From Phycisphaera sp. (lineage in GTDB: Bacteria; Planctomycetota; Phycisphaerae; Phycisphaerales; Phycisphaeraceae): 64,000 bases of DNA. The notes beneath the pieces are model-generated. The model was not told where the DNA came from. It worked only from the letters and a program-made list of their open reading frames with translations, and did not search any database. Made by a program: the position numbers and the translations under genes. The stretch is from NCBI GenBank assembly GCA_028285385.1, contig JANQPR010000003.1, positions 1 to 64,000 of the forward strand, in the 5' to 3' direction. Of this stretch, positions 1 to 64,000 are shown piece after piece. Position 1 is the stretch's first letter. Each line of letters begins with the position of its first letter.

Positions 1-2649
<2,649 letters not shown>

Positions 2650-2655
2650 TGGTCG

Positions 2656-3537
2656 TCACCGACGCTCGCGGTACTCGTGCGGCGTGACACCAACGAACCG
2701 GCGGAACACCGTCGAGAAGTACTGGCTCGACGAGAAACCGGCACGAAGTGCGACGGCCGTTACGGAAAGGTGCGGATCGCGCAGCATCTGTTTCGCCAGA
2801 TCGATCCGACGTCGCGTCCGCCAGTCGCCCGGAGTCAGGCCCATCCGCGCCCGAAAGCGGTCGTGGAAGCTACGCGGAGACAGGCCCGAGACCGCCGCCG
2901 CCTCGTCGATACTAAAGCCCGACTCCAGGTGCTGGTTCATCCAAGCAACGGCACGGTTGATCGGGTCGCGGTCGTGCGTGGGCGGGCCGACCCGCGGCGG
3001 GGCCGCCTCCTGTTCGCGCGCCACCAGGACCAGAAGCCGCGTCAGCGTCGCCCGCAGCATGGCCGGCGTGTACAGACCGGGCGCGAGGTGCTCTTCCACC
3101 ATCGACTTGAACAGCAGTTCACAGATCGGCGGGAGCTTCAGCCGCAACTTCTCGGGGTTGGCCAACCGCTCCAGCAGGTCTCGCGTTTCCCCGCGAGTCA
3201 TGCCGGCAAACTGCCGGCCCGGTGGCTCAACCACCTGAAGCCAGAACACCTGACAAGGCTGCATGACCTCGTCGACCCCGCCGTGTTCCTGGCCTGGCGG
3301 CGTCAGAAATGCTTCGCCGGGACCGACTTCATACACCTCGCGCCCGTCGCCCTCCCGCACCCAGAAACCGACCCGCCCCGAAACCAGCAGGTGAACCTCA
3401 AGCCCCGGGTGCGTGTTCGGCGGCAACGAAACGTCCTTCGCCCCGTGCGCGGTGACCCACCCCAACGCGTCCAGCTCCGGGGCGAGGCAGTCGTCGTGCC
3501 GCCAGTGCAGTCTGTCTTTGTCGAAGTAGTGCTTCAC
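2656..3537 (-). CDS. AraC-family transcriptional regulator with N-terminal cupin
   Basis: A 293-residue regulator. Residues 1-110 form a cupin-like sensor domain (LPPNTHPGLEVHLLVSG, VGPGEAFLTPPGQEHGG). Residues from about 190 hold the paired AraC helix-turn-helix, with FSIDEAAAVSGLSPRSFHDRFR and VTAVALRAGFSSSQYFSTVF ending in GVTPHEYRERR. It starts with GTG. It lies 50 bp downstream of the GH2 glycosidase on the same strand and converges with the GH38 gene, so it is a good candidate sugar-responsive activator for these glycosidase genes. The ligand is unknown. Confidence 0.9.
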   Translation of the reverse strand: MKHYFDKDRLHWRHDDCLAPELDALGWVTAHGAKDVSLPPNTHPGLEVHLLVSGRVGFWVREGDGREVYEVGPGEAFLTPPGQEHGGVDEVMQPCQVFWLQVVEPPGRQFAGMTRGETRDLLERLANPEKLRLKLPPICELLFKSMVEEHLAPGLYTPAMLRATLTRLLVLVAREQEAAPPRVGPPTHDRDPINRAVAWMNQHLESGFSIDEAAAVSGLSPRSFHDRFRARMGLTPGDWRTRRRIDLAKQMLRDPHLSVTAVALRAGFSSSQYFSTVFRRFVGVTPHEYRERR

Positions 3538-3587
3538 CGCGCCGTCCAGCAGAACGAGCCTCGCAGAAACACAGTCTAAGGATTCGC

Positions 3588-6500
3588 TCAGTCTCGGCCG
3601 TGGGCACCGGTGATCAAGCGGAACGTGGCTTCGCCCCTCAGCCTTGTGCCCGATTCGACGGTAAGTGCGCCCCGCTTCACCGATTTCATCAGGTGAATCT
3701 CGGTCCCACCACTGTAGAAGTCGATCAGATTGAAATGAAACCCGTTGTCGGCGGCGTCAACGCGCACGGCTTGTTCGCCGCCGCCCTCGAACGCGATGCC
3801 TGCGCCGTCGCCGGAAACCAGCTCCGCCTCGATGACCCGCGTCTTGGTGCTACCAAAGTCCCGCGTGATGCCGTGGACCAGGTCCTGCGCGTGGGGCCAA
3901 GGGAATGGGCCACGCTGACCGACCTCGTCGCGTTTCGACCGCCATCTTGGGTCACCGTGAGCAGAGGCTTCGCCAACCGCTCGGCCAATGTGATGCTCCG
4001 GGTAAGTCGACCACTGGGCGTGACGCTGCCAACGCACCGTGTCCAAGGCGGCCGGGACATCGAGCTGCAGCCCCGCCTCGAACGCAATCACGTCTTCGTC
4101 GGCCAGCCAGGCAAAGTCGTAGTTGACTCGGAGCGAGCCGTCGGGGGTCAGCGTATAGACGAAGCCCCCCGCCGCCTGCTCGTAGCGCCCGGTCACCTCG
4201 ACGCGCACCGCGTTACCGTCCTCCACCACATTCACGGCCTCAGCTTCCCAACCGGTCGGCACGTTGGTCGGTTGGCCATCGAACGTCCCGCCGCGCGCCC
4301 AGGAGTCCATCGCGCTACGCCGCACCAAGAGCCTCGGCCCGCCGGTCGCGACCGTGCTATCGCCGGCAACCATCTCACGGATCAGCCCGCGCTCGGCATC
4401 GATCAACACCCGCCCGGCTGGGCAACTTAACTCGATAACACCATCGTCGGATTTGACCTCGACGCGGGCATCAGGCGGGGCCGGTTGGTCGGCGGCGGCA
4501 AACACCGCGTCGGTCAGGTCGGTCTGGACCCGGAACCGGTCCACCAGCGCGCCGTCGGCTTCCCGGAACTCCAGTTCGTAGGCTGACCCGGCGTTCGGGT
4601 CGAAGGGCAACACCGCCCGCCCGACCTTGCCGGGGTCCGCGCTGACCCGGGCGGTGCCGGACCGTCGGCCTTGAATCCAATGCAACTCCAACTCGTCCAG
4701 ATTGCGCCACGCGAACCGGTTCTCAACCGGGATCACCGCTTCAAACTCGATCGGCGCAACCCGCAGCTTCGGCAACGCAATCGGCGAGTACGCCTTCCGA
4801 ACGTGCCAGGCGATCGTCTTCATTCGCCGGTGGTCATCAAACAACCCCCACGGGTGATAAGCGTGCAGTGACGTCACTGGTGCACCGGCGAACATACACC
4901 CGCCAACCACGAACTCGTGTTCCCGGGTGTAGTCGGCGTGGGCGGCGACGTACCAGCCCCAATAGTCGTCGACGCCCGGGTCGAGCAGGACTTCGTTCAT
5001 GTTGGTGCGGTGGGCGTGGCACCACTCGCTGCTGAGGAACGGCTTGTCACGCGGCAGCGCGTCCCAGCCTTCGCCGGTGATCCGACCCGGCACGCTCTCG
5101 TCCACGACCCCGTTACGGGGATAGTGTTCGTCGTTGACCGCCAACTCGGGCTTGTCCACACCGCTCCACAGGTCGCCACAATGGATCACCGGGCGGGTGG
5201 GGTCGGCCTTCTGCAACGCAGCCGCGGCGTCGGCGTAGTAACCGTAGTACGGGCTCTCGTTCGCCAAACCCCAGACGAGCACAGCCGGATCGCTGCGGAA
5301 CGCCTCGAGCATCGTGGCCACGATCATGGCGAACGGTTCGCGCATCGCATCGTCGTTGTTGCCGTAGTCGCCAAGCAGCCCCTTCCAATAGATCATTCCG
5401 CCCAGGCCGGTCTCCACGGTCATCGCGACGCCGACCTCGTTGGCGTGGTCGACGTACGCCCTTGCCGGCGCGGGGAACGGCCGGGTGAAGTTGACGTTCA
5501 CACTTTTGAGCAGATCGAGATCCGTGCGGAGTTTGTCCGCCGGCACGGCGTGGTCGTAACCGGGGTACGTCAGGTGGTGCACCGCGCCGAACGCCTTGAA
5601 AGGCCGGCCGTTCAGCAGGAAACGCGGGCCGTCGATGGTGATCTGTCGGAACCCGAAGCGGCGTTCCGCGACCATGGCCTCGTCCTCTCCAAGGAGGAGC
5701 CGGGCTCGGAGGGTGTACGTGCGCGGCGTTTCGGTGTGCCAAAGCTCAACATCCTCAACGTCAAAAGGAGTCACCCACTCCACATCTCCCGAAGCGGGAA
5801 CGGACTCCGGCAGGGACACGGCCCCGAGCTCAGAAGTCTCGCCTTCCGGGCCGACGAGTGTGAGGTGAATCACAGCGTCGTCCACCGGAACGTCACCGGC
5901 GTTATGCACGGCCAGACGGACCGACGCCGTCGCTGATCTGTCCTCCGCAACCTTCGTCTCGACGTGCAGCCGCGATAAGTGAACCGGAGGCAGCGCAACC
6001 AGATCGATCGAGCGCAACAGCCCGCCCATGTCCCGGCCGTGCCAGTGCGTGACGTAAGACCGCGCGAGCGTCAGCACGACCTCGTTGGTCTGACCTGGTT
6101 CGAGAAAAGGTGTCGCGTCGAACTCAACGGGCAGGTAGGACAGGTCGGAGCCGCCCACGCGTTGCCCATTGATCCAGACCTCACTCTGCCCGTCGAGCGA
6201 CCCGAAGCGCAGCGCGATGTACCTACCGTCCCAATCCGCCGGCACGTCAAAGGACTTGCGGTACGCCACCGGGACGCCGAGTTCGCGGTGCATCCGGCCG
6301 TGCCCTTGGTGCGCGAAGTGACGCCGGTTCTCGACTTCCGACCACGCGAGACCTTCGGTATCGCCGGGGTTGAACTCGTCGGGGACGTCTTTGATGAAGT
6401 CCCACGTCCCGTCGAGCGAGAACGTGAAGTGGTCGAGCCCCGCCACCTCGGTCACCGGCGGCGTGAGCCGTACGTCCGGCAGCCGCATTTCAATCCGCGG

Positions 6501-6602
6501 CTCGGCGGGCACGTTGACGATCTCTTCAAACGACTTCGCGCCGGCTCCGCATGCCACCGTGATGCACACCGTCACACCGACTCCGAGAAAGGCTGATTTC
6601 AT
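3588..6602 (-). CDS. Secreted glycoside hydrolase family 2 enzyme
   Basis: A GH2 enzyme of about 1000 residues. The ATG at 6602 begins a conventional signal peptide (MKSAFLGVGVTVCITVACGAGA); an ATG at 6647 would add 15 basic residues. Numbered from 6647, the order is a jelly-roll sugar-binding domain (EVWINGQRVG, about 156), an Ig-like domain, and the TIM barrel starting FGFRQITIDGPRFLLNGRPF. The acid/base is Glu464 in VWGLANESP and the nucleophile is Glu541 in FLSSEWCH. The beta-rich C-terminal region resembles long GH2 proteins. Whether the substrate is a beta-galactoside, beta-mannoside or beta-glucuronide cannot be settled by eye. The AraC gene follows in the same direction. Confidence 0.88.
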   Translation of the reverse strand: MKSAFLGVGVTVCITVACGAGAKSFEEIVNVPAEPRIEMRLPDVRLTPPVTEVAGLDHFTFSLDGTWDFIKDVPDEFNPGDTEGLAWSEVENRRHFAHQGHGRMHRELGVPVAYRKSFDVPADWDGRYIALRFGSLDGQSEVWINGQRVGGSDLSYLPVEFDATPFLEPGQTNEVVLTLARSYVTHWHGRDMGGLLRSIDLVALPPVHLSRLHVETKVAEDRSATASVRLAVHNAGDVPVDDAVIHLTLVGPEGETSELGAVSLPESVPASGDVEWVTPFDVEDVELWHTETPRTYTLRARLLLGEDEAMVAERRFGFRQITIDGPRFLLNGRPFKAFGAVHHLTYPGYDHAVPADKLRTDLDLLKSVNVNFTRPFPAPARAYVDHANEVGVAMTVETGLGGMIYWKGLLGDYGNNDDAMREPFAMIVATMLEAFRSDPAVLVWGLANESPYYGYYADAAAALQKADPTRPVIHCGDLWSGVDKPELAVNDEHYPRNGVVDESVPGRITGEGWDALPRDKPFLSSEWCHAHRTNMNEVLLDPGVDDYWGWYVAAHADYTREHEFVVGGCMFAGAPVTSLHAYHPWGLFDDHRRMKTIAWHVRKAYSPIALPKLRVAPIEFEAVIPVENRFAWRNLDELELHWIQGRRSGTARVSADPGKVGRAVLPFDPNAGSAYELEFREADGALVDRFRVQTDLTDAVFAAADQPAPPDARVEVKSDDGVIELSCPAGRVLIDAERGLIREMVAGDSTVATGGPRLLVRRSAMDSWARGGTFDGQPTNVPTGWEAEAVNVVEDGNAVRVEVTGRYEQAAGGFVYTLTPDGSLRVNYDFAWLADEDVIAFEAGLQLDVPAALDTVRWQRHAQWSTYPEHHIGRAVGEASAHGDPRWRSKRDEVGQRGPFPWPHAQDLVHGITRDFGSTKTRVIEAELVSGDGAGIAFEGGGEQAVRVDAADNGFHFNLIDFYSGGTEIHLMKSVKRGALTVESGTRLRGEATFRLITGAHGRD

Positions 6603-6737
6603 CGCATGAAGCTCAGGCGAAAGACGACGGGTGAGGGTTCTGATCATGGCGGGGTGATGGGCAAGCGGCAGCCGTTCCTGACGACTGCCGCTATCGGAGG
6701 TGGATTGAACGAACCGTAGCTAACGATCCGTTGACGG

Positions 6738-8291
6738 TCAGGCGGCGCGACGTCCGCTCAATAAGCCAACGACGGCCAACGCGGCGAAGGCGGCGGGCTC
6801 GGGCAAAGCGGAGCCGGTGAAGTCCGGAGCGCTGGTGCTGCCCCAGTTCTGGAGCACGCCGTCGAGTTCGTTCTGATCGACCGTGCCGTCAAACGGACCA
6901 CCGCCGACCAGCGCTGCCTCGTCGCCGGTGAAGGTGCCGGTGCCCCAGTTCTGCAGGACGATGTCGAGGTCGCCCTGTTCAACCTGGCCGGAGGAGTCGT
7001 AGTCGCCGGTGATGCCGGCGACGGCGTTCTCCACGACCTGCAGCCAGTTCCAGTGGCCCGCGTCGAAGTCGGTGCTGCCCGTGGGGATCTCGGTCGACAT
7101 CTCGATCGTGATCACGCCGTTGGCGTCGGGAGCGACCTCCGAGAAGTCGACGGTCGTGCCGGTGTTGAACGAGGGATCGAAGGTCTGTTCGGTGCCGTCG
7201 ACGGTGAACTTGGTGAGCGTGCGGAAGTCGCCGATCGAACCGAACATCGTGAGGTCGTAGGTGGTGCCGTCGGTCCGCAGACCGGCGAGTTCGAAACTCG
7301 CGACGGTGCCCGCGCCCTCGGCCGGCAGGATCAACGTGTCCTGGTCGGCGGTGACAGGTCGGCCGGTGTTGAACAGCACCTGAGCCGGGTCGATGACCGC
7401 GCCGCCGATCCCGACCCCGACGCCGTTCTTGGGTTCGTCGCTGGTCGCGTTCACAAGTTCGAAGCCGAACCCGGTCGCGGCACCGCTGGTGTCGATCAGG
7501 TCTGCGACGTTGGGGAAGTCTTCGACGGAGCCGAACGCCGGGTTGGGAACCGAGGAGATGTTGTTCCAGTTGCCGGGCGTTTCCTGGTCGTCCCGACCAA
7601 AATCGATCTGTACGGTCGGGCCGCCCGCTTCGATGATCTCCAGTACGTTCCATTGGCCGTTTTGGAAACCAGGCGTGTTGGGGTCGGTGGACCAGTTGAT
7701 GCCGAGGCTGCCGCCGGCGGGGCTGAGCCCGGTCAGCGACGCGACGGTGGTGGTGTTGAAGCTGGGGTCGAGGGTGGCGGTCTGCGTGCCGGTGCCGGTG
7801 ACGACCCAGTTCTGGACACGGCGGTTGTCGCTGACGTAGCCGTAGAAGTTCAGGCCGTAGCTCTTGGTGTTGTCCAGCCCGGTGATGGCAAAGTCGGCGG
7901 TCGTTTCGCCGTTGAGGAAGAACGTGTCGCCCGCGGCTGTGCCGACGTAGGGCAGCCCGGTGTTCCCGGTGTCGTCGAACCCGCCGGCCCCCAATCGGAT
8001 GTCCTCGACCAACGGGAAGTCGACCGTGCCGACCAGGTCCAACGAGTAGCTCGACGCGTTGCCGTTGGTGTCGATCAAGCCGGTCAGAGTCGGGAAGCCG
8101 TCGATGACTTGGAAGTTGCCGGGCCCTTTGGCGGCGTCGTTCCACCGCTCCGCGCCGTTGGGGTCGGTGACGAGCGGGTTCATGTCCGCGTCTTCCAACC
8201 GGCCGAAGTCGACCAGGAAGGTGCGTTGAGCGACGGCGGAAGCCGCCGGGATCGAGAGCGAGAGGGCAAGCAGGCAATACGTGGAACGCAT
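6738..8291 (-). CDS. Secreted PEP-CTERM protein with two DFGR-type repeats and a dockerin-like module
   Basis: A 517-residue protein with a signal peptide ending near SAVAQ. Two homologous domains of about 200 residues follow, beginning FLVDFGRLED and VQIDFGRDDQ. Each contains a FP-x-L/V-x-x-LIDT segment and a closing GxWNxL motif. Then comes the calcium-loop module (DYDSSGQVEQGDLD, then VDQNELDGVLQNWG) and the sorting tail LPEPAAF-hydrophobic-GRRAA. The start is fixed by AGGAG in the leader. It shares architecture with the upstream neighbour at 8386-9729, which lacks the dockerin-like module, so they are probable tandem duplicates. Exosortases process such tails. The function of the repeats is unknown; a carbohydrate-binding beta fold is a guess. 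Confidence 0.85.
   Translation of the reverse strand: MRSTYCLLALSLSIPAASAVAQRTFLVDFGRLEDADMNPLVTDPNGAERWNDAAKGPGNFQVIDGFPTLTGLIDTNGNASSYSLDLVGTVDFPLVEDIRLGAGGFDDTGNTGLPYVGTAAGDTFFLNGETTADFAITGLDNTKSYGLNFYGYVSDNRRVQNWVVTGTGTQTATLDPSFNTTTVASLTGLSPAGGSLGINWSTDPNTPGFQNGQWNVLEIIEAGGPTVQIDFGRDDQETPGNWNNISSVPNPAFGSVEDFPNVADLIDTSGAATGFGFELVNATSDEPKNGVGVGIGGAVIDPAQVLFNTGRPVTADQDTLILPAEGAGTVASFELAGLRTDGTTYDLTMFGSIGDFRTLTKFTVDGTEQTFDPSFNTGTTVDFSEVAPDANGVITIEMSTEIPTGSTDFDAGHWNWLQVVENAVAGITGDYDSSGQVEQGDLDIVLQNWGTGTFTGDEAALVGGGPFDGTVDQNELDGVLQNWGSTSAPDFTGSALPEPAAFAALAVVGLLSGRRAA
6840..7007 (-). repeat. Dockerin-like module, copy 1
   Basis: A 56-codon module that recurs almost unchanged in three other proteins of this window. 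It holds an Asp-rich loop DYDSSGQVEQGD, LDIVLQNWG, a Gly-rich linker VGGGPFDG, and a second half DQNELDGVLQNWG. It sits directly before the PEP-CTERM tail. Confidence 0.85.
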
Positions 8292-8337
8292 TGGTTTTCT
8301 CCTGGCGCGGGAGCGTTCAGTGGATCCGAAGAAAAGG

Positions 8338-8371
8338 GGAAAACACGCCCCGCCGAGGGGGCGGGGCGTGT
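8338..8371 (-). terminator. Rho-independent terminator after the PEP-CTERM gene at 8386-9729
   Basis: A perfect 12-bp inverted repeat (ACACGCCCCGCC at 8343-8354 with its complement at 8360-8371) has a 5-base loop. Read on the minus strand it is followed by TTTT. It lies 15 bp beyond the stop codon, so the next gene at 6738-8291 probably gets reduced read-through or has its own promoter. Confidence 0.85.
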
Positions 8372-8385
8372 AGAGGAGGGAGTCA

Positions 8386-9729
8386 TCAGCGGCGGCGACG
8401 CAACCCCGCCAGCGTGCCGGCGACGAGCAAAGCTACGCTGCCCGGCTCGGGCACCTCGGTCACCCGCAGCGCGTTCCAGTGGCCTTGAGCGAACGAGCCG
8501 CCGGCGACGAAGTCGGCCTCAAAGGTGATGACGATGTCGCCGTTGGCGTCGGGCAGCAGGTCCTCGAACGACGCGACGCTGCTGGTGTTGTTCTCGGGGT
8601 CGTAGCTCTTGGTTTGTCCGTTGACCGTGAACAGCGTGTCGGCGCGGTCCGCGGGCAGGGCCCCAAACATATCGAGGTCGTACGTCGTGCCGTCGGTCTT
8701 GAGCCCGCTGAGCGTGAACTCGGCGGAGATGTCGTTGCCCTCGGTGAGGACGAACATCGTGTCGCGGGTCGCGGTCTGATCGAAGCCGGTGGCGGAAGCG
8801 TCCGCGGGGAAATCGGCGCCGCCGATGCCGACCTTCCCGCCGATCGGGTCGGCCACGGGCGGGTTGGCGACGCTGACCAGGTCGAAGTCGATGGCGGTGG
8901 CCGCGCCGTCGGAGGCCACCGCGTCGGTGATGGTCGGGAAGTTGGCGATGCTGCCGAAGTCCGGGCCGCCGGCTGCGGCGGCGTTGTTCCAGGCGTCGCC
9001 GGCGAGCGCGTCGGTATTGGACAAGGAACCGTTTTGGCCGAAGTCGATCAGCACGCGCGGGCCGCCGCCGACTTCGTTGACTTCCAGGACGTTCCAGTGC
9101 CCCTGCTGGGCGCTGGTGCCGGTGTCATCGACCTCAAAGAGGATGTCGATGCCGTTGCTGCCGTCGGGGCTGATGCCGCTGAAGGTGACGGTGCCCGCGG
9201 TGTTGTTCTGCGGGTTGAGCGCGAGCGTGCTGCCGCCGACGGTCCAGAGCGAGTCGTTCCGCCCCTGATTGCCGATGAAGTTGTACATCGTCAGGTCGTA
9301 GGTCTTGCTGCCGTCCAGGTCGCCGAGGCGGAACAGCGCTTCGGTATCGTTGAGGACGAACATGGTGTCGCCGCCGGCCGAGCCGACGTAGGCGAGCCCG
9401 GCGTTGCCCGTGGCGTTGAACCCACCGATGCCGAGGTTGGTGCCGGCGGGCGGGAGGTTGTTGACGGCGGTGAGGTCGAACCCGTAGCCCGTGCTGCTGC
9501 CGGCGGTGTTGGCCAGGTCGGCGATGGCGGGGAAGGGGTTGGCGGCGGAGTAACCGGTGCTGCCGGGGCTGGCGATGTTGTTGTAGACGTCGCCGCTGAG
9601 CGGGTCGGTGTTGGACAGGGCGTTGATCCGGCCGAAGTCGATCAGGATCTCCTGCACCTGAGCCGAGGCGGCGGGCACGAGCCCGGCCACGAGCAAGCTG
9701 GTCGAGAGTAGAAGCGGTTTACGGGCCAT
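8386..9729 (-). CDS. Secreted PEP-CTERM protein with two DFG-type repeats
   Basis: A 447-residue protein with a signal peptide (cleavage near ASAQ). It has two repeats of about 200 residues, starting EILIDFGRINALSNTD and VLIDFGQNGSLSNTD. Each repeat contains Y/WNNxA, a FPxIxD motif, a TxFxLxxxxS sub-sheet and a closing GHWNxLxVxEV. The C-terminus is VPEPGSVALL-hydrophobic-RRRR, a typical PEP-CTERM sorting signal. GGAGG precedes the ATG. It lies downstream of the prepilin gene and upstream of a paralogue on the same strand. No catalytic motif is apparent, so the role is probably surface or extracellular-matrix associated; this is inference. Confidence 0.83.
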   Translation of the reverse strand: MARKPLLLSTSLLVAGLVPAASAQVQEILIDFGRINALSNTDPLSGDVYNNIASPGSTGYSAANPFPAIADLANTAGSSTGYGFDLTAVNNLPPAGTNLGIGGFNATGNAGLAYVGSAGGDTMFVLNDTEALFRLGDLDGSKTYDLTMYNFIGNQGRNDSLWTVGGSTLALNPQNNTAGTVTFSGISPDGSNGIDILFEVDDTGTSAQQGHWNVLEVNEVGGGPRVLIDFGQNGSLSNTDALAGDAWNNAAAAGGPDFGSIANFPTITDAVASDGAATAIDFDLVSVANPPVADPIGGKVGIGGADFPADASATGFDQTATRDTMFVLTEGNDISAEFTLSGLKTDGTTYDLDMFGALPADRADTLFTVNGQTKSYDPENNTSSVASFEDLLPDANGDIVITFEADFVAGGSFAQGHWNALRVTEVPEPGSVALLVAGTLAGLRRRR

Positions 9730-9818
9730 CGGTCTTCCTCCAAGAAAGATGAATGAGAGACGGGGAAATGCAAGCTGTCGAACGGCTTCACCGTGCCCGT
9801 TGAGGGGCTACGCGGTGA

Positions 9819-10730
9819 TCACTGCAGGTCGCTGGGTGGGCCGGCATCTAGGTCCCAGTCCGAATGCCAGGTCAGGTCCCAGAGCTCGAACCGGCTGACG
9901 GTGCGGGCACCGCCGTCGAGAAACGCCATGTTGTTGGTCTCGCCGTGGCGGTTGACGTACCACCGCGTCATCTGCACGCCGGCCAGTCCCGCGCGGTGTG
10001 GGTTGGCGGGATCGACGGCAGCGAAAGTCTGCAGCGACCCCAACTCGCCGGTGTGAAGGGGGTTTCCGAGCGTCCAGGTGCCGTCGCCGCCGAACGGCGT
10101 GCCCGTGGTGTCGGCGACGTTGTCGCCGCTGCCGAAGAAGTTGTCGATCTGGTCCCGGGTTGGGTTCGCCGAGACCCCCACGTACGACGGGAACGCGCCG
10201 TTGGCCCCGGCCGGGTCGTGCACCCACCCGTTGAAGGTGTAACTGCCGTTGATCGTGGCTATCTGGCCGCCGCCCTGGTCGATCTGTTGCTGGTACGTGA
10301 CTTCGGCGGTGCCGAACCAGGTCGCGTTCGGGTTCGCGCTACCCGCCGGATCGAACACCGGGGTTCCACCCGCATCGCGTCCGCCACTGCCGTTGGACGT
10401 CTCGGACAGGTCGCCCGGTTGGGCCGTCTCCGGGCAGACGTTGATCTGGTTGTTCTCTTCGAGGTTGATGTAACCCCCGTCCGAGAGGATGTCGAAGACG
10501 AAGACGCCCGACGGGCCGGTCTTAATCGCCCGGAAGTTGTTGTCCGCCAGCCAGGCGGCGTAAGCGATCCCGGTCTGGCGGACGTTGCTGAGGCAGGCGG
10601 ACTTCCGGGCCGCGGCCCGTGCCGACCCGAGCGCGGGCAAGAGGATGCCGATGAGCAGCGCGATGATCGAGATGACGACCAAGAGTTCGATGAGCGTGAA
10701 CGCGAGTTGGGTTGAACGCGGGGCGGTCAT
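9819..10730 (-). CDS. Prepilin-type protein with H-X9-DG motif
   Basis: A 303-residue protein. The ATG at 10730 is chosen because AAGAGA precedes it and it places the class III signal near the N-terminus. [20 protein letters not shown] carries the conserved Glu5 and is cut by prepilin peptidase before Phe. The globular part opens with [22 protein letters not shown] and ends with [14 protein letters not shown], a His followed by nine residues and Asp-Gly, the planctomycete prepilin H-X9-DG signature. It is the first gene of the minus-strand series prepilin, PEP-CTERM, PEP-CTERM, GH2, AraC. It is likely anchored in the inner membrane until processed. Its function beyond pseudopilin-like export is not known. 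Confidence 0.9.
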
Positions 10731-10941
10731 GGGGCGTCTCTTGGAATCGAGAGTAGAGATCGAGTCGTGCGGATTTCGGGCCAAGACCAAGACGGGCCCT
10801 TGAATGGACACGCCAAACTTACGACGGCTCCGTCGGCCTGCGTTCAGAAATGAGTCTGCAGATTTTTGAACTTATCGCGGCGGGCGTGCAGTATTTTTCG
10901 GTCGTCAGTAGTCCGATGATTCCCACCGTTTCCGGTGTCCC

Positions 10942-12438
10942 ATGCCTCTCGCCGACGACCGCCCCAACATCCTGTTAATCCTCAGTGATCAGCACCGGCA
11001 CGACTGCGTGGGGTACCGCGGCAGCCAGGCGCAGACCCCGCACCTAGACCGGCTCGCAGCCGAGGCAACGGTCTACACCGACGCCTTCTGCGCCAGCCCC
11101 GTCTGCACGCCTTCGCGCTATTCGCTGTTGACAGGCCTGTACCCGCATCAGCACGGAGCATGGTCCAACGAGAGCACGCCGCACCCGGGCCTTCCCACCT
11201 TCCCCAGGCTGTTACGTGACGCGGGCTACCGGACCGCGGCGGTAGGGAAAATGCACTTCACTCCGACCTACTTGGACATCGGCTTCGATGAACTCGAGCT
11301 CGCCGAGCAGCACGGCCGGGGCCGGTACGAAGATGACTACCACCGCTGGCTCCAAGCCCACAATCGCTGCGACTGGATCGACGTCATCGACCAAGTCGAC
11401 GAAGAACGGCAACGCGCGCCCTCGGACTATTGGGAAACGTTCGGGGCCTTGCCCTTCGACCAGCCCGAGCGGTTTCACTCGACCAGTTGGATCGGCGAAC
11501 GGGCCGTACGCCGCGTTGCACGGTGGTCTTCCGGGGGCAACTGCCTGATGGTCGGGTTTGTCAAGCCCCACCACCCTTTCGACCCGCCGCAAAGCTGGAT
11601 CGACCGGTACGACCCCGACGCGTTGGACCTGCTGCCGGGCTGGACCGACCGCTGCCTCGAGCACGACCTCGCCTACCGCGAAAACCACTTCTCGTACCGC
11701 GACATGACCGAGGCACAGTATCGACGCGTGCTGACCTACTACTTCGCTCTGCTGTCGCAAATGGACCACCAGATCGGACGGATCCTGGACACCCTCCGCA
11801 CAACCGGGCAGTACGACAACACGCTAATCGTCTATACCAGCGACCACGGCGACTACATGGGCTACCACCACCTCCTGCTGAAGGGGAACTACATGTACGA
11901 CCCGATCGTGCGTGTCCCGCTGGTCGTACGTTTCCCCGATCAGGTGCAATACCCACGCCGCGGCAAGGCCGATCGTTCACTTGCTTCCCTGTTGGACCTG
12001 TCGTCGACGATTACGTCGATTGCTAACGCCGGGTCGATCACCGACGGGCAAGGTATCGACCTGACACGCGGCGAAGTCGGCCGCGACACCGTCTTCGCAT
12101 CTTGCAAGTGGGGAACCGTCGAACACATGGCTCGATCCCGTGACCACAAGCTTCTGTGGTGCGAAGACCCGGCCAAGTCGGCCGCGCTGTGTCTCGCCGA
12201 CGACCCTCACGAGTTTGAGCCGAAATCGCCCGCCGACGAACCTACCGCGGCAGACCTTCAGGGTCGGCTCGGACGCCACCTGATGTTCGATGCGATTACC
12301 CCAAACGTCGCAGATCAGAAGGCACCGCGTGTAAAGCCAGATTCGCTCTCGAACGGGCAGCAAAGCGTCTCGCGCAAGGCCATCCGTCGATTTGTCGAAA
12401 GAGCCGTCACTCAGCGGACGCCCAGCTCGACGCCCTAA
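10942..12438 (+). CDS. Type I sulfatase
   Basis: A 498-residue enzyme that hydrolyses sulfate esters. It begins RPNILLILSDQHRHD, with Asp16 a metal ligand. CTPSRYSLLTG carries the C-x-P-S-R signature whose Cys55 becomes formylglycine. YTSDHGDYMGYHHLLLKG, near residue 300, supplies further metal ligands. No signal peptide is seen, unusual for polysaccharide sulfatases, so it may act in the cytoplasm on imported sulfated sugars. It stands alone, divergent from the prepilin gene. The maturase (anSME type) is not in the window. Substrate is unknown; neighbouring mannosidase and GH2 genes suggest a sulfated glycan. Confidence 0.93.
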   Translation: MPLADDRPNILLILSDQHRHDCVGYRGSQAQTPHLDRLAAEATVYTDAFCASPVCTPSRYSLLTGLYPHQHGAWSNESTPHPGLPTFPRLLRDAGYRTAAVGKMHFTPTYLDIGFDELELAEQHGRGRYEDDYHRWLQAHNRCDWIDVIDQVDEERQRAPSDYWETFGALPFDQPERFHSTSWIGERAVRRVARWSSGGNCLMVGFVKPHHPFDPPQSWIDRYDPDALDLLPGWTDRCLEHDLAYRENHFSYRDMTEAQYRRVLTYYFALLSQMDHQIGRILDTLRTTGQYDNTLIVYTSDHGDYMGYHHLLLKGNYMYDPIVRVPLVVRFPDQVQYPRRGKADRSLASLLDLSSTITSIANAGSITDGQGIDLTRGEVGRDTVFASCKWGTVEHMARSRDHKLLWCEDPAKSAALCLADDPHEFEPKSPADEPTAADLQGRLGRHLMFDAITPNVADQKAPRVKPDSLSNGQQSVSRKAIRRFVERAVTQRTPSSTP

Positions 12439-12700
12439 TGGGTTCGTAGCTCGACCGATCAACATCGCAATCGACTGGCGTACAGCGCGGGCCCAACCTA
12501 ACGCCCGTGTCGCATCCTTACCCGCGCCAACGCGCGTCCAACAGCCGCAACACGATCGCCGCCACTCCCAAGCCGGTCGAACCCTCAGCATCGCTCGCCA
12601 GCTCGCGCCACCGTCCTTATCCGTCAAGCGTCATCCACCACCGCCCGGCGCACGACGTGCCGCAGGTGCTCGGCGTACTGGCCGGCGTCCGCGCCGCTGA
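12439..12700. other. Intergenic stretch before the integrase remnant
   Basis: No convincing gene. The final 60 bases hold weak out-of-frame similarity to the missing upstream part of the integrase. Nothing else is recognised. Confidence 0.5.
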
Positions 12701-13316
12701 GCGAACTCCAAGTGGCGCTGCCTGTTCGCCCTAGCCCGGTTTGGCGGCCTCCGCACGCCGAGTGAATCACTCCGCCTGCGCTGGGACGATATCGACTGGG
12801 CCAACAACCGCTTCACTGTGACCTCGCCCAAGACCGAGCATCACGACGGCAAGCGCGCTCGGATCGTGCCTCTATTTCCCGAGCTGGTGCCCCACCTCCG
12901 TAATGCCTTCGAGCAGGCCGAGGAAGGCGAAGAGTTCGTCATCACGCACACGCGTGACGCCGGCGTCAACCTGCGGACCGGGCTGCAACGCATCATCAAA
13001 CGCGCCGGCCTCGCGCCGTGGCCCAAGCTCTGGCACAACCTCCGCGCTTCGCGGGCGACGGAACTGGCCTAACACTTCCCCGCCCACGTCGCCGCGGCCT
13101 GCTGCGGCCACTCCGCGAAGGTCGCCGCCGATCACTACCTTCAAGTGACGACCGAACATTTCGAGAAAGCCGCCGAGGTTTTTGTGGCGGATTGCCGCGA
13201 TAGCAGCGCGGCGCAAAAAGCGGCGCAGCAACCGCCCGCAACCGGTCGTACCGAGACCCCGAGCGATAAGAAAAACCGCACCGAGACGCAGAGAACCGCG
13301 TCACGATGCGGAGGAA
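12701..13316 (+). pseudogene. Broken tyrosine recombinase (phage-type integrase) remnant
   Basis: The C-terminal catalytic half of a planctomycete-type integrase is readable in one frame: [44 protein letters not shown], then CCGHSAKVAADHYLQV. All six catalytic positions (Arg, Lys, His, Arg, His, Tyr) are visible. However, a TAA at 13070-13072 splits the frame between the HxxR box and the GHS/Tyr segment, and a TGA at 12698 cuts off the N-terminus. Degraded similarity ([16 protein letters not shown]) continues in another frame upstream from about 12640, suggesting an added frameshift. The frame after the stop runs on to the 3' end of tRNA-Leu, the usual target of such integrases. No other part of an element is seen. 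Confidence 0.85.
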
Positions 13317-13402
13317 TGCCCGGGAGAGGATTCGAACCTCCAAGGAGTTTTACCTCCACCGCGACCTCAACGCGGCGCGTCTGCCAGTTCCGCCACCCGG
13401 GC
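13317..13402 (-). tRNA. tRNA-Leu (anticodon GAG)
   Basis: Read on the minus strand, the acceptor stem GCCCGGG pairs with CCCGGGC followed by discriminator A. The anticodon loop TTGAGGT gives GAG. The long variable arm expected of tRNA-Leu (GGTGGAGGTAAAACTCCTT region) and the T arm GGTTCGAATCC are both present. CCA is not encoded. Its 3' end faces and abuts the broken integrase, consistent with a former attachment site. Confidence 0.96.
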
Positions 13403-13556
13403 GTGGGTCGGATCGCCGGGGCGACCCGAAGGCGAACTGGAGAGTGTAAGCAGCCCCCGTCGGCGTGGCAATCGGACGCACGACCACGGACAGAGTCGAG
13501 CGTGAGCGCCTCGCCCGCATGCCCTGCGCTGGCCGGGGCGTTACGCTGGCCAACCC

Positions 13557-14933
13557 ATGGGCAGCGCGTCTCCCCCTTTGTCGTCACCGCTGAAGGTCTG
13601 CAAGTTTGGCGGGACCTCGCTCGCCGACGCGGCGCAGATCGCCAAGGCCGCCGCCATCGTGCGAGACGACCCCACCCGCCGGGTCGTCGTGCCCTCGGCC
13701 CCAGGCAAGCGGGACAGCGTCGACGCCAAGATCACCGACCGCCTGTACCAATGCCACTCCACCGCGGCGCTCGGCGACAGCATCGACCGCGTGTTCCAAC
13801 CCGTGCGCGACCGCTTCACGCAGATCGCCGGCGGACTGGGGCTGGCGGACACCCACTGGCTCGACGCGGCACTGGACGATATCCAAGAGACCATCACCGA
13901 CGAAGCCGCCGCGGGGCGCGACGCGGACTACGCCGCCAGCCGCGGCGAGTACCTCAACGGCCGGCTGCTCGCGGCGCTGCTCGACCGCCCCTTCATCGAC
14001 GCCGCCGACGTCGTCCGCTTCACCGGCGCGGGACGGCTCGACGCCGACGCAACCTACGCGGCCGTGAAACAGGCGGTCGAGGCAACACCAGGCCAAGCCG
14101 CGGTGATTCCCGGCTTCTATGGCAGCGACCCCGACGGACAGATCAAGACGTTCTCCCGCGGCGGGTCCGACATCACCGGCGCGATCGTCGCCCGTGCGCT
14201 GCACGCCGCGGTCTACGAGAACTGGACCGACGTGTCCGGGCTGCTCATGACCGACCCGCGCATCGTTGACGCCCCGGCCACCATCGCCCTGCTGACCTAC
14301 CGCGAACTCCGTGAGCTGTCGTATATGGGCGCGACCGTGTTGCACCCTGAGGCAGTCTTCCCCGTGCGCGAGGCGGGCATCCCTGTTCACATCCGCAACA
14401 CCAACGCGCCGCACGACGACGGTACGGTCATCGTCGCGTCGCCCGACGCCTCGTCGAGAAACGCGAGCGGCCTGCCCATCACCGGCATCGCCGGCCGGAA
14501 AGACTTCACCGTCATCGCGCTCGAGAAGGCGCTGATGAACAACGAGGTCGGTTACGGCGAGAAGGTGCTGGGCGTCCTGCGACGCGCGAACATCAGCTTC
14601 GAGCACATGCCCTCGGGCATCGACACGATGTCGCTGGTCGTGGCCGACACGGAGCTGGAAGGCAAGCTCGACGACGTGGTCGAGGACCTGAAGCGCGAGG
14701 TCGAGCCGGACACCATCGAGGTCGACCCGGACCTGGCGTTGGTCGCGACCGTCGGCCGAAACATGAAGACCCAGCCGGGCATGGCGGCACGGCTGTTCGG
14801 CGCGCTGGGCCAGGCCGGCGTCAACATCCGGATGATCGACCAGGGCAGCAGCGAGCTGAACATCATTGTCGGCGTCAACGCGGACGACTTCGAGGCCGCG
14901 GTCCGGGCGATCTACAAGGCTTTTGTAGGCTGA
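13557..14933 (+). CDS. lysC: Aspartate kinase
   Basis: A 458-residue aspartokinase that phosphorylates L-aspartate, the first step toward lysine, threonine, methionine and diaminopimelate. The kinase domain starts with KVCKFGGTS (residues 13-21), has SRGGSDITGAIVA for nucleotide/substrate binding, and the family segment MGATVLHPEAVFP. Two ACT regulatory domains follow from about residue 310 (GRKDFTVIALEK, then LALVATVGRNMKTQPG and QAGVNIRMIDQG), so feedback inhibition is likely. The length is normal. There is no clear ribosome-binding site; a TACGCT hexamer lies 9 bases before the ATG. It stands between tRNA-Leu and a gene of unknown function. Confidence 0.95.
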   Translation: MGSASPPLSSPLKVCKFGGTSLADAAQIAKAAAIVRDDPTRRVVVPSAPGKRDSVDAKITDRLYQCHSTAALGDSIDRVFQPVRDRFTQIAGGLGLADTHWLDAALDDIQETITDEAAAGRDADYAASRGEYLNGRLLAALLDRPFIDAADVVRFTGAGRLDADATYAAVKQAVEATPGQAAVIPGFYGSDPDGQIKTFSRGGSDITGAIVARALHAAVYENWTDVSGLLMTDPRIVDAPATIALLTYRELRELSYMGATVLHPEAVFPVREAGIPVHIRNTNAPHDDGTVIVASPDASSRNASGLPITGIAGRKDFTVIALEKALMNNEVGYGEKVLGVLRRANISFEHMPSGIDTMSLVVADTELEGKLDDVVEDLKREVEPDTIEVDPDLALVATVGRNMKTQPGMAARLFGALGQAGVNIRMIDQGSSELNIIVGVNADDFEAAVRAIYKAFVG

Positions 14934-14946
14934 TCCGGCACCGACG

Positions 14947-14952
14947 TAGACT
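14947..14952 (+). promoter_or_regulatory. TAGACT, six bases before a start codon (leaderless -10 candidate)
   Basis: TAGACT is followed by six bases and the ATG at 14959, with no ribosome-binding site. The identical hexamer and spacing precede thiG. Confidence 0.6.
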
Positions 14953-14958
14953 CTCTGC

Positions 14959-15621
14959 ATGCCCGACGCCAACGCGATCATGGAGGCGGCGAGCGCCAAG
15001 CTCGTCGGCATGGACTACCTCGCCTGCGAGGCGCTGTGCCTCGACGCGCTCGCGGCGGCCCGGCAACAGGAAGACTGGCGGCTCTACGCCCGGATCGTCA
15101 TGCCGTTGCAGGAGGCGCGGCGGCAGCGCCGCATGAACGCGGCGGACGCGGTCATCCAACTCGGGACCGCCGAAGGATTCGAACCATTCGACGCGGGCTG
15201 CGTCGTGATGTGCCGACCAAACACCGCGGACGACGCACAACGTTTCCTCAACCGGGCCCGCGACGAAAACGAACACGTCGAGGTGCTCTCCGCCGACAAC
15301 GCCGGCGATGCGACGACGTGGAACCTGCGCAGCTTCGCCGGCCCCGACGTATCGGCGGACGTCGCCGCGCCGCCGCCGGGCCTGCGCCACGCACCGCTCC
15401 ACCCCGACGAGTCAAACGGCACGGGCGTCACGCCCCGTCACTGGTTCGTCCGCGCGTCCGAAGCGCTCGGCGACGCGGCGCTCGCGCAGGTCGCCGCTCC
15501 ACCCGGCAGCGTCGAACGCGTCGAGCAGCTCGAGGCGTTCATCACCGCCTGCGGCGACCACGAGCTGTTGCACCAGGCGTTGGCCGACGCCGCGAACGCG
15601 CTCGCCAAGGCGACCGCCTGA
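14959..15621 (+). CDS. Conserved-looking protein of unknown function
   Basis: A 220-residue soluble protein with no signal peptide or membrane segment. The first 60 residues are Ala/Leu-rich and helical (MDYLACEALCLDALAAARQQEDW), resembling a tetratricopeptide-like helical pair. The middle region contains GCVVMCRPNTADDAQRFL. The C-terminal 60 residues are again helical (VERVEQLEAFITACGDHELLHQALADAANAL). I do not recognise the family. It follows aspartate kinase by 25 bp but has its own candidate leaderless promoter. Base composition and codon use match the neighbours, and the frame is fully open, so it is likely a real gene. Confidence 0.75.
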   Translation: MPDANAIMEAASAKLVGMDYLACEALCLDALAAARQQEDWRLYARIVMPLQEARRQRRMNAADAVIQLGTAEGFEPFDAGCVVMCRPNTADDAQRFLNRARDENEHVEVLSADNAGDATTWNLRSFAGPDVSADVAAPPPGLRHAPLHPDESNGTGVTPRHWFVRASEALGDAALAQVAAPPGSVERVEQLEAFITACGDHELLHQALADAANALAKATA

Positions 15622-15653
15622 CCCAACGCCCTTCCATAGAGCAGCCGCGCCCG

Positions 15654-16187
15654 ATGTCGACCCAGCGTGCCCTCGTTGTGCCGCCCGACCCGCGTTGGCC
15701 GGGGATGTTTCACGAAGAGGCCGAGTGTCTACGCCACGCGCTCGGCGCCGCCGCCGTCGCCCTCCACCACATCGGCAGCACCGCGATCCCGGGCGTCCAC
15801 GCCAAGCCCATCATCGACATCCTGATCGAAGCGACGAGCCCGACCGACATCGAATCGCGGAACCCCGCCATGGAAGGCATCGGCTACGAACCCATGGGCG
15901 AGTTCGGGCTCCCGGGGCGGCGGTACTTCCGCAAGGGCAACCCGGCCGGCGTCCGCACACACCACGCCCACGCCTACGCCGTCGGCCACCCCGACATCGC
16001 CCGGCACCTCGCGTTCCGCGACTTCATGACCGCCCACCCCGACTGGGCCAAGCGGTACAGCGACCTCAAGCGCGAACTCGCCGCCGCGCATCCCGGCGAC
16101 ATCGAGGCGTACATGGACGGCAAGGACCCGTTCATCCAGGACGCCGAGCGACAGGCGATGGCGTGGCAGGCGGGGCGAGCGCGCTGA
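15654..16187 (+). CDS. GrpB family protein (UPF0157)
   Basis: A 177-residue protein with the GrpB hallmarks: VVPPDPRWPGMFHEEAE at the start, then ALHHIGSTAIPGVHAKPIIDILI near residue 45. GSTAIPG and the DI acid pair are the nucleotidyltransferase-like core. YRYFRK-type and THHAHAY segments follow, ending with HLAFRDFMTAHPDWAKRYSDLK. The family is named from a Bacillus gene near grpE but has a nucleotidyltransferase fold, and its biochemical role is not established. It lies 32 bp after the preceding gene of unknown function. Length is typical. Confidence 0.9.
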   Translation: MSTQRALVVPPDPRWPGMFHEEAECLRHALGAAAVALHHIGSTAIPGVHAKPIIDILIEATSPTDIESRNPAMEGIGYEPMGEFGLPGRRYFRKGNPAGVRTHHAHAYAVGHPDIARHLAFRDFMTAHPDWAKRYSDLKRELAAAHPGDIEAYMDGKDPFIQDAERQAMAWQAGRAR

Positions 16188-16290
16188 CGCCAGCCGCTAT
16201 GTTGTTTCGTCGCACGCCTCCGCCGGACCGCACACCATCCTCGTCGAACATCCGACCAAGCCGCGCCGCCGATTCCGATGGTTCACCGCC

Positions 16291-17028
16291 GTGCTGCTCG
16301 TGCTTCTGGTGTTAACGGCCGGCGCGTTCGTGCTGTACCGCCAGTGGACCGCCGAGCCGACGCACTGGGTCCAGCAACAGCGCTTCCTTCAGGACACGCC
16401 GCGGGCGCAGCTCGATGATCTGGCCAAGCAGGTCGAGATGCGGCTTCCCACCGAGTACACCCGCCGGATCGAGCCGGGCACGGACGGGCTGCGGACGCTG
16501 GACGCGAGCTTCGAGGAGATCAACGCCTGGCTGGGCGTCCGGCTGGAGAAGTACCTGGCCAACCAGGGCGTGACGCTGCCCGACGGCGTCGGGGCGATCC
16601 TGGTCGCGCCGCGCGACGGGCAGATCGTCGTCGCCGCCGACGTTGACCTTCCCCAACTCCGTCAGATTGTGAGCGTGTACTTCGAGGTGTTGCCGCCCGA
16701 GGAGTTGGACCCGGCGTCCAAGGATCGCCCCGCGGACCAGGCCGAGACCGCGCCGTGGTCGGTCCGGGTCTCGCGGATGACCGCGGGGAACGTCCCCCTG
16801 CCGGCCGGGCGGCTCGTGCAGTTGATCCGCGACGAGTTGGACGAGGAGACGTTGAGCCGTGAGTCGGTGCGGGAGGTGCTGGACGCGGTGAGCGAGGGCC
16901 GGCCGATCCCGCTGCCGCGCCTGAAAGTCGACGAGGTCCGCCGGGCGGAGGTGCGTGACTTCGCGTTGGACGACGCCGGGGTGCGGGCGACGATCCGCGT
17001 GTCCCGAGAAGACGATCAAACGCGCTGA
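16291..17028 (+). CDS. Membrane-anchored protein of unknown function, start uncertain
   Basis: A protein of 245 residues from the GTG at 16291, starting inside a hydrophobic segment (VLLVLLVLTAGAFVLY). Codons upstream in the same frame encode KPRRRFRWFTAVLLVLL, a convincing cytoplasmic basic stretch before a membrane anchor. Yet no ATG, GTG or TTG exists in that frame for the next 100 bases. The ATG at 16199 lies in another frame (MLFRRTPPPDRT). So either a frameshift separates the true start from the body, or the short GTG start is used. The remainder is a soluble domain with PEELDPASKDRPADQAE and helical ends. I do not recognise it. Confidence 0.65.
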   Translation: MLLVLLVLTAGAFVLYRQWTAEPTHWVQQQRFLQDTPRAQLDDLAKQVEMRLPTEYTRRIEPGTDGLRTLDASFEEINAWLGVRLEKYLANQGVTLPDGVGAILVAPRDGQIVVAADVDLPQLRQIVSVYFEVLPPEELDPASKDRPADQAETAPWSVRVSRMTAGNVPLPAGRLVQLIRDELDEETLSRESVREVLDAVSEGRPIPLPRLKVDEVRRAEVRDFALDDAGVRATIRVSREDDQTR

Positions 17029-17372
17029 CACGGGATCGGGCATCGGGGATTGCCGGACATGGCGCTGCTTTCACCGCGCCGCGGGGCACCCACCAGGGCT
17101 GCCGGTTGTTTGGGCAAACGTTCACTACGGCACCACCCCTGCCTAAGCACCCGGCACACGGCGGATTCAACGCGGGTGAACCGTATAAAAAACCCGTGAG
17201 CCCGGGCGGTTCGCCGTAGACATCCCGAACGATTCGCTTATATTGGGAAGTTGCAGAAGACCTCGGATCTGGTCTGTGCCCGCCGTCCGAAGGTGAACAG
17301 CCCATCCTTGGCCCCCAAAACCGGCTCCGCCCGCACACGGCCACGGCTCCCCCCAAAGCAAGGACGATGTAC
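17029..17372. other. Intergenic region upstream of the second prepilin block
   Basis: No gene is seen. It contains the candidate promoter at 17216-17244 and, just before 17373, AAGGA as ribosome-binding site. A short inverted repeat, CGGGT with ACCCG, lies around 17182-17205 without a T-run. Confidence 0.5.
17216..17244 (+). promoter_or_regulatory. Candidate sigma-70-type promoter
   Basis: TAGACC (4 of 6 bases of the -35 consensus) is separated by 17 bases from TATATT (5 of 6 of the -10 consensus). It would give a leader of about 120 bases before the prepilin gene. Confidence 0.45.
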
Positions 17373-18347
17373 ATGCGCTTCACCCCCGCTTCCCCGGACT
17401 CGCCAACTCCCCGGACGCGTCGGCCGGACCGGGCAAACGGGTTTACACTGATCGAGCTGCTGGTCGTCATCTCGATCATCGCCCTGCTCATCGGCATCCT
17501 GCTGCCTGCGCTGGGCGCGGCGCGAAACACCGCCCGCGGCGCGGTCTGCCTGTCGAACCTGCGACAGTTCGGGATCACCGTCGCGACCTATGCCGCGGAC
17601 AACAACCAGTGGCTCGCCGGGCCGAACACCTCCGGCTTTGGGGTCGGTGGGCCCGGCCATGTGTTCCGTGAACTACCGACCGAGCCGGTCCAGAACATGG
17701 ATTGGGTCTCACCGATGTTCGGCAACGAACTCGGCCTTCCCGCCGATCGGCTCGAACGCATCGTCGAGCACTTCGAGAATGATTTCCGATGCCCGGCAAA
17801 CGACGAGTTTTACGACAACGGGGTTGGTGACGAGGTCAATGCCGGCGAACTACCGTACGGCAGCTACTCCGCCGTGCTGGGCTTCCACTTCTTTGGGAAC
17901 GGGATCACGGGCGACACACAAAGCGTGATCAACGGCTCCATCAACGTCACGGATCGATACAAGCCCAGTCTTGACGCGATCGCGAACGTCTCTGACAAAG
18001 CCGCTATTTCCGAAGGCGTTCGGTACTGGGACGGCACCGTGATGACTTACAATGACTTTGAGCGGCAGGTCCAGGGCGGGAACTACATGGAGTACGGCCC
18101 GGCGGTCGGTCACGTCAACGGCCCATTCAACGGGATGCGCACCACCGGCAAGCTCGACGACCTCGCTCGACGTTTCGCGTTCCGACACAACGACAACATC
18201 AACCAGCTCTTCTTTGACGGCCACGCCGAGAGCCGCGGCGAAGAAGAAGCGCTCGACATCAACGCCTACTTCCCGTCCGGCACTGTGGTCTTGCGGGCGT
18301 CGGTCACCGTCGATCCCAACGACATCAACAACCAGGTGATCGAGTAG
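17373..18347 (+). CDS. Prepilin-type protein with H-X9-DG motif
   Basis: A 324-residue protein from the ATG at 17373. This start is preferred over the ATG at 17367 because AAGGA lies 8 bases before it. [22 protein letters not shown] is a canonical prepilin signal with Glu5, followed by [23 protein letters not shown]. The C-terminal part holds [15 protein letters not shown], a His, nine residues and Asp-Gly. Fifty-five bases downstream begins a PEP-CTERM gene in the same direction. The pairing of this type of prepilin with PEP-CTERM genes recurs in the window. Function probably relates to export or surface assembly. Confidence 0.9.
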
Positions 18348-18401
18348 CGATCGCCCGGTATTCATTCCCGCTTTTTACCCCCCAAAGCCTGAGGAGAATC
18401 C

Positions 18402-20147
18402 ATGCGTTTCACCGTTTCCACCCTGGCCCTGCTCACCGCCGGCGCCGCGACCGCCCAGCCCACCGGCGGGTTCGTCGCGCTGCTGGACAAGCAGAACAAC
18501 TTCGGCGACTCCCGGCAGTCGGTCGTCTTCTACGACGTCGACGACCTGACCGCGCCGCTGTTCGCCGTGTTCTCCGGCGAGAAGGCGACCGCCGACAACC
18601 GCAGCCCCAACTCGATCACCGTCGACCCGACCACGGGTGACGTCTACCTGATCGCCGAGGACCGCGACGCCGCCGCCGGCGTGTTCGTCCCGGGCGTCCC
18701 GGCGGACAACATCCCCGACAACACCGAGGGCAGCTACGACCTGCTCAAGATCCCGTTCGCCACGCTCTACAACGACTGGACCACCAACCAGAACAGCAAC
18801 TACGTCACCTACAACCCCGGGCCGTTCGGCCACCCGTCCGGCGGCAACGCCAGCGAGGTGCAGTTCAACACCGCCGTCGAGAAGATCGGCGAGATCGCCC
18901 GGCCCGAGTTCGTCCCCGGCGAGTTCTTCGACACCCACCTCGAGTTCGTCAACCAGGACACGCTCCTGCTCATCGACCGGCCCACGGCGTCGCTCGCCAC
19001 GGGCGACCTGCCCGAGAACGACAGCCAGGTCCGGGCCCTGCGCCGGGTCTCCACCGCCCCCGGCCAAGCGACGGTCAACCCGACGCTCGACGTCGGCGGC
19101 TTCAACGCCGGCACCACGGAGTCGTGGGAATCGGTCGTGCTCGGCCGGCTGCAGCTCGACGCGACCACCACCAGCGAGGTCAACGGGATCGCCTTCGTCG
19201 ACGACGCGGCGACCGGCCGGACCGGCCTCTGGATCCTCGAGTCCGACGCGGGCCAGAACGATACCGTGACCCCCGCCAACAACCAAGGCGACATCTTCAC
19301 CTTCTTCGACATCACCAACTTCGACGGCGAGGCGGGCAACGGGTTTGCCGAGTTCCAGATCGGGGCCGGCCCCGACTTCCCGACCGTCACCGTCCTCGAC
19401 GACAACCCCGTCATCGACCCCAGCGCCAACAACGGCGACGGCGACCGCATCTTCGTCGACCGCGACTCGGGGAGCGTCGTCATCGTCGAGTCGGGCTTCT
19501 TCGATAACCCGCAGGACGAGCCGAGCGTCATCACCCGCGAGATCCTCAACTACCAGAACGGCGACGGCCGGATCGAGGTCGGCGGCTGGGGCTACAACCA
19601 GCTCTCCGTGAGCGGCGTCGACGACGACGACAGCGTCATCACTGACGGCCGCTGGACCGTGTACGACGACGTGAACAACGACGTCTACTTCTTCGACCTC
19701 GACAACACCGCCAACTCGACCAACGGCACCGGCTTCGACCACGACTGGTACCGCCTCGACCTCGACACCGGCATCACCACGCTGATCCAGCTCGACGCCG
19801 ACACCTCCAACGGCCTGTTCAGCAACGGCGACCAGCTGCAGTTCTTCTTCATCGAGGAACTCGTCGAGGCCCTCACCGGCGACTACGACAGCTCCGGCCA
19901 GGTTGAGCAGGGCGACCTCGACATCGTCCTCCAGAACTGGGGCACGGGGACGTTCACGGGTGACGAAGCCGCGCTCGTGGGCGGCGGCCCGTTCGACGGC
20001 ACCGTCGACCAGAACGAGCTCGACGGCGTGCTCCAGAACTGGGGCAGCATCGCCGCCCCGGACTTCTCGGGCAGCCCGGTCCCCGAGCCCGCGACCCTCG
20101 CGTTGCTGGGCCTGGGCGGCCTCGCGATGCTGCGGCGCCGCGGCTGA
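18402..20147 (+). CDS. Secreted PEP-CTERM protein with dockerin-like module
   Basis: A 581-residue protein with a signal peptide ending TAGAATAQ. The body, of about 470 residues, is rich in Asp/Asn and reads like an esterase-like or propeller repeat (SITVDPTTGDVYLIAEDRDAA, GRTGLWILESDAGQNDT, NGDGDRIFVDRDSGSVVIVE); the family was not identified with certainty. The dockerin-like module spans roughly residues 493-548. VPEPATLALLGLGGLAMLRRRG is a textbook PEP-CTERM tail. The ATG follows GAGGAG. A strong terminator ends the unit at 20173-20201. The calcium-loop module suggests calcium-dependent folding or docking outside the cell. Confidence 0.86.
   Translation: MRFTVSTLALLTAGAATAQPTGGFVALLDKQNNFGDSRQSVVFYDVDDLTAPLFAVFSGEKATADNRSPNSITVDPTTGDVYLIAEDRDAAAGVFVPGVPADNIPDNTEGSYDLLKIPFATLYNDWTTNQNSNYVTYNPGPFGHPSGGNASEVQFNTAVEKIGEIARPEFVPGEFFDTHLEFVNQDTLLLIDRPTASLATGDLPENDSQVRALRRVSTAPGQATVNPTLDVGGFNAGTTESWESVVLGRLQLDATTTSEVNGIAFVDDAATGRTGLWILESDAGQNDTVTPANNQGDIFTFFDITNFDGEAGNGFAEFQIGAGPDFPTVTVLDDNPVIDPSANNGDGDRIFVDRDSGSVVIVESGFFDNPQDEPSVITREILNYQNGDGRIEVGGWGYNQLSVSGVDDDDSVITDGRWTVYDDVNNDVYFFDLDNTANSTNGTGFDHDWYRLDLDTGITTLIQLDADTSNGLFSNGDQLQFFFIEELVEALTGDYDSSGQVEQGDLDIVLQNWGTGTFTGDEAALVGGGPFDGTVDQNELDGVLQNWGSIAAPDFSGSPVPEPATLALLGLGGLAMLRRRG
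19878..20045 (+). repeat. Dockerin-like module, copy 2
   Basis: The protein sequence is identical over the 56 residues to copy 1 at 6840-7007. The DNA differs at a number of third positions, so the protein is conserved rather than freshly copied. Confidence 0.85.
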
Positions 20148-20172
20148 GCCGGTCGACAACCCGAACCTTCGC

Positions 20173-20201
20173 AAAACCCGCGGCAAACGCCGCGGGTTTT
20201 T
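20173..20201 (+). terminator. Strong Rho-independent terminator
   Basis: A perfect 12-bp stem (AAAACCCGCGGC at 20173-20184 with its complement at 20189-20200) and the 4-base loop AAAC. The stem ends in TTTT plus a further T. It terminates the PEP-CTERM gene 26 bp after its stop. Confidence 0.92.
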
Positions 20202-20278
20202 GCTTGACGCTTACATAGCCTTGGCACCATCGCGTGGTACTATGACCTCTCTCGCTCATCTTTCCGGAGGCCCACACG

Positions 20279-21289
20279 ATGACCCGCTGTACCTTCCGCG
20301 TTACCGCGCCCGCGCTATTCTTTGCTTCTTCCTTCGGCGTGCTCGACACCTCGGCACAGGTCGGGCGGGCGGTCAGCCCTGACGGGCCGGACATCGTCGT
20401 CTCGTTCACCGCCGACCCGGACTACACGATCTCCGGGGACATGTTCGGCGTACGCAGCCGGCTCGCCCCCGGGACGCCGGACATTCCCGACGTGATCCTC
20501 GACGACAGCCTCAGCCTTGACCCCGGCGACAACCGGGGGATCATCGGCAAGGGCGACAACGGCGTGTTCTTCGGGGTGGTCGACACCGTCAACAGCACCG
20601 GAGAGAACACCAACACCGCCACGTGGACGTTCGACATCGCGGACTTCATCAACCTCGCGTTCAGCATCGACTTCGCCGCCATGGGTGACTTCGAGAACGC
20701 CGACACCCACGTGTTCATCGCGAGCATCGACGGCGCAGAGCCCGTGACTCTGTACGAGAGCACGGTCGACGACGCCGGTGACGCCGACTACACGCTGGAC
20801 GGCGGCGATACCTTCAACCTCGACGACCCGATGTCGATGAACGGGACCGAACTCAGCAACGACTTCGTCAGCCTGATTGCGCCAGTGACTGGCGCGGGGT
20901 CGACTCTCGCCCTGACCTACACCGGCGAGACCAACGGCGGGACCGAGGCCTTCGCGTTCCGCAACATCCAACTCACCGGCGATCAAGTCGCCGGTGATGT
21001 TCTCGGTGACTACGACGGCAGCGGACAGGTCGAGCAAGGCGACCTCGACATCGTGCTGCAGAACTGGGGCACCGGGACGTTCACCGGCGACGAGAACGCC
21101 TTGGTCGGCGGCGGACCGTTCGACGGCAACGTCGACCAGAACGAGCTCGACGGGGTCCTGCAGAACTGGGGCGCAGGCAGCGCCCCGGACTTCACGGGCT
21201 CGGCCGTACCGGAGCCGACGGTCGCCGGCGTCGCCCTACTCGGCTGGGGCCTGTTGTCCCGGCCGACCCGCGGCCAGCGCGATCAATGA
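20279..21289 (+). CDS. Secreted PEP-CTERM protein with dockerin-like module
   Basis: A 336-residue protein with an N-terminal signal peptide ending around LDTSAQ. The body of about 220 residues (DIVVSFTADPDYTISGD, TWTFDIADFINLAFSIDFAAMGDFENADT, LTYTGETNGGTEAFAFRNIQL) looks like a jelly-roll or concanavalin-like beta domain; its family is not certain. It ends with the dockerin-like module and VPEPTVAGVALLGWGLLSRP, a slightly atypical tail whose basic end is longer (TRGQRDQ). CCGGAGG precedes the ATG. It converges on dnaK and shares a two-way terminator with it. Confidence 0.83.
   Translation: MTRCTFRVTAPALFFASSFGVLDTSAQVGRAVSPDGPDIVVSFTADPDYTISGDMFGVRSRLAPGTPDIPDVILDDSLSLDPGDNRGIIGKGDNGVFFGVVDTVNSTGENTNTATWTFDIADFINLAFSIDFAAMGDFENADTHVFIASIDGAEPVTLYESTVDDAGDADYTLDGGDTFNLDDPMSMNGTELSNDFVSLIAPVTGAGSTLALTYTGETNGGTEAFAFRNIQLTGDQVAGDVLGDYDGSGQVEQGDLDIVLQNWGTGTFTGDENALVGGGPFDGNVDQNELDGVLQNWGAGSAPDFTGSAVPEPTVAGVALLGWGLLSRPTRGQRDQ
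21005..21172 (+). repeat. Dockerin-like module, copy 3
   Basis: The same 56-residue module with four changes visible: DYDGSG for DYDSSG, DENAL for DEAAL, and NVDQ for TVDQ. The loop acids and both VLQNWG ends are kept. Confidence 0.85.
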
Positions 21290-21323
21290 ACACAACCCCC
21301 GGCGTTGGACCGAGGGTTGTGTT
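21289..21323. terminator. Bidirectional terminator between a PEP-CTERM gene and dnaK
   Basis: AACACAACCC (21289-21298) pairs with GGGTTGTGTT (21314-21323) around a 15-base loop, between the converging stop codons of the two genes. T-runs on both sides are short (GGTTT on the plus strand), so efficiency is uncertain. Confidence 0.6.
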
Positions 21324-21346
21324 GGTTTGCGCCGTTTGGCCGGCAA

Positions 21347-23251
21347 TCAGTTCTTGACTTCGTATTCCGCGTCGATGACGTCGTCGTCGTTGGCTTTGCC
21401 TTGCTCGGTAGCGTCAGCGCTACCGGGCGCCGCCTCGTCGCCCTGTCCCTGCGCGGCGGCTTCATAGACCGCCTTGCCGAGTTCCTGGGCCTCGGCTTGC
21501 AGCGCGGCGAGGGCGGCCTTGATCGCATCGGCGTCGTCGGCCTTGACCTTTTCTTCTACGCTGGACAGCGCGGACTCGATCTTGCCGCGGACGTCGGCGC
21601 CGACCTTCTCGCCGTGCTCCTCGAGTTGCTTGCGGGTCTCGTGCACGACCTGCTCGGCCTGGTTTTTCAGGTCGATCAGCTCGCGCTTCTTCTTGTCGGC
21701 CTCGGCGTGGGCCTCGGCGTCGGCCTTCATCTTCTCGATCTCGGAATCGCTCAGGCCCGAGCTACCCTCGATCGTGATGTCCTGGCTCTTGTTGGTCGCC
21801 TTGTCGGTCGCCTTGACGTTCAGGATGCCGTTGGCGTCGATGTTGAACTCGACCTCGATCTGCGGCACGCCGCGGGGGGCGGGCGGGATGTTCTCGAGGT
21901 TGAACTTGCCCAGCGTGCGGTTGTCGTTGCTGAACTCCCGCTCGCCCTGAAGCACGTGGATCGTCACCGCGTTCTGGTTGTCGGCGGCGGTGCTGAACGT
22001 CTCCTTCTTGCTGGTCGGGATCGTCGTGTTCTTCTCAATCAGCTTCGTCATCACGCCACCCAGCGTCTCGATGCCCAGCGACAGCGGCGTGACGTCCAGC
22101 AGCAGCACGTCCTTGACGTCGCCCTGCAGCACGCCGCCCTGGATCGCGGCGCCGAGCGCGACAACCTCGTCGGGGTTGATCGACTTGTTCGGCTCTTTGC
22201 CGAAGATCTCCTTGGCGATCGCCTGCACCTTGGGCATGCGCGACGAGCCTCCGACGAGCACGACCTCGTCGACGTCGCCGGTCGAGAGGCCAGCGTCCTT
22301 GAGCGCGGTCTCGCACGGGCCCCGAAGCCGGTCGAACAGGTCTTCGCAGAGCTGCTCGAACTTGGTGCGGGTCAGGTTGATCATCAGGTGTTTCGGGCCG
22401 TCCTGCGTCGCGGTGATGAACGGCAGGTTGACCGTGGTCTCTTGTTGTTGCGAGAGCTCGATCTTGGCTTTCTCCGCGGCCTCTTTCAGGCGTTGCAGCG
22501 CCATCGGGTCGCTACGGAGGTCGATGCCGTCGGTCTTCTTGAACTCGTCGGCGAGGAAGTTGATGAGCTTCTCGTCCCAGTCGTCGCCGCCGAGGTGTCC
22601 GTCGCCGTTGGTGGCGAGCACCTCGAACACGCCGTCGCCGACGTCGAGGATGGAGACGTCGAACGTGCCGCCGCCGAGGTCGAAGACGACAATTTTCTCG
22701 TTGGCTTTCTTGTCCAGGCCGTAGGCGAGCGCGGCAGCGGTGGGCTCGTTGATGATGCGGTCGACCTTGAGCCCCGCGATCTCGCCGGCCTCCTTGGTCG
22801 CCTGCCGTTGGCTGTCGTTGAAGTACGCCGGCACGGTGATGACCGCGTTGGTCACGCTCTCACCGAGGTAGTCCTCCGCGGTCTTCTTGAGGTTGCCTAG
22901 CACCATCGCCGAGATCTCCTGCGGCGTGTACTCGTTGCCCTTGGCCTTGACTTTGACCAAGTCCGTTTCGCCGCCGAGCACCTCGTAGGGGACCATCTTC
23001 TGCTCTTCGTGCACCTCGCTGCCGCGACGGCCCATGAAGCGCTTGATGGAGTACACGGTGCCCTTGGGGTTGGTGACCTGCTGCTGCCGGGCGGGTTGCC
23101 CGACGAGGCGGTCGCCCTTGTCGGTGAAGGCGACGATGGAGGGAGTGGTTCGGTTGCCGGAGGCGTTGATCAGCACCTTGGGGCTGCCGGCCTCCATGAC
23201 GGCGACGACGGAGTTGGTCGTGCCCAGGTCGATGCCGATGGTCTTGCTCAT
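21347..23251 (-). CDS. dnaK: Chaperone protein DnaK (Hsp70)
   Basis: A 634-residue Hsp70 chaperone that binds unfolded proteins in an ATP cycle with DnaJ and GrpE. The ATPase domain begins [19 protein letters not shown]. Also present are [38 protein letters not shown] and [14 protein letters not shown]. The linker [18 protein letters not shown] leads to the substrate domain, and the C-terminus [12 protein letters not shown] is the normal DnaK ending. Length is standard. AAGGA precedes the ATG. grpE and dnaJ are not adjacent, and no CIRCE operator was seen upstream, so heat regulation cannot be read here. Confidence 0.98.
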
Positions 23252-23817
23252 GGTGGGGATTCCTTGTCGTAGGCCGGCGGCGGCATCTCCGGTGGGTATC
23301 GGCGTGCCGGCGGCAGTTGGAGAGCGGGGGTCCGATCCGGGGCCGGCGTGCGCAGTATGCCACGCCCAACCACATAACGCAGGGCAATCGCGATGCCGGC
23401 AACATGCCGAAAAAATGGCCCTGAGCGGCTAAAATCGCGTGTTTTCGCTGCCACGACACCACCGCCGGCGCGTTCCCCTGTCAGGTTGGCAGACGCTCAC
23501 CGGAACCCCAAGGCTCCAAGAGTCGGCCCCGCAAGCGATCCGAAAGGGTGGCGAATTGCCCGGTTTTTCCCGATCCATTTGACGCGCCATCGCAAAAAGT
23601 GCAGGATTCCTCGCACCAAACGCGATACCCGGAGCACGCACGGGCGTTTTGCCCTATAAAACAAGGGGTTTCCGGCGCAGGACCGCCGCCCTCAGTCCCC
23701 GGGGTTCGTCCCCGGCTCGTCAACCGCCTTCCCGCTGTCACGGAAGAGTTTCAACCCCCGAACTTCTGCAACCCGGAAGTTTTCACCCCCGGCTTCGGCC
23801 GACGCAAGGAGAGCACC
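23252..23817. other. Divergent intergenic region between dnaK and the HU gene
   Basis: About 566 bases with no supported gene. A TTGACG at 23579 is followed 17 bases later by CAGGAT, and TATAAA lies at about 23655; both face the HU gene, and neither is compelling. AAGGAG lies 7 bases before the HU ATG. No CIRCE (TTAGCACTC inverted repeat) is found on either strand, so dnaK is not obviously under HrcA. Confidence 0.5.
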
Positions 23818-24153
23818 ATGGCGAAGAAGAAGACCGCGAAGAAAGCCGCGACCAAGAAGGCCCCGACCAAGGCCGAGGTCTACCGCACCATCGCCGAGCA
23901 GACCGACATGACCCGCAAGGACGTCGTGGCCGTCACCGACGCGCTGCAAGACGTAATGGTCAAGTCGCTGAAGAAGAACGGCGTGTTCAACCTCCTGGGC
24001 CTGGCGAAGATGACCGTCGTCAAGAAGCCCGCGACCAAGGCCCGCAAGGGGATCAACCCGTTTACCGGCGAAGAGATCATGATCAAGGCCAAGCCGGCAA
24101 GCAAAAACGTCCGCGTCCGGGCGCTCAAGGGCCTCAAGGAACAGGTCAACTAA
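23818..24153 (+). CDS. HU-family DNA-binding protein with Lys-rich N-terminal extension
   Basis: A 111-residue nucleoid protein. The first 18 residues are a lysine/alanine extension (MAKKKTAKKAATKKAPTK) not present in ordinary 90-residue HU. The HU fold follows: EVYRTIAEQTDMTRKDVVAVTDALQDVM, then GVFNLLGLAKMTVVKKPATKARKGINPFTGEE, the DNA-binding arm, and KPASKNVRVRALKGLKE. In HU the arm intercalates and bends DNA, and the basic tail should add non-specific binding. AAGGAG lies 7 bases before the ATG. A terminator follows. This extended form is, as far as I recall, common in planctomycetes. Confidence 0.93.
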   Translation: MAKKKTAKKAATKKAPTKAEVYRTIAEQTDMTRKDVVAVTDALQDVMVKSLKKNGVFNLLGLAKMTVVKKPATKARKGINPFTGEEIMIKAKPASKNVRVRALKGLKEQVN

Positions 24154-24239
24154 GTAGGTCAACTCAGACCGCATCGCCCCCGCCGCGCCCCGCGTCCTCT
24201 GCGGGGACCGGCGACTTCAGGTCCGTGACAGACCGCGAG

Positions 24240-24272
24240 CCCCCGGCCGCTCCGAGCCGGGGGTTTGTTGTT
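24240..24272 (+). terminator. Rho-independent terminator after the HU gene
   Basis: CCCCCGGC (24240-24247) and GCCGGGGG (24256-24263) with an 8-base loop, followed by TTTGTTGTTT. Confidence 0.82.
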
Positions 24273-24326
24273 TGGGTGGCGTGATCGAACCGCGGCTTCA
24301 ACGGCGGGTCGCGGCGTAGTAGCCGG

Positions 24327-24332
24327 TAAAAT
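24327..24332 (+). promoter_or_regulatory. TAAAAT, six bases before a start codon (leaderless -10 candidate)
   Basis: TAAAAT is followed by six bases (CCGGGC) and the ATG at 24339. No ribosome-binding site or convincing -35 is seen. Confidence 0.6.
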
Positions 24333-24338
24333 CCGGGC

Positions 24339-25409
24339 ATGTGCAGTTCCATCGGACGCGCTCGGCGGCTCTTGGCTTTTTGCTTGTTGCTGGGCCCTAC
24401 GCTCGCGCTGTTGCCCGGCTGCGAGACCCCGCCGCCGGCCACGGACACCCCGGACGTCACGCTCCGCGACATCCGCTCCAACGTCACACCACCCGACGAC
24501 GCGATCCGTGACCTCGAGCCGGGCGGGTCGGCCATCCCCGCCGACGCCGCGGTGCGCGCCCGCGTGACCACGCTCAGCGTCCCGTTGAACCAGTCGGTCA
24601 ATGCCGCTTGGAAGACCGTTGACGAGGACGTCTTCCCCGCGCTCACCCGCGGCGTCTGGCACGGCAACGGGCTGCGCATCGGACTACTCCAAGAGTCGCA
24701 ACTCGAAGCCTTCCTCGACGCTCTGCCGGGCACGCGTGCCGACGACCGCGTCCAACGCGTCATCGGCGGGCCCCGGCCGATGTCACTACTGCGGTCCCGG
24801 CCGCTGGCCGCCAGGTTCTTCGCCGACCTCACCGTGCCGCCATTTGCGCCCAAGCGTGAAACCGTCCGGGGCAACCGCCTTCACCTGCTGATCAGTTTCA
24901 AGCCTCAACCCGGCGGTTTCACGCGCGTCGAACTGACGCCCCACCACCACAAACCCCGACACATCCTGCGTGCCCGGACCGATGAGGAGAAGCTGCTTGA
25001 CGGCCGACGGTTCGACGAGTTGGCCGTCACCGTCGCCGTGCCGAGTGACCGGTTCCTCGTGCTGGGGTTGGCCCGGGACCCGTCGACGCTTCCGCCCGAA
25101 CCCGCGGAACCCGACGGCCAAGCACCCGACGGCGAGGACCGCCCGACCAAAACGGCCGACGCCGGGAAGATTGCAGAGCCGGCGCGCAACTTGATACTGC
25201 AGAACGCCGGCGAGTCAACGACCCCGCACGCCGAAGACGAGCCAGCGCCCGAGAGCGAAACAACCCCGACGCAGCCCGACACACCAAACCTGTTCCCGCG
25301 GCGGATCCAGCCGCTGCCGCTCAACCTCGGCCGGGCGCTGATGACCGAGGCCGTCCCGGGCGGCGAAGCGCAGGTTCTTCTGCTGATGAAGATCGAGCCG
25401 TTGCAGTAA
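24339..25409 (+). CDS. Predicted lipoprotein of unknown function
   Basis: A 356-residue protein. RARRLLAFCLLLGPTLALLPGC forms a signal peptide ending in a lipobox-like LLPGC, so Cys28 is the likely lipidated residue. A soluble domain follows (LNQSVNAAWKTVDEDVFPALTRGVWHGNGLRIGLL, around residues 80-115). Its opening recalls proteins that compare transition-type values, but I do not recognise a family. Residues 240-325 are a Pro/Glu/Thr-rich low-complexity linker. The final 30 residues (RIQPLPLNLGRALMTEAVPGGEAQVLLLMKIEPL) are again ordered. It stands alone between the HU terminator and convergent metF. Probably in the outer or inner membrane lipid layer, facing the periplasm. Confidence 0.75.
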   Translation: MCSSIGRARRLLAFCLLLGPTLALLPGCETPPPATDTPDVTLRDIRSNVTPPDDAIRDLEPGGSAIPADAAVRARVTTLSVPLNQSVNAAWKTVDEDVFPALTRGVWHGNGLRIGLLQESQLEAFLDALPGTRADDRVQRVIGGPRPMSLLRSRPLAARFFADLTVPPFAPKRETVRGNRLHLLISFKPQPGGFTRVELTPHHHKPRHILRARTDEEKLLDGRRFDELAVTVAVPSDRFLVLGLARDPSTLPPEPAEPDGQAPDGEDRPTKTADAGKIAEPARNLILQNAGESTTPHAEDEPAPESETTPTQPDTPNLFPRRIQPLPLNLGRALMTEAVPGGEAQVLLLMKIEPLQ

Positions 25410-25473
25410 GTGCGGACGTGATAGCCAACAAAGCCGGCCGATGACGTTACCGGTCCCGGCTTCCGGGTGCGAG

Positions 25474-26394
25474 TCATCCTCCGCCCAGCGCCGCCGAGTC
25501 GGTGACGCCAAGGTTCTCGTAGATCTGCCGGGTCGCGTCGGACTTGTTGAGCGTGTAGAAGTGCAGCCCCGCCACGCCGCGATCGAGAAGTTGCCGACAC
25601 TGCTCAGTCGCCCAGTGGATCCCGACGCGCCGCACCGCCGCCTCGTCTTCGCCGGCACGGTTGAGCGCCCGCAGCAGCGACGCCGGGTAGCGTGACCCGG
25701 CCGCCAACTCCGCCATCCGCCGCATACCCTTCACCGACGTGATCGGCATGACCCCCGCCAGGATCGGGATGTCGATCCCCGCAAGCTCGCAACGGGCGCG
25801 GAAGTCCTCGAAGTCGTGGTTATCGAAGAACAGCTGCGTGCAGATGTAGTCGGCGCCCGCGTCGACCTTCGCCTTGAGGTGGTCCATCTCGAGCATCCGG
25901 TTCGGTGTCGCCGGGTGTCCTTCGGGGAAGCCCGCCACCCCGATCCCGAAGCCGCGCGCATCCGGGTGCCCGTGCGTCTCACTGAACTTCTTGATGTAGC
26001 CGATCAAGTCCGACGCGTACCGGCACGCGTCCCGGCCGCGGTCCCAGTCCGGCTTGTCGCGGGGCAGATCGCCGCCGAGCGCCAGGATGTTGCCCACGCC
26101 TTCTTGCGTCCAGCGTTGCAGGATCGCATCGAGCTCGGCTTCACTGTGGCAGACGCACGTCAGGTGCGGGATCGTCGGGATCGCGGTCTCCTTCTTGATC
26201 CGCAGCACGAGGTCGTGCGTCAGGTCCCGCGTCGAGCCGCCCGCGCCGTAGGTCACGTCCACGAAGCTCGGCCGGAGCCGTTGCAGGTCGTGGACCGTTG
26301 CGAACAAATCCTCGGCCGCCGCCGGCGTCTTGGGCGGAAAGAACTCGAACGAGAACGTTGTCTGCGTGTTGGCGAAGATGTCGCGGATGTGCAT
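25474..26394 (-). CDS. metF: 5,10-methylenetetrahydrofolate reductase
   Basis: A 306-residue flavoprotein that reduces methylene-THF to 5-methyl-THF for methionine synthesis. The start at 26394 gives MHIRDIFANTQTTFSFEFFPPKT, and SFEFFPPK is the family opening with the catalytic Glu. VDVTYGAGGSTRDLT, NILALGGDLPRD, GVAGFPEGHP and DYICTQLFFDNHDF follow in the expected order. Length matches bacterial MetF. An open frame extends upstream of 26394, but that part has no family similarity. The gene is divergent from a glycosyltransferase, and both have a TANNNT box close to the start codon. Confidence 0.97.
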   Translation of the reverse strand: MHIRDIFANTQTTFSFEFFPPKTPAAAEDLFATVHDLQRLRPSFVDVTYGAGGSTRDLTHDLVLRIKKETAIPTIPHLTCVCHSEAELDAILQRWTQEGVGNILALGGDLPRDKPDWDRGRDACRYASDLIGYIKKFSETHGHPDARGFGIGVAGFPEGHPATPNRMLEMDHLKAKVDAGADYICTQLFFDNHDFEDFRARCELAGIDIPILAGVMPITSVKGMRRMAELAAGSRYPASLLRALNRAGEDEAAVRRVGIHWATEQCRQLLDRGVAGLHFYTLNKSDATRQIYENLGVTDSAALGGG

Positions 26395-26402
26395 GAACCC
26401 GA

Positions 26403-26408
26403 ATCCTA
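26403..26408 (-). promoter_or_regulatory. TAGGAT, eight bases before the metF start (leaderless -10 candidate)
   Basis: On the minus strand TAGGAT is followed by eight bases and the metF ATG. There is no ribosome-binding site. Confidence 0.5.
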
Positions 26409-26439
26409 GCAACCGCGGGCACACGGCTACCACATCCCC

Positions 26440-26445
26440 TACCTT
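26440..26445 (+). promoter_or_regulatory. TACCTT, six bases before a GTG start (leaderless -10 candidate)
   Basis: TACCTT is followed by six bases (CCGCGG) and the GTG at 26452 of the glycosyltransferase gene. Confidence 0.5.
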
Positions 26446-26451
26446 CCGCGG

Positions 26452-27225
26452 GTGATCGTCGACCTGGTCATCCCGGCCCGCAACGAGGCGGAGAACCTCG
26501 CCGCGCTGGCCGAAGCGCTGCGGCCGCTGCTCGACGGCGGCACGATCCGCCGGGTCGTGCTCTGCGACAACGGCTCGACCGACGGCACGGGTGAGCTTGC
26601 CGTTGAGGCGGGATTCACTTCGATCGTCCACGAACCCCGGCCTGGGTACGGCAACGCGTGTCTCGCCGGGTTGCGCGACATCGCGTCGACTCCCGAACCA
26701 CACCCCGCGGCGCCGGCGGTGCTGACACGCACGGTCCCCGCCGGCACCCCCGACGCCGTCGCGTTCCTCGACGCCGACCTCGCGGACGACCCGGCCCAAC
26801 TGCCTCGCCTGCTCGACCCGCTCGAACGGGGCGAGGCGGACCTCGCGCTCGGCCGCCGCTGCCCCGAAGAACGCGGCGCGCTCGACCCGCACCAGCGCTT
26901 CGGCAATCGGTTGGCGTGCCTCCTGCTTCGACTCACCACCGGCCGGCGGTACCGCGACCTCGGCCCGATGCGGACAATCACGTGGGACGCGCTGCAGCGC
27001 CTCGACATGGCCGACCGCACCTGGGGCTGGACCGTCGAGATGCAGTACAAAGCCGCGACACGAGGTCTACGCGTCGTCGAACTCGACGTGCCCTACCGCC
27101 GCCGGCGCGCGGGGAAAAGCAAGATCTCCGGCTCGGTCGTCGGCAGCGTTCGGGCCGGCACCAAGATCATCGCGATGATCGCGCAGCTCGTATGGCAAGA
27201 GCGTCGGACCAACTCAGAGCCATAA
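26452..27225 (+). CDS. Family 2 glycosyltransferase, polyprenyl-phosphate mannosyltransferase-like
   Basis: A 257-residue GT-A-fold transferase. VDLVIPARNEAENLAALAEAL opens the nucleotide-sugar domain, CDNGSTDGTGELA binds the nucleotide, AFLDADLADDPAQLPRLL contains the metal-binding Asp motif, and YRDLGPMRTI with TWGWTVEMQYKAATRG forms the acceptor side. It closes with VPYRRRRAGKSKISGSVVGS, which is typical of dolichol-phosphate-mannose-synthase-like enzymes and undecaprenyl-phosphate glycosyltransferases. No transmembrane anchors are present. It would load a sugar onto a lipid carrier or a surface glycan. It starts with GTG and is divergent from metF. Confidence 0.9.
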   Translation: MIVDLVIPARNEAENLAALAEALRPLLDGGTIRRVVLCDNGSTDGTGELAVEAGFTSIVHEPRPGYGNACLAGLRDIASTPEPHPAAPAVLTRTVPAGTPDAVAFLDADLADDPAQLPRLLDPLERGEADLALGRRCPEERGALDPHQRFGNRLACLLLRLTTGRRYRDLGPMRTITWDALQRLDMADRTWGWTVEMQYKAATRGLRVVELDVPYRRRRAGKSKISGSVVGSVRAGTKIIAMIAQLVWQERRTNSEP

Positions 27226-27339
27226 CTGCGACTCGCAACGCAAACAACGTTGACAAGCCGGCCGGACACGACCGATCATGCACGACGCCGCCTTGTTCGC
27301 GTTGAATCTTTCGACAACGCATCACCCCGGGAGCCCGAC

Positions 27340-28206
27340 ATGAGATGCTGTATCCACCCGCCGAACTGTTCCTCTCATGCTTTCGGCCTCGCCGATGCCG
27401 TTGTGGTTCTCGCCGCGTGCGCGATTGTTATTGCCTTGCTTTCCCCGAGCCTAGCGCAGAACCGCACCGTCGCGCGAATGATGCAGAACAACACGCAGAC
27501 GCGTGGCATCCACCAAGGGTTGTTCATCTTCGCCCAAGGCAACAAGCGCGGGGGTGGCGACGGGTACTTCCCGGGGCTCAACTCAAGAGGATTGATCGCC
27601 GAGGCGCCTCCCGCTCAGGAAGACGGCCAACACTTCGGCGCGGTGCCGGGCACGGCTTCGAACGACGTCGCTTGGCTCCTGACCGGTGACTTCATCCCCG
27701 CCGGGTCGGCCGAGTACTTCATCAACCCGATGCACGTGGTGGCCGAGAAGGCGCAACCCGGCGAGACCATCCGGGCGCCGTTGGACCCCGACGGGCCGGC
27801 CAACTTTTCCTACGCCTTCCTCGACTACGCCGGGCTCGACGAAGATGGCAACCCGCCCCCGCCCGGTGCCGAGCCCCTCGCGCCCGGCCGAGCCACCGAG
27901 TGGCGCGAGACCATCAACACGCAAGCGGCCGTAATCAGCGACCGCAACACCGGCGCTAACACCGAAGTCGGCTCACGCATCAGCAGCTACTGGACCGAGC
28001 CGAACAGCGGCCGCTGGCACGGGGCCGTCACCCGCAACGATAGTTCGACGAGCTTCGAAGAAACGCCGGTGCTAGACGATCTCAAATACGGCGTTGTCGA
28101 TCCCGCGGAGGACCACCTCTTCGAGAACGATCCTGTCGACGACGGTCGCGATCCCACGGCAAATGCGCTGCTGATCAGCGGTCCGCGCGACGTGATCGGG
28201 CGCTAG
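27340..28206 (+). CDS. Non-canonical prepilin-like protein (Asp in place of Glu5)
   Basis: A 288-residue protein from the ATG at 27340. The N-terminal hydrophobic helix FGLADAVVVLAACAIVIALLSP aligns with the prepilin signal FTLIELLVV but has Asp at position 5 and Ala before the cleavage Phe. The following SLAQNRTVARMMQNNTQTRGIHQGLFIFAQGN aligns with the ARxxARxxxCLSNLRQ region of the other prepilins here. The usual H-X9-DG motif is absent; the C-terminal domain ends YWTEPNSGRWHGAVTRND and DPTANALLISGPRD. It is probably a diverged member of the same family. Whether prepilin peptidase still cuts it is open. It converges on the CPBP protease gene. Confidence 0.75.
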   Translation: MRCCIHPPNCSSHAFGLADAVVVLAACAIVIALLSPSLAQNRTVARMMQNNTQTRGIHQGLFIFAQGNKRGGGDGYFPGLNSRGLIAEAPPAQEDGQHFGAVPGTASNDVAWLLTGDFIPAGSAEYFINPMHVVAEKAQPGETIRAPLDPDGPANFSYAFLDYAGLDEDGNPPPPGAEPLAPGRATEWRETINTQAAVISDRNTGANTEVGSRISSYWTEPNSGRWHGAVTRNDSSTSFEETPVLDDLKYGVVDPAEDHLFENDPVDDGRDPTANALLISGPRDVIGR

Positions 28207-28225
28207 CGCAATCTCAGACTTGGCA

Positions 28226-29140
28226 CTAGAGGAACTGCCAGTCGCCGGTCGTGTACGTGAACACCCACAGCGCGGCGTTGACCAGGCCGTGCGACCAGAC
28301 GACCGGGCCCAGGCCGGCACGCTTCTCGACCGGCAAGCGCTCGCGGTTGGTCCACCACACCATCGCGCACCAGACGACGCCGCAGGCGATGCAACCGGCC
28401 CAGTCGCGTAGGCCGTGCGAGAGCATGAAGACCAGCGTCGAGGCCACCGTCGCAAACACGGTGACCCGCCCCAATGGCGTGTTCGTCAGCTGCACCGTGA
28501 ACGCCGGGGGCTCCTTCTGTGCCGCGATCACGGCCGGCTTGTCGGCGACCACGTCCCCGAGCGCGGGCAGGTCGTGGGCGACCTGGAGCAGCCCGGTCTT
28601 GGTCAGCCGCCAACGGTGCAGGCCGCGCAGCATCGCCGAGCGGATGAAGAGTTCCTCGAACAACGCCACGACGATCGACATGCCTAGGCCACGGGCGACG
28701 AAGACGGTCCAGAACACAGCGGGGCCGACCGCCACCAGTTCGCCGAACGTGTCGGCGTCCTCGAGCGCGACTTTCTCGAGCCCGCCGAAGAAGAGCGTGT
28801 TGTAGCCGTAGCCCAGCGCAACCCAGGCGAACGTGAGGAACGCCGCGGACGGGATCACGGTCCAGTGGAACCGCAGGTTGAGCTCGGGCGTGAGTTTGCG
28901 GTACCGCCAGAGCAGCCAGAGGATGAGGATGTTGGCCGTGAGGTAGATCGGCAGGTAGGCGAGTGCCGCGACGCGGTCTCCACCGGGCACGAAGCTCGCC
29001 AGCGCCAGCGCGAGGATGTACACGAAGAACGGCACGACGCGCGGGTGCCAGGGATTGCTCGCCATCCACGCGTCGAGGCGCTCGAGGCGGGTGCCTGTAT
29101 CGCCGGTCGGCGGCGGTTGGTTCGTCGTCTGCTCTTCCAC
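28226..29140 (-). CDS. CPBP-family intramembrane protease, exosortase-associated (pepcterm_CAAX-like)
   Basis: A 304-residue multi-pass membrane protein with all three CPBP motifs: EELFIR (Glu162-Glu163...Arg167), FMLSH (Phe238...His242) and HGLVN (His284...Asn288). The C-terminal VVWSHGLVNAALWVF followed by TTGDWQFL closely recalls the CAAX-protease-related family found with PEP-CTERM/exosortase systems, whose members end in a similar W-Q box. An insertion of about 45 residues lies between the first two motifs, and the N-terminus is longer than the family norm as I remember it. It starts with GTG after AGGA. The six PEP-CTERM substrates in this window support a role in that sorting pathway, though no exosortase gene is present. 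Confidence 0.78.
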   Translation of the reverse strand: MEEQTTNQPPPTGDTGTRLERLDAWMASNPWHPRVVPFFVYILALALASFVPGGDRVAALAYLPIYLTANILILWLLWRYRKLTPELNLRFHWTVIPSAAFLTFAWVALGYGYNTLFFGGLEKVALEDADTFGELVAVGPAVFWTVFVARGLGMSIVVALFEELFIRSAMLRGLHRWRLTKTGLLQVAHDLPALGDVVADKPAVIAAQKEPPAFTVQLTNTPLGRVTVFATVASTLVFMLSHGLRDWAGCIACGVVWCAMVWWTNRERLPVEKRAGLGPVVWSHGLVNAALWVFTYTTGDWQFL

Positions 29141-29223
29141 GCGGCGCGGTCCTGCAAAGGGGTCGGAACGTCGGGGCCCGGCGACAGGATCGGCACGATA
29201 CCGGCAGCGGTTGGGCGGCGTCG

Positions 29224-29229
29224 TATGCT
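29224..29229 (+). promoter_or_regulatory. TATGCT, six bases before a GTG start (leaderless -10 candidate)
   Basis: TATGCT is followed by six bases (CACGCC) and the GTG at 29236. Confidence 0.5.
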
Positions 29230-29235
29230 CACGCC

Positions 29236-29757
29236 GTGCACACCGAACACCAACCCGATCCGGGGCCGCACCCCGCGGCGTTACCGGACGACGCCCTGCT
29301 GCGGCAGTGCACCGTGAACCGGGGACGACGCGGCGGGCCCGGCGGCCAACACCGCAACAAGGTCGAGACCGCGGTGCGGGTCACGCATGAACCCAGCGGG
29401 ATCACGGCCGAGGCCTCGGAACGGCGTAGCCAGCAGGAAAACCAATCGGCCGCGGTGTTCCGACTACGGATGAAGCTCGCGGTCGCCGAGCGTCGGCCGT
29501 GGGGGCAGCCCTCGACGTTATGGCGGTCACGCAGCGCCGGTGGGCGGCTATCGGTCAACCCAGAACACACCGACGCGCCCGCCCTTCTCGCCGAATCGCT
29601 CGACGCGATGAGGACGCATGACCGCGACGAAAAAGCGACGGCAGATGCACTCTCCGTAAGCCGGTCGCAACTCGTGAAGTTCTGGCGCCAACACCCGACG
29701 GCTCTCGCCGCCGTCAATCTGCAACGGTCTGACGCGGGCCTGCGACCTCTGAAATGA
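29236..29757 (+). CDS. Peptide chain release factor-like protein (RF-1 domain)
   Basis: A 173-residue protein. LPDDALLRQCTVNRGRRGGPGGQHRNKVETAVRVTHEPSG contains the GGQ loop of release factors in the context GGPGGQHRNK, then ITAEASERRSQQENQ. It lacks the codon-recognition domain, so it belongs with the short RF-1-domain proteins that hydrolyse peptidyl-tRNA on stalled ribosomes (ArfB type) or with the planctomycete release-factor-like group. The C-terminal 60 residues carry LSVSRSQLVKFWRQHPTALAAVN, a helix-turn-helix-like segment, instead of the basic ArfB tail. The GTG start at 29236 is chosen because a TANNNT box lies six bases before it. Confidence 0.83.
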   Translation: MHTEHQPDPGPHPAALPDDALLRQCTVNRGRRGGPGGQHRNKVETAVRVTHEPSGITAEASERRSQQENQSAAVFRLRMKLAVAERRPWGQPSTLWRSRSAGGRLSVNPEHTDAPALLAESLDAMRTHDRDEKATADALSVSRSQLVKFWRQHPTALAAVNLQRSDAGLRPLK

Positions 29758-29760
29758 TCC

Positions 29761-29991
29761 TTACGAGTCGACCCACTGAACGATCCGGGTGAGTATGAAC
29801 ATCCAGGCGACGAAAGAAACGAAGAACAGTGGCCAACCCGTGAACACATCGCTCCAGTGCCGACTGTACGGTGGAAGATCAAGCACACGGTCGACGTAAA
29901 AACGAGTCAACAACATGACCAGCAGAGGTGGCAGCCAGATCGGGGCCGCCAACATGCCGCAGACGATCCAGAAGAGTCGCATCCCCGACAC
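29761..29991 (-). CDS. Small two-helix membrane protein
   Basis: A 76-residue protein with two hydrophobic helices (LFWIVCGMLAAPIWLPPLLVMLL and WPLFFVSFVAWMFILTRIV) joined by FYVDRVLDLPPYSRHWSDVF. AAAGGG lies 6 bases before the GTG at 29991, supporting that start. It begins 31 bp downstream of lptD on the same strand, so it could be cotranscribed with it. The family is not recognised. It ends close to the converging release-factor-like gene. Confidence 0.6.
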   Translation of the reverse strand: MSGMRLFWIVCGMLAAPIWLPPLLVMLLTRFYVDRVLDLPPYSRHWSDVFTGWPLFFVSFVAWMFILTRIVQWVDS

Positions 29992-30022
29992 GAGCGGCCC
30001 TTTGCTTTCGAGAGCCGTTGGC

Positions 30023-33000
30023 TCAGTTGAACAAACCCGTCCCGATCCCGCGGCTGCCGCCGAAGCCCTCGGGGATCAATACGAAGCCGAAGGACTGCTC
30101 GTCTTCGAGTTGGTCCCACGACGCGGTGGCGAGGAAACGCATCCGGGGCAGCCGGCGTTCGAGGGCGAGGGTGAGGTTACGTCGTTCGTTGCCGGAGAAG
30201 TCGAGTGTCTGGTATGCGCCGAAGCGGTACTTCGTCGTGAGTTGGTAGTTCAGGCCCCAGGTCAGCAGCGCGCTGTCGACGTGATCGATCTCCTCGTAGC
30301 TGAGGTAGGTTGTGAGGCGGGGCGAGTGCCGCACTTCCCCGCCGAGCCGCCACTGCGAGACGCGGTCGTCCTCGAGGTCGTAGGTGACTTCGCCGGCGAG
30401 TCCGACGGCGTCGCTGAGCTGCCAGAGCAGCTCGGTGTAGAAGTGGTCGCCGCCGCGTGTGAACTCGGGGCGGTAGTCGAACGACCGGCCGAGCGGCTCG
30501 GCGTCGAGATCGTCCTCGGTGGCGAAAGCGACGTAGCTGTTGAGTTGGACCCAGTCGACGGTGCGCTGCCGACCCGGCCCACCGCGCCGCGTTTGGAACG
30601 TCTGGTTCACGCCGACGCGGAACAGGCTGCCTTGGGCGAGCGACTCGACGTCGTAGTCGAACACCGGCAGCTCGTCGGGGTCGATAGAGCTCTCGGCAAA
30701 CGAGACGGTCGCATTGGGCTCGACGATGTGGCGGATGCCGTCGACATCGAGCACGGCGTTGGAGACGTCGTCGTAGGAGCGTGAGAGCTCCGTGCTCAGC
30801 CGGGTACCAACCTGGCCCCAGAGGCGGACGCTGTCGTCGTTGCCGCCGTTAAACTCCTCGAACCCGTCGTCGTAGGCGGTGACCCGGCCGACGGCGAACG
30901 GCGTGATGTTCACGTCGCCTAGTTCCAGCGGCACCACGACCTCTTGCCGACTGTCCGCGCGGAGCACGGCGTCGTTCGGCAGGCCTGCGGCGCGGGCGGC
31001 GTCCTCGTAGCTGGTGTCGGCGAGGATGCCGAAGGTCCTCAACGCCTGCGCGTCGTTGAAGCCGCGGTCGCTTGGGGTGTCTTCGCCGACGTTGAGCCTG
31101 AGCACCGACGCGGAGTTCTGGCTGTACCACGTCGCGACGCCGTCGAGGATCGGCGTGCCGACGCGGTTGTACGCCACCTCGGGCAGCCGGTCGACCGTAT
31201 AGCCGGGCGTCTGCAGCCAGGCGAGCTGCGAGACGAAGTCGTTGGCGTCGGCCTTGAGCAGCGCGGTGACCTGCGTCTCCTCTTCCTGCCGGTTCAGGTA
31301 GATGGAAGATTCCAATGGCTTGGCTTCCTCGGCGAGGCCGGGGAAGAACTCCTCCAGGAACGTCTCGTCGCTGACGTAGCCCGCTTCGAGCGAGAGGTCG
31401 ATCCCGTTGGGGAGCGTCTGGCGGTGTTGCAACGACGCGTAGCCGCGCAGCTCGCCGTCCTGCTCGATGTCGGCGCGTTGGGGCAGGTCGTCGTCGCCGT
31501 TGTCGTTGAGCAGCGCGTAGCCGTCGAACCGGCCGAACATGTCTTCGCGCTGGTAGTCCACATCGATCCCGACGCCCGCGCCGTGCTCGCCAAGCCAGTC
31601 GAGTTCGAGGTTGGCCCGGACGCCGTCGGGTTCTTCCTTGCCCAGCAGGGCGAACAGGTCCCACTCGGTCTCGACGGTCGCGCCGTCGTTATTGCTGTAG
31701 CCGGCCTGGGCACGGCGGAGCGGCGTGTCGGTGCCCCGCCCGGCGAAGCGCGGCCAGTAGAACACCGGCGCGTCGCCGACCCGGAGCGTGATGTCCGAGG
31801 CGTCGACGGCCTGCCCGACCTCTCCGGATTCCGTCTCGTACTGCGACACGGCGATGCGCCCCGCGCCAAGTGCAACGTGCGGCTCGTGGAAGTCGCTGGT
31901 GGTGAACCGCGCGTCCCGCGCCTCGAACGACCGCGCCGCCGTCTGCCGGAGCACATCGGCCCGGAGATAAAGCGGCACCCGGCGTTTGAGGTCGTACGTG
32001 AACAGCACCGCCTCGAGCAGCACGGCTCGGTTGTCCCGCAGGTCGTAGTAGACCCGCGGGGCACGCACGGTGTAGTCGCCGTCGGTGATGATCGCGTTGT
32101 CTTCGAGGTAGACGCCGCGTATGTCGCCGGCGTCAAGTTGACCGTCGCTGAACTCGACATCGCCGGCGTCTTCATCGCCCTTGCCGACGAAAAGTACAGC
32201 CCTTCGCGCTCGCAGTGTGACGGTTCGGCTCGTGGCGTAATCCTCGAAGGTGACGGCGACGCCGTCGAGCAGCGAAATCACGGTCTCGTCACCGCGGTCG
32301 TCGATGACCACGGAACCTGGCGCGAAGCTGACGACGCCGCGGGCGGGCAACACGCCGAGGTCCGGTGCCGGCTGCGCGGCGCGGGCGGCGTCGGCCACGA
32401 GTTCGTCCGGCGGGCCGGCCTGTTCCCGCGCCTGATCGATCAGACGTTGCCGCCTGGCGCGGACCGCGGAGGCAACGGCGTCGCGCTTCTGCCGCTGCGC
32501 CTCCGTGAGCGCTGGCGGGGGGTCGGTTAGAGAACGCGTCCCGGCCTGAGCGGTGTCGAAACGCTTGAGCCGCTGTAGCGCCGACGTCACGAAGCTTGAC
32601 TCAACTGCGCCGTCACGGCGTTGCAGGCTGTCGACCTCGAGCGTGACCCCGCCGCGCGTCGTTGCGGTCACCAGCAACCGGGCGGCCTCCGCCGACACCG
32701 AATCGCCCCATGCGCCTTCGCCGTCCAGCGCGATGCCCTCGGTCGCCGCCCGGTCCAGCACCGCCGCCACGTCGAAGCGTTGCGCGCCGGCCGCGCCGCG
32801 CCGCTGCACGCGTACCAAGGCCCGCTCGGCCGAGAACCGCATCGCCCCAACACGGACGCCCGCGCCGCGCTCGTCGGCTTGGGCGGTCTCGAGCAACACG
32901 TAGCGCGCACCGCCATCGTCCCACGTCGTTGCCTTCGCCGCCGACAACAACGCCGGGTCGCTCAACACGATCGGTTGTGCCGCCGAGCCGGCGCTCTGGA

Positions 33001-33112
33001 TCAACCACGCCATAGCCAGCGCGGCCAGGAAGTACCACCGCGGCCACGCAACCGGCCGACCGCTGCCCCCCCACCGCTGACTGGCCGTCCGTGCTCCCTG
33101 GATCGTCTTCAC
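30023..33112 (-). CDS. lptD: LPS-assembly protein LptD-like outer-membrane beta-barrel
   Basis: About 1029 residues from the GTG at 33112. An N-terminal hydrophobic stretch (WPRWYFLAALAMAWLIQSAGSAAQ) is the signal peptide. The next 230 residues are soluble and variable. An OstA/LptA-like domain then follows (VIDDRGDETVISLLDGVAVTFEDY, GVYLEDNAIITDGDYTVRAPRVYYDL). The last 550 residues are alternating strands with a C-terminal aromatic ending typical of a barrel (YLSYEEIDHVDSALLTWGLNYQLTTKYRFG, LTLALERRLPRMRFLA). LptD inserts lipopolysaccharide in the outer leaflet. TATTCT lies six bases before this GTG, whereas 34 extra codons upstream have no signal-like features. Confidence 0.82.
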   Translation of the reverse strand: MKTIQGARTASQRWGGSGRPVAWPRWYFLAALAMAWLIQSAGSAAQPIVLSDPALLSAAKATTWDDGGARYVLLETAQADERGAGVRVGAMRFSAERALVRVQRRGAAGAQRFDVAAVLDRAATEGIALDGEGAWGDSVSAEAARLLVTATTRGGVTLEVDSLQRRDGAVESSFVTSALQRLKRFDTAQAGTRSLTDPPPALTEAQRQKRDAVASAVRARRQRLIDQAREQAGPPDELVADAARAAQPAPDLGVLPARGVVSFAPGSVVIDDRGDETVISLLDGVAVTFEDYATSRTVTLRARRAVLFVGKGDEDAGDVEFSDGQLDAGDIRGVYLEDNAIITDGDYTVRAPRVYYDLRDNRAVLLEAVLFTYDLKRRVPLYLRADVLRQTAARSFEARDARFTTSDFHEPHVALGAGRIAVSQYETESGEVGQAVDASDITLRVGDAPVFYWPRFAGRGTDTPLRRAQAGYSNNDGATVETEWDLFALLGKEEPDGVRANLELDWLGEHGAGVGIDVDYQREDMFGRFDGYALLNDNGDDDLPQRADIEQDGELRGYASLQHRQTLPNGIDLSLEAGYVSDETFLEEFFPGLAEEAKPLESSIYLNRQEEETQVTALLKADANDFVSQLAWLQTPGYTVDRLPEVAYNRVGTPILDGVATWYSQNSASVLRLNVGEDTPSDRGFNDAQALRTFGILADTSYEDAARAAGLPNDAVLRADSRQEVVVPLELGDVNITPFAVGRVTAYDDGFEEFNGGNDDSVRLWGQVGTRLSTELSRSYDDVSNAVLDVDGIRHIVEPNATVSFAESSIDPDELPVFDYDVESLAQGSLFRVGVNQTFQTRRGGPGRQRTVDWVQLNSYVAFATEDDLDAEPLGRSFDYRPEFTRGGDHFYTELLWQLSDAVGLAGEVTYDLEDDRVSQWRLGGEVRHSPRLTTYLSYEEIDHVDSALLTWGLNYQLTTKYRFGAYQTLDFSGNERRNLTLALERRLPRMRFLATASWDQLEDEQSFGFVLIPEGFGGSRGIGTGLFN

Positions 33113-33118
33113 CCCCGC

Positions 33119-33124
33119 AGAATA
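33119..33124 (-). promoter_or_regulatory. TATTCT, six bases before the lptD GTG (leaderless -10 candidate)
   Basis: On the minus strand TATTCT is followed by six bases and the GTG that starts just before the signal peptide. Confidence 0.55.
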
Positions 33125-33188
33125 ACGCCAACCCGCAACGCGGCCCGAGTTGGCTTCACCTTGACAACGATTGGCGCCGTGGCCCGGT

Positions 33189-33917
33189 TCAGATCGCGGT
33201 CGGCCCCGCCCCACGCGGCAGGTCCGTCGCAGGCAGCGGCGCCCGTGGTGTCGGGCTCAGGACCACGATCTGCCAGAAATCGATCCAGCTCAGTTTGAAG
33301 TGGTACAGCACGTGCAGCCCCAGGCCCCGCACGCACTCCTGCAGCGTGAGATCGCTCCGCCAACCGATCTTCACGAACACCGGGTTCAGCACCCGCTCGA
33401 AAAACCCCACCACCGGCGACGGGCTCTGGAAGTGGTTGAGCACGACGATTGTGCCCGTCGGCTTGACGATCCGTTTGCACTCCTCGAGCAGCCGGTTTGG
33501 GTCGCTCACCACGCTGATCACGTGGCTGACCATGACGTGGTCGAAGCTGTCGTCCGCGAACGGCGTGTGCATCGCGTCGGCCTGGATCAGGTCGGCGTGG
33601 TGCAGGCCGTCTCCTTGCAGCTTGTCGTCGGCCTTCTTGAGCATACCGGCCGACAGGTCGACGCCCACCACCTTCGCGTCGGGCGGGTACTTGATCAGCG
33701 ACAGCCCCGTGCCCACGCCCAGGTCCAGCACCCGCTCGCCCGGCTTCACGTCCAGCTCCGCGATCGCCCGGCTCTGCCGACGGTGGACCAACGCCCCGAA
33801 CGTGCGGTCATAAAACCCAGACCACACGTCGTACTGCGCGCTGGTCTCCGGCTCGGACATCTTCCTGCCCCTGGGCGTCGACTCGGGTTCCGTCGCGTTC
33901 GCCGCCGGCTCGTTCAT
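33189..33917 (-). CDS. Class I SAM-dependent methyltransferase, phospholipid N-methyltransferase-like
   Basis: A 242-residue methyltransferase. [20 protein letters not shown] is the entry segment seen in PmtA/UbiE enzymes. [19 protein letters not shown] is SAM motif [19 protein letters not shown] is motif [28 protein letters not shown] and GTIVVLNHF are motifs III and IV, and the C-terminal [21 protein letters not shown] is PmtA-like. It may methylate phosphatidylethanolamine, or a quinone. The ATG at 33917 is preferred because TATTTT lies six bases before it. An ATG at 33860 with AGGGG upstream would drop 19 unconserved residues. It is divergent from thiS. Confidence 0.85.
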
Positions 33918-33923
33918 CCGGGC

Positions 33924-33929
33924 AAAATA
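33924..33929 (-). promoter_or_regulatory. TATTTT, six bases before the methyltransferase ATG (leaderless -10 candidate)
   Basis: On the minus strand TATTTT is followed by six bases (GCCCGG) and the ATG at 33917. Confidence 0.55.
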
Positions 33930-33991
33930 CCACCCCAAGAACCCAGGCCAAAACCCGGCAGGGCACAACGAATCTCCACGCGGACGTCGGC

Positions 33992-33997
33992 TAAAAT
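33992..33997 (+). promoter_or_regulatory. TAAAAT, eight bases before the thiS start (leaderless -10 candidate)
   Basis: TAAAAT is followed by eight bases and the thiS ATG at 34006. There is no ribosome-binding site. Confidence 0.5.
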
Positions 33998-34005
33998 CGT
34001 CGTCG

Positions 34006-34215
34006 ATGAATCTCACGGTCAATGGACAACCCGAATCGCAAGCCGCCGATACCGGGGCGCTCACGGTCGCGGACCTGCTGGAGCGTCACGGCCTGGACGG
34101 GCAGCCCGTCGCCGTTGAAGTCAACGGCAACGTCGTCCCCAGACGTGACCACACCGGCACGACCTTGAAAGACGGCGACACCGTCGAACTGGTTACGCTC
34201 GTCGGCGGCGGCTGA
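34006..34215 (+). CDS. thiS: ThiS sulfur carrier protein
   Basis: A 69-residue ubiquitin-fold carrier of sulfur for the thiazole ring of thiamine. It has [10 protein letters not shown] at the start, the helix [26 protein letters not shown] (the family's conserved basic turn) and [15 protein letters not shown] at the end. The final Gly is adenylated and converted to a thiocarboxylate. It lies directly before thiG, its acceptor, in the usual order. Confidence 0.95.
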
Positions 34216-34238
34216 GACGACGCCGGCCCGGGCTTCCG

Positions 34239-34244
34239 TAGACT
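34239..34244 (+). promoter_or_regulatory. TAGACT, six bases before the thiG start (leaderless -10 candidate)
   Basis: TAGACT is followed by six bases (GCAGGC) and the thiG ATG. AGG within the spacer could also act as a poor ribosome-binding site. The box has the same hexamer and spacing as at 14947. Confidence 0.55.
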
Positions 34245-34250
34245 GCAGGC

Positions 34251-35102
34251 ATGAGCACGGCCACCACCAACCCGACCACGGCCGACGCACCCCTCGTCGT
34301 CGGCGGGCGCACGCTCAAGTCCCGGCTCATCGTCGGCACCGGCAAGTACGCGACGTTCACGCAGATGCAACACGCGCTCGACGCGTCGGCTTGCGACGTC
34401 GTCACCGTGGCCGTGCGCCGCGAACGGCTGATCAACGAGCAGGGCGAGTCGTTGCTCGATTACCTCGACACGTCGCGTTACACCGTGCTGCCCAACACCG
34501 CGGGTTGCTTTACCGCCGATGACGCCGTGCGTGTTGCGCGTCTTGGACGCGAGCTGCTCGACCAACTCGACAACCCCGGCAAGGACTGGGTCAAGCTCGA
34601 GGTGCTCAACGACAAGAAGACGCTGCTACCCGACCCCGTCGGCACGCTCGAAGCCACCAAGCAACTCGTCTCCGACGGCTTCGCGGTGCTCGTGTACACC
34701 TCCGACGACCCGGTGATGGCGAGCAAACTCAAAGACGCCGGCGCCGCGGCCGTGATGCCCGCGGGCTCGCCGATCGGTTCGGGGCAGGGCGTGCTGAACC
34801 CCAACGCGATCACGATCATCCTCGAGATGCTCAAGGACGGCGACGCCGACTACCCCGTGATCGTCGACGCCGGCGTGGGCACGGCGAGCGACGTCACCGT
34901 CGCCATGGAGCTCGGCGCCGACGGCGTCCTGCTCAACACCGGCATCGCCCACGCCCAGGACCCCGTCACCATGGCCCACGCGATGCGCCACGCCCTCGAA
35001 GCCGGCCGCCTGTCCTACCGCGCCGGCCGCATCCCCAAGAAGCTCTACGCGACAGCGAGTTCGCCCTGGGACGGCGTGATCTCGTACATCCCCGGCGAGT
35101 GA
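34251..35102 (+). CDS. thiG: Thiazole synthase ThiG
   Basis: A 283-residue TIM-barrel enzyme that makes the thiazole phosphate of thiamine from DXP, ThiS thiocarboxylate and dehydroglycine. [12 protein letters not shown] opens the barrel. Lys115 in WVKLEVLND is the likely Schiff-base lysine. [38 protein letters not shown] and [13 protein letters not shown] are all family segments. Length is slightly above the usual 255-265 because of an N-terminal extension. It is 35 bp after thiS. thiE, thiH/thiO and thiC are not in the window. Confidence 0.97.
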
Positions 35103-35427
35103 GCCCGCCACTTCCGGATCACGCCGCCATCAACCGCAAGCGTCGCCCGCACATGATCGACCCCGCGGTAGGCCCCCGCCAACGCCGCTGCTGATCCAGC
35201 TTCCGAGGCTCGGCACCCATCGGCAACCCATCGTCTTTCCGGGTTGGCAACAAGGCTGTGCGTCTCGCCGCCAATCAACTAGGGGAACTCCTAGCAAGCA
35301 ACGCGATCTCCGTTGACGCATGTGAGTTTGCCGACTCGAATCGCCGCGACGCGCCCCGATCTCTCGGTCATCGCCGAACGTTCGGGTCGCTAGCGACGCT
35401 CTCGGCCTACCTCACGGAGACAAGAAG
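35103..35427. other. Intergenic region after thiG
   Basis: A 325-base stretch with no supported gene. Its only clear structure is the pair of abutting palindromes at 35374-35397. CACGGAGACAAGAAG directly before the ATG at 35428 is the ribosome-binding region. Confidence 0.5.
35374..35397. promoter_or_regulatory. Two abutting 12-bp perfect palindromes
   Basis: CCGAACGTTCGG (35374-35385) is immediately followed by GTCGCTAGCGAC (35386-35397). Both are perfect, and they end 30 bases before the ATG of the PEP-CTERM gene. They could be a double operator or stem-loops in the leader. The regulator is unknown. Confidence 0.4.
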
Positions 35428-37281
35428 ATGCAAGCACGTTCATGTGTTGACCGATTCCGGCTCGTGACCCTGGGCTTTGGAATGGCCCTGACCAGCGCCC
35501 CGCACGCGGCCGGCCTGTCGTTCGAGACGGTCGCCCTCACCGGCGACGATGCGCCGGGCTCGCAGGTCACCCAGGGCGGGGGGCTGAAACAGTTCGACTT
35601 CTTCGGCATCCCCGCGATCGACGCCGCCGGGGGCGTGGGCTTCACCGCCTCGCTCACCGGGTCGGGCGTAACCGCCAACAACAACGACGGGCTCTGGACG
35701 CAAGCGGGCGGGCCGCTGGACCTGGTCGCGCGGGAGGGCTTCGGCGACACGGGGCTGGGCGCGTTCATCACCTTTGAGTTCGTCGGCGGCGGGTTGCAGT
35801 TTGGGCGATCAGGACACGCGGCGTTTGCCGGCTCCTTGGGCGGTCCGATCGTCAACATTGACAACGACCAGGGCTTGTGGTCGGGCGCGCCCGGGAACCT
35901 GGACCTGATCGCGCGGGAGGGCGACCAGGCCCCGGGGCTGGCGCCGGGCGTGAGCTACTCGCTGATCGAGCCGCTGGTCCGGGTCAACGGCACCGGCCGG
36001 GTCGCGTTCCGGGGCCGCGCCGACAACACCACCGGCATCTGGTCCAACGTGGGCGGCCCGCTCGATCTGATCACGATCGATGGCGCACCGGCACCCGGGT
36101 TCGCGCCCGGCGTTCAGTTCAACGGGTTGTTTGACCTGGCCCTCAACGACGCGGGCACGGTCGCGTTCGATGCGCAGTTGGCCGGACCCGGAATCACCGT
36201 CGACAACGACGCCGGCGTCTGGCTAAACCCTGGCGGCGTGCTCCAGGCGGCGATCCGGGAGGGCGACGCCGCGCCGGGGACGGCCCCCGGCGTCTTGCTC
36301 GGCCCGGTGTCACCGGGCTCGGTACGGATCAACAACGCCGACCGAGTCGCGTTCGTCGCCTCCCTGACCGGGGCCGGCGTGACGGGCGACAACAACAGCG
36401 GGGTCTGGGCCGGCCCGGCCGCGGCGCTCGGCCTGGTCGCCCGGGAGGGCGACGCCGCCCCCGGAACCGCGCCGGGGATCGGCTTCGAGGATTTCGGCTT
36501 GCCGGTGCTCAACGGCGCCGGCGAAACCGCTTGGCTCGGGGTCCTCAACGGGCCCGGCATCACGCTGGCCAACGACACCGGTCTCTGGGCCGAAGGCGAT
36601 GGCGGTCTCCATGCCCTGGCCCTCGAAGGGGCGCCGGCGCCCGGCACGCCCGTGGGGGTCACCTTCGACGAGATCGGAAACCCCTCGTTCAACAGTCAAG
36701 GACAGGTGGTTTTTAGCGCCATCCTCGCGGGCCTCGGCGTCAACATCACGAACGACGTCGGCCTGTTTGCCGCCCGGCCCGGCGGCGAGACGGAGCTGCT
36801 GCTGCGCAAGGGCGACCTCTTCGACGTCGACGACGACCCGGTCGGCGAGGACCTCCGCACGATCAGCCAGGTCAACGTGATCGGGGGCCGCGGCGGGGAG
36901 GACGGCCGCAGCACGCCGCTGAACGACGCCGGGCAACTCGCGTTCCGCCTGCAGTTCACCGACGGCGACGAGGGCGTCTTCATCGCCACGCTCGCCGTGG
37001 CCCTCACCGGCGACTACGACGACTCCGGCCAGGTCGAGCAAGGCGACCTCGACATCGTCCTGCAGAACTGGGGCACCGCCAACTTCACCGGCAACGCCGG
37101 CAACCTGGTCGGCGGCGGCCCGTTCGACGGCCTGGTCGACCAGAACGAGCTCGACGGCGTGCTCCAGAACTGGGGCAGCAGCGCGGCGCCGGACTTCCGC
37201 GGCACGGCCGTGCCGGAACCTGGCGTCGTGGGTGGCGCCGCGCTTGTGTCAGTGCTAGCGATCCGGCGAAGTCGACGGTGA
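35428..37281 (+). CDS. Secreted PEP-CTERM protein with NxxGxxAF-type tandem repeats and a dockerin-like module
   Basis: A 617-residue protein with a signal peptide (MALTSAPHAAG region). At least six repeats of about 65 residues each combine an N-x-x-G-x-x-A/V-F strand (NGTGRVAFRG, NDAGTVAFDA, NSQGQVVFSA, NDAGQLAFRL), a D-N-x-G-V/L-W turn, and an REGDxAPGxxPGV loop. This matches the choice-of-anchor NxxGxxAF repeat group as I remember it and suggests a solenoid or propeller. The dockerin-like module and VPEPGVVGGAALVSVLAIRRSRR finish it. The protein is probably anchored or released at the surface; the ligand is unknown. The sialate esterase gene starts 37 bp downstream. Confidence 0.86.
   Translation: MQARSCVDRFRLVTLGFGMALTSAPHAAGLSFETVALTGDDAPGSQVTQGGGLKQFDFFGIPAIDAAGGVGFTASLTGSGVTANNNDGLWTQAGGPLDLVAREGFGDTGLGAFITFEFVGGGLQFGRSGHAAFAGSLGGPIVNIDNDQGLWSGAPGNLDLIAREGDQAPGLAPGVSYSLIEPLVRVNGTGRVAFRGRADNTTGIWSNVGGPLDLITIDGAPAPGFAPGVQFNGLFDLALNDAGTVAFDAQLAGPGITVDNDAGVWLNPGGVLQAAIREGDAAPGTAPGVLLGPVSPGSVRINNADRVAFVASLTGAGVTGDNNSGVWAGPAAALGLVAREGDAAPGTAPGIGFEDFGLPVLNGAGETAWLGVLNGPGITLANDTGLWAEGDGGLHALALEGAPAPGTPVGVTFDEIGNPSFNSQGQVVFSAILAGLGVNITNDVGLFAARPGGETELLLRKGDLFDVDDDPVGEDLRTISQVNVIGGRGGEDGRSTPLNDAGQLAFRLQFTDGDEGVFIATLAVALTGDYDDSGQVEQGDLDIVLQNWGTANFTGNAGNLVGGGPFDGLVDQNELDGVLQNWGSSAAPDFRGTAVPEPGVVGGAALVSVLAIRRSRR
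37009..37176 (+). repeat. Dockerin-like module, copy 4
   Basis: The most diverged copy: DYDDSG, then GTANFTGNAGNLVGGGPFDGLVDQNELDG with VLQNWG at both ends (shown in part). The two acid loops remain. Confidence 0.82.
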
Positions 37282-37306
37282 CCCGCCGCACGAGCCGGGA
37301 ACTATT

Positions 37307-37312
37307 TACGAT
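37307..37312 (+). promoter_or_regulatory. TACGAT, six bases before a start codon (leaderless -10 candidate)
   Basis: TACGAT is followed by six bases (GCGGGG) and the ATG at 37319. GGGG directly abuts the ATG, too close to serve as a ribosome-binding site. Confidence 0.5.
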
Positions 37313-37318
37313 GCGGGG

Positions 37319-39520
37319 ATGGTTCATTCGTCCCTGAGCGTTCGCGTTGCCCGTCTCGTTGCCATTGTCGCGGTCCTAGTCGCCGCGGCCTCGTCTCCTG
37401 CACTCGAACTGCCCGCGGTGTTCAGCGACCACATGGTGCTGCAGCGCGGCAAGCCGGTGCCGGTCTGGGGCTGGGCCGAGCCCGGGCACTGGGTGACGGT
37501 CTCGTTCGCCGGCCGCGAGGCGACGGTGTTCGTAGAGGAACCCGACGGGACGTTCGCGGTGGAGTTGCCCGCGCTCCCAGCGAGCACGGAAGGACGGACG
37601 CTCACGGTCACCCAGCACGGCGTCGTCCCCGAGGGTCAGAAACAGCGCGAGTTGGACGCCACGGTCGCACTCAAGGACGTCCTTGTGGGTGAGGTCTGGC
37701 TCTGCGGCGGGCAGTCCAACATGGCCTGGCAGGTCCGCAGCAGCGACACCGCCGAAGAAGTCACCAACGACGCCGCGATGCCGACGACGATCCGGCTGTT
37801 CAAGGTCACGCCATACCGGACCTCGCTCGAGCCGCTCGACGACCTGCCCGAGGACACCGACGCGCGATGGCAGGTCGCGACGCCCGAGACAGCATCGAAC
37901 TTTTCTGCGGTCGGCTACCACTTCGGCCGTCGGCTGCACGACGAGTTGGACGTTCCGATCGGGTTGGTCTCGTCGGTCTGGGGCGGGACGCGGATCGAGG
38001 CGTGGACGTCGCGCCCGACCCTTGAAGCGACGCCCGAGGCGCAGCCGATCCTCGACCACTTCGACGGCATCGCGGCGCGGTGGGACGAGATCCTTGCCGA
38101 GTGGAAGGCGACGCAGGAGAAGCCCGAGTTTCACGAGGACCCCGGGGACGGCGTCGAGCTGTCGCAACTGGCTCACGGCGCGGCAGCCCACGATGCCGCG
38201 CCCGATGAAACCGGCGCCGGCAAAGACGCCTTGGTCGAGGCGCCGGCCGCGCTCGCGCTCCCGATCGTGTTCGAGAAGAGCTTCGACGGCGTCGTCTGGT
38301 TCAGCACCCGCGTGATGCTAGATGAAGCGCAGGCCGAACGAGCATACGTCTTGAAGCTCGGCGCGATTGACGACTTCGACGTCGCTTACGTAAACGGCCA
38401 GGAGGTTGGCCGCACCGGTATCGAGACGCCACGCTGGTGGCAACACGCGCGATCCTACGCGGTGCCGCCGGGCGTACTCCAACCGGGTGAGAACACCGTG
38501 GCCGTCCGCGTGTTCGACCGGTACCGCGATGGCGGCCTCATGGGGCCCGCAACGCAGGTCGGCCTGCAACCGGTCGACGACGCCGGTGAGCCAAACGGCG
38601 GCCTCGTCCCCCTCGCCACGTGGACCCGTTACGGCGAGAAACGCCTCGACCCCAACGCCATTGCCGGGCCCTACCGCAACCAGCAACCCTACGGCCCGGG
38701 CAGCAACCACCAGCCTTCGGGCCTGTACAACGCAATGATCCACCCGCTGACGCCCTTTGCGCTCCGCGGCGTGATCTGGTACCAGGGCGAATCCAACGCC
38801 GGCCGAGCCGAGCAGTACCGCGCGCTGCAGCCGGCCTTGATCCGCGACTGGCGGGCCGCGTTTGCCGCCCCGCCGTTCAGCCCCACGGGAGTCAATGCCA
38901 ACCTGACTACGCACGAACGGGAGCCGCTGTGGTTCTTCATCACGCAGCTCGCCGGCTTCCAGCCGTTCGAGCCGGAGCCCATCGAATCGAGCTGGGCCGA
39001 ACTGCGTGACGCGCAACTGAACACCCTGCGTCACGTCGCGCGGACCGGCCTGGCGGTGACCACCGACATCGGAGACGCCGACGACATCCACCCGCGCAAC
39101 AAACGCGGCGTCGGCGAACGGCTGGCACACTGGGCGCTACACGACACCTATGACCGACGCGACGTTGTGAAGTCCGGGCCGCTGTTCCGAGACGCGTCGT
39201 TTGCCGACGGCGAGGCGGTCGTGCGTTTCGACACGTTCGGAGCCCGCCTCGTGGCCGGTCGCCCGCAAGGCGACGCCGGCTCGGACGTCGTCACCGGATT
39301 CACGCTCGCCGGCGACGACCGCGTCTTCCACCACGCCGAGGCGTTCATTGAGGGCGACGTCGTCCGTGTCCGCAGCAGCGCGGTGCCGGATCCGGTGGCC
39401 GTCCGGTACGGCTGGCAGCACAACCCGGAGGACGCCACGCTGACCAACCAGCACGGGTTGCCCGCCAGCCCGTTCCGCAGCGACGACTGGCCGGGCGTCA
39501 CCGCGGGCCACACCCACTGA
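37319..39520 (+). CDS. Sialate O-acetylesterase (SGNH/GDSL carbohydrate esterase)
   Basis: A 733-residue exported enzyme with a signal peptide (VARLVAIVAVLVAAASSPALE). It opens with the family start LPAVFSDHMVLQRGKPVPVWGWA. EVWLCGGQSNMAWQV carries the nucleophile Ser133. GVIWYQGESNA is block III. DIGDADDIHPRNKRGVGERLA, near residue 588, supplies the Asp and His of the triad. A beta-galactosidase-like jelly-roll insertion lies between (FDVAYVNGQEVGRTG). It removes O-acetyl groups from sialic acids or from acetylated plant and algal polysaccharides; the latter is more likely in this setting. A membrane protein follows 8 bp downstream. Confidence 0.93.
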   Translation: MVHSSLSVRVARLVAIVAVLVAAASSPALELPAVFSDHMVLQRGKPVPVWGWAEPGHWVTVSFAGREATVFVEEPDGTFAVELPALPASTEGRTLTVTQHGVVPEGQKQRELDATVALKDVLVGEVWLCGGQSNMAWQVRSSDTAEEVTNDAAMPTTIRLFKVTPYRTSLEPLDDLPEDTDARWQVATPETASNFSAVGYHFGRRLHDELDVPIGLVSSVWGGTRIEAWTSRPTLEATPEAQPILDHFDGIAARWDEILAEWKATQEKPEFHEDPGDGVELSQLAHGAAAHDAAPDETGAGKDALVEAPAALALPIVFEKSFDGVVWFSTRVMLDEAQAERAYVLKLGAIDDFDVAYVNGQEVGRTGIETPRWWQHARSYAVPPGVLQPGENTVAVRVFDRYRDGGLMGPATQVGLQPVDDAGEPNGGLVPLATWTRYGEKRLDPNAIAGPYRNQQPYGPGSNHQPSGLYNAMIHPLTPFALRGVIWYQGESNAGRAEQYRALQPALIRDWRAAFAAPPFSPTGVNANLTTHEREPLWFFITQLAGFQPFEPEPIESSWAELRDAQLNTLRHVARTGLAVTTDIGDADDIHPRNKRGVGERLAHWALHDTYDRRDVVKSGPLFRDASFADGEAVVRFDTFGARLVAGRPQGDAGSDVVTGFTLAGDDRVFHHAEAFIEGDVVRVRSSAVPDPVAVRYGWQHNPEDATLTNQHGLPASPFRSDDWPGVTAGHTH

Positions 39521-39528
39521 CGCGAACC

Positions 39529-40314
39529 ATGAAGAAAGACTGGCCGTTCTACGCCCTAACCCTGCTGCTCGCCGCGTTGCCGGCGTGCGTGTACCTCGCT
39601 GCGCCAGATTTCTACCTGCGCTACGTGCTCAACGACCAGATGCGCGAGTACCAGGCCGTGGAGATGGTCACGTTCTCGACCGCGCTCGTCGGCGGGCTCC
39701 TGCTGGCGATTGGGGCACGGCGCCTCTGGCGAGTACGACCCGGTCCTGACTACGGCCCCGAAGGCCTGCGCGGCGTGCCGGACCGCTGGGGCGCGGTTTC
39801 GCTGGTCGGCGCCAGCGCGCTCGCGGCCTTGTTCCTTGCCGGCGAAGAGGTGAACTGGGGGCAGACGTTCCTTCACTGGGGCGTAGCCGAGCGGCAGCAA
39901 CAGCGCGACATCACGCTGAACCTGCACAACACGACCGACGCGGTGTCGATCCAGTCGCTGGGGTCGTGGTACGTGCTGATCACGTTCCTGCTGATCCCGG
40001 TGGTGTGGGCGTTCCGCCGGCCGCTGAACCTGCCGGACGCGTGGCGGGCCGCGGTGCCGATCCTGCCGGCGACGGTGGCGGTGCTGCTGGGGCTCGGGCT
40101 CAGCGAGGTCAAGGACATCGCCGAGGGGCTGCGGCCCCAGCCGATCGCGGACGACGACCACTACGTCCGGTTCTTCGAGCAGCTGAACGAGCAGAAGGAG
40201 ATGCTGATCGGCACGGCGATGCTGCTGTACGGCGTCGGCGTACTGCGGCAGACGAAGGCGGCCGACTCGGGCACCACGGCTGAGTCGCCACCTGACGCTG
40301 CGTCCACGGCGTAG
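39529..40314 (+). CDS. Multi-pass membrane protein of unknown function
   Basis: A 261-residue protein with about six hydrophobic helices (FYALTLLLAALPACVYLAA, VEMVTFSTALVGGLLLAIGA, GAVSLVGASALAALFLAGEE, WYVLITFLLIPVVWAF, ILPATVAVLLGLGLS, MLIGTAMLLYGVGVL). The motif GEEVNWGQTFLHWG followed by NLHNTTD is distinctive and recurs, as I remember, in an uncharacterised family of membrane proteins in several phyla, so it may mark a functional site. It starts 8 bp after the esterase stop and is probably cotranscribed. The C-terminus is a short disordered Ala/Ser/Thr tail. Confidence 0.8.
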   Translation: MKKDWPFYALTLLLAALPACVYLAAPDFYLRYVLNDQMREYQAVEMVTFSTALVGGLLLAIGARRLWRVRPGPDYGPEGLRGVPDRWGAVSLVGASALAALFLAGEEVNWGQTFLHWGVAERQQQRDITLNLHNTTDAVSIQSLGSWYVLITFLLIPVVWAFRRPLNLPDAWRAAVPILPATVAVLLGLGLSEVKDIAEGLRPQPIADDDHYVRFFEQLNEQKEMLIGTAMLLYGVGVLRQTKAADSGTTAESPPDAASTA

Positions 40315-40392
40315 TCGGCGAGCATTTATACTGCTTGGCTCGATCCACGGGTGGCCCGCCACCGGCTCGTGGACCCCCGCCGGAGACCCGCC

Positions 40393-42441
40393 GTGCTCAA
40401 ATGGTTCCGCAAGTACAACAAGTTCATCCTGGCCGTCGGCTGCGTCGTGCTGATGGTCGCGTTCCTGATCCCGCAGGCCGTGCAGATGTTCAGCCCGACG
40501 GGGCAGAACTTCGTGGTCGGCACAATCAACGGCGAGGACGTCACCGAGGGCGACCTCGTCCGCGCCGCGTTCCAACTCGACCTGCTCCGGGGCATGGGCG
40601 TGCCCGACAGCGTGATCGGCGATAGCCGGGAGCGCTGGCTGATGCAGGTCAACGAAGCAAGGCGCCTAGGGCTTGACGCCAGCGGGGGCGAGGTTGCCGC
40701 CATGCTCACGGCGGTCGGCCTCGACGACGAAGCGCTCAACCGTAGAGCGCGTGAATCAAAGGTCCCCGCCGAGTTCTTCCGGCAGACGGTGCGGGAGTAC
40801 CTGGCCGCCGAGCGCTACCGGATGCTCACGATGGGCCGGCGGTACGACACCGCGGTCGCCAGCACGGACTCGCCAGGGCTGACCACCCTGACCCTCTGGG
40901 CGACGGACTTCCTGCCCGAGATCCAACGCAACTCCCGCGAGGGCGGCGACCCGCAGTTTGCGCGTCGGCTGCAGGGGATCTTCAGCGCGTTGAGTGTCGG
41001 CAACGGCCGGATGAGCCCGCCGGCGTCGAGCTACCTCGCCCGCAATGCGCTCGAACGTGTCGGCGGCCGGCTGCTCGTGATTGAACCGGAGCCGGAGAAC
41101 GAAGCCGCCGTCGACGAAGCCCGGCTCGAGCGTCTGTTCGAGGAATACCGCGAGTTCTTCCCCGGGCGCGGCCGGCCGTATCCGCTGGGCTACCGCCAAC
41201 CCGAGCAGGTGCGTGTCGAGTTCCTGCGGTTCCCGCAACAACAGGCCCTCGACGCCGTGACGGTCGAATCATTGGACGTGTTCGCCTATTACCGAGAGAA
41301 CAAGGACCAGTTCGCCGGCAGCGCCGAGGAAGCGCCCGACACGCCCACCGACGAGGCGCGTGAGCAGATCGAGCAACGCCTGCAACTGGCCAAAGCGGGC
41401 GAGTTGCTGCGCCGCGGTGTCGCCGAGGCCCGGGCGATGCTGGATGAAGACATCCGTGCGCTGGAAACCGACGACGGCTACCGCGTCTTCCCGGACGCCT
41501 TTGAGCCCGTCTCACTGGAACAGGTCGCCCAACGCGTGAACGAACGCACGGGGCTGACCCCCGAGGTCGGCAACACCGGCGGCTGGTCCTCCATTGACTC
41601 GTTCTCCCAGACCGAAGCCGGCGCAGCACGCCTTCCGGGGTCCGGTGCTTCGCTCGCGTTCTACCTTGCGCTCGCCCGGGAGTTGCATCCAGCGGACACG
41701 CCGCTGCCGGCTTACGTGCAAGTCGGCGTAGCCGGCGAAACGGGTGTGTCGGTCAATGGGGACGTATTCATCCCGCGGCTCACCTGCGCGACGCCGCCGC
41801 GCGTGCCGGAGTCGTTGGACGAGGTGCGGGAACAGGTCGTCGCCGACGCCCGGCGGGTCAACGCGTACGAACGCCTCGTCGCTCAGGCCGGTGATCTGGC
41901 CGACCGCGCCGCCAGTGAAGGCCTCGACGCCCTGGCCCGCGACTTCGAGGCCGAGGTCAACCCGATCGAACCACTGCCCCGACGCGACCCCGTCGCCGCC
42001 GCGCAGACCGGCCGGCTCGTCGCGCCGGTCGTCCCCGGGGTGGGCAGCAGCGAGGCGTTCATCGACGCGGTCTTTGGGGTCGTCGCCGACCTGCCGCCCG
42101 AAGCGCTTCTCAGTGAAGCGTTGACGGCCCGGGAGCGCCTCATCGCCGAGCCGATCGATAGCCGGCTAGCCGTGGCGGTGTTCGAAGCCGACCGGTACGA
42201 CGCGCCGACCCGCATCGCCTACGAGGCGTTCCAGCGGCAGAACTCGGTCGTCGCCGCCGACTTCGCCCTACTCGGCGACCCGGGCCTGCTCATGCGGGTC
42301 ATCGGCGAGGGCTCGTTGGCGCAGCGCGTCGGCTTCGAGTTGCCCGACGACCGCGACGACGGAGACGACACCGCCGCGGTCGATGAGCAAGAAGCCGAAA
42401 CCGCTGAAGCCGACGGCGCAGAATCCCCGGCCGATTCCTGA
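40393..42441 (+). CDS. Membrane-anchored SurA/PpiD-like periplasmic chaperone
   Basis: About 682 residues from the GTG at 40393, supported by CGGAGA six bases upstream. KWFRKYNKFILAVGCVVLMVAFLI is a PpiD-type single anchor. GTINGEDVTEGDLVRAAFQLDLLRGMG opens the SurA-like N-terminal chaperone domain, helical through about residue 260. The centre (QVRVEFLRFPQQQALDAVTVESLDVFAYYRENKDQF) resembles the start of a parvulin-type domain, but no clear isomerase signature is seen. It may act only as a chaperone for outer-membrane proteins. The C-terminus is an acidic tail. A TATACT at 40327 could be its -10. Confidence 0.72.
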   Translation: MLKWFRKYNKFILAVGCVVLMVAFLIPQAVQMFSPTGQNFVVGTINGEDVTEGDLVRAAFQLDLLRGMGVPDSVIGDSRERWLMQVNEARRLGLDASGGEVAAMLTAVGLDDEALNRRARESKVPAEFFRQTVREYLAAERYRMLTMGRRYDTAVASTDSPGLTTLTLWATDFLPEIQRNSREGGDPQFARRLQGIFSALSVGNGRMSPPASSYLARNALERVGGRLLVIEPEPENEAAVDEARLERLFEEYREFFPGRGRPYPLGYRQPEQVRVEFLRFPQQQALDAVTVESLDVFAYYRENKDQFAGSAEEAPDTPTDEAREQIEQRLQLAKAGELLRRGVAEARAMLDEDIRALETDDGYRVFPDAFEPVSLEQVAQRVNERTGLTPEVGNTGGWSSIDSFSQTEAGAARLPGSGASLAFYLALARELHPADTPLPAYVQVGVAGETGVSVNGDVFIPRLTCATPPRVPESLDEVREQVVADARRVNAYERLVAQAGDLADRAASEGLDALARDFEAEVNPIEPLPRRDPVAAAQTGRLVAPVVPGVGSSEAFIDAVFGVVADLPPEALLSEALTARERLIAEPIDSRLAVAVFEADRYDAPTRIAYEAFQRQNSVVAADFALLGDPGLLMRVIGEGSLAQRVGFELPDDRDDGDDTAAVDEQEAETAEADGAESPADS

Positions 42442-42457
42442 ACCCTCCCCGATCACT

Positions 42458-42811
42458 TCAACCCACGGACGCGCCGGCCGGCACCGGCTTGGACGGCGAC
42501 AGCAGCACGACGTCCGTGGTTTCTTCGCCGTTAATCACGCTGGCGGCCAGCAGCATGCCGTTGCTCTCCTCGCCCCGGATCTTCCGCGGCGCGAGGTTCG
42601 CGACGACGACGATCTGCTTGCCCACGAGCGCCGCGGGCTCGTAGAACGCCTTGACCCCCGCACAGATCTGCCGCTGCTCGTCGCCGAGGTCGATCTGGAG
42701 CTTGAGCAGCCGGTCAGCGTTGGGGTGGGGCTCGGCGGCGGTGACCGTGGCGACGCGGAGATCGAGCTTGGCGAAGTCGTCGAAGGTGATCTCGGGGTTG
42801 AGTTCGGGCAT
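42458..42811 (-). CDS. Stand-alone tRNA-binding protein, methionyl-tRNA synthetase beta-subunit type
   Basis: A 117-residue OB-fold protein. ITFDDFAKLDLRVATVTAAEPHPNADRLLKLQIDLGD and RQICAGVKAFYEPAALVGKQIVVVANLAPRKIRGEESNGMLLAA are the EMAP-II-like tRNA-binding domain found as the C-terminal part of long MetG or as a separate beta subunit. Here it stands alone, so the cell's MetRS may be the short form needing this subunit in trans. A CsaA-type chaperone is less likely because of the DPNADRL/SNGMLLA segments. It converges with the upstream gene. Confidence 0.9.
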   Translation of the reverse strand: MPELNPEITFDDFAKLDLRVATVTAAEPHPNADRLLKLQIDLGDEQRQICAGVKAFYEPAALVGKQIVVVANLAPRKIRGEESNGMLLAASVINGEETTDVVLLSPSKPVPAGASVG

Positions 42812-42978
42812 GGGGTCGCTCGGGGACGGGTTCGGGTCGGCGTTGCCGGTAACTGCCAGCGGCTGATCCGGGGGCCGGTCGGCGTTGGCCGGGCCGGGGA
42901 AGATACCCGATACGATTGAGGGGTCCGTCGCCGTGCGCGTGACGCGGGTCGGGCCGGCCGCGACGCTGTGGACCGACC

Positions 42979-45900
42979 GTGACCGAGTCCGAGAACAACC
43001 CCAATCCCGTCGCTGTCGTCGAGCCGTCGGCCCCGAAGCCCCGCCGTGGGTGGTGCCGCCGCTGGGCCCGGCGGGCGTTCCTCACAACACTGATCGTGCT
43101 GCTGCTCGCCGCGGCCGGAGTCTACGTTGTGACCCGGCCGGCGGTGTTGACGCCCCTGCTCGAGCGACAGCTCTCCAGCACCCTCGGTGCCGACGTCGAG
43201 ATTACCCGCGCAACGTGGCGGTGGAGCGGCGGCGTCGAACTCACCGGGCTCACCATCGACCTTTACACCGTAGCGACAGGCGCTGACGAAAACCCGGTCG
43301 CCGATCAATCCGGGGGCTACGACCGCCTTCTCGAAGTCCAACGACTCGACGTCGGGCTCAAGGCCGCGGCGCTGGGACGCGGTGCCTTACACCTGACCGA
43401 CGTACAGATCGACGCGCCAGTGCTCCGCATCGTCGAAGACCCGGAAACCGGCTCGGTCAATCTCAGGCAATGGCTCTTCGCGCCCGGGGGGGATACCGGG
43501 GAGGAAACCCAACCCCTTGCCCTGCCGGCCAGCGTGCGCATCCGCGACGGGCTCATCCAAGTCGAACGACTGGTGGACGGCACGCCCGTCGAACTGGGCG
43601 CGATGCGGATCAACGGGACCCTGTCGCCGACCCCGCCGGACGGTGAACCCCCCGCTTCGCCCGGCGTGCAGTACCTGCTACTGGAACAGACCGACCCGCC
43701 GACGCCCGGGCAGGCCCCGCTGCGCATCACGGGTCGTTTCGACCCCAGCGAGCCTCGGCTCGACCTGGAGGTCAAAGACTTTGACCTCACGCGGCCGCTG
43801 GGCCTCGTCGCGTCGCCCGAGCTGCGCCGCCTGTGGGCGGAGCTCGACCCCCGCGGGGCGCTGCCGACACTACGCGGCAGCTTTGCGGACGACGGGCAAG
43901 GCCGTGGCCTCACGCTCGAGCAGGCCGAGTTGGTCCTGCACGACCTTTCGGTGTCAATACCGGTGGAGACGCTGGGACTGACCGACGAGCTGCGCGAGGC
44001 CGTTACCGACGACCCGGACCTTCGGGCCGCGAAAACAGCCGACGTTGAATCGGAGCCAAACGAAGCGTTGCCGTACGACATCCGCATGACCGAAGTCGGG
44101 GGGCGGTTCGTGCTCGCCGACGGCGCGCTGCACGTCGAGAACTTCAGCGGGTTGATCGAGGGCCTGCGGTACCAGGTCGACGGCCACGCGGTGCTGAACC
44201 GGCAGGGCGAGTTGCAGCTGCGCCTCCGCACCGAGACGTTCGAGCTGCCGGAGGAGCCGCCGTTCATCCTGCGTTTGCCGGCGGCGGTTCGTGAGATCTA
44301 CGGTGAATACCGGCCGCGCGGCAGGTTCCGCGCGTCGGTGGACGTCGAGCGCCGGGCGGGGGAATCGCTGCGCTACGACGGCCGGATCGAACTGATCGAC
44401 GCCAGCGCCGCGTTCCACAAGTTCCCGTACCCGCTGCGAGGCGTCAACGGCACGCTGACGTTCGATGAAACCAGCCTCGCGTTCGACACGCTGCGGAGCC
44501 GTGGACCAGACGGCGGCGAGATCACGCTGACCGGCCGCGTCACCGAACCGGGCCCACACGCCAAGGCCGACATCGACATCGCCTTCCGCGACCTGCCGGT
44601 CGACGAACACTTGGTCAGCGCCCTGGACTCCGACGCCCGCAAAGCGCTGGGGATGTTCATGCACCGGCCGTCCTACGAGCGGTTGCTCTCTCGTGACCTG
44701 ATCGGTCGCGGCGCGGCAAACGACGAAGCCCGGTCGTTCGACTTCGACAACACGTTGAACGGGCAGGTCCAGGTCAGCCGTGACCTTGATGTTGCGCCGA
44801 GGTCGCAGATCACGACGACGGTCGACCCCGCCGGGCTCCGCGTCGTGTTCGAGCACTTCCCGTACCCGGTTACCGTTGACGGCGGCAGACTGGTCGTGCG
44901 CGACCTGCACATCGAAGTCGACGACCTGAGGCTCCGCGGGCTCACCGGCCTCACCGGCGCCGTGCACGGCGAACTCACCCGCGAGAAGGGCGAGCCCTTC
45001 CGGCCCGACCTGTACCTCGAACACCTCCGCGGCCCAGTCGACGCCACGCTCCGCGCGGCGTTGCCCGAAGTGGCCGACCAGTGGCTGACCGACCTGAAAA
45101 TCACCGGGGAACTCGACGCCGGCGTCCATGTCTCCGCCCACGAGAACGGTAAGACGGCGTTCCGTGTTGACGGCCAACTCGTTCAGGGCCGCGCACAACC
45201 CTTCGACGGCGGGTTCGTCTTGAACGGCTTGCGGGCTCGGTTCGAGGTCACCCCGGACGCGACGCGAATCGTCCACGCGACCGGCACGCGCGACGGAGCT
45301 CTGCTTGATGTCTCGGCCACGATCCATCACGCCGCCTCCGCGTCCGGCGCTGAGGGTCAAACCACCGCGGCAACCGACCCCGAAGAACCCAAGGCCGTTG
45401 CCGCTGCCGACATCGACGTTCACGCCAATCGGTCTCCCCCGGCTGCTCCACTGGTCAATCTCGCCGCTTCGGCGACGCAGTTGAACATCGAACCGGCGGT
45501 GGCCGACCTCATCCCGCCGGGCGTCGCGGCCCGGGACGCGGTGTTGGCCTTGTTCGAGAAGTTCGAGCCGACCGGCCGGACCGACGCGTCGTTCTCGTTG
45601 ACGATCCCTCGGTCTTCTGCATCGGAAGTTGGAAACAAGTCGCCCAGCCTGGAGCCTACTGCCGAAGCCGTCGCGGTCGCCGCGAATGCCGGCGCACAAC
45701 TCGACCCGGGGACCCGGTTTTCGTTGACGCTTGAACCGGACCACGCCTCCGTTGTCCACGCCGGGCACCGCGTCGTTGTGCGTGACATGACCGGACGCGT
45801 CCACGTCAGCGACGACCACGCCCGGGTCGAGGCGTTGCGCGGCCAACTCGACGAGGGATGGGCCGCTGCGGACGGCGTCGTCGCGCTCGGCAACCGGTCG

Positions 45901-47073
45901 GACACGGCGTTGCTGCTTTCGGGCCGTCTACCCGCCGACGCGCCGTTGCTGCAGGCCACGGTGCCGTCCGCGGCCGCCGCCGCGATCCGCGGCCTCGAAC
46001 TTCGCGGCCCGGTCCGGCTCGAGGCCGCGCGTCTGCTGATCCGCGGCACGCCCGACGCCACCAACCCGGACCGGGCCGCGACTGATGACCGCCCCGCCGT
46101 CGAGTTCGACGCCGGCGTCGACTTCCTGGGCAACACCGCGACGCTCGGCGTGCCGATCACCGAACTCCGCGGCACGCTCGACACCTCGGTCCGTACCTTC
46201 GCCGGCGACCGGCCTACCGAGTTACGGCTCGAACTCGACGCCAAACGCCTCCGCGCCGCCAACCGCGTGGTCGAGTCCCTCACCGGGACGCTCACCAACC
46301 TGGACCACCCGGGCTGGCTTGCGATCGAACGGTTCGCGGGCCGGGTCTATGGCGGGCAACTGACCGCCGACGGCGGCGTGCCGCTCGACGGAATCGGGCG
46401 CTACCGTGTCGACGTCTCGCTGCAGGAAGCGGCGCTGGGGCCGTTCCTGGAGCCGCTCGCGGACGCGGATGCACATCCCGGAGGAGCCCAGAACGAAAAC
46501 ACCAATCCGCCAACGTCCCCCCCCGGCGACTTCGGATCGGAGGCGAACAACGGCACCGCCGAGCCGACCGGCCACGTCGAGCGCTCCCTCGCGACCGGCG
46601 TGTTCTCCGCGAACTTGGTCCTGGAGGCCGACCTGTCCGAGCCGTCCTCCCGCCGGGGACGCGGCACGATCCTGGTCCGCAACGCCAAGCTGTTCAACAC
46701 CCAGACCGGCATCGGCGCGTTGCGGCTACTCAACTTTGCCGCCCCGACCGACCAACCCCTCGACCGCGCCACGGCCAAGTTCCTCGTCGAAGGCGATACG
46801 GTCTCTTTCGACACGCTCGAAGTCGCCGGGCCCGGGCTCGCCATCACCGGCTCGGGAACCATGACCTACCCCGAGACCGAACTCGACCTGACGCTCTTCA
46901 CCCGCAACAAAGACGCCCCCAAACTCGGCCCGCTTTCCGACTTCCTCGACGCGATCAAGGATGAACTGATCGCCATCCGCGTGACCGGTACCCTCGCCGA
47001 CCCGCAACCGCGCGTCACCAGCCTCTCCGGTGTCCGCAACACCACAAATCGGGTCCTGCCCGTCCTCCCCTAG
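42979..47073 (+). CDS. AsmA/TamB-like giant envelope protein
   Basis: A 1364-residue protein with one N-terminal membrane anchor after a basic stretch (RRGWCRRWARRAFLTTLIVLLLAAAGVYVV). The immediately following LLERQLSSTLGADVEITRATWRWSGGVELTGL is the AsmA-type opening. Long beta-rich repeats fill the centre. The C-terminal GVFSANLVLEADLSEPSSRRGRGTILVRNAKLFNTQTGIGALRLLNFA is the AsmA-like C-terminal region. Proteins of this group form hydrophobic grooves that carry phospholipids between membranes. It starts with GTG, without a clear ribosome-binding site. It is longer than E. coli AsmA and closer to YhdP in size. Confidence 0.83.
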   Translation: MTESENNPNPVAVVEPSAPKPRRGWCRRWARRAFLTTLIVLLLAAAGVYVVTRPAVLTPLLERQLSSTLGADVEITRATWRWSGGVELTGLTIDLYTVATGADENPVADQSGGYDRLLEVQRLDVGLKAAALGRGALHLTDVQIDAPVLRIVEDPETGSVNLRQWLFAPGGDTGEETQPLALPASVRIRDGLIQVERLVDGTPVELGAMRINGTLSPTPPDGEPPASPGVQYLLLEQTDPPTPGQAPLRITGRFDPSEPRLDLEVKDFDLTRPLGLVASPELRRLWAELDPRGALPTLRGSFADDGQGRGLTLEQAELVLHDLSVSIPVETLGLTDELREAVTDDPDLRAAKTADVESEPNEALPYDIRMTEVGGRFVLADGALHVENFSGLIEGLRYQVDGHAVLNRQGELQLRLRTETFELPEEPPFILRLPAAVREIYGEYRPRGRFRASVDVERRAGESLRYDGRIELIDASAAFHKFPYPLRGVNGTLTFDETSLAFDTLRSRGPDGGEITLTGRVTEPGPHAKADIDIAFRDLPVDEHLVSALDSDARKALGMFMHRPSYERLLSRDLIGRGAANDEARSFDFDNTLNGQVQVSRDLDVAPRSQITTTVDPAGLRVVFEHFPYPVTVDGGRLVVRDLHIEVDDLRLRGLTGLTGAVHGELTREKGEPFRPDLYLEHLRGPVDATLRAALPEVADQWLTDLKITGELDAGVHVSAHENGKTAFRVDGQLVQGRAQPFDGGFVLNGLRARFEVTPDATRIVHATGTRDGALLDVSATIHHAASASGAEGQTTAATDPEEPKAVAAADIDVHANRSPPAAPLVNLAASATQLNIEPAVADLIPPGVAARDAVLALFEKFEPTGRTDASFSLTIPRSSASEVGNKSPSLEPTAEAVAVAANAGAQLDPGTRFSLTLEPDHASVVHAGHRVVVRDMTGRVHVSDDHARVEALRGQLDEGWAAADGVVALGNRSDTALLLSGRLPADAPLLQATVPSAAAAAIRGLELRGPVRLEAARLLIRGTPDATNPDRAATDDRPAVEFDAGVDFLGNTATLGVPITELRGTLDTSVRTFAGDRPTELRLELDAKRLRAANRVVESLTGTLTNLDHPGWLAIERFAGRVYGGQLTADGGVPLDGIGRYRVDVSLQEAALGPFLEPLADADAHPGGAQNENTNPPTSPPGDFGSEANNGTAEPTGHVERSLATGVFSANLVLEADLSEPSSRRGRGTILVRNAKLFNTQTGIGALRLLNFAAPTDQPLDRATAKFLVEGDTVSFDTLEVAGPGLAITGSGTMTYPETELDLTLFTRNKDAPKLGPLSDFLDAIKDELIAIRVTGTLADPQPRVTSLSGVRNTTNRVLPVLP

Positions 47074-47213
47074 CCGGCGTCGACCAATGAACCACAAGTC
47101 GCCGAATCGGAGAATCTAAACCCGGCCGCTCTCCATTCCCAAACACGGCCCCTCGTTGCCCGCATAATGGCAGACCGAATCCGAGAGCCATCACGCTTCG
47201 TCGAGAGGTCCGT

Positions 47214-48746
47214 ATGTCACAGGCAGCCGATCTGATCGAAAAGGGACAAGCCGCGTCCGGCCACGCGGCGCACACGCGTTCGGCAGGGTCGCAGGCGGGG
47301 TTGGTGGGCGAGGTGTTGCGGCCGATCGACCTGGTGTTCCTGGGCGCCGGGTCGGGGTTCTGCCCGACGCTGTGCCGGGACGTGTTGTTGATGCCGGGCA
47401 ACCGGGGCGGCAGCCTGCGGCTGGTGGACCTCGACGAAGAGCGCCTGGGCATGATGCACCGCGTCGTGCAGCGGCTGATCGAGCAGACGGGCAACGAAGA
47501 CAAGTGGACGGTCACGTCCTCAACCGACCGGCGCGACGTGCTGCCGGGGGCGAGCTACGCGGTGTGCTGCGTCGAGGTCTCGGGGGTCGCGTGCGTCGAG
47601 CACGACAACGACATCCCGCTGAAGTACGGCGTCGACCAGTGCATCGGCGACACGATCGGCCCCGGCGGGTTGTTCAAGGGCTTGCGGACGATCCCCGTGT
47701 TCCTCGACATCCTGCGCGACATGCGCGAGCTCTGTCCGGGCGCGGTGATGCTGAACTACACGAACCCGATGAGCATGATGTGCCTGGCGGCGGGGCGCGC
47801 GGTGCCGGAGGTCCCGGTGGTCGGGCTGTGCCACAGCGTGCAGGGCACGAGCCGCGAGCTGGCGGACTACGCCGGCGTGCCGTACGAGCAGATGCGGTGG
47901 GCGTGCGCGGGGATCAACCACTTGGCGTGGTTCACGAAGCTGGAGCACGCGGGGCAAAACCTGTACGAGTCGGTGCTGTACGAGAAGTTCCGCGCCGAGG
48001 TCGACGCGGGGCTTCGCGAGGCGGACGCCGGCAAGGCGGTGCACGACGGCGTCGACATGAAGTACGGCCAGGGCACCGCCGACCAGCCGTACGACCACGA
48101 CGACCTGGTCCGCAAGGACATGTGCCTGCGGTTCGGGGCGTTCATCACCGAGAGCAGCGGGCATTTGAGCGAGTACCTGCCGTACTACCGCAAGTCCGAC
48201 GCGGGCCGGAAGCTGCTGCGCCGCGGGTACGACGGCGGGTCGCGGTTCTACGCGAGCAACTGGCCGAAGTGGCGTCGAGACGCGGACGCCCGCCGGGCGC
48301 GCCTCGTCCGCGGCGAGGAGGACGAAACACTCGAACGCTCCTGGGAATACGCGTCTTGGATCATCGAGGCGATCGAGAAGGACTCCCCCTACCGCATCCA
48401 CGGCAACGTGATGAACCGAGCGGTTCAAAGCACAGGCGAGGCGGGGAAGTTGATCACGAACCTCCCGGGGGACGGCTGCGTCGAGGTCGCTTGCCTCGTC
48501 GACGGCAACGGCATCCGGCCGACCCGCTACGGCGCGCTCCCGCCCCAGATGGCGCACGTGTGCGCGAGCAACATGGCCATGTTCGACCTCGCCGCCACAG
48601 CCGCGATCGAGAAGTCGAAGGAGCACGCCGCCTGGGCCCTGATGCACGACCCCCTTACCGCCGCCGTCTGCACGCCGCGACAGGTCGAACAGATGACCGC
48701 CGACCTCTTCGACGCCCAGGCCGACTTCCTGAAGGGGTATCGGTGA
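47214..48746 (+). CDS. Glycoside hydrolase family 4 enzyme, alpha-galactosidase/alpha-glucosidase type
   Basis: A 510-residue NAD- and metal-dependent glycosidase. IDLVFLGAGSGFCPTLCRDVLL is the Rossmann dinucleotide motif. DNDIPLKYGVDQCIGDTIGPGG and NYTNPMSMMC follow. VVGLCHSVQGTSRELADY has Cys206-His207, and CAGINHLAWF has His236, the metal ligands. The CHSVQGT context is closest to MelA-type alpha-galactosidases. The N-terminal 35 residues precede the usual start and are not a signal peptide. GH4 enzymes act in the cytoplasm by oxidation-elimination. GAGAGG precedes the ATG. Exact sugar specificity is uncertain. Confidence 0.9.
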   Translation: MSQAADLIEKGQAASGHAAHTRSAGSQAGLVGEVLRPIDLVFLGAGSGFCPTLCRDVLLMPGNRGGSLRLVDLDEERLGMMHRVVQRLIEQTGNEDKWTVTSSTDRRDVLPGASYAVCCVEVSGVACVEHDNDIPLKYGVDQCIGDTIGPGGLFKGLRTIPVFLDILRDMRELCPGAVMLNYTNPMSMMCLAAGRAVPEVPVVGLCHSVQGTSRELADYAGVPYEQMRWACAGINHLAWFTKLEHAGQNLYESVLYEKFRAEVDAGLREADAGKAVHDGVDMKYGQGTADQPYDHDDLVRKDMCLRFGAFITESSGHLSEYLPYYRKSDAGRKLLRRGYDGGSRFYASNWPKWRRDADARRARLVRGEEDETLERSWEYASWIIEAIEKDSPYRIHGNVMNRAVQSTGEAGKLITNLPGDGCVEVACLVDGNGIRPTRYGALPPQMAHVCASNMAMFDLAATAAIEKSKEHAAWALMHDPLTAAVCTPRQVEQMTADLFDAQADFLKGYR

Positions 48747-49224
48747 TCCTTGATGCGCTGACGAACTGAACGCCACCGGCATCAATGCGGGCCAACTACA
48801 GGCCTAAGTACGCCGAACACGAGACGAGACCGGTGACCCAGCCCGCAAAAGGGCCGAATCAACGCGCGTAGCGGGACGGCAAGCCAACGTGAGCGCGAAG
48901 AGCAAAGCCGTCCTGAGCTTCGGGCCGCGGGCAGCACACGGAGGCAGTCACACCGTACGGAGCCAGCCCGCGTTTTTTGCGGTTGCTGTCCTAAGGCCGT
49001 AGCTCCCCCGTGAAAAACCACGCCCGCGGGAGTGCTGGGCTCGGGCCGGTCGAGGCTTCGTGATGGATGGTGAAGGTATCAGCGGAAGCCAGAACCGCTA
49101 ACCGCCCGATGGCCAAAGAACCAACTGCCGATTCTTCAGCCGAGCTTTTGAGATCCAAGTGAAGAAGAGGCGGCCGGGCGACGCGATATTACGCAATCGG
49201 GGATCGCGTAGAGGCTTATAGAAA
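48747..49224. other. Gene-free region with folded RNA potential
   Basis: A 478-base stretch with no supported coding sequence. It holds a branched hairpin ending in TTTTTT (48926-48978). A second nested hairpin lies around 49002-49031 (CTCCC/GGGAG enclosing CGTG/CACG). It does not show the conserved blocks of RNase P RNA, tmRNA or SRP RNA that I would expect. Confidence 0.4.
48926..48978 (+). terminator. Branched hairpin with T-run, possible end of an unassigned RNA
   Basis: CGCGGGC (48926-48932) pairs with GCCCGCG (48966-48972), followed at once by TTTTTT (48973-48978). The interior holds a small ACGG/CCGT stem. It is 180 bases past the GH4 stop, far for a simple gene terminator. Confidence 0.45.
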
Positions 49225-49298
<74 letters not shown>

Positions 49299-49395
49299 AA
49301 GACGGGCCGGGTTACGACCCGAACCGCAAAAGGTACGGCCCCGATGCCGCGTGGTCAACCTCATGCCGCGTCGAACGGTTCGACCGGCCTCGGGT

Positions 49396-49833
49396 TCAGG
49401 CGAAACCCATCAGGATGAAATCAGCGGGGTCGATCGGCTCGTCGAACTCAACGCCGACGGCGTGGACGTGGCCCTCGAGCAACTCGCAGCGCCGCGTCGT
49501 CCCGCTGACCAGGACACGCCCGTCGTGGCGGTGCAGCATCATGACGTGGACACGCTGGCCCGCCTGGATGAATCGGCCGTGCAACAACCCGACGCCCGAG
49601 GCGCTCAGGTCGAACGTGCGGACGAGGAACATCTTGCGGTCTCGGGGCCCGTTGTCGACCACGAGCCCGAGCTGCGTGAACTCGAGGTAGGCGTGCCGCT
49701 GGTGCCGCCGGCGTTCACTCGCAGCACCGACGACTTTCTGTCGGCTCTCGATCAGGTCCAGGTAATACGCCCACTGCGACTGGTCCAGCTTGAGCAGGTC
49801 CAGTACGGGCGGCGGCTCGGTTTTCGATGGCAT
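49396..49833 (-). CDS. PilZ-domain protein
   Basis: A 145-residue protein from the ATG at 49833, preceded by a GGGGG stretch. An N-terminal helix (VLDLLKLDQSQWAYYLDLIESRQKV) leads to the PilZ domain: RRHQR (the RxxxR motif), DLSASG (the D/NxSxxG motif) and HVHAVGVEFDEPI. PilZ domains bind cyclic di-GMP through these two motifs, so it is a probable receptor affecting motility, adhesion or exopolysaccharide. A second PilZ gene lies directly upstream on the same strand, and the two are clear paralogues. Confidence 0.88.
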   Translation of the reverse strand: MPSKTEPPPVLDLLKLDQSQWAYYLDLIESRQKVVGAASERRRHQRHAYLEFTQLGLVVDNGPRDRKMFLVRTFDLSASGVGLLHGRFIQAGQRVHVMMLHRHDGRVLVSGTTRRCELLEGHVHAVGVEFDEPIDPADFILMGFA

Positions 49834-49970
49834 CACACCCCCGACGGATGCGGCGGGCCGGGAACCCCAGCCCTTCCGATTGGACCCCCAACACACACGC
49901 CGACACCGTCGGCGCCTCACAGGGATCATCGGGCATCGGCCGCGGGGTCATGAACCTCAGTTGCCGCCGA

Positions 49971-50429
49971 CTATGCGCTGACCCGCGTCGTGAGCAGGTA
50001 GTCCTCCAGTTCGATCAGCTTGTCGAACTCGACGCCGATGCGGTGGATGTGCCGTTTGAAGTGTTCGCACCGGCGGACGACGCCCTCGTGGTAGCTCTGG
50101 CCGTGCACGCGGTGGTGCAGGATGAGTTGGATCCGCGAGCCGGGGTAGATGAAGCTGCCGTGCAGGAAGCCCATGCCCGACCGGCTGATGTCGTGCGTCC
50201 GGACCATGAACCGCTGGATGCGGCCGTCGGCGTTGTGCAGCGTCGCGAGCAGGTGCACGACGTTGCGGTACGGCATCCGTTCGTGCCGACGCTCGCTTTC
50301 GTATTTGATGTGCCGGGCCGCCTCGCGGTCCATCTCGGCTACGTAGGCCAGCCACTCAGTATCGGTCAGCCGAAGTGAGTCCACTGGCCGGTCTGGGTCA
50401 TTGCCCCCGCTCGATCCGTACAACGGCAT
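49971..50429 (-). CDS. PilZ-domain protein, paralogue of its neighbour
   Basis: A 152-residue protein from the ATG at 50429, preceded by GGGGAG nine bases upstream. A helix around TDTEWLAYVAEMDREAARHI is followed by RRHER (RxxxR), DISRSG (DxSxxG), GSFIYPGSRIQLILHH and HRIGVEFDKLI. Both cyclic di-GMP binding motifs are intact. It matches the next gene segment by segment, indicating a tandem duplication. It lies 137 bp after the next stretch before guaB, on the same strand as guaB. Confidence 0.88.
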   Translation of the reverse strand: MPLYGSSGGNDPDRPVDSLRLTDTEWLAYVAEMDREAARHIKYESERRHERMPYRNVVHLLATLHNADGRIQRFMVRTHDISRSGMGFLHGSFIYPGSRIQLILHHRVHGQSYHEGVVRRCEHFKRHIHRIGVEFDKLIELEDYLLTTRVSA

Positions 50430-50586
50430 TTGTCCGCTCCCCACGGTGATACCCCGGCACCGCTCCGGCGGACCCCCCACCCCCCGGAATGTCGGTAACT
50501 ACGGGATTCACCTTAAACACCCCTAGCAAAAAGACTTTTTCTTGGTGGCGAGACCAAAGAGCGAGCCGGCAATCAAGACCGAAGGA

Positions 50587-52182
50587 TCAGTCCTCGTGCT
50601 TGACCTCGATGGTGTAGTTCGGGCTCTCGCGGGTGATGCGGATGTCGTGGGGGTGGGACTCGGCCATCGACGCGGCGCTGACCCGAGTGAACCGGCCGTG
50701 AGCCCGCAATGATTCGATGTCCGGCGTTCCGCAGTAGCCCATGCCCGCCCGCAGCCCGCCGACCATCTGGTACACGAAATCGCTGAGCGGCCCGCGGTAC
50801 GGGACCCGGCCCTCCACGCCCTCGGGCACGAGCTTGTCCTTCTTGGTGATCCCTTTCTGGCTGTAACGGTCGGCGGACCCGGCCATCATCGCGCCCTCGC
50901 TGCCCATGCCGCGGTACTGCTTGTACCGCCGCCCCATGTGGATAATCAGGTCGCCGGGCGATTCGTCGAGACCCGCAAACAACGAGCCGAGCATCACGAC
51001 GTTCGCGCCGGCGGCGATCGCCTTGGTGATGTCACCGCTGTGTCGGATCCCGCCGTCGGCGATCAACGGGACGCCCGCATCGGCGCACGCCCGGCCCGCC
51101 TCGAAGATCGCCGTGATCTGCGGCACGCCCACGCCCGAGACGATCCGCGTCGTGCAGATCGAGCCCGGCCCGATGCCGACCTTCACCGCGCTCGCCCCGG
51201 CGTCGATCAGGTCCCGTGCGCCCTGCTCGGTGGCGACGTTCCCCGCCACCACCTCGATATCGAACTGACGCTTGATCTCGGCGACGGTGTCGATGACGTT
51301 CCGGCTGTGCCCGTGGGCCGAGTCGACGAAGATCACGTCGGCCTCGGCGGCGATTAACGCCTCGACGCGCTCGAGTTGGTGCACGCCCACCGCCGCGCCG
51401 ACGCGGAGCCGGCCGCGGTCGTCCCGGCAAGCGCGGGGGAACTGGTCCTTCTTCGCGATGTCGCGCATCGTGATCAGCCCGGTCAGGCGACCGGACGCTT
51501 CCACGAGCAGCAGCTTCTCGACCTTGTTCTTGTTGAGGATCGCCTCGGCGGTCTCGAGCGTGGTCTCCGGGCCCGCGGTGACCAGCTCGGCGCTCATCAC
51601 GTCGCGCACCGGCTGCGTGTCGTCGTCGAGGAACATCATGTCCCGCCGGGTCACGATGCCGACCGCCTTGCCGTCGGACGTCCCGTCGTCGGTAATCGGC
51701 ACGCCGGAGATGTTCTGCTCGGCCATCAACCGGCGGACTTCCGACGCGGGCGCTTCGGGCGGGAGCGTGACCGGGTCGGTGATGACACCGTTGGCGGAGC
51801 GTTTGACCTTGCGGACCTCGCGGGCCTGGGCCTCGACGGTCAGGTTCTTGTGGATGACGCCCAGGCCGCCTTCCTGCGCCAGCGCGATCGCGAGCGCCGA
51901 CTCGGTGACGGTGTCCATCGGTGCCGAGAGCAGCGGGATGTGCAGCGTGATGTTCGCGGTCAGCCGGGTGTCGGTGTCGGCCTCGGTGGGGACGACCTCG
52001 CTGCGCGACGGGATGAGCAGCACGTCGTCGAACGTGATGCCGTCGGCGACGATCTTGTCGGCCCCGGAAAGCACCGGCGGTCGCGACAACGACGCCTGCA
52101 CGGGCGGGGCCTGGACGGGGGCGGCGGTCGGGGGCACCGCGTCGGGCGACGCGGGGACAGTGGGAGCGGGAGTGGCTGCCAT
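50587..52182 (-). CDS. guaB: IMP dehydrogenase
   Basis: A 531-residue enzyme that oxidises IMP to XMP, the committed step to GMP. After a 38-residue Pro/Ala-rich leader comes [23 protein letters not shown]-domain pair follows at about residues 130-245 ([29 protein letters not shown]). [20 protein letters not shown] has the catalytic Cys343. The flap [11 protein letters not shown] and [24 protein letters not shown] complete it. Frames upstream of 52182 are open but unconserved, so that ATG is chosen. The Pro/Ala leader is longer than usual. Confidence 0.97.
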
Positions 52183-52330
52183 GGCGGATGATGCCAAACC
52201 GGGCCGGGCCACGTCAAGACGACCCCGCGATAACCCCGAATCGCCGCGTTTGGCGGGGGCATCGGGCAGTGTTAGGATGCCGGACTCGGCGGCGAGTGAC
52301 GGCTTCGGCCTCGGCTCCCCGCCCACGCCT

Positions 52331-52404
52331 CGGGGCGTAGCGCAGCTTGGTAGCGCGCTTGACTGGGGGTCAAGAGGTCGCAGGTTCAAATCCTGTCGCC
52401 CCGA
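52331..52404 (+). tRNA. tRNA-Pro (anticodon GGG)
   Basis: CGGGGCG pairs fully with CGCCCCG plus discriminator A. The anticodon stem CTTGA/TCAAG encloses CTGGGGG, giving GGG. The T arm is GCAGGTTCAAATCCTGT. Confidence 0.97.
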
Positions 52405-52520
52405 TTTGCGAAGCGAAAGCAGACGCCGCGCCAGCGGCAGAGAGCCGAGCTTCGGCAGCGACACGTTTGAGCGAGCCGCCCCCCCAGCGACTCGCGGCAA
52501 CCCGGGTTTCAAGGCTCGAC

Positions 52521-52548
52521 TTGCACCCCACCGAATAATGGATATTCT
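52521..52548 (+). promoter_or_regulatory. Candidate promoter for the DNRLRE-like PEP-CTERM gene
   Basis: TTGCAC, 16 bases, then TATTCT, in a locally AT-richer stretch. Ribosome-binding GGGAG follows before the ATG at 52582. Confidence 0.4.
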
Positions 52549-52581
52549 ACTCCACAATACGCTTTTGGGAGAATGCCCCCG

Positions 52582-53376
52582 ATGAATCGCTCACCGCGCC
52601 ACCGCCTGACCCCGCTCGCCGCCCTGCTCGCCGGCGCCCTCGGCCTCCATGCCGAAGCGAACCCCATCGTCATCCAACCCGACGTCGTCACCGCCAACGA
52701 CGCCACCATCTACGAAGGCTTCCCCACCGGGAACCTCTCCGGCGGCGACAACTCGGCCCTGCCGCCAAACATCCGCCAGATCCTCGACGGGTTCACCGGG
52801 TTCCTCGTCGTGAGCCAGACCGTGTCCGGCAACGACCTCCAGTCGCTGCTGAGCTTCGACCTCTCGTCGCTCGCCGGCACCGACCCCGCCGACATCACCG
52901 ACGCCACGGTTTCGGTCTATGCGATCGACTCGACGCAACTGCCCTTCCCCACCGACAAGCCGACGCCGAGCACGGCGATCGACGTCTCCGCCTACCCGGT
53001 CGGCGATTTCAGCCAGACGCAGGTCACCTGGGTCAACGCGCCGCTGCCCCGTGACGCGAACAACGTCCCGACCGCGACGCCGTACGACACGCAGACCGTG
53101 GACGGCTTCGACCGCTGGGTCGACTTCGACCTGACCCAGCCGCTGCGCGACGCGCTCGCGACCAGCGCCGCGGTGCTCAACGTCGCGCTCGCCAGCGCCG
53201 ACGCGGTCACCGACCCGACCTCCGGCAACGACGTGTCGCTGGTCGCCTACGCCGGCGAGTCGTCCACGTTCGTGCCTTCGCCGCTGCAGCCGAAGCTGAC
53301 CGTCAACGTTGTCCCCGAACCCGCGGCTTTTGGCGCGTTGCTGGTTACCGGACTCGTGGGGTGTCGTCGCCGCTAA
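52582..53376 (+). CDS. Secreted PEP-CTERM protein with DNRLRE-like domain
   Basis: A 264-residue protein. The ATG at 52582 is preferred to the one at 52573 because GGGAG lies nine bases before it. After a signal peptide ([18 protein letters not shown]) comes a single beta domain: [47 protein letters not shown], then [14 protein letters not shown] and [13 protein letters not shown]. The pattern of a destabilising loop, LLSFDLS and TW resembles DNRLRE/TGF-beta-propeptide-like extracellular domains. It ends with [21 protein letters not shown]. It lacks the dockerin-like module. The third prepilin gene begins 42 bp downstream. Confidence 0.85.
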
Positions 53377-53418
53377 GCGTGGCCGATACCGCGGTTGGTG
53401 TCACCGCACGCAACACCG

Positions 53419-54183
53419 ATGGAACGCTCGACGCCCGCATCCCGACGCCCCGCTTTCACGATCATTGAGCTCCTCGTGGTGGTGAGCATCATCGCGCTGC
53501 TGATCGCGCTGCTGATGCCGGCGCTGCACGCGGCGCGGAACATCGGCAAGGCGATCTGTTGCGCCTCGCACCTCCGGCAGATCGGCACGGCCGTCGGCGC
53601 GTACGTCGCCGACCACGACCAGCACCTGCCGTACATCGACTCGGCGCTGTGGGACCCGACGTCGCCGACCCGGCAGAACTGGGACGCCGACCCGACCGAC
53701 GCGAGCCAGCACCCGCACAGCTTCACCAACGTGCTGGGCGACTACCTGATGGGCGTCACGCTGATGCGCTGCCCCGACGCCGTCGCGGGGTACCCGGCCG
53801 ACGACCCGGTCGTGACCTACCGCATCGCCTCCGCCGACAACGTCGACGCCGTCCCCGAGACCGTCGAGCAACTCCGCAGACCCGGCGGCGGCGTGGCGTA
53901 CGAGTACCCGTTCAAGTACTTCAACGGCCGCCCCTACGAAGTCGAGACCATCGAGGGCAAGGTCGGCCAATCCGGGAACGGCTTCCCCACGCTGACGTGG
54001 AAGGTCAAGCCCGAACGCGGCGAGTACTACCTCGTCCGGGACTTCGTCGACGACGTGAACGGGCAACGCCTCATCCCCCACCAGGGCGACGCGAACCAGC
54101 TGTTCATCGACCTGTCCGTGCAGGTGTTCCGTGAAGACGGCGAGGGCGGCCACATCTTCACCGACGATCGCCGGGGGAACTAA
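53419..54183 (+). CDS. Prepilin-type protein with a modified H-X9-D motif
   Basis: A 254-residue protein from the ATG at 53419; a TTG at 53395 would add eight residues. RPAFTIIELLVVVSIIALLIALLMPALHAARNIGKAICCASHLRQIG is a canonical prepilin N-terminus with Glu5 (given here in segments of the known pattern). The C-terminal HQGDANQLFIDLSVQVF keeps the His and the Asp nine residues later, but the Gly of H-X9-DG is Leu. The central domain contains CPDAVAGYP. It follows a PEP-CTERM gene by 42 bp. Confidence 0.85.
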   Translation: MERSTPASRRPAFTIIELLVVVSIIALLIALLMPALHAARNIGKAICCASHLRQIGTAVGAYVADHDQHLPYIDSALWDPTSPTRQNWDADPTDASQHPHSFTNVLGDYLMGVTLMRCPDAVAGYPADDPVVTYRIASADNVDAVPETVEQLRRPGGGVAYEYPFKYFNGRPYEVETIEGKVGQSGNGFPTLTWKVKPERGEYYLVRDFVDDVNGQRLIPHQGDANQLFIDLSVQVFREDGEGGHIFTDDRRGN

Positions 54184-54291
54184 ACCGGCAGCAACCCGTC
54201 TGCCGTTTCGCGCTTCTGCCACGCGGCGTTGAGATACAGTGCGTAGCGATGGTGTGACCTTGTGACGTGTTGCGCCGATGGAGGTGCCGCC

Positions 54292-55089
54292 GTGTCCGAC
54301 CGACCGATCAAGGCCCCGAAGCCCGCGCCCGACGCGGTGGTGTTCCACTCGTACCCGAAGCTGCTGTTCGCCTGGCCGCTAATCCTCTTCGGCGTGGTGT
54401 TCTACTTCCTGCCCGAGACGTGGTCGGGCTTCCTGGGGTGGGTCTACCTCTTCATCACGCTGGTGACCGTCACGGCCCTGGCGATCGACCTCGAACGCAA
54501 CTACGCGTTTGTGTGGTCGTTGGTGTTCGGGATCTTCTTCTTCGTCGGCAAGTGGCTGCACGCGTCCTTCGACATCCCGTTCTTCGAGCGCGTCTTCGGG
54601 TTTTTCTACGGCCTGGGCACGAAGTACGACCCCGGTTACGGCATGGCGTTGTCGCTGCTGCTGCTGTTTCCATACGTCGTGATGCTGGTGTGGGTGCGGA
54701 TCAACAGCCGGTGGCGGATCACGCACAACGAGTTCGAGCACTACGCCTGGGGCCGGGCCGACGACTCGCTCGCGCGGGGCGCCAAGCGGGTTCGGTCGAC
54801 GTACCCGGACCTGCTGGAGTTCCTGCTCTGCGGCGCCGGGACGCTGATCGTGTACTCGGCGACGGGGCGGACGGAGCTGCGTCGGATCCCCAACGTCCCG
54901 CTGCTGTTCCGGGTCCGTAAGCGGATCAACGAGCTGCTCGAAAGCCAACAGGTCACGCTACGAGACCACGACCGCCAAGTCCTCGCCGAGGCCGAGGCGG
55001 AGACCGAGGAACAAGAGGAGGACGCCGGGCCTGACGGGGACGAGTCTCTCGGCGAATCCGACGGGATCGGCGGGAAGGACCCGCTGTGA
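54292..55089 (+). CDS. Membrane protein of unknown function
   Basis: A 265-residue protein from the GTG at 54292, chosen because GGAGG lies seven bases before it. Four hydrophobic helices (LLFAWPLILFGVVFYFLP, GWVYLFITLVTVTALAI, FVWSLVFGIFFFVGKWL, ALSLLLLFPYVVMLVWVRI) are followed by a cytoplasmic domain (SRWRITHNEFEHYAWGRADDSLARGAKRVRSTYPDLLEFLLCGAGTLIVYSATGRTELRRIPNVPLL). This domain resembles a PH-like/bPH domain, because TLIVYSATGRTELRRIPNV is the usual strand pair. The C-terminus is a highly acidic tail. The family is not firmly identified. Confidence 0.75.
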   Translation: MSDRPIKAPKPAPDAVVFHSYPKLLFAWPLILFGVVFYFLPETWSGFLGWVYLFITLVTVTALAIDLERNYAFVWSLVFGIFFFVGKWLHASFDIPFFERVFGFFYGLGTKYDPGYGMALSLLLLFPYVVMLVWVRINSRWRITHNEFEHYAWGRADDSLARGAKRVRSTYPDLLEFLLCGAGTLIVYSATGRTELRRIPNVPLLFRVRKRINELLESQQVTLRDHDRQVLAEAEAETEEQEEDAGPDGDESLGESDGIGGKDPL

Positions 55090-55519
55090 GCCCGACCCTG
55101 ACCGCCCGCGGCGTTTCCCCCGACGGCTTGCCACCGATCAGTTCCCGGACCTATACTCTGACAAGTGGCGGGGATATCCTGCCGATAGCCGTGTTGGATC
55201 GGGAGTTGGGATTGCAGCGGCGGTTGGGCCAAGCCGGCTCCGTCCCGCTGAAGCAAGCGACATGTGCCGACGGGTTTCGAGGTCACCGGCCACGGTCGGT
55301 TTGCGTTGACCGGATGGCCCCCCGCCGCCCCGGGTTCTGGAATGAACTGTGAACCGCGTCCCCCCGGCTCAACGCCGGGCGTGCACCGGTTCCACCCATG
55401 GAAAACCTCCCACGGGTTTAACAAGCTTTTTCAATCGGCGTTGCCGTTCCCGGGCGCGGGCCCTCGATGGCGGTCGCCGAGACTCTCTTGGAGCAGCCTC
55501 CGCGGAGGCGACCGACATC
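55090..55519. other. Gene-free leader region
   Basis: About 430 bases containing the promoter at 55128-55157 and no supported gene. The reading frame open from 55349 into the next gene is Arg/Ala-rich and unconserved. No known riboswitch motif was recognised. Confidence 0.45.
55128..55157 (+). promoter_or_regulatory. Strong candidate promoter with long leader
   Basis: TTGCCA (5 of 6 bases of the -35 consensus), 18-base spacer, TATACT (5 of 6 of the -10 consensus). It is the best sigma-70-type match seen in the window, yet the next supported start codon is at 55520, implying a leader of roughly 355 bases. Confidence 0.6.
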
Positions 55520-56254
55520 ATGGTTCTGACCGTGCGTTTCGAGAAGGGGGACCGCGTTAAGCACCCCAAGCGCCCCGAGTGGGGGTCCGGCATCGTCCGT
55601 GACATCGCGCCCATTACCCACGAGGGCGAGGCCGCCCAACGCCTCACTATCGACTTCGCCACCAAGGGCCGGGTGGTGATCAACGCCGCCATCGCCCCGC
55701 TGGAGAAGGTCGGCAAGGCCTACACCCCGCCCAAGCCCAACGACGGGCACCGTGGCTCCGCCGCGCAGCTCTGGGCCGGGCACCCCGAGGGCAGCAAGGC
55801 CGTCCACAACGGCGAGCGCAACGGCGCGCCCCCGCGCGACGGCGATCCGGGCGCACCCTCGTCGAGTGGCGACTCCGGCTGGCTCGACCAGCTCGAGACC
55901 GCCGGCGGCAAGAAGCACGAGCTCTGGGAGCTGCCCGACGACCTCACGGACCCGTTCGCCACGCCCGAGCAACGCCTCAAGGCCACACTCGACAGCTACC
56001 GGTACTCCACCGAGCCGCGGGCGTTGATCGAGTGGGCCATCGTCCAGACCGGGCTCGACGACCCGCTGACCAAGTACACCCGGCCCGAGCTAGAACAGGC
56101 CTTCCCCCGCTTCGCCCGGGACCGCGACGCCCACCTCCGCAGCCAGATCCGCGAGTTCAAACGCAAGAACGACCTCGCCACGATCAAGGCCTGCCAGAAG
56201 GGCGGCCTGATGCCCGCGGCGCAGTCGGCGCTCGACCGCGCCCTGCGCGGCTGA
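55520..56254 (+). CDS. DUF3553-domain protein
   Basis: A 244-residue protein from the ATG at 55520, with GGAGG eleven bases upstream. The N-terminal 65 residues (VRFEKGDRVKHPKRPEWGSGIVRDI, LTIDFATKGRVVINAAIAPLEKV) match the short DUF3553 beta domain, which recalls the Tudor-like fold of CarD-type RNA-polymerase interaction modules. A disordered Gly/Asn/Pro linker follows. The C-terminal 100 residues are helical (LELPDDLTDPFATPEQRLKATLDSYRYSTEP, FARDRDAHLRSQIREFKRKNDLATIKACQKGG). Usually the domain occurs alone in about 60 residues, so the long tail is unusual. Function unknown. Confidence 0.78.
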   Translation: MVLTVRFEKGDRVKHPKRPEWGSGIVRDIAPITHEGEAAQRLTIDFATKGRVVINAAIAPLEKVGKAYTPPKPNDGHRGSAAQLWAGHPEGSKAVHNGERNGAPPRDGDPGAPSSSGDSGWLDQLETAGGKKHELWELPDDLTDPFATPEQRLKATLDSYRYSTEPRALIEWAIVQTGLDDPLTKYTRPELEQAFPRFARDRDAHLRSQIREFKRKNDLATIKACQKGGLMPAAQSALDRALRG

Positions 56255-56292
56255 CGATTCGCCGACCAACAACACCTTCCACAACCGCCACG

Positions 56293-56325
56293 AAGCCCAC
56301 GGATGCAACCCGTGGGTTTCTTCTT
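56293..56325 (+). terminator. Rho-independent terminator after the DUF3553 gene
   Basis: CCCACGG (56296-56302) pairs with CCGTGGG (56310-56316), extended by AA/TT and a G-U pair, followed by TTTCTTCTT. Confidence 0.8.
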
Positions 56326-56375
56326 GTAACCTGCGCCCGAGCCTCGCGTCCGCCCCCGATCAGGAGCGCCCGACC

Positions 56376-56756
56376 ATGGACACCCCCAACGACCGCCGGT
56401 ACCTCGACTCGCACGAGTGGCACAAGCTCAACGACGACGGCACCGTGACGATCGGCATCAGCGCGTTCGCCGTCGACGAACTCACCGACATCACGTACCT
56501 CGAGGTCACCAAGGACAGCGGCACAGTCGATGCCGGCGAGGCGTTCGGCGAGATCGAGTCGGTCAAAGCCACCAGTGACCTGTATTGCGGGCTCGCCGGC
56601 GAGGTGGTCGAAGTGAACCAGGCCGTGATCGACGACCCCGAGACGATCAACCGCGACTGCTACGGGGCCGGCTGGGTGCTGCGGGTCAGGCCCAACGACC
56701 CGGCGGACCTGGATGAACTGCACACGGCCGAGGCGTACGCCGCCGCAAACACGTGA
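56376..56756 (+). CDS. gcvH: Glycine cleavage system H protein
   Basis: A 126-residue lipoyl carrier that shuttles the aminomethyl group between the P, T and L proteins. RYLDSHEWHKLNDDGTVTIGISAFAVDELTDITYLEV opens it. GEIESVKATSDLYCGLAGEVVEVN has the lipoylated Lys64. DCYGAGWVLRVRPND and the C-terminal LHTAEAYAA complete it. Length is standard. CAGGAG precedes the ATG. gcvT and gcvP are not adjacent, unlike the usual gcvTHP order. It may also serve in lipoate transfer. Confidence 0.96.
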   Translation: MDTPNDRRYLDSHEWHKLNDDGTVTIGISAFAVDELTDITYLEVTKDSGTVDAGEAFGEIESVKATSDLYCGLAGEVVEVNQAVIDDPETINRDCYGAGWVLRVRPNDPADLDELHTAEAYAAANT

Positions 56757-56788
56757 GGGACGGGTTCGCCCCGAGGCATAATCCCCCG

Positions 56789-56794
56789 TAAAAT
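56789..56794 (+). promoter_or_regulatory. TAAAAT, six bases before a TTG start (leaderless -10 candidate)
   Basis: TAAAAT is followed by six bases (CCCGGT) and a TTG in the frame of the amidohydrolase-like gene. The alternative ATG at 56828 has no ribosome-binding site. Confidence 0.45.
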
Positions 56795-56800
56795 CCCGGT

Positions 56801-57748
56801 TTGGGGCATTCGCCGCCGAGACCCCGCATGATCGTCGATCTGCACACTCGCATCTGGGACGCCATCGAGGACCTCGGCCCCGCCGTCGCCGAACAGGCCC
56901 GCCGCCGCGGTGCCGAGCCGTGGGAGGCGGTGTCCGCTTCCTTCGAGGCTCACGAAGCCGCGACGGCGCCGGTGTCCTGCGCCGTGGTGCACGGCCTGCG
57001 CAGCGACCTACTCGGCGCGACCATCGCCCACGACCAGGTCGCCGCCGCCGTGAAGCGAAGCCCCGACACCCTGCTCGGTTTCGCGGGGATCGACCCGACC
57101 GCGGGCAAGCCGGTGAAAGAACTCGAGGCCGCCGTCGACCACGGCCTGGTCGGCGTCTCCGTCAGCCCGACCGCCGCGGGGTTCCACCCCTGTTCCACCG
57201 GCGCAATGGAGTTGTTCGAAGCCTGCGCCGCCCGCCAACTGCCCGTGTACATCGAGGCCGGCTCGCACCTGGCCCGCGCCGCGAAGATGGAGTTCGGCCA
57301 GCCGTTCCTACTCGACGAGGTCGTCCGTTCTTTCCCCGAGCTGCGCCTGGTCGTCGGCGGGTTCGGCGAGCCCTGGCCCAACCAGACCGCGGCGCTGCTG
57401 GCCAAGCACCCCTCCGTCTTCGCCGACGTGTCCGGGCTCGTGCTCCGGCCGTGGCCGCTCTACAACGCACTCGTCTCGGCGTACCAGGCCGGCGTGATGA
57501 ACCAGGTGCTCTTCGCGTCCGGCTTCCCAGCGTGCGAGCCCGAGAAGGCGATCGTCACGCTCTACAGCGTCAACACCCTCACCCAGGGCACCCCCCTGCC
57601 GAGCATCCCCCGCGAACAACTCCGCGGCATCGTCGAACGCAACTCGCTCGAACAGCTCGGGCTGCCCAACCCCGCCAAGGACGGCCAACTCGACGACAAG
57701 TCGTCCTCGGCGTTCGAACAAATCGTCGTCGAGAGCACGGCGAGTTGA
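56801..57748 (+). CDS. Amidohydrolase-2-fold protein lacking the metal ligands
   Basis: 315 residues from the TTG at 56801, or 306 from the ATG at 56828. The layout is that of amidohydrolase-related decarboxylases: IVDLHTRIW at the first strand, GFAGIDPTAGKPVKELE, GLVGVSVSPTAAGFHP, LPVYIEAGSH, LRLVVGGFGEPWPNQTAALL, VFADVSGL and VLFASGFPACEPEKAI. Yet the usual HxH is H-x-R, the lPv-x-x-H-x-G His is Glu, the A-H-x-G His is Gly/Phe, and the final S-D-x-P Asp is Gly. The family catalytic metal therefore cannot bind normally. It is probably a pseudoenzyme or a protein with a new role. Its stop overlaps the next start by one base. Confidence 0.82.
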   Translation: MGHSPPRPRMIVDLHTRIWDAIEDLGPAVAEQARRRGAEPWEAVSASFEAHEAATAPVSCAVVHGLRSDLLGATIAHDQVAAAVKRSPDTLLGFAGIDPTAGKPVKELEAAVDHGLVGVSVSPTAAGFHPCSTGAMELFEACAARQLPVYIEAGSHLARAAKMEFGQPFLLDEVVRSFPELRLVVGGFGEPWPNQTAALLAKHPSVFADVSGLVLRPWPLYNALVSAYQAGVMNQVLFASGFPACEPEKAIVTLYSVNTLTQGTPLPSIPREQLRGIVERNSLEQLGLPNPAKDGQLDDKSSSAFEQIVVESTAS

Positions 57749-58440
57749 TGCAAACCAACTGCGGTCAACCGACCAATATCAAACAAATGCCGTTCGCGGC
57801 GCGTCCGGCGTTGTTGCTGGTGTGTCTCTGCGGTGTGCTCGCTTCGGCGTCCTGCACCGTCGGCAACCCGACCGGGCTGACCATCCGCGGGCAGGCCGAC
57901 CCCGACACCGGCCCCGTGAAACTCACCGGCGACTTCGACACCGCGTACTACTCCGACGCCGACCCCAACTCCGTCACCTTCGTCCTGCTCGACGGCGACG
58001 AAGTCAACCCGACCCAGGCCGCGGTCGTCCGGCTGTTCTGGCGGCCCCGCGCCGGGCGCACGCCGTTGGAAGAGACGGCCACCAACTGCACGATCTCGTA
58101 CCTCGTCTTCGCGCCCGACCCCGACGCCGACCGTCGCAACCCCGGCGAGGTCGGCGTGTACGCCGGCGCCGGCTTCCTGATGCCCGACCGCAAGCCCGGG
58201 CCCGCCGAACTCACCGCCGACATGTGGGACGCTTCGCTCCGCCTCGACACCCGCTCCGACCGGTTCACCGACCTGCTCGGCAGCGCCACGCTCACCGGCA
58301 GCTTCAAGGCGCGGCGCGACCCCGCCAAGGTCGGCACGCTGCTGCAACAGCTCAACCGCGCCGTCGCCGAGCGCCTCGGCTTCCCCCGGCTGGTCGACGC
58401 CGGCAACGCGACCCCGGCGGCGTCACGCAACCCGGCGTGA
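57748..58440 (+). CDS. Predicted exported protein of unknown function
   Basis: 230 residues from the ATG at 57748; the ATG at 57787 would give a cleaner signal peptide (MPFAARPALLLVCLCGVLASASC). The Cys after LASAS makes a lipoprotein possible, although the -3 residue is not the usual Leu. The body of about 190 residues (VKLTGDFDTAYYSDADPNSVTFVLLDGDEVNPTQAAVVRLFWRPRAG, ISYLVFAPDPDADRRNPGEVGVYAGAGFLMP) is a beta-rich domain without a recognised family. One-base overlap with the amidohydrolase-like gene suggests translational coupling and a possible joint role. Confidence 0.72.
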   Translation: MQTNCGQPTNIKQMPFAARPALLLVCLCGVLASASCTVGNPTGLTIRGQADPDTGPVKLTGDFDTAYYSDADPNSVTFVLLDGDEVNPTQAAVVRLFWRPRAGRTPLEETATNCTISYLVFAPDPDADRRNPGEVGVYAGAGFLMPDRKPGPAELTADMWDASLRLDTRSDRFTDLLGSATLTGSFKARRDPAKVGTLLQQLNRAVAERLGFPRLVDAGNATPAASRNPA

Positions 58441-58550
58441 CGATGTAGACTCGGCCGCGCCTGCTCGTGCCGGCCTGTTTGTTTTGGCCTGCCTGCAACC
58501 TCGCGTCTCACGTCCCGCTCGCTCCGATGCCCAACCCGAGGACCCGTCCG

Positions 58551-60605
58551 ATGATGCCGACCGTCACGCGGTGGTGCCGTTGCTGGATGATCATGCTGCT
58601 GGTGATGTGGGTGCCCACGGCAGCGGCGCAGACAGAAGCGACGGAAGGGGCCGAGACGCCCGAACTGACGCGCTGGGAACAGGCCCAGGCCGACGTCGAG
58701 GTCGCGTTCGAGAAGGTCAACGACCGGCTGATCCCGTGGCTCTTTGTTGACGTCAGCTTCGGGCTGTTCGACCCCACCCTGGAGAGTGTCGAGGCGGACC
58801 TGTCCGAAGCGCAGGCCCGGCTGGCCGAGTTGGAGGCCGTGCCGACTGAGCAACAGGACCCACGGGCGCTCCGCCTCGCGCGGAAGACGGTGAACAACCT
58901 GACCGATCAGCGGAACACGCTGCAGGTCAAGGCCGACGCGGCCGCGCTCCTCGCCGACGACGACGCGATCGCGGCCAAACAAGCCGAAGCCGAGGCCGCG
59001 GGCGAAGTGGCACTCGAACAGTTCGAGGCGGAGTACGACGAACTCAAATCGGCCGCGGGCGCGACCGTGTACTCCCTGCCGTTGATCGTCGTCTTCCTCC
59101 TCCTCGGCGGTGTCTTCTTCACGCTCCGGTTCGGCTTCGTCAACCTCCGCTTGTTCGGTCACAGCGTCGCCGTCATCCGCGGCCGGTACGACAACCCCAA
59201 CGACCACGGCGAGGTCTCGCACTTCCAGGCGCTCACCGCGGCGTTGTCCGCGACGGTGGGGCTCGGCAACATCGCCGGCGTCGCCATCGCCATCAGCCAG
59301 GGCGGCGCGGGGGCCGTGTTCTGGATGTGGTTTGTGGCGTTCTTCGGCATGTCGTCGAAGTTCTCGTCCTGCACGCTCGCTCAGATGTACCGCCGCATCA
59401 GCGATGAAAAGCACCACCACAAGAAGCGCGAGCACGTGCTCGGCGGCCCAATGCTCTACCTGGCCGAGGGCATGAAGGACGTGTTCGGCAAGGCGTTCGG
59501 TACGCCGCTGGGCAAGGTGTTGGCGATCCTGTTTGCCGTGTTCGCCATCGGCGGGTCGCTCGGCGGCGGCAACCTGTTCCAGGGCAACCAGACGTTCGCG
59601 ATCGTCGGCGACGTCGTGTTCAACCAGGCCATCGAGGGCGAGGACGCGCTGATCCTCCGCGTCGAAGAGGGCGACGCGACGGCGGCCAAGGAGCTCCGCG
59701 AACTCCGCACCGAAGCCAAGGAACGCAAGGAAGATCTCAAGGATACCTACGACTGGGTCGGCGGGCTGGTGATGGCGACACTCGTGGGCGTCGTGATCGT
59801 CGGCGGCATCCGGCGCATCGGCGAGGTCACCAGCAAGCTCGTGCCGGCGATGTGCCTGTTCTACGTCGGCGTCTGCGGGGTCATCGTGATCGCCAACGCC
59901 GGCGAGGTGCCGACGCTGCTGCGCGACATCGTCGCCGGGGCGTTCTCGGGCGAGGCGATGGCGTGGGGCGGGCTGATGGGGGTGCTCGTCATCGGTGTCA
60001 AACGCGGCGCGTTCTCGAACGAGGCGGGGCTTGGCTCGGCGGCGATCGCGCACTCGGCGGCTAAGACCGACGAGCCAGTCCGCGAGGGCGTTGTCGCCAT
60101 GATCGGCCCGTTCATCGACACCATCGTGGTCTGCACGATGACCGCGCTGGCGATCCTCATCACCGGCGCCCACCTCGAAGGCTCGGCCGGCGGGTTCACC
60201 AACGAGGGCGTCGGCATCACCGCCTCCGCGTTCAGCTCACTCGCGCCGTGGCTGACCGTGACGCTCATGGCCGCCGTCTTCATCTTCGCCTACTCCACCA
60301 TGATCTCGTGGAGCTACTACGGCGAACGCGCCAGCGAGTACCTGTTCGGCAACTGGGGCATCTGGCCGTTCCGCGTGGTGTTCCTGCTGTTCGTGTTCAT
60401 GTCGCCGCTGCTGTCGCTGGACAACGTGATCACGTTCACCGACCTGCTGATCCTCTCGATGGCGTACCCCAACATCCTGGGCATGCTGTTCCTGTCCGGC
60501 AAGGTCGCCGCCGCGACAAAGGATTACGTGCGCCGGCTGAAGTCCGGGGAGATCAAGACCTACGCCGAGGAACGCGCCGCGGTCGAGGGGCAGCCGTCGA
60601 TCTGA
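58551..60605 (+). CDS. AGCS-family sodium:amino-acid symporter with periplasmic coiled-coil insert
   Basis: 684 residues from the ATG at 58551, chosen because CCGAGGA lies eight bases before it. A signal-like helix (WMIMLLVMWVPTAAAQ) is followed by a helical insert of about 110 residues (LESVEADLSEAQARLAELEAV, EAEAEAAGEVALEQFEAEYDEL). The symporter begins at YSLPLIVVFLLLGGVFFTLRFGF, with ALSATVGLGNIAGVAIAISQGG, GAFSNEAGLGSAAIAHSAAKT and GPFIDTIVVCTMTALAI as AGCS signatures. A second charged loop of about 45 residues lies near residues 355-400. It imports alanine, glycine or related amino acids with Na+. The insert is unusual. Confidence 0.88.
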   Translation: MMPTVTRWCRCWMIMLLVMWVPTAAAQTEATEGAETPELTRWEQAQADVEVAFEKVNDRLIPWLFVDVSFGLFDPTLESVEADLSEAQARLAELEAVPTEQQDPRALRLARKTVNNLTDQRNTLQVKADAAALLADDDAIAAKQAEAEAAGEVALEQFEAEYDELKSAAGATVYSLPLIVVFLLLGGVFFTLRFGFVNLRLFGHSVAVIRGRYDNPNDHGEVSHFQALTAALSATVGLGNIAGVAIAISQGGAGAVFWMWFVAFFGMSSKFSSCTLAQMYRRISDEKHHHKKREHVLGGPMLYLAEGMKDVFGKAFGTPLGKVLAILFAVFAIGGSLGGGNLFQGNQTFAIVGDVVFNQAIEGEDALILRVEEGDATAAKELRELRTEAKERKEDLKDTYDWVGGLVMATLVGVVIVGGIRRIGEVTSKLVPAMCLFYVGVCGVIVIANAGEVPTLLRDIVAGAFSGEAMAWGGLMGVLVIGVKRGAFSNEAGLGSAAIAHSAAKTDEPVREGVVAMIGPFIDTIVVCTMTALAILITGAHLEGSAGGFTNEGVGITASAFSSLAPWLTVTLMAAVFIFAYSTMISWSYYGERASEYLFGNWGIWPFRVVFLLFVFMSPLLSLDNVITFTDLLILSMAYPNILGMLFLSGKVAAATKDYVRRLKSGEIKTYAEERAAVEGQPSI

Positions 60606-60669
60606 ACCGCCGGAGAAACGCCGCGGTCGAGCGTCGGCCTGCCGCCGAATCTGCCGATACAACACGGCC

Positions 60670-61809
60670 ATGACGCCACCTCCCGACGCGACGTCCGAAA
60701 ACCCGAGCCGCATGGAGAACAACGCGGACGACGCCGTCGCGCTGCCGCCGCTGGTCGCACGCTCCGCCGTCGGCGGGGTCTTGATGGGCCTGGCGAACCT
60801 CGTGCCCGGGATCTCGGGCGGGACGATGCTGCTCGCCGCCGGCGTCTACCCGCGCTTCATCGCCGCGATCGGCGAGGTGACGACGTTCCGGTTCCGCAAG
60901 CCGTCGGTCGTCGTGCTCGGCACGGTGGTGGTAGCGGCGTTGCTATCGATCGTGCTGCTCGCGGGCGCCGTCAAAGAACTGGTGATCGATTACCGGTGGG
61001 TGATGTACAGCCTGTTCATCGGGCTGACGCTGGGCGGCGTGCCGGTCGTCTGGCGGCTGATCCGAAACGGCAGCGACGGCGAACACCGAAGGCGCGCAGT
61101 AACTGGCGGCGTGTGGGTGGCCGCCTCCTGCGGCTTCGCGGGCATGGCGGTGCTTGCGTCCGCGCAGTCTCTGGGCGCCGCCGGTGAAGGCAGCAACGAC
61201 GGCTTCGCGTTCATGCTGCTCGCGGGGATCGCGGGCGCGGCGGCGATGATCCTGCCGGGCGTCAGCGGCGGGTACCTGCTGCTGGTGCTCGGCGTGTACG
61301 TGCCGATCCTCGCCGGCATCGACACGTTCAAGGACGCGCTGTCCACGCGCGACACCGACGCGCTACTCGACGTGGGCTTGGCGGTGATCCTGCCGGTGGG
61401 CCTGGGCGTGTTGATCGGTGTCGTGGGTGTGAGCAACCTGTTGCGTTGGCTGCTCCGGCGCTACGAGCTTGCGACGCTGGGTGTATTGCTCGGGTTGTTG
61501 CTCGGCGCGGTTGTAGGGTTGTGGCCCTTCCAGAAGGGCATCACGCCGCAAGAAGGGCAACTCATCAAAGGCCAGCCCGTCACGTTCGCGACACCCGCCT
61601 CTGTCGATGGTGAACCCGCATCGACCCAACCCGTATGGGTGTTCGTTGATAGCCTTGAATCCGTCGAGCCCGAGGACCTCCCCACCGAGTTCTTCACGCC
61701 GACCGCGTTGCAGGCCGCCGGCAGCGTCGGCTTGATCCTGCTGGGGTTCGCCGTCACGATGGGCGTGGACCGACTCGGCCGGGCGAAGCCGGGCAAGACA
61801 ACGACGTAA
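60670..61809 (+). CDS. DUF368 membrane protein (polyprenyl-phosphate transporter type)
   Basis: A 379-residue multi-pass protein. ARSAVGGVLMGLANLVPGISGGTMLLAAGVYPRFI is the DUF368 signature, repeated as MLLAGIAGAAAMILPGVSGGYLLLVLGVY. The two half-repeats are arranged as inverted copies. Members of DUF368 were recently shown to flip undecaprenyl phosphate back across the membrane (PopT), recycling the carrier for cell-wall and surface polymers. A TACAAC lies six bases before the ATG, close to the TANNNT boxes seen elsewhere. galE follows 18 bp downstream, which fits a role in polymer export. Confidence 0.9.
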   Translation: MTPPPDATSENPSRMENNADDAVALPPLVARSAVGGVLMGLANLVPGISGGTMLLAAGVYPRFIAAIGEVTTFRFRKPSVVVLGTVVVAALLSIVLLAGAVKELVIDYRWVMYSLFIGLTLGGVPVVWRLIRNGSDGEHRRRAVTGGVWVAASCGFAGMAVLASAQSLGAAGEGSNDGFAFMLLAGIAGAAAMILPGVSGGYLLLVLGVYVPILAGIDTFKDALSTRDTDALLDVGLAVILPVGLGVLIGVVGVSNLLRWLLRRYELATLGVLLGLLLGAVVGLWPFQKGITPQEGQLIKGQPVTFATPASVDGEPASTQPVWVFVDSLESVEPEDLPTEFFTPTALQAAGSVGLILLGFAVTMGVDRLGRAKPGKTTT

Positions 61810-61827
61810 CCCACCACGAGCCTGAAC

Positions 61828-62838
61828 ATGAACGTCTTGGTCACCGGCGGCGCCGGGTACATCGGGTCCCACGCCGTGCTCCGGCTTCACGAGGACGGGC
61901 ACCGTGTCGTCGTGCTCGACAACCTCTACCGCGGGCACCGTAAGGCCCTCGACGCGATCGACCCGGCGATCGCGCTGGTCCCGTGCGACCTGGCCGACAC
62001 CGACACGATCACGGCGGCGCTGAAGGAACACGCCATCGACTGCGTGATGAACTTCGCGGCCTTGGCGTACGTCGGTGAGAGCGTCGAGCAGCCGCTGGTT
62101 TACTACCGCAACAACACGGCCGGGGTGATCTCGCTGCTCGAGGCGATGCGCGCCGCGGGCGTCCGCAAGCTCGTCCACTCCTCGACCTGCGCGACCTACG
62201 GCGAGCCGGACCGCATGCCCATCACCGAGGACACGCCGCAGGCCCCGATCAACCCCTACGGCGCGAGTAAGCTCTTCGTCGAGCGTGTCTTCGCCGACGA
62301 GGCCGCCGCCGACGCTGACTTCGCCTACGCCGCGCTGCGGTACTTCAACGTGGCCGGCTCCGATGCCAAGGGCCGCATCGGCGAGGACCACGAGCCCGAG
62401 ACGCACCTCATCCCCGTGCTGCTCAACACGGCCCTGGGCCAGCGAGACAGCGCCACCATCTTCGGCACCGACTACGACACGCCCGACGGCACCTGCGTCC
62501 GCGACTACATCCACGTCTGCGACCTCATCGACGCGCACGTCACCGTCATGCACGCGCTCGACCCGCGGCACGAAGACCGAAAAGCCATGACCTTCAACCT
62601 GGGTACCGGGAACGGGTTCTCGGTCAAGCAGATCATCGACGCGGTCAAGCACGTCACGGGCGTCGACTTCGCCGTCAACACCGGCGACCGCCGGCCCGGC
62701 GACCCGCCCTCGCTCTACGCCGACCCGCGGAAGATCAAGGCCACGCTGGGTTGGGAGGCCGGGGTGAAAGACCCGGAGACGATGGTGGCGCACGCGTGGG
62801 CGTGGTTCCAGAAGCACCCGAGCGGGTACGGCGGTTGA
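61828..62838 (+). CDS. galE: UDP-glucose 4-epimerase
   Basis: A 336-residue short-chain dehydrogenase-type epimerase that interconverts UDP-glucose and UDP-galactose. VLVTGGAGYIGSHA is the NAD motif. SSTCATYG with Thr120 and NPYGASK with Tyr144 and Lys148 form the catalytic set. ALRYFNVAGSD, TPDGTCVRDYIHV and RRPGDPPSLYADPRKIKATLGW complete the fold. Length is standard. It lies 18 bp after the DUF368 gene and is probably cotranscribed with it. It supplies galactose residues for surface glycans or serves galactose use after the GH4 enzyme. Confidence 0.96.
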   Translation: MNVLVTGGAGYIGSHAVLRLHEDGHRVVVLDNLYRGHRKALDAIDPAIALVPCDLADTDTITAALKEHAIDCVMNFAALAYVGESVEQPLVYYRNNTAGVISLLEAMRAAGVRKLVHSSTCATYGEPDRMPITEDTPQAPINPYGASKLFVERVFADEAAADADFAYAALRYFNVAGSDAKGRIGEDHEPETHLIPVLLNTALGQRDSATIFGTDYDTPDGTCVRDYIHVCDLIDAHVTVMHALDPRHEDRKAMTFNLGTGNGFSVKQIIDAVKHVTGVDFAVNTGDRRPGDPPSLYADPRKIKATLGWEAGVKDPETMVAHAWAWFQKHPSGYGG

Positions 62839-62848
62839 GCGACGCATC

Positions 62849-62872
62849 GCCCGCGCACGGCCTTGCGTGGGC
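62849..62872. terminator. Hairpin between the converging galE and DUF4159 genes
   Basis: GCCCGCGCA (62849-62857) faces TGCGTGGGC (62864-62872) with one G-U pair and a 6-base loop. There is no T-run, so termination is uncertain. Confidence 0.4.
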
Positions 62873-62880
62873 GCTAGGAC

Positions 62881-64000
62881 TCAACGCTTGGCGTTGATCA
62901 CGATGTTCGCGAGCAGCTGCCGCGCGGACTCGTCGCTGTAGCCGTGCAGGCCCCAGTGGCGGACACCCATCGCCGCCATGGACAGGTCCTCGGCGGAGAG
63001 GATCACGGCCGGTCGGTCGCCGACGCGAAACGCCGAGAGTCGGGGCTTGTTGTCGGTACCGAAGTTCCGCACCGAGAAGTTGCGGTAGGTGACGCGCGAG
63101 ACGTCGCCGGCCCCTTTCCTGCCGCTGTCGCTGAACATCGGCTCGTAGCGCGACAGCCGTTCGGGCGGCCCGCCGAAGCCCGACGCGAGCTGCGTCTCGA
63201 CCGAGCGTGTGAAGTCGCCGCGCCCGCCGAGCGTCTCGACGAGCGCCGTCCCGCCCTCGGCGACGTAACGCTGCAGCTTCGACAACGCGTCGCCCATCGG
63301 CGGCAGCGCATCCACCCCGACCAGGTGCACCAGGTCCGGCTTGACGCGTCGGCCGTCGACGTCGACCGGCTCGCCGACCTGCTCCAAAGGTTGCTGCACG
63401 ACGCGCAGCCGCGCGACCGCCGCCGCGGCCCATTGCCGCCGCAGGTACTCCCACAACGCCGGCTCCAGCGCGGCGCCGGGGCCCGCCACCGCGACCACGA
63501 CCTCCGGGCCCCGTGGGTTGTCCGGCTCGGCCGGGTAACGCAGCGCGGCCCGTCCTTCCAGCCGGCGGTACCCCGTTGCGTACAGGAACAGGTTGCCGCC
63601 GAGTGCGTAGGCGTCGTCCGCCGCCTCGCCGCCGCGTTGCCAGTCGAAGCCCCAGTCCGACTGCGGCATCAGGATCACGTCCCGCACCCCGTTGTGCAGC
63701 GCGAACACCGGCCGCGGCTTGCCCCGCGTCGGCCGCCACAACGACAGCACCGGGTGGTCGTCCGCGACCGGCTCGAGCTTCCGCCCGGGGTACAGCTCCT
63801 GCGCGAGTTGATCGACCGACTTGAGGATCCGCGACGTGTCCCCCTCAGGGTTCACGACCAGCAACCCGCCCAGGTCGAGGTAACGCTTGATCGTGTCGGC
63901 CTGCGCGTCGGTCAGCTCAAACGGCTCGTCGATGGAGAGGTAGGTGAGCGGCGCCCCCAGCCAACGCTCCAGCCGCCAGTTGATCGGGATGACCTTCCAG
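62881..64000 (-). CDS. DUF4159-domain protein, N-terminus beyond the window
   Basis: The last 373 residues are present, open to base 64000. WKVIPINWRLERWLGAPLTYLSIDEPFELT, then QADTIKRYLDLGGLLVVNPEGDT, are the DUF4159 entry. SVDQLAQELYPGRKLEPVADDHPVLSLW and HNGVRDVILMPQSDWGFDWQRGGEA follow, ending in RPAVILSAEDLSMAAMGVRHWGLHGYSDESARQLLANIVINAKR. The domain is seen in bacterial proteins often linked to MoxR/VWA gene groups and has no assigned activity. It converges with galE. Whether the missing N-terminus holds a signal peptide cannot be seen. Confidence 0.83.
   Translation of the reverse strand, partial: WKVIPINWRLERWLGAPLTYLSIDEPFELTDAQADTIKRYLDLGGLLVVNPEGDTSRILKSVDQLAQELYPGRKLEPVADDHPVLSLWRPTRGKPRPVFALHNGVRDVILMPQSDWGFDWQRGGEAADDAYALGGNLFLYATGYRRLEGRAALRYPAEPDNPRGPEVVVAVAGPGAALEPALWEYLRRQWAAAAVARLRVVQQPLEQVGEPVDVDGRRVKPDLVHLVGVDALPPMGDALSKLQRYVAEGGTALVETLGGRGDFTRSVETQLASGFGGPPERLSRYEPMFSDSGRKGAGDVSRVTYRNFSVRNFGTDNKPRLSAFRVGDRPAVILSAEDLSMAAMGVRHWGLHGYSDESARQLLANIVINAKR

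Follow-up and report, generated by a model that had tools for sequence, protein, structure and literature searches.

A gene in the window, a stretch of 64,000 nucleotides from a Phycisphaera sp. (contig JANQPR010000003.1), encodes a protein of the amidohydrolase fold in which four of the five metal-ligand positions have been replaced, and purifying selection on the gene has persisted after this loss. The protein is descended from a metal-dependent Amidohydrolase_2 enzyme, and among its relatives in the Phycisphaerae (Planctomycetota) every stage is found, from complete metal sites to sites with no ligand left. In many of these relatives, as in the window, the gene is followed directly by one for a predicted exported lipoprotein. 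It is quite probable that the role of the window protein needs no metal at the old site.

The gene, its fold and its old metal site

The barrel gene encodes 306 amino acids. Its frame is intact, as an earlier note on this DNA had said: it reads through at full length, and the product matches PF04909 (Amidohydro_2) over model positions 1–285 of 289, with an E value of 2.1e-26 and 93.8 bits against a gathering cut-off of 26.4. The earlier note had begun the gene at a TTG at 56801; the actual start is the ATG at 56828, 27 bases further on, where the ortholog alignments begin. Residues are counted here from the methionine at that ATG. By eye there is no signal peptide, and the protein is probably cytosolic.

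The AlphaFold2 model, for which an alignment of 81 rows was used, is confident (pLDDT 93.2) and shows a distorted TIM-barrel. Foldseek matches it to 374 PDB chains (E ≤ 0.001), with 3irs first, and VIA-align superimposes it on 3irs with a Z of 26.9 and an rmsd of 2.9 over 260 aligned residues. Decarboxylases and PDC hydrolases give values near Z 22, namely 2dvt (Z 22.5), 4i6k (Z 21.8) and human ACMSD, 7pwy (Z 21.3).

We take the ligand positions of PF04909 to be the HxH of strand 1, the His of strands 5 and 6 and the Asp of strand 8, and this assignment agrees with the pattern HHHHD in 10 of 10 outgroup paralogs. The window protein has H6, R8, E143, G178 and G232 at these positions (Table 1); it belongs to PF04909 by profile and by fold, and it departs from the family in its ligands. 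The earlier note had all the main metal ligands replaced, and this stands for four of them: HxH has become HxR (H6-T7-R8), the barrel His is Glu (E143), the His of AHxG is missing (G178, in the xHxG strand) and the late Asp is Gly (G232). It does not stand for H6, since the first His of HxH is present. In principle, H6, D4, D89, E143 and H120 could still hold something.

Table 1. Positions of the barrel gene, selected codons and adjoining genes in the window
Feature	Position	Strand	Basis or remarks
gcvH, glycine cleavage H protein, upstream neighbour	56376..56756	+	PF01597, 2.3e-37
Amidohydrolase_2-fold protein, metal site largely lost	56828..57748	+	Pfam PF04909, ortholog starts, AlphaFold2 model, 3irs match
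H6 codon, first His of HxH, kept	56843..56845	+	alignment
R8 codon, in place of second HxH His	56849..56851	+	alignment
H120 codon, FHP motif after strand 4, family-specific	57185..57187	+	23/28 zero-ligand rows vs 1/10 outgroup
E143 codon, in place of strand 5 barrel His	57254..57256	+	alignment
E164 to R167 codons, LDEVVR helix, both ends family-specific	57317..57328	+	27/28 and 28/28 zero-ligand rows vs 1/10 each outgroup
G178 codon, in place of strand 6 His	57359..57361	+	alignment
W209 codon, family-specific	57452..57454	+	28/28 zero-ligand rows vs 3/10 outgroup
G232 codon, in place of strand 8 late Asp	57521..57523	+	alignment
R262 to E270 codons, C-terminal segment, R262 and E270 family-specific	57611..57637	+	27/28 and 28/28 zero-ligand rows vs 0/10 and 1/10 outgroup
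TGATG stop/start overlap, 1 base	57746..57750	+	stop 57746-57748, partner ATG 57748-57750
Partner, predicted exported lipoprotein, 230 aa, Cys36 after hydrophobic stretch	57748..58440	+	beta-rich domain, C-terminal helix

Repeated ligand loss and continued selection

The barrel protein has matches at E ≤ 0.01 in 50 of 61 genomes, its own included, and some of these matches are paralogs; in a tree of 57 rows, 48 orthologs stand apart from nine paralogs, whose sites are intact. From a scan of named genomes, the best 80 of 161 relatives were kept, of which 76 are labelled Planctomycetota/Phycisphaerae or subgroups, two 'uncultured bacterium', one Gammaproteobacteria and one Vicinamibacteraceae. 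The last two (L141, Gammaproteobacteria J025, and L161, Vicinamibacteraceae PLA1) carry a version of the gene that is typically Phycisphaerae, and these records may be mislabelled or come from mixed bins. The full set, which includes one gene from each of 60 further genomes of the class, has 181 rows, 171 of them ingroup and 154 of these distinct. A profile of the barrel protein has matches in 162 of 198 class genomes (E ≤ 1e-30, paralogs included).

Among the 154 distinct ingroup rows, none of the five ligands is kept in 28, one in 23, two in 29, three in 34, four in 34 and all five in six. The HHHHD of these six rows and of all ten outgroup rows indicates an ancestry among enzymes with intact sites. 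The patterns at the site differ by lineage: HRE(G/S/A)(G/N) is found around the window, and others are HQE(H/R)D, YCHHG/YHHHG, HHHQD, EQRGG, (D/E)RGGG, HHYHD and HSSHD. Rows with four ligands, such as those reading HHHQD, may still bind metal, and for this reason metal independence is argued here from the ligand-poor rows and not for the whole family.

The losses were counted on trees built without the five ligand columns, the deep forks of which are weak. On the full tree, irreversible loss requires nine events for H6, 20 each for H8, H143 and H178, and 24 for D232. With branches of SH-aLRT below 95 collapsed, and with the children of a polytomy that are without the ligand counted once, the numbers are 6 for H6, 11 for H8, 7 for H143, 6 for H178 and 12 for D232; unordered parsimony gives minima of 9, 17, 16, 14 and 18 changes in the same order. 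If the losses are irreversible, each ligand would have been lost at least 6–12 times in the Phycisphaerae family.

In the window's own clade of 19 rows (fork support 90), no row has more than one ligand, and that one is H6, which is present in 16 rows; the three others, which read NRESG, have Asn. The earlier note had proposed a search of relatives for the same substitutions, and the same or analogous ones are found. It had also reasoned that homologues keeping the ligands would speak against its reading. Such homologues are absent from the clade of 19, and they do occur farther away, since the distant orthologs L151, xL055, L188, L236 and L237 keep all five, so that the objection carries half its weight.

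The ligand columns are about average in variability (41st to 76th percentile). D4, D89, P90, P114, S231 and P234, at or below the 4th percentile, form a nearly invariant scaffold, and D4, D89 and P114 are each kept in 28 of the 28 zero-ligand rows; D4 and D89 are conserved in the metal-keeping outgroup as well (9/10 and 8/10). By the method of Nei and Gojobori, dN/dS lies between 0.044 and 0.30 in 17 of 18 close pairs, and dS is saturated in the remaining pair; seven of the dS values exceed 1 and are rough. HRESN pairs give 0.06–0.07, EQRGG pairs 0.05–0.12, three DRGGG pairs and one ERGGG pair 0.04–0.08, another DRGGG pair 0.26 and the window against L134 0.30. Pairs richer in ligands (YCHHG, HHYHD, HQEHD and HQERD) give 0.07–0.15. 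It is from these ratios, together with the retained residues, that purifying selection is seen to persist after the loss of catalytic residues. The earlier description of the change as not random decay is upheld on the same grounds, with dN/dS at 0.04–0.30 and family-specific residues retained without the ligands. Given the HHHHD of the outgroup, the Arg and acid of the window's clade and the low dN/dS, the replacement of the ligands is more than chance.

The combination of R8 with Glu or Asp at 143 is found in 19 of 19 rows of the clade and, outside it, in HRDQD, HREAD and YRDSG rows. An acid stands at 143 in 24 of the 38 distinct rows with R8 and in 23 of the 116 without it, and 36 of the 38 have Asp or Glu at position 6, 143 or 178. 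After correction for the tree, the association between R8 and an acid at 143 is not significant (about 3:0 in independent pairs), and a broader test of Arg against acid gives about 3:1. Since R8 and E143 are at neighbouring ligand positions, the geometry of the fold makes an ion pair possible. We tentatively propose, as a hypothesis somewhat less likely than not, a salt bridge that would span the barrel at the former metal position.

The lipoprotein gene and its setting

The earlier note had pointed to an overlap of one base with the downstream gene, and it is there: the junction reads TGATG, the next ATG beginning inside the stop codon. No sigma-70-like site was found in 56200–58600 and no terminator-like site on the plus strand between the barrel and lipoprotein genes. 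An open frame of 506 amino acids (56920–58440, plus strand) runs across the two genes in a different frame. It is a shadow frame of GC-rich DNA, and what it matched in relatives were those two genes again, in most cases interrupted by stops.

The model of the partner (pLDDT 87.3) has nine strands and a C-terminal helix. No PDB entry matches its fold at E ≤ 0.001, and we have not filed it under any fold, YceI and lipocalin-like barrels included, as its VIA matches reach a Z of 6.3 or less (YceI-like 1wub, Z 5.7; BcnB 5ixg, Z 6.2; best, Z 6.3), a range that the tool calls a common arrangement. The YceI family of Pfam matches none of 53 members at E ≤ 0.1; at that threshold the sole Pfam match among the 53 is DUF5848, at 0.016, with none for the window copy, and NCBIfam has no match at 0.01. 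A Cys is present in at least 90% of the 53 aligned partners, the rows having been cut at the window's Cys column. A crude lipobox pattern fits 30 of 43 partners and does not fit the window copy, which reads SASC. The shared core consists of the Cys after a hydrophobic stretch and W-P-G-TP-D-TATNAT ... Y-G-GF.

Is the neighbour the same in relatives, as had been proposed for a check? In many it is. With a profile made from the window's partner, 48 context loci were searched (that of the window and 47 other regions), and a family member lies directly downstream in 43 of them, the five others being four orthologs and one outgroup paralog. It is directly downstream in 52 of the named loci, these being the best 80 of 161 relatives; of the 28 named loci without it, two have 119 bases or fewer of contig left and three more have 796–1120. 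Of the 60 further genomes of the class, in each of which only the one sampled barrel gene was considered, 19 have the partner next to it, 22 have it at another place in the genome and 19 gave no match. The 52 junctions read ATGA in 16 cases, GTGA in eight, TTGA in seven and TGATG or TAATG in one, with 20 others; those counted as GTGA or TTGA could be the stop codon read that way by chance. In terms of distinct rows, with unknown and cut cases placed among the non-adjacent and kinship ignored, the partner adjoins the barrel gene in 43 of 51 rows that keep no ligand or one, 25 of 63 with two or three and 25 of 40 with four or five. Five of the six rows with all five ligands have an adjacent partner (L151, xL055, L188, L236 and L237, not L290). 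Therefore, the linkage neither requires nor proves a loss of catalysis, and the earlier step from the gene pair to a non-hydrolytic role is not supported in that form.

The partner profile matches 111 of the 198 class genomes (E ≤ 0.001), and comparison by hand gives 98 genomes with both genes, 13 with the partner alone, 64 with the barrel alone and 23 with neither. Across the phylum, the partner is found in ten of 199 genomes, nine of them from the window's order (its own included) and one matching at 7e-4; within that order, 46 of 50 sampled genomes of good quality have it. Strict co-dependence of the two genes is to be rejected, since each occurs apart from or without the other. The partner is present without a barrel ortholog in four genomes of one genus of family f2, in three further f2 genera and in genus g21 of family f1; within g21, genome G021 has only a weak barrel match (1.9e-26), on another contig, and in G051 the partner sits at a contig end. 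Two f2 genomes have the barrel without the partner. Among 20 regions chosen because no barrel gene was seen beside the partner, six (L295, L297, L298, L302, L303 and L305) have it head to head with genes resembling mqnA and mqnC (futalosine route to menaquinone), which we treat as a lead only.

Upstream of the barrel gene, gcvH is context and not necessarily part of the unit; it was rejected as a general functional partner, as it precedes the barrel gene in only 19 of the 48 context loci, all in the window's own family. The other neighbours are lineage-specific: a Na:alanine symporter, PF04018 and GalE; WecA-like and O-antigen-ligase-like genes; a KpsF-like gene; and an M20 peptidase. The names WecA, O-antigen ligase, KpsF, GalE, MqnA, MqnC and M20 peptidase come from reading sequence starts and carry no Pfam call. 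Two genes downstream of the pair, at 60670–61809 on the plus strand, lies a VCA0040-like gene (PF04018, 8.2e-41), described as undecaprenyl phosphate translocase-like; a PF04018-related gene is downstream in six of the 48 context loci, the window included. At 54262–55089, also on the plus strand, a predicted protein of 275 amino acids contains several hydrophobic segments and matches nothing in Pfam. The named set includes seven YCHHG loci, and six of them (L168, L182, L189, L200, L201 and L207) have an M20-peptidase-like gene after the barrel gene, and in four of those six a family of exported proteins precedes it, a neighbourhood that differs from the lipoprotein unit.

Possible roles and known pseudoenzymes

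A barrel that binds or regulates is suggested by the conserved family-specific residues together with the indifference to metal. We consider it rather likely that the window protein belongs to a Phycisphaerae family whose selected function needs no metal and in which the ligands drift. Such a barrel might bind a small molecule or a protein through its conserved non-metal residues and in this way regulate, or act as a scaffold for, an envelope process in which the lipoprotein also takes part. Once metal was no longer needed, the ligands would drift, in the window's clade to the pair of R8 and E143. By inference, the role would be a non-hydrolytic one. Catalysis may be the original function, retained locally, given that the partner stands beside five-ligand genes.

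The frequent operon with the lipoprotein gene suggests an envelope-related task. That barrel and lipoprotein act jointly in the envelope is rather doubtful. Physical contact of the barrel with the mature lipoprotein is unlikely, since one is cytosolic and the other exported and the two should not meet. It is more speculative still, and we think it decidedly improbable, that the Phycisphaerae have a two-component envelope module of a cytosolic barrel that binds without metal, having exchanged its metal site time and again for other residues (perhaps an Arg-Glu ion pair in the window's clade), and an undescribed beta-rich lipoprotein that perhaps binds a polyprenyl lipid. The hints of this converge but are weak: the PF04018 gene two genes on, WecA-like and O-antigen-ligase-like neighbours in another family, the menaquinone-like genes beside some unlinked partners and the low-scoring YceI-like structural matches.

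The amidohydrolase superfamily includes a metal-free isomerase, galactarolactone isomerase. The window protein might likewise be a metal-independent enzyme, its pocket catalysing an isomerisation or lyase step through H120, D89 or E143, and the conservation of D4, D89, P114 and H120 in 28, 28, 28 and 23 of the 28 ligand-free rows would fit, as would a solved relative, 3irs, that seems itself degenerate (M and A at positions 143 and 232). However, the residues of the old site vary by lineage (HRE, HQE, EQR, DRG, YCH, HSS), which is ill-suited to one chemistry, and D4 and D89 are conserved in the metal-keeping outgroup too and need not mark a new one; we think this reading unlikely. It is a good deal less likely that the protein is still a metalloenzyme, with an altered site built from H6 and E143 together with further His or acidic side chains. 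In the window's clade, 16 of 19 rows have H6, and E143 might act as a ligand, but position 6 carries Asn where the row reads NRESG (three rows) and an acid, Asp or Glu, among the DRGGG, ERGGG and EQRGG rows elsewhere, and Arg 8 should face the side of H6, where it would oppose a cation.

Little more probable than a metalloenzyme is a structural subunit of another enzyme, comparable to the dihydroorotase chain, itself inactive, of Pseudomonas aspartate transcarbamoylase. For this there is precedent within the superfamily in the pseudo-dihydroorotase (PMC7053772), but the window genome, which is about 97% complete, has only one match at E ≤ 0.01 with no homologous enzyme subunit seen, and the barrel gene has no constant enzyme-gene neighbour, with gcvH beside it in no more than 19 of 48 loci. 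Some lineages with the partner (f2 genera as well as the f1 genus g21) gave no match for the barrel gene, as might be expected of a gene decaying towards loss. Against decay, there are no internal stops among the matches listed, dN/dS is 0.04–0.30 and the family-specific residues are retained, and we give this explanation hardly any credence. The binding or regulatory barrel that has dispensed with its metal is the reading that we retain.

To our knowledge, most described pseudoenzymes go back to a single ancient loss. In this case, the members of one protein family in one bacterial class form a natural series that begins with complete metal sites and ends with sites that have no ligand left, and because many members have the same neighbour gene, what function outlasts catalysis and what replaces a core metal become directly testable. 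The analysis also brings to attention a lipoprotein family that has no Pfam or NCBIfam name, and it cautions against annotating ligand-poor barrel proteins as hydrolases. Our literature search found no paper on the barrel family or the lipoprotein partner by title or abstract start, and no text match for BB4693.

With the enzymes of PF04909 (dihydroxybenzoate, ACMS and 5-carboxyvanillate decarboxylases and 2-pyrone-4,6-dicarboxylate hydrolase), the window protein shares the full-length profile and the fold; it differs from them in the replacement of four of five metal ligands and in the linked lipoprotein gene. The nearest solved structure, by sequence (2.2e-9) as well as by fold, is BB4693 of Bordetella bronchiseptica (PDB 3irs, 3k4w). 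Reading the alignment by eye, BB4693 appears to resemble the window protein in having non-ligands, M and A, at positions 143 and 232, whereas it keeps a His where the window protein has G178; the HxH region lies outside the alignment. Two metal ligands seem to be missing from this uncharacterised protein, which may represent a further, degenerate member elsewhere.

CRMPs, or dihydropyrimidinase-related proteins, belong to the hydantoinase-type branch of the superfamily and are animal signalling proteins. CRMP1 has the amidohydrolase fold with four of five ligand positions changed, including HxH to HxY and the late Asp to Gly (PMC2999344). In the pseudo-dihydroorotase (pDHO) domain of aspartate transcarbamoylase, the zinc ligands are gone and the fold is kept, much as here (PMC7053772); in Pseudomonas the chain is reported to be required for ATCase activity although it is itself inactive, whereas no such enzyme partner is seen for the window protein. 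Compared with the CRMPs, the window protein is bacterial, belongs to PF04909 and comes from a family with many parallel losses. Pseudoenzymes of the amidohydrolase fold are already known, and what sets this one apart is the many parallel losses in one family together with the lipoprotein neighbour.
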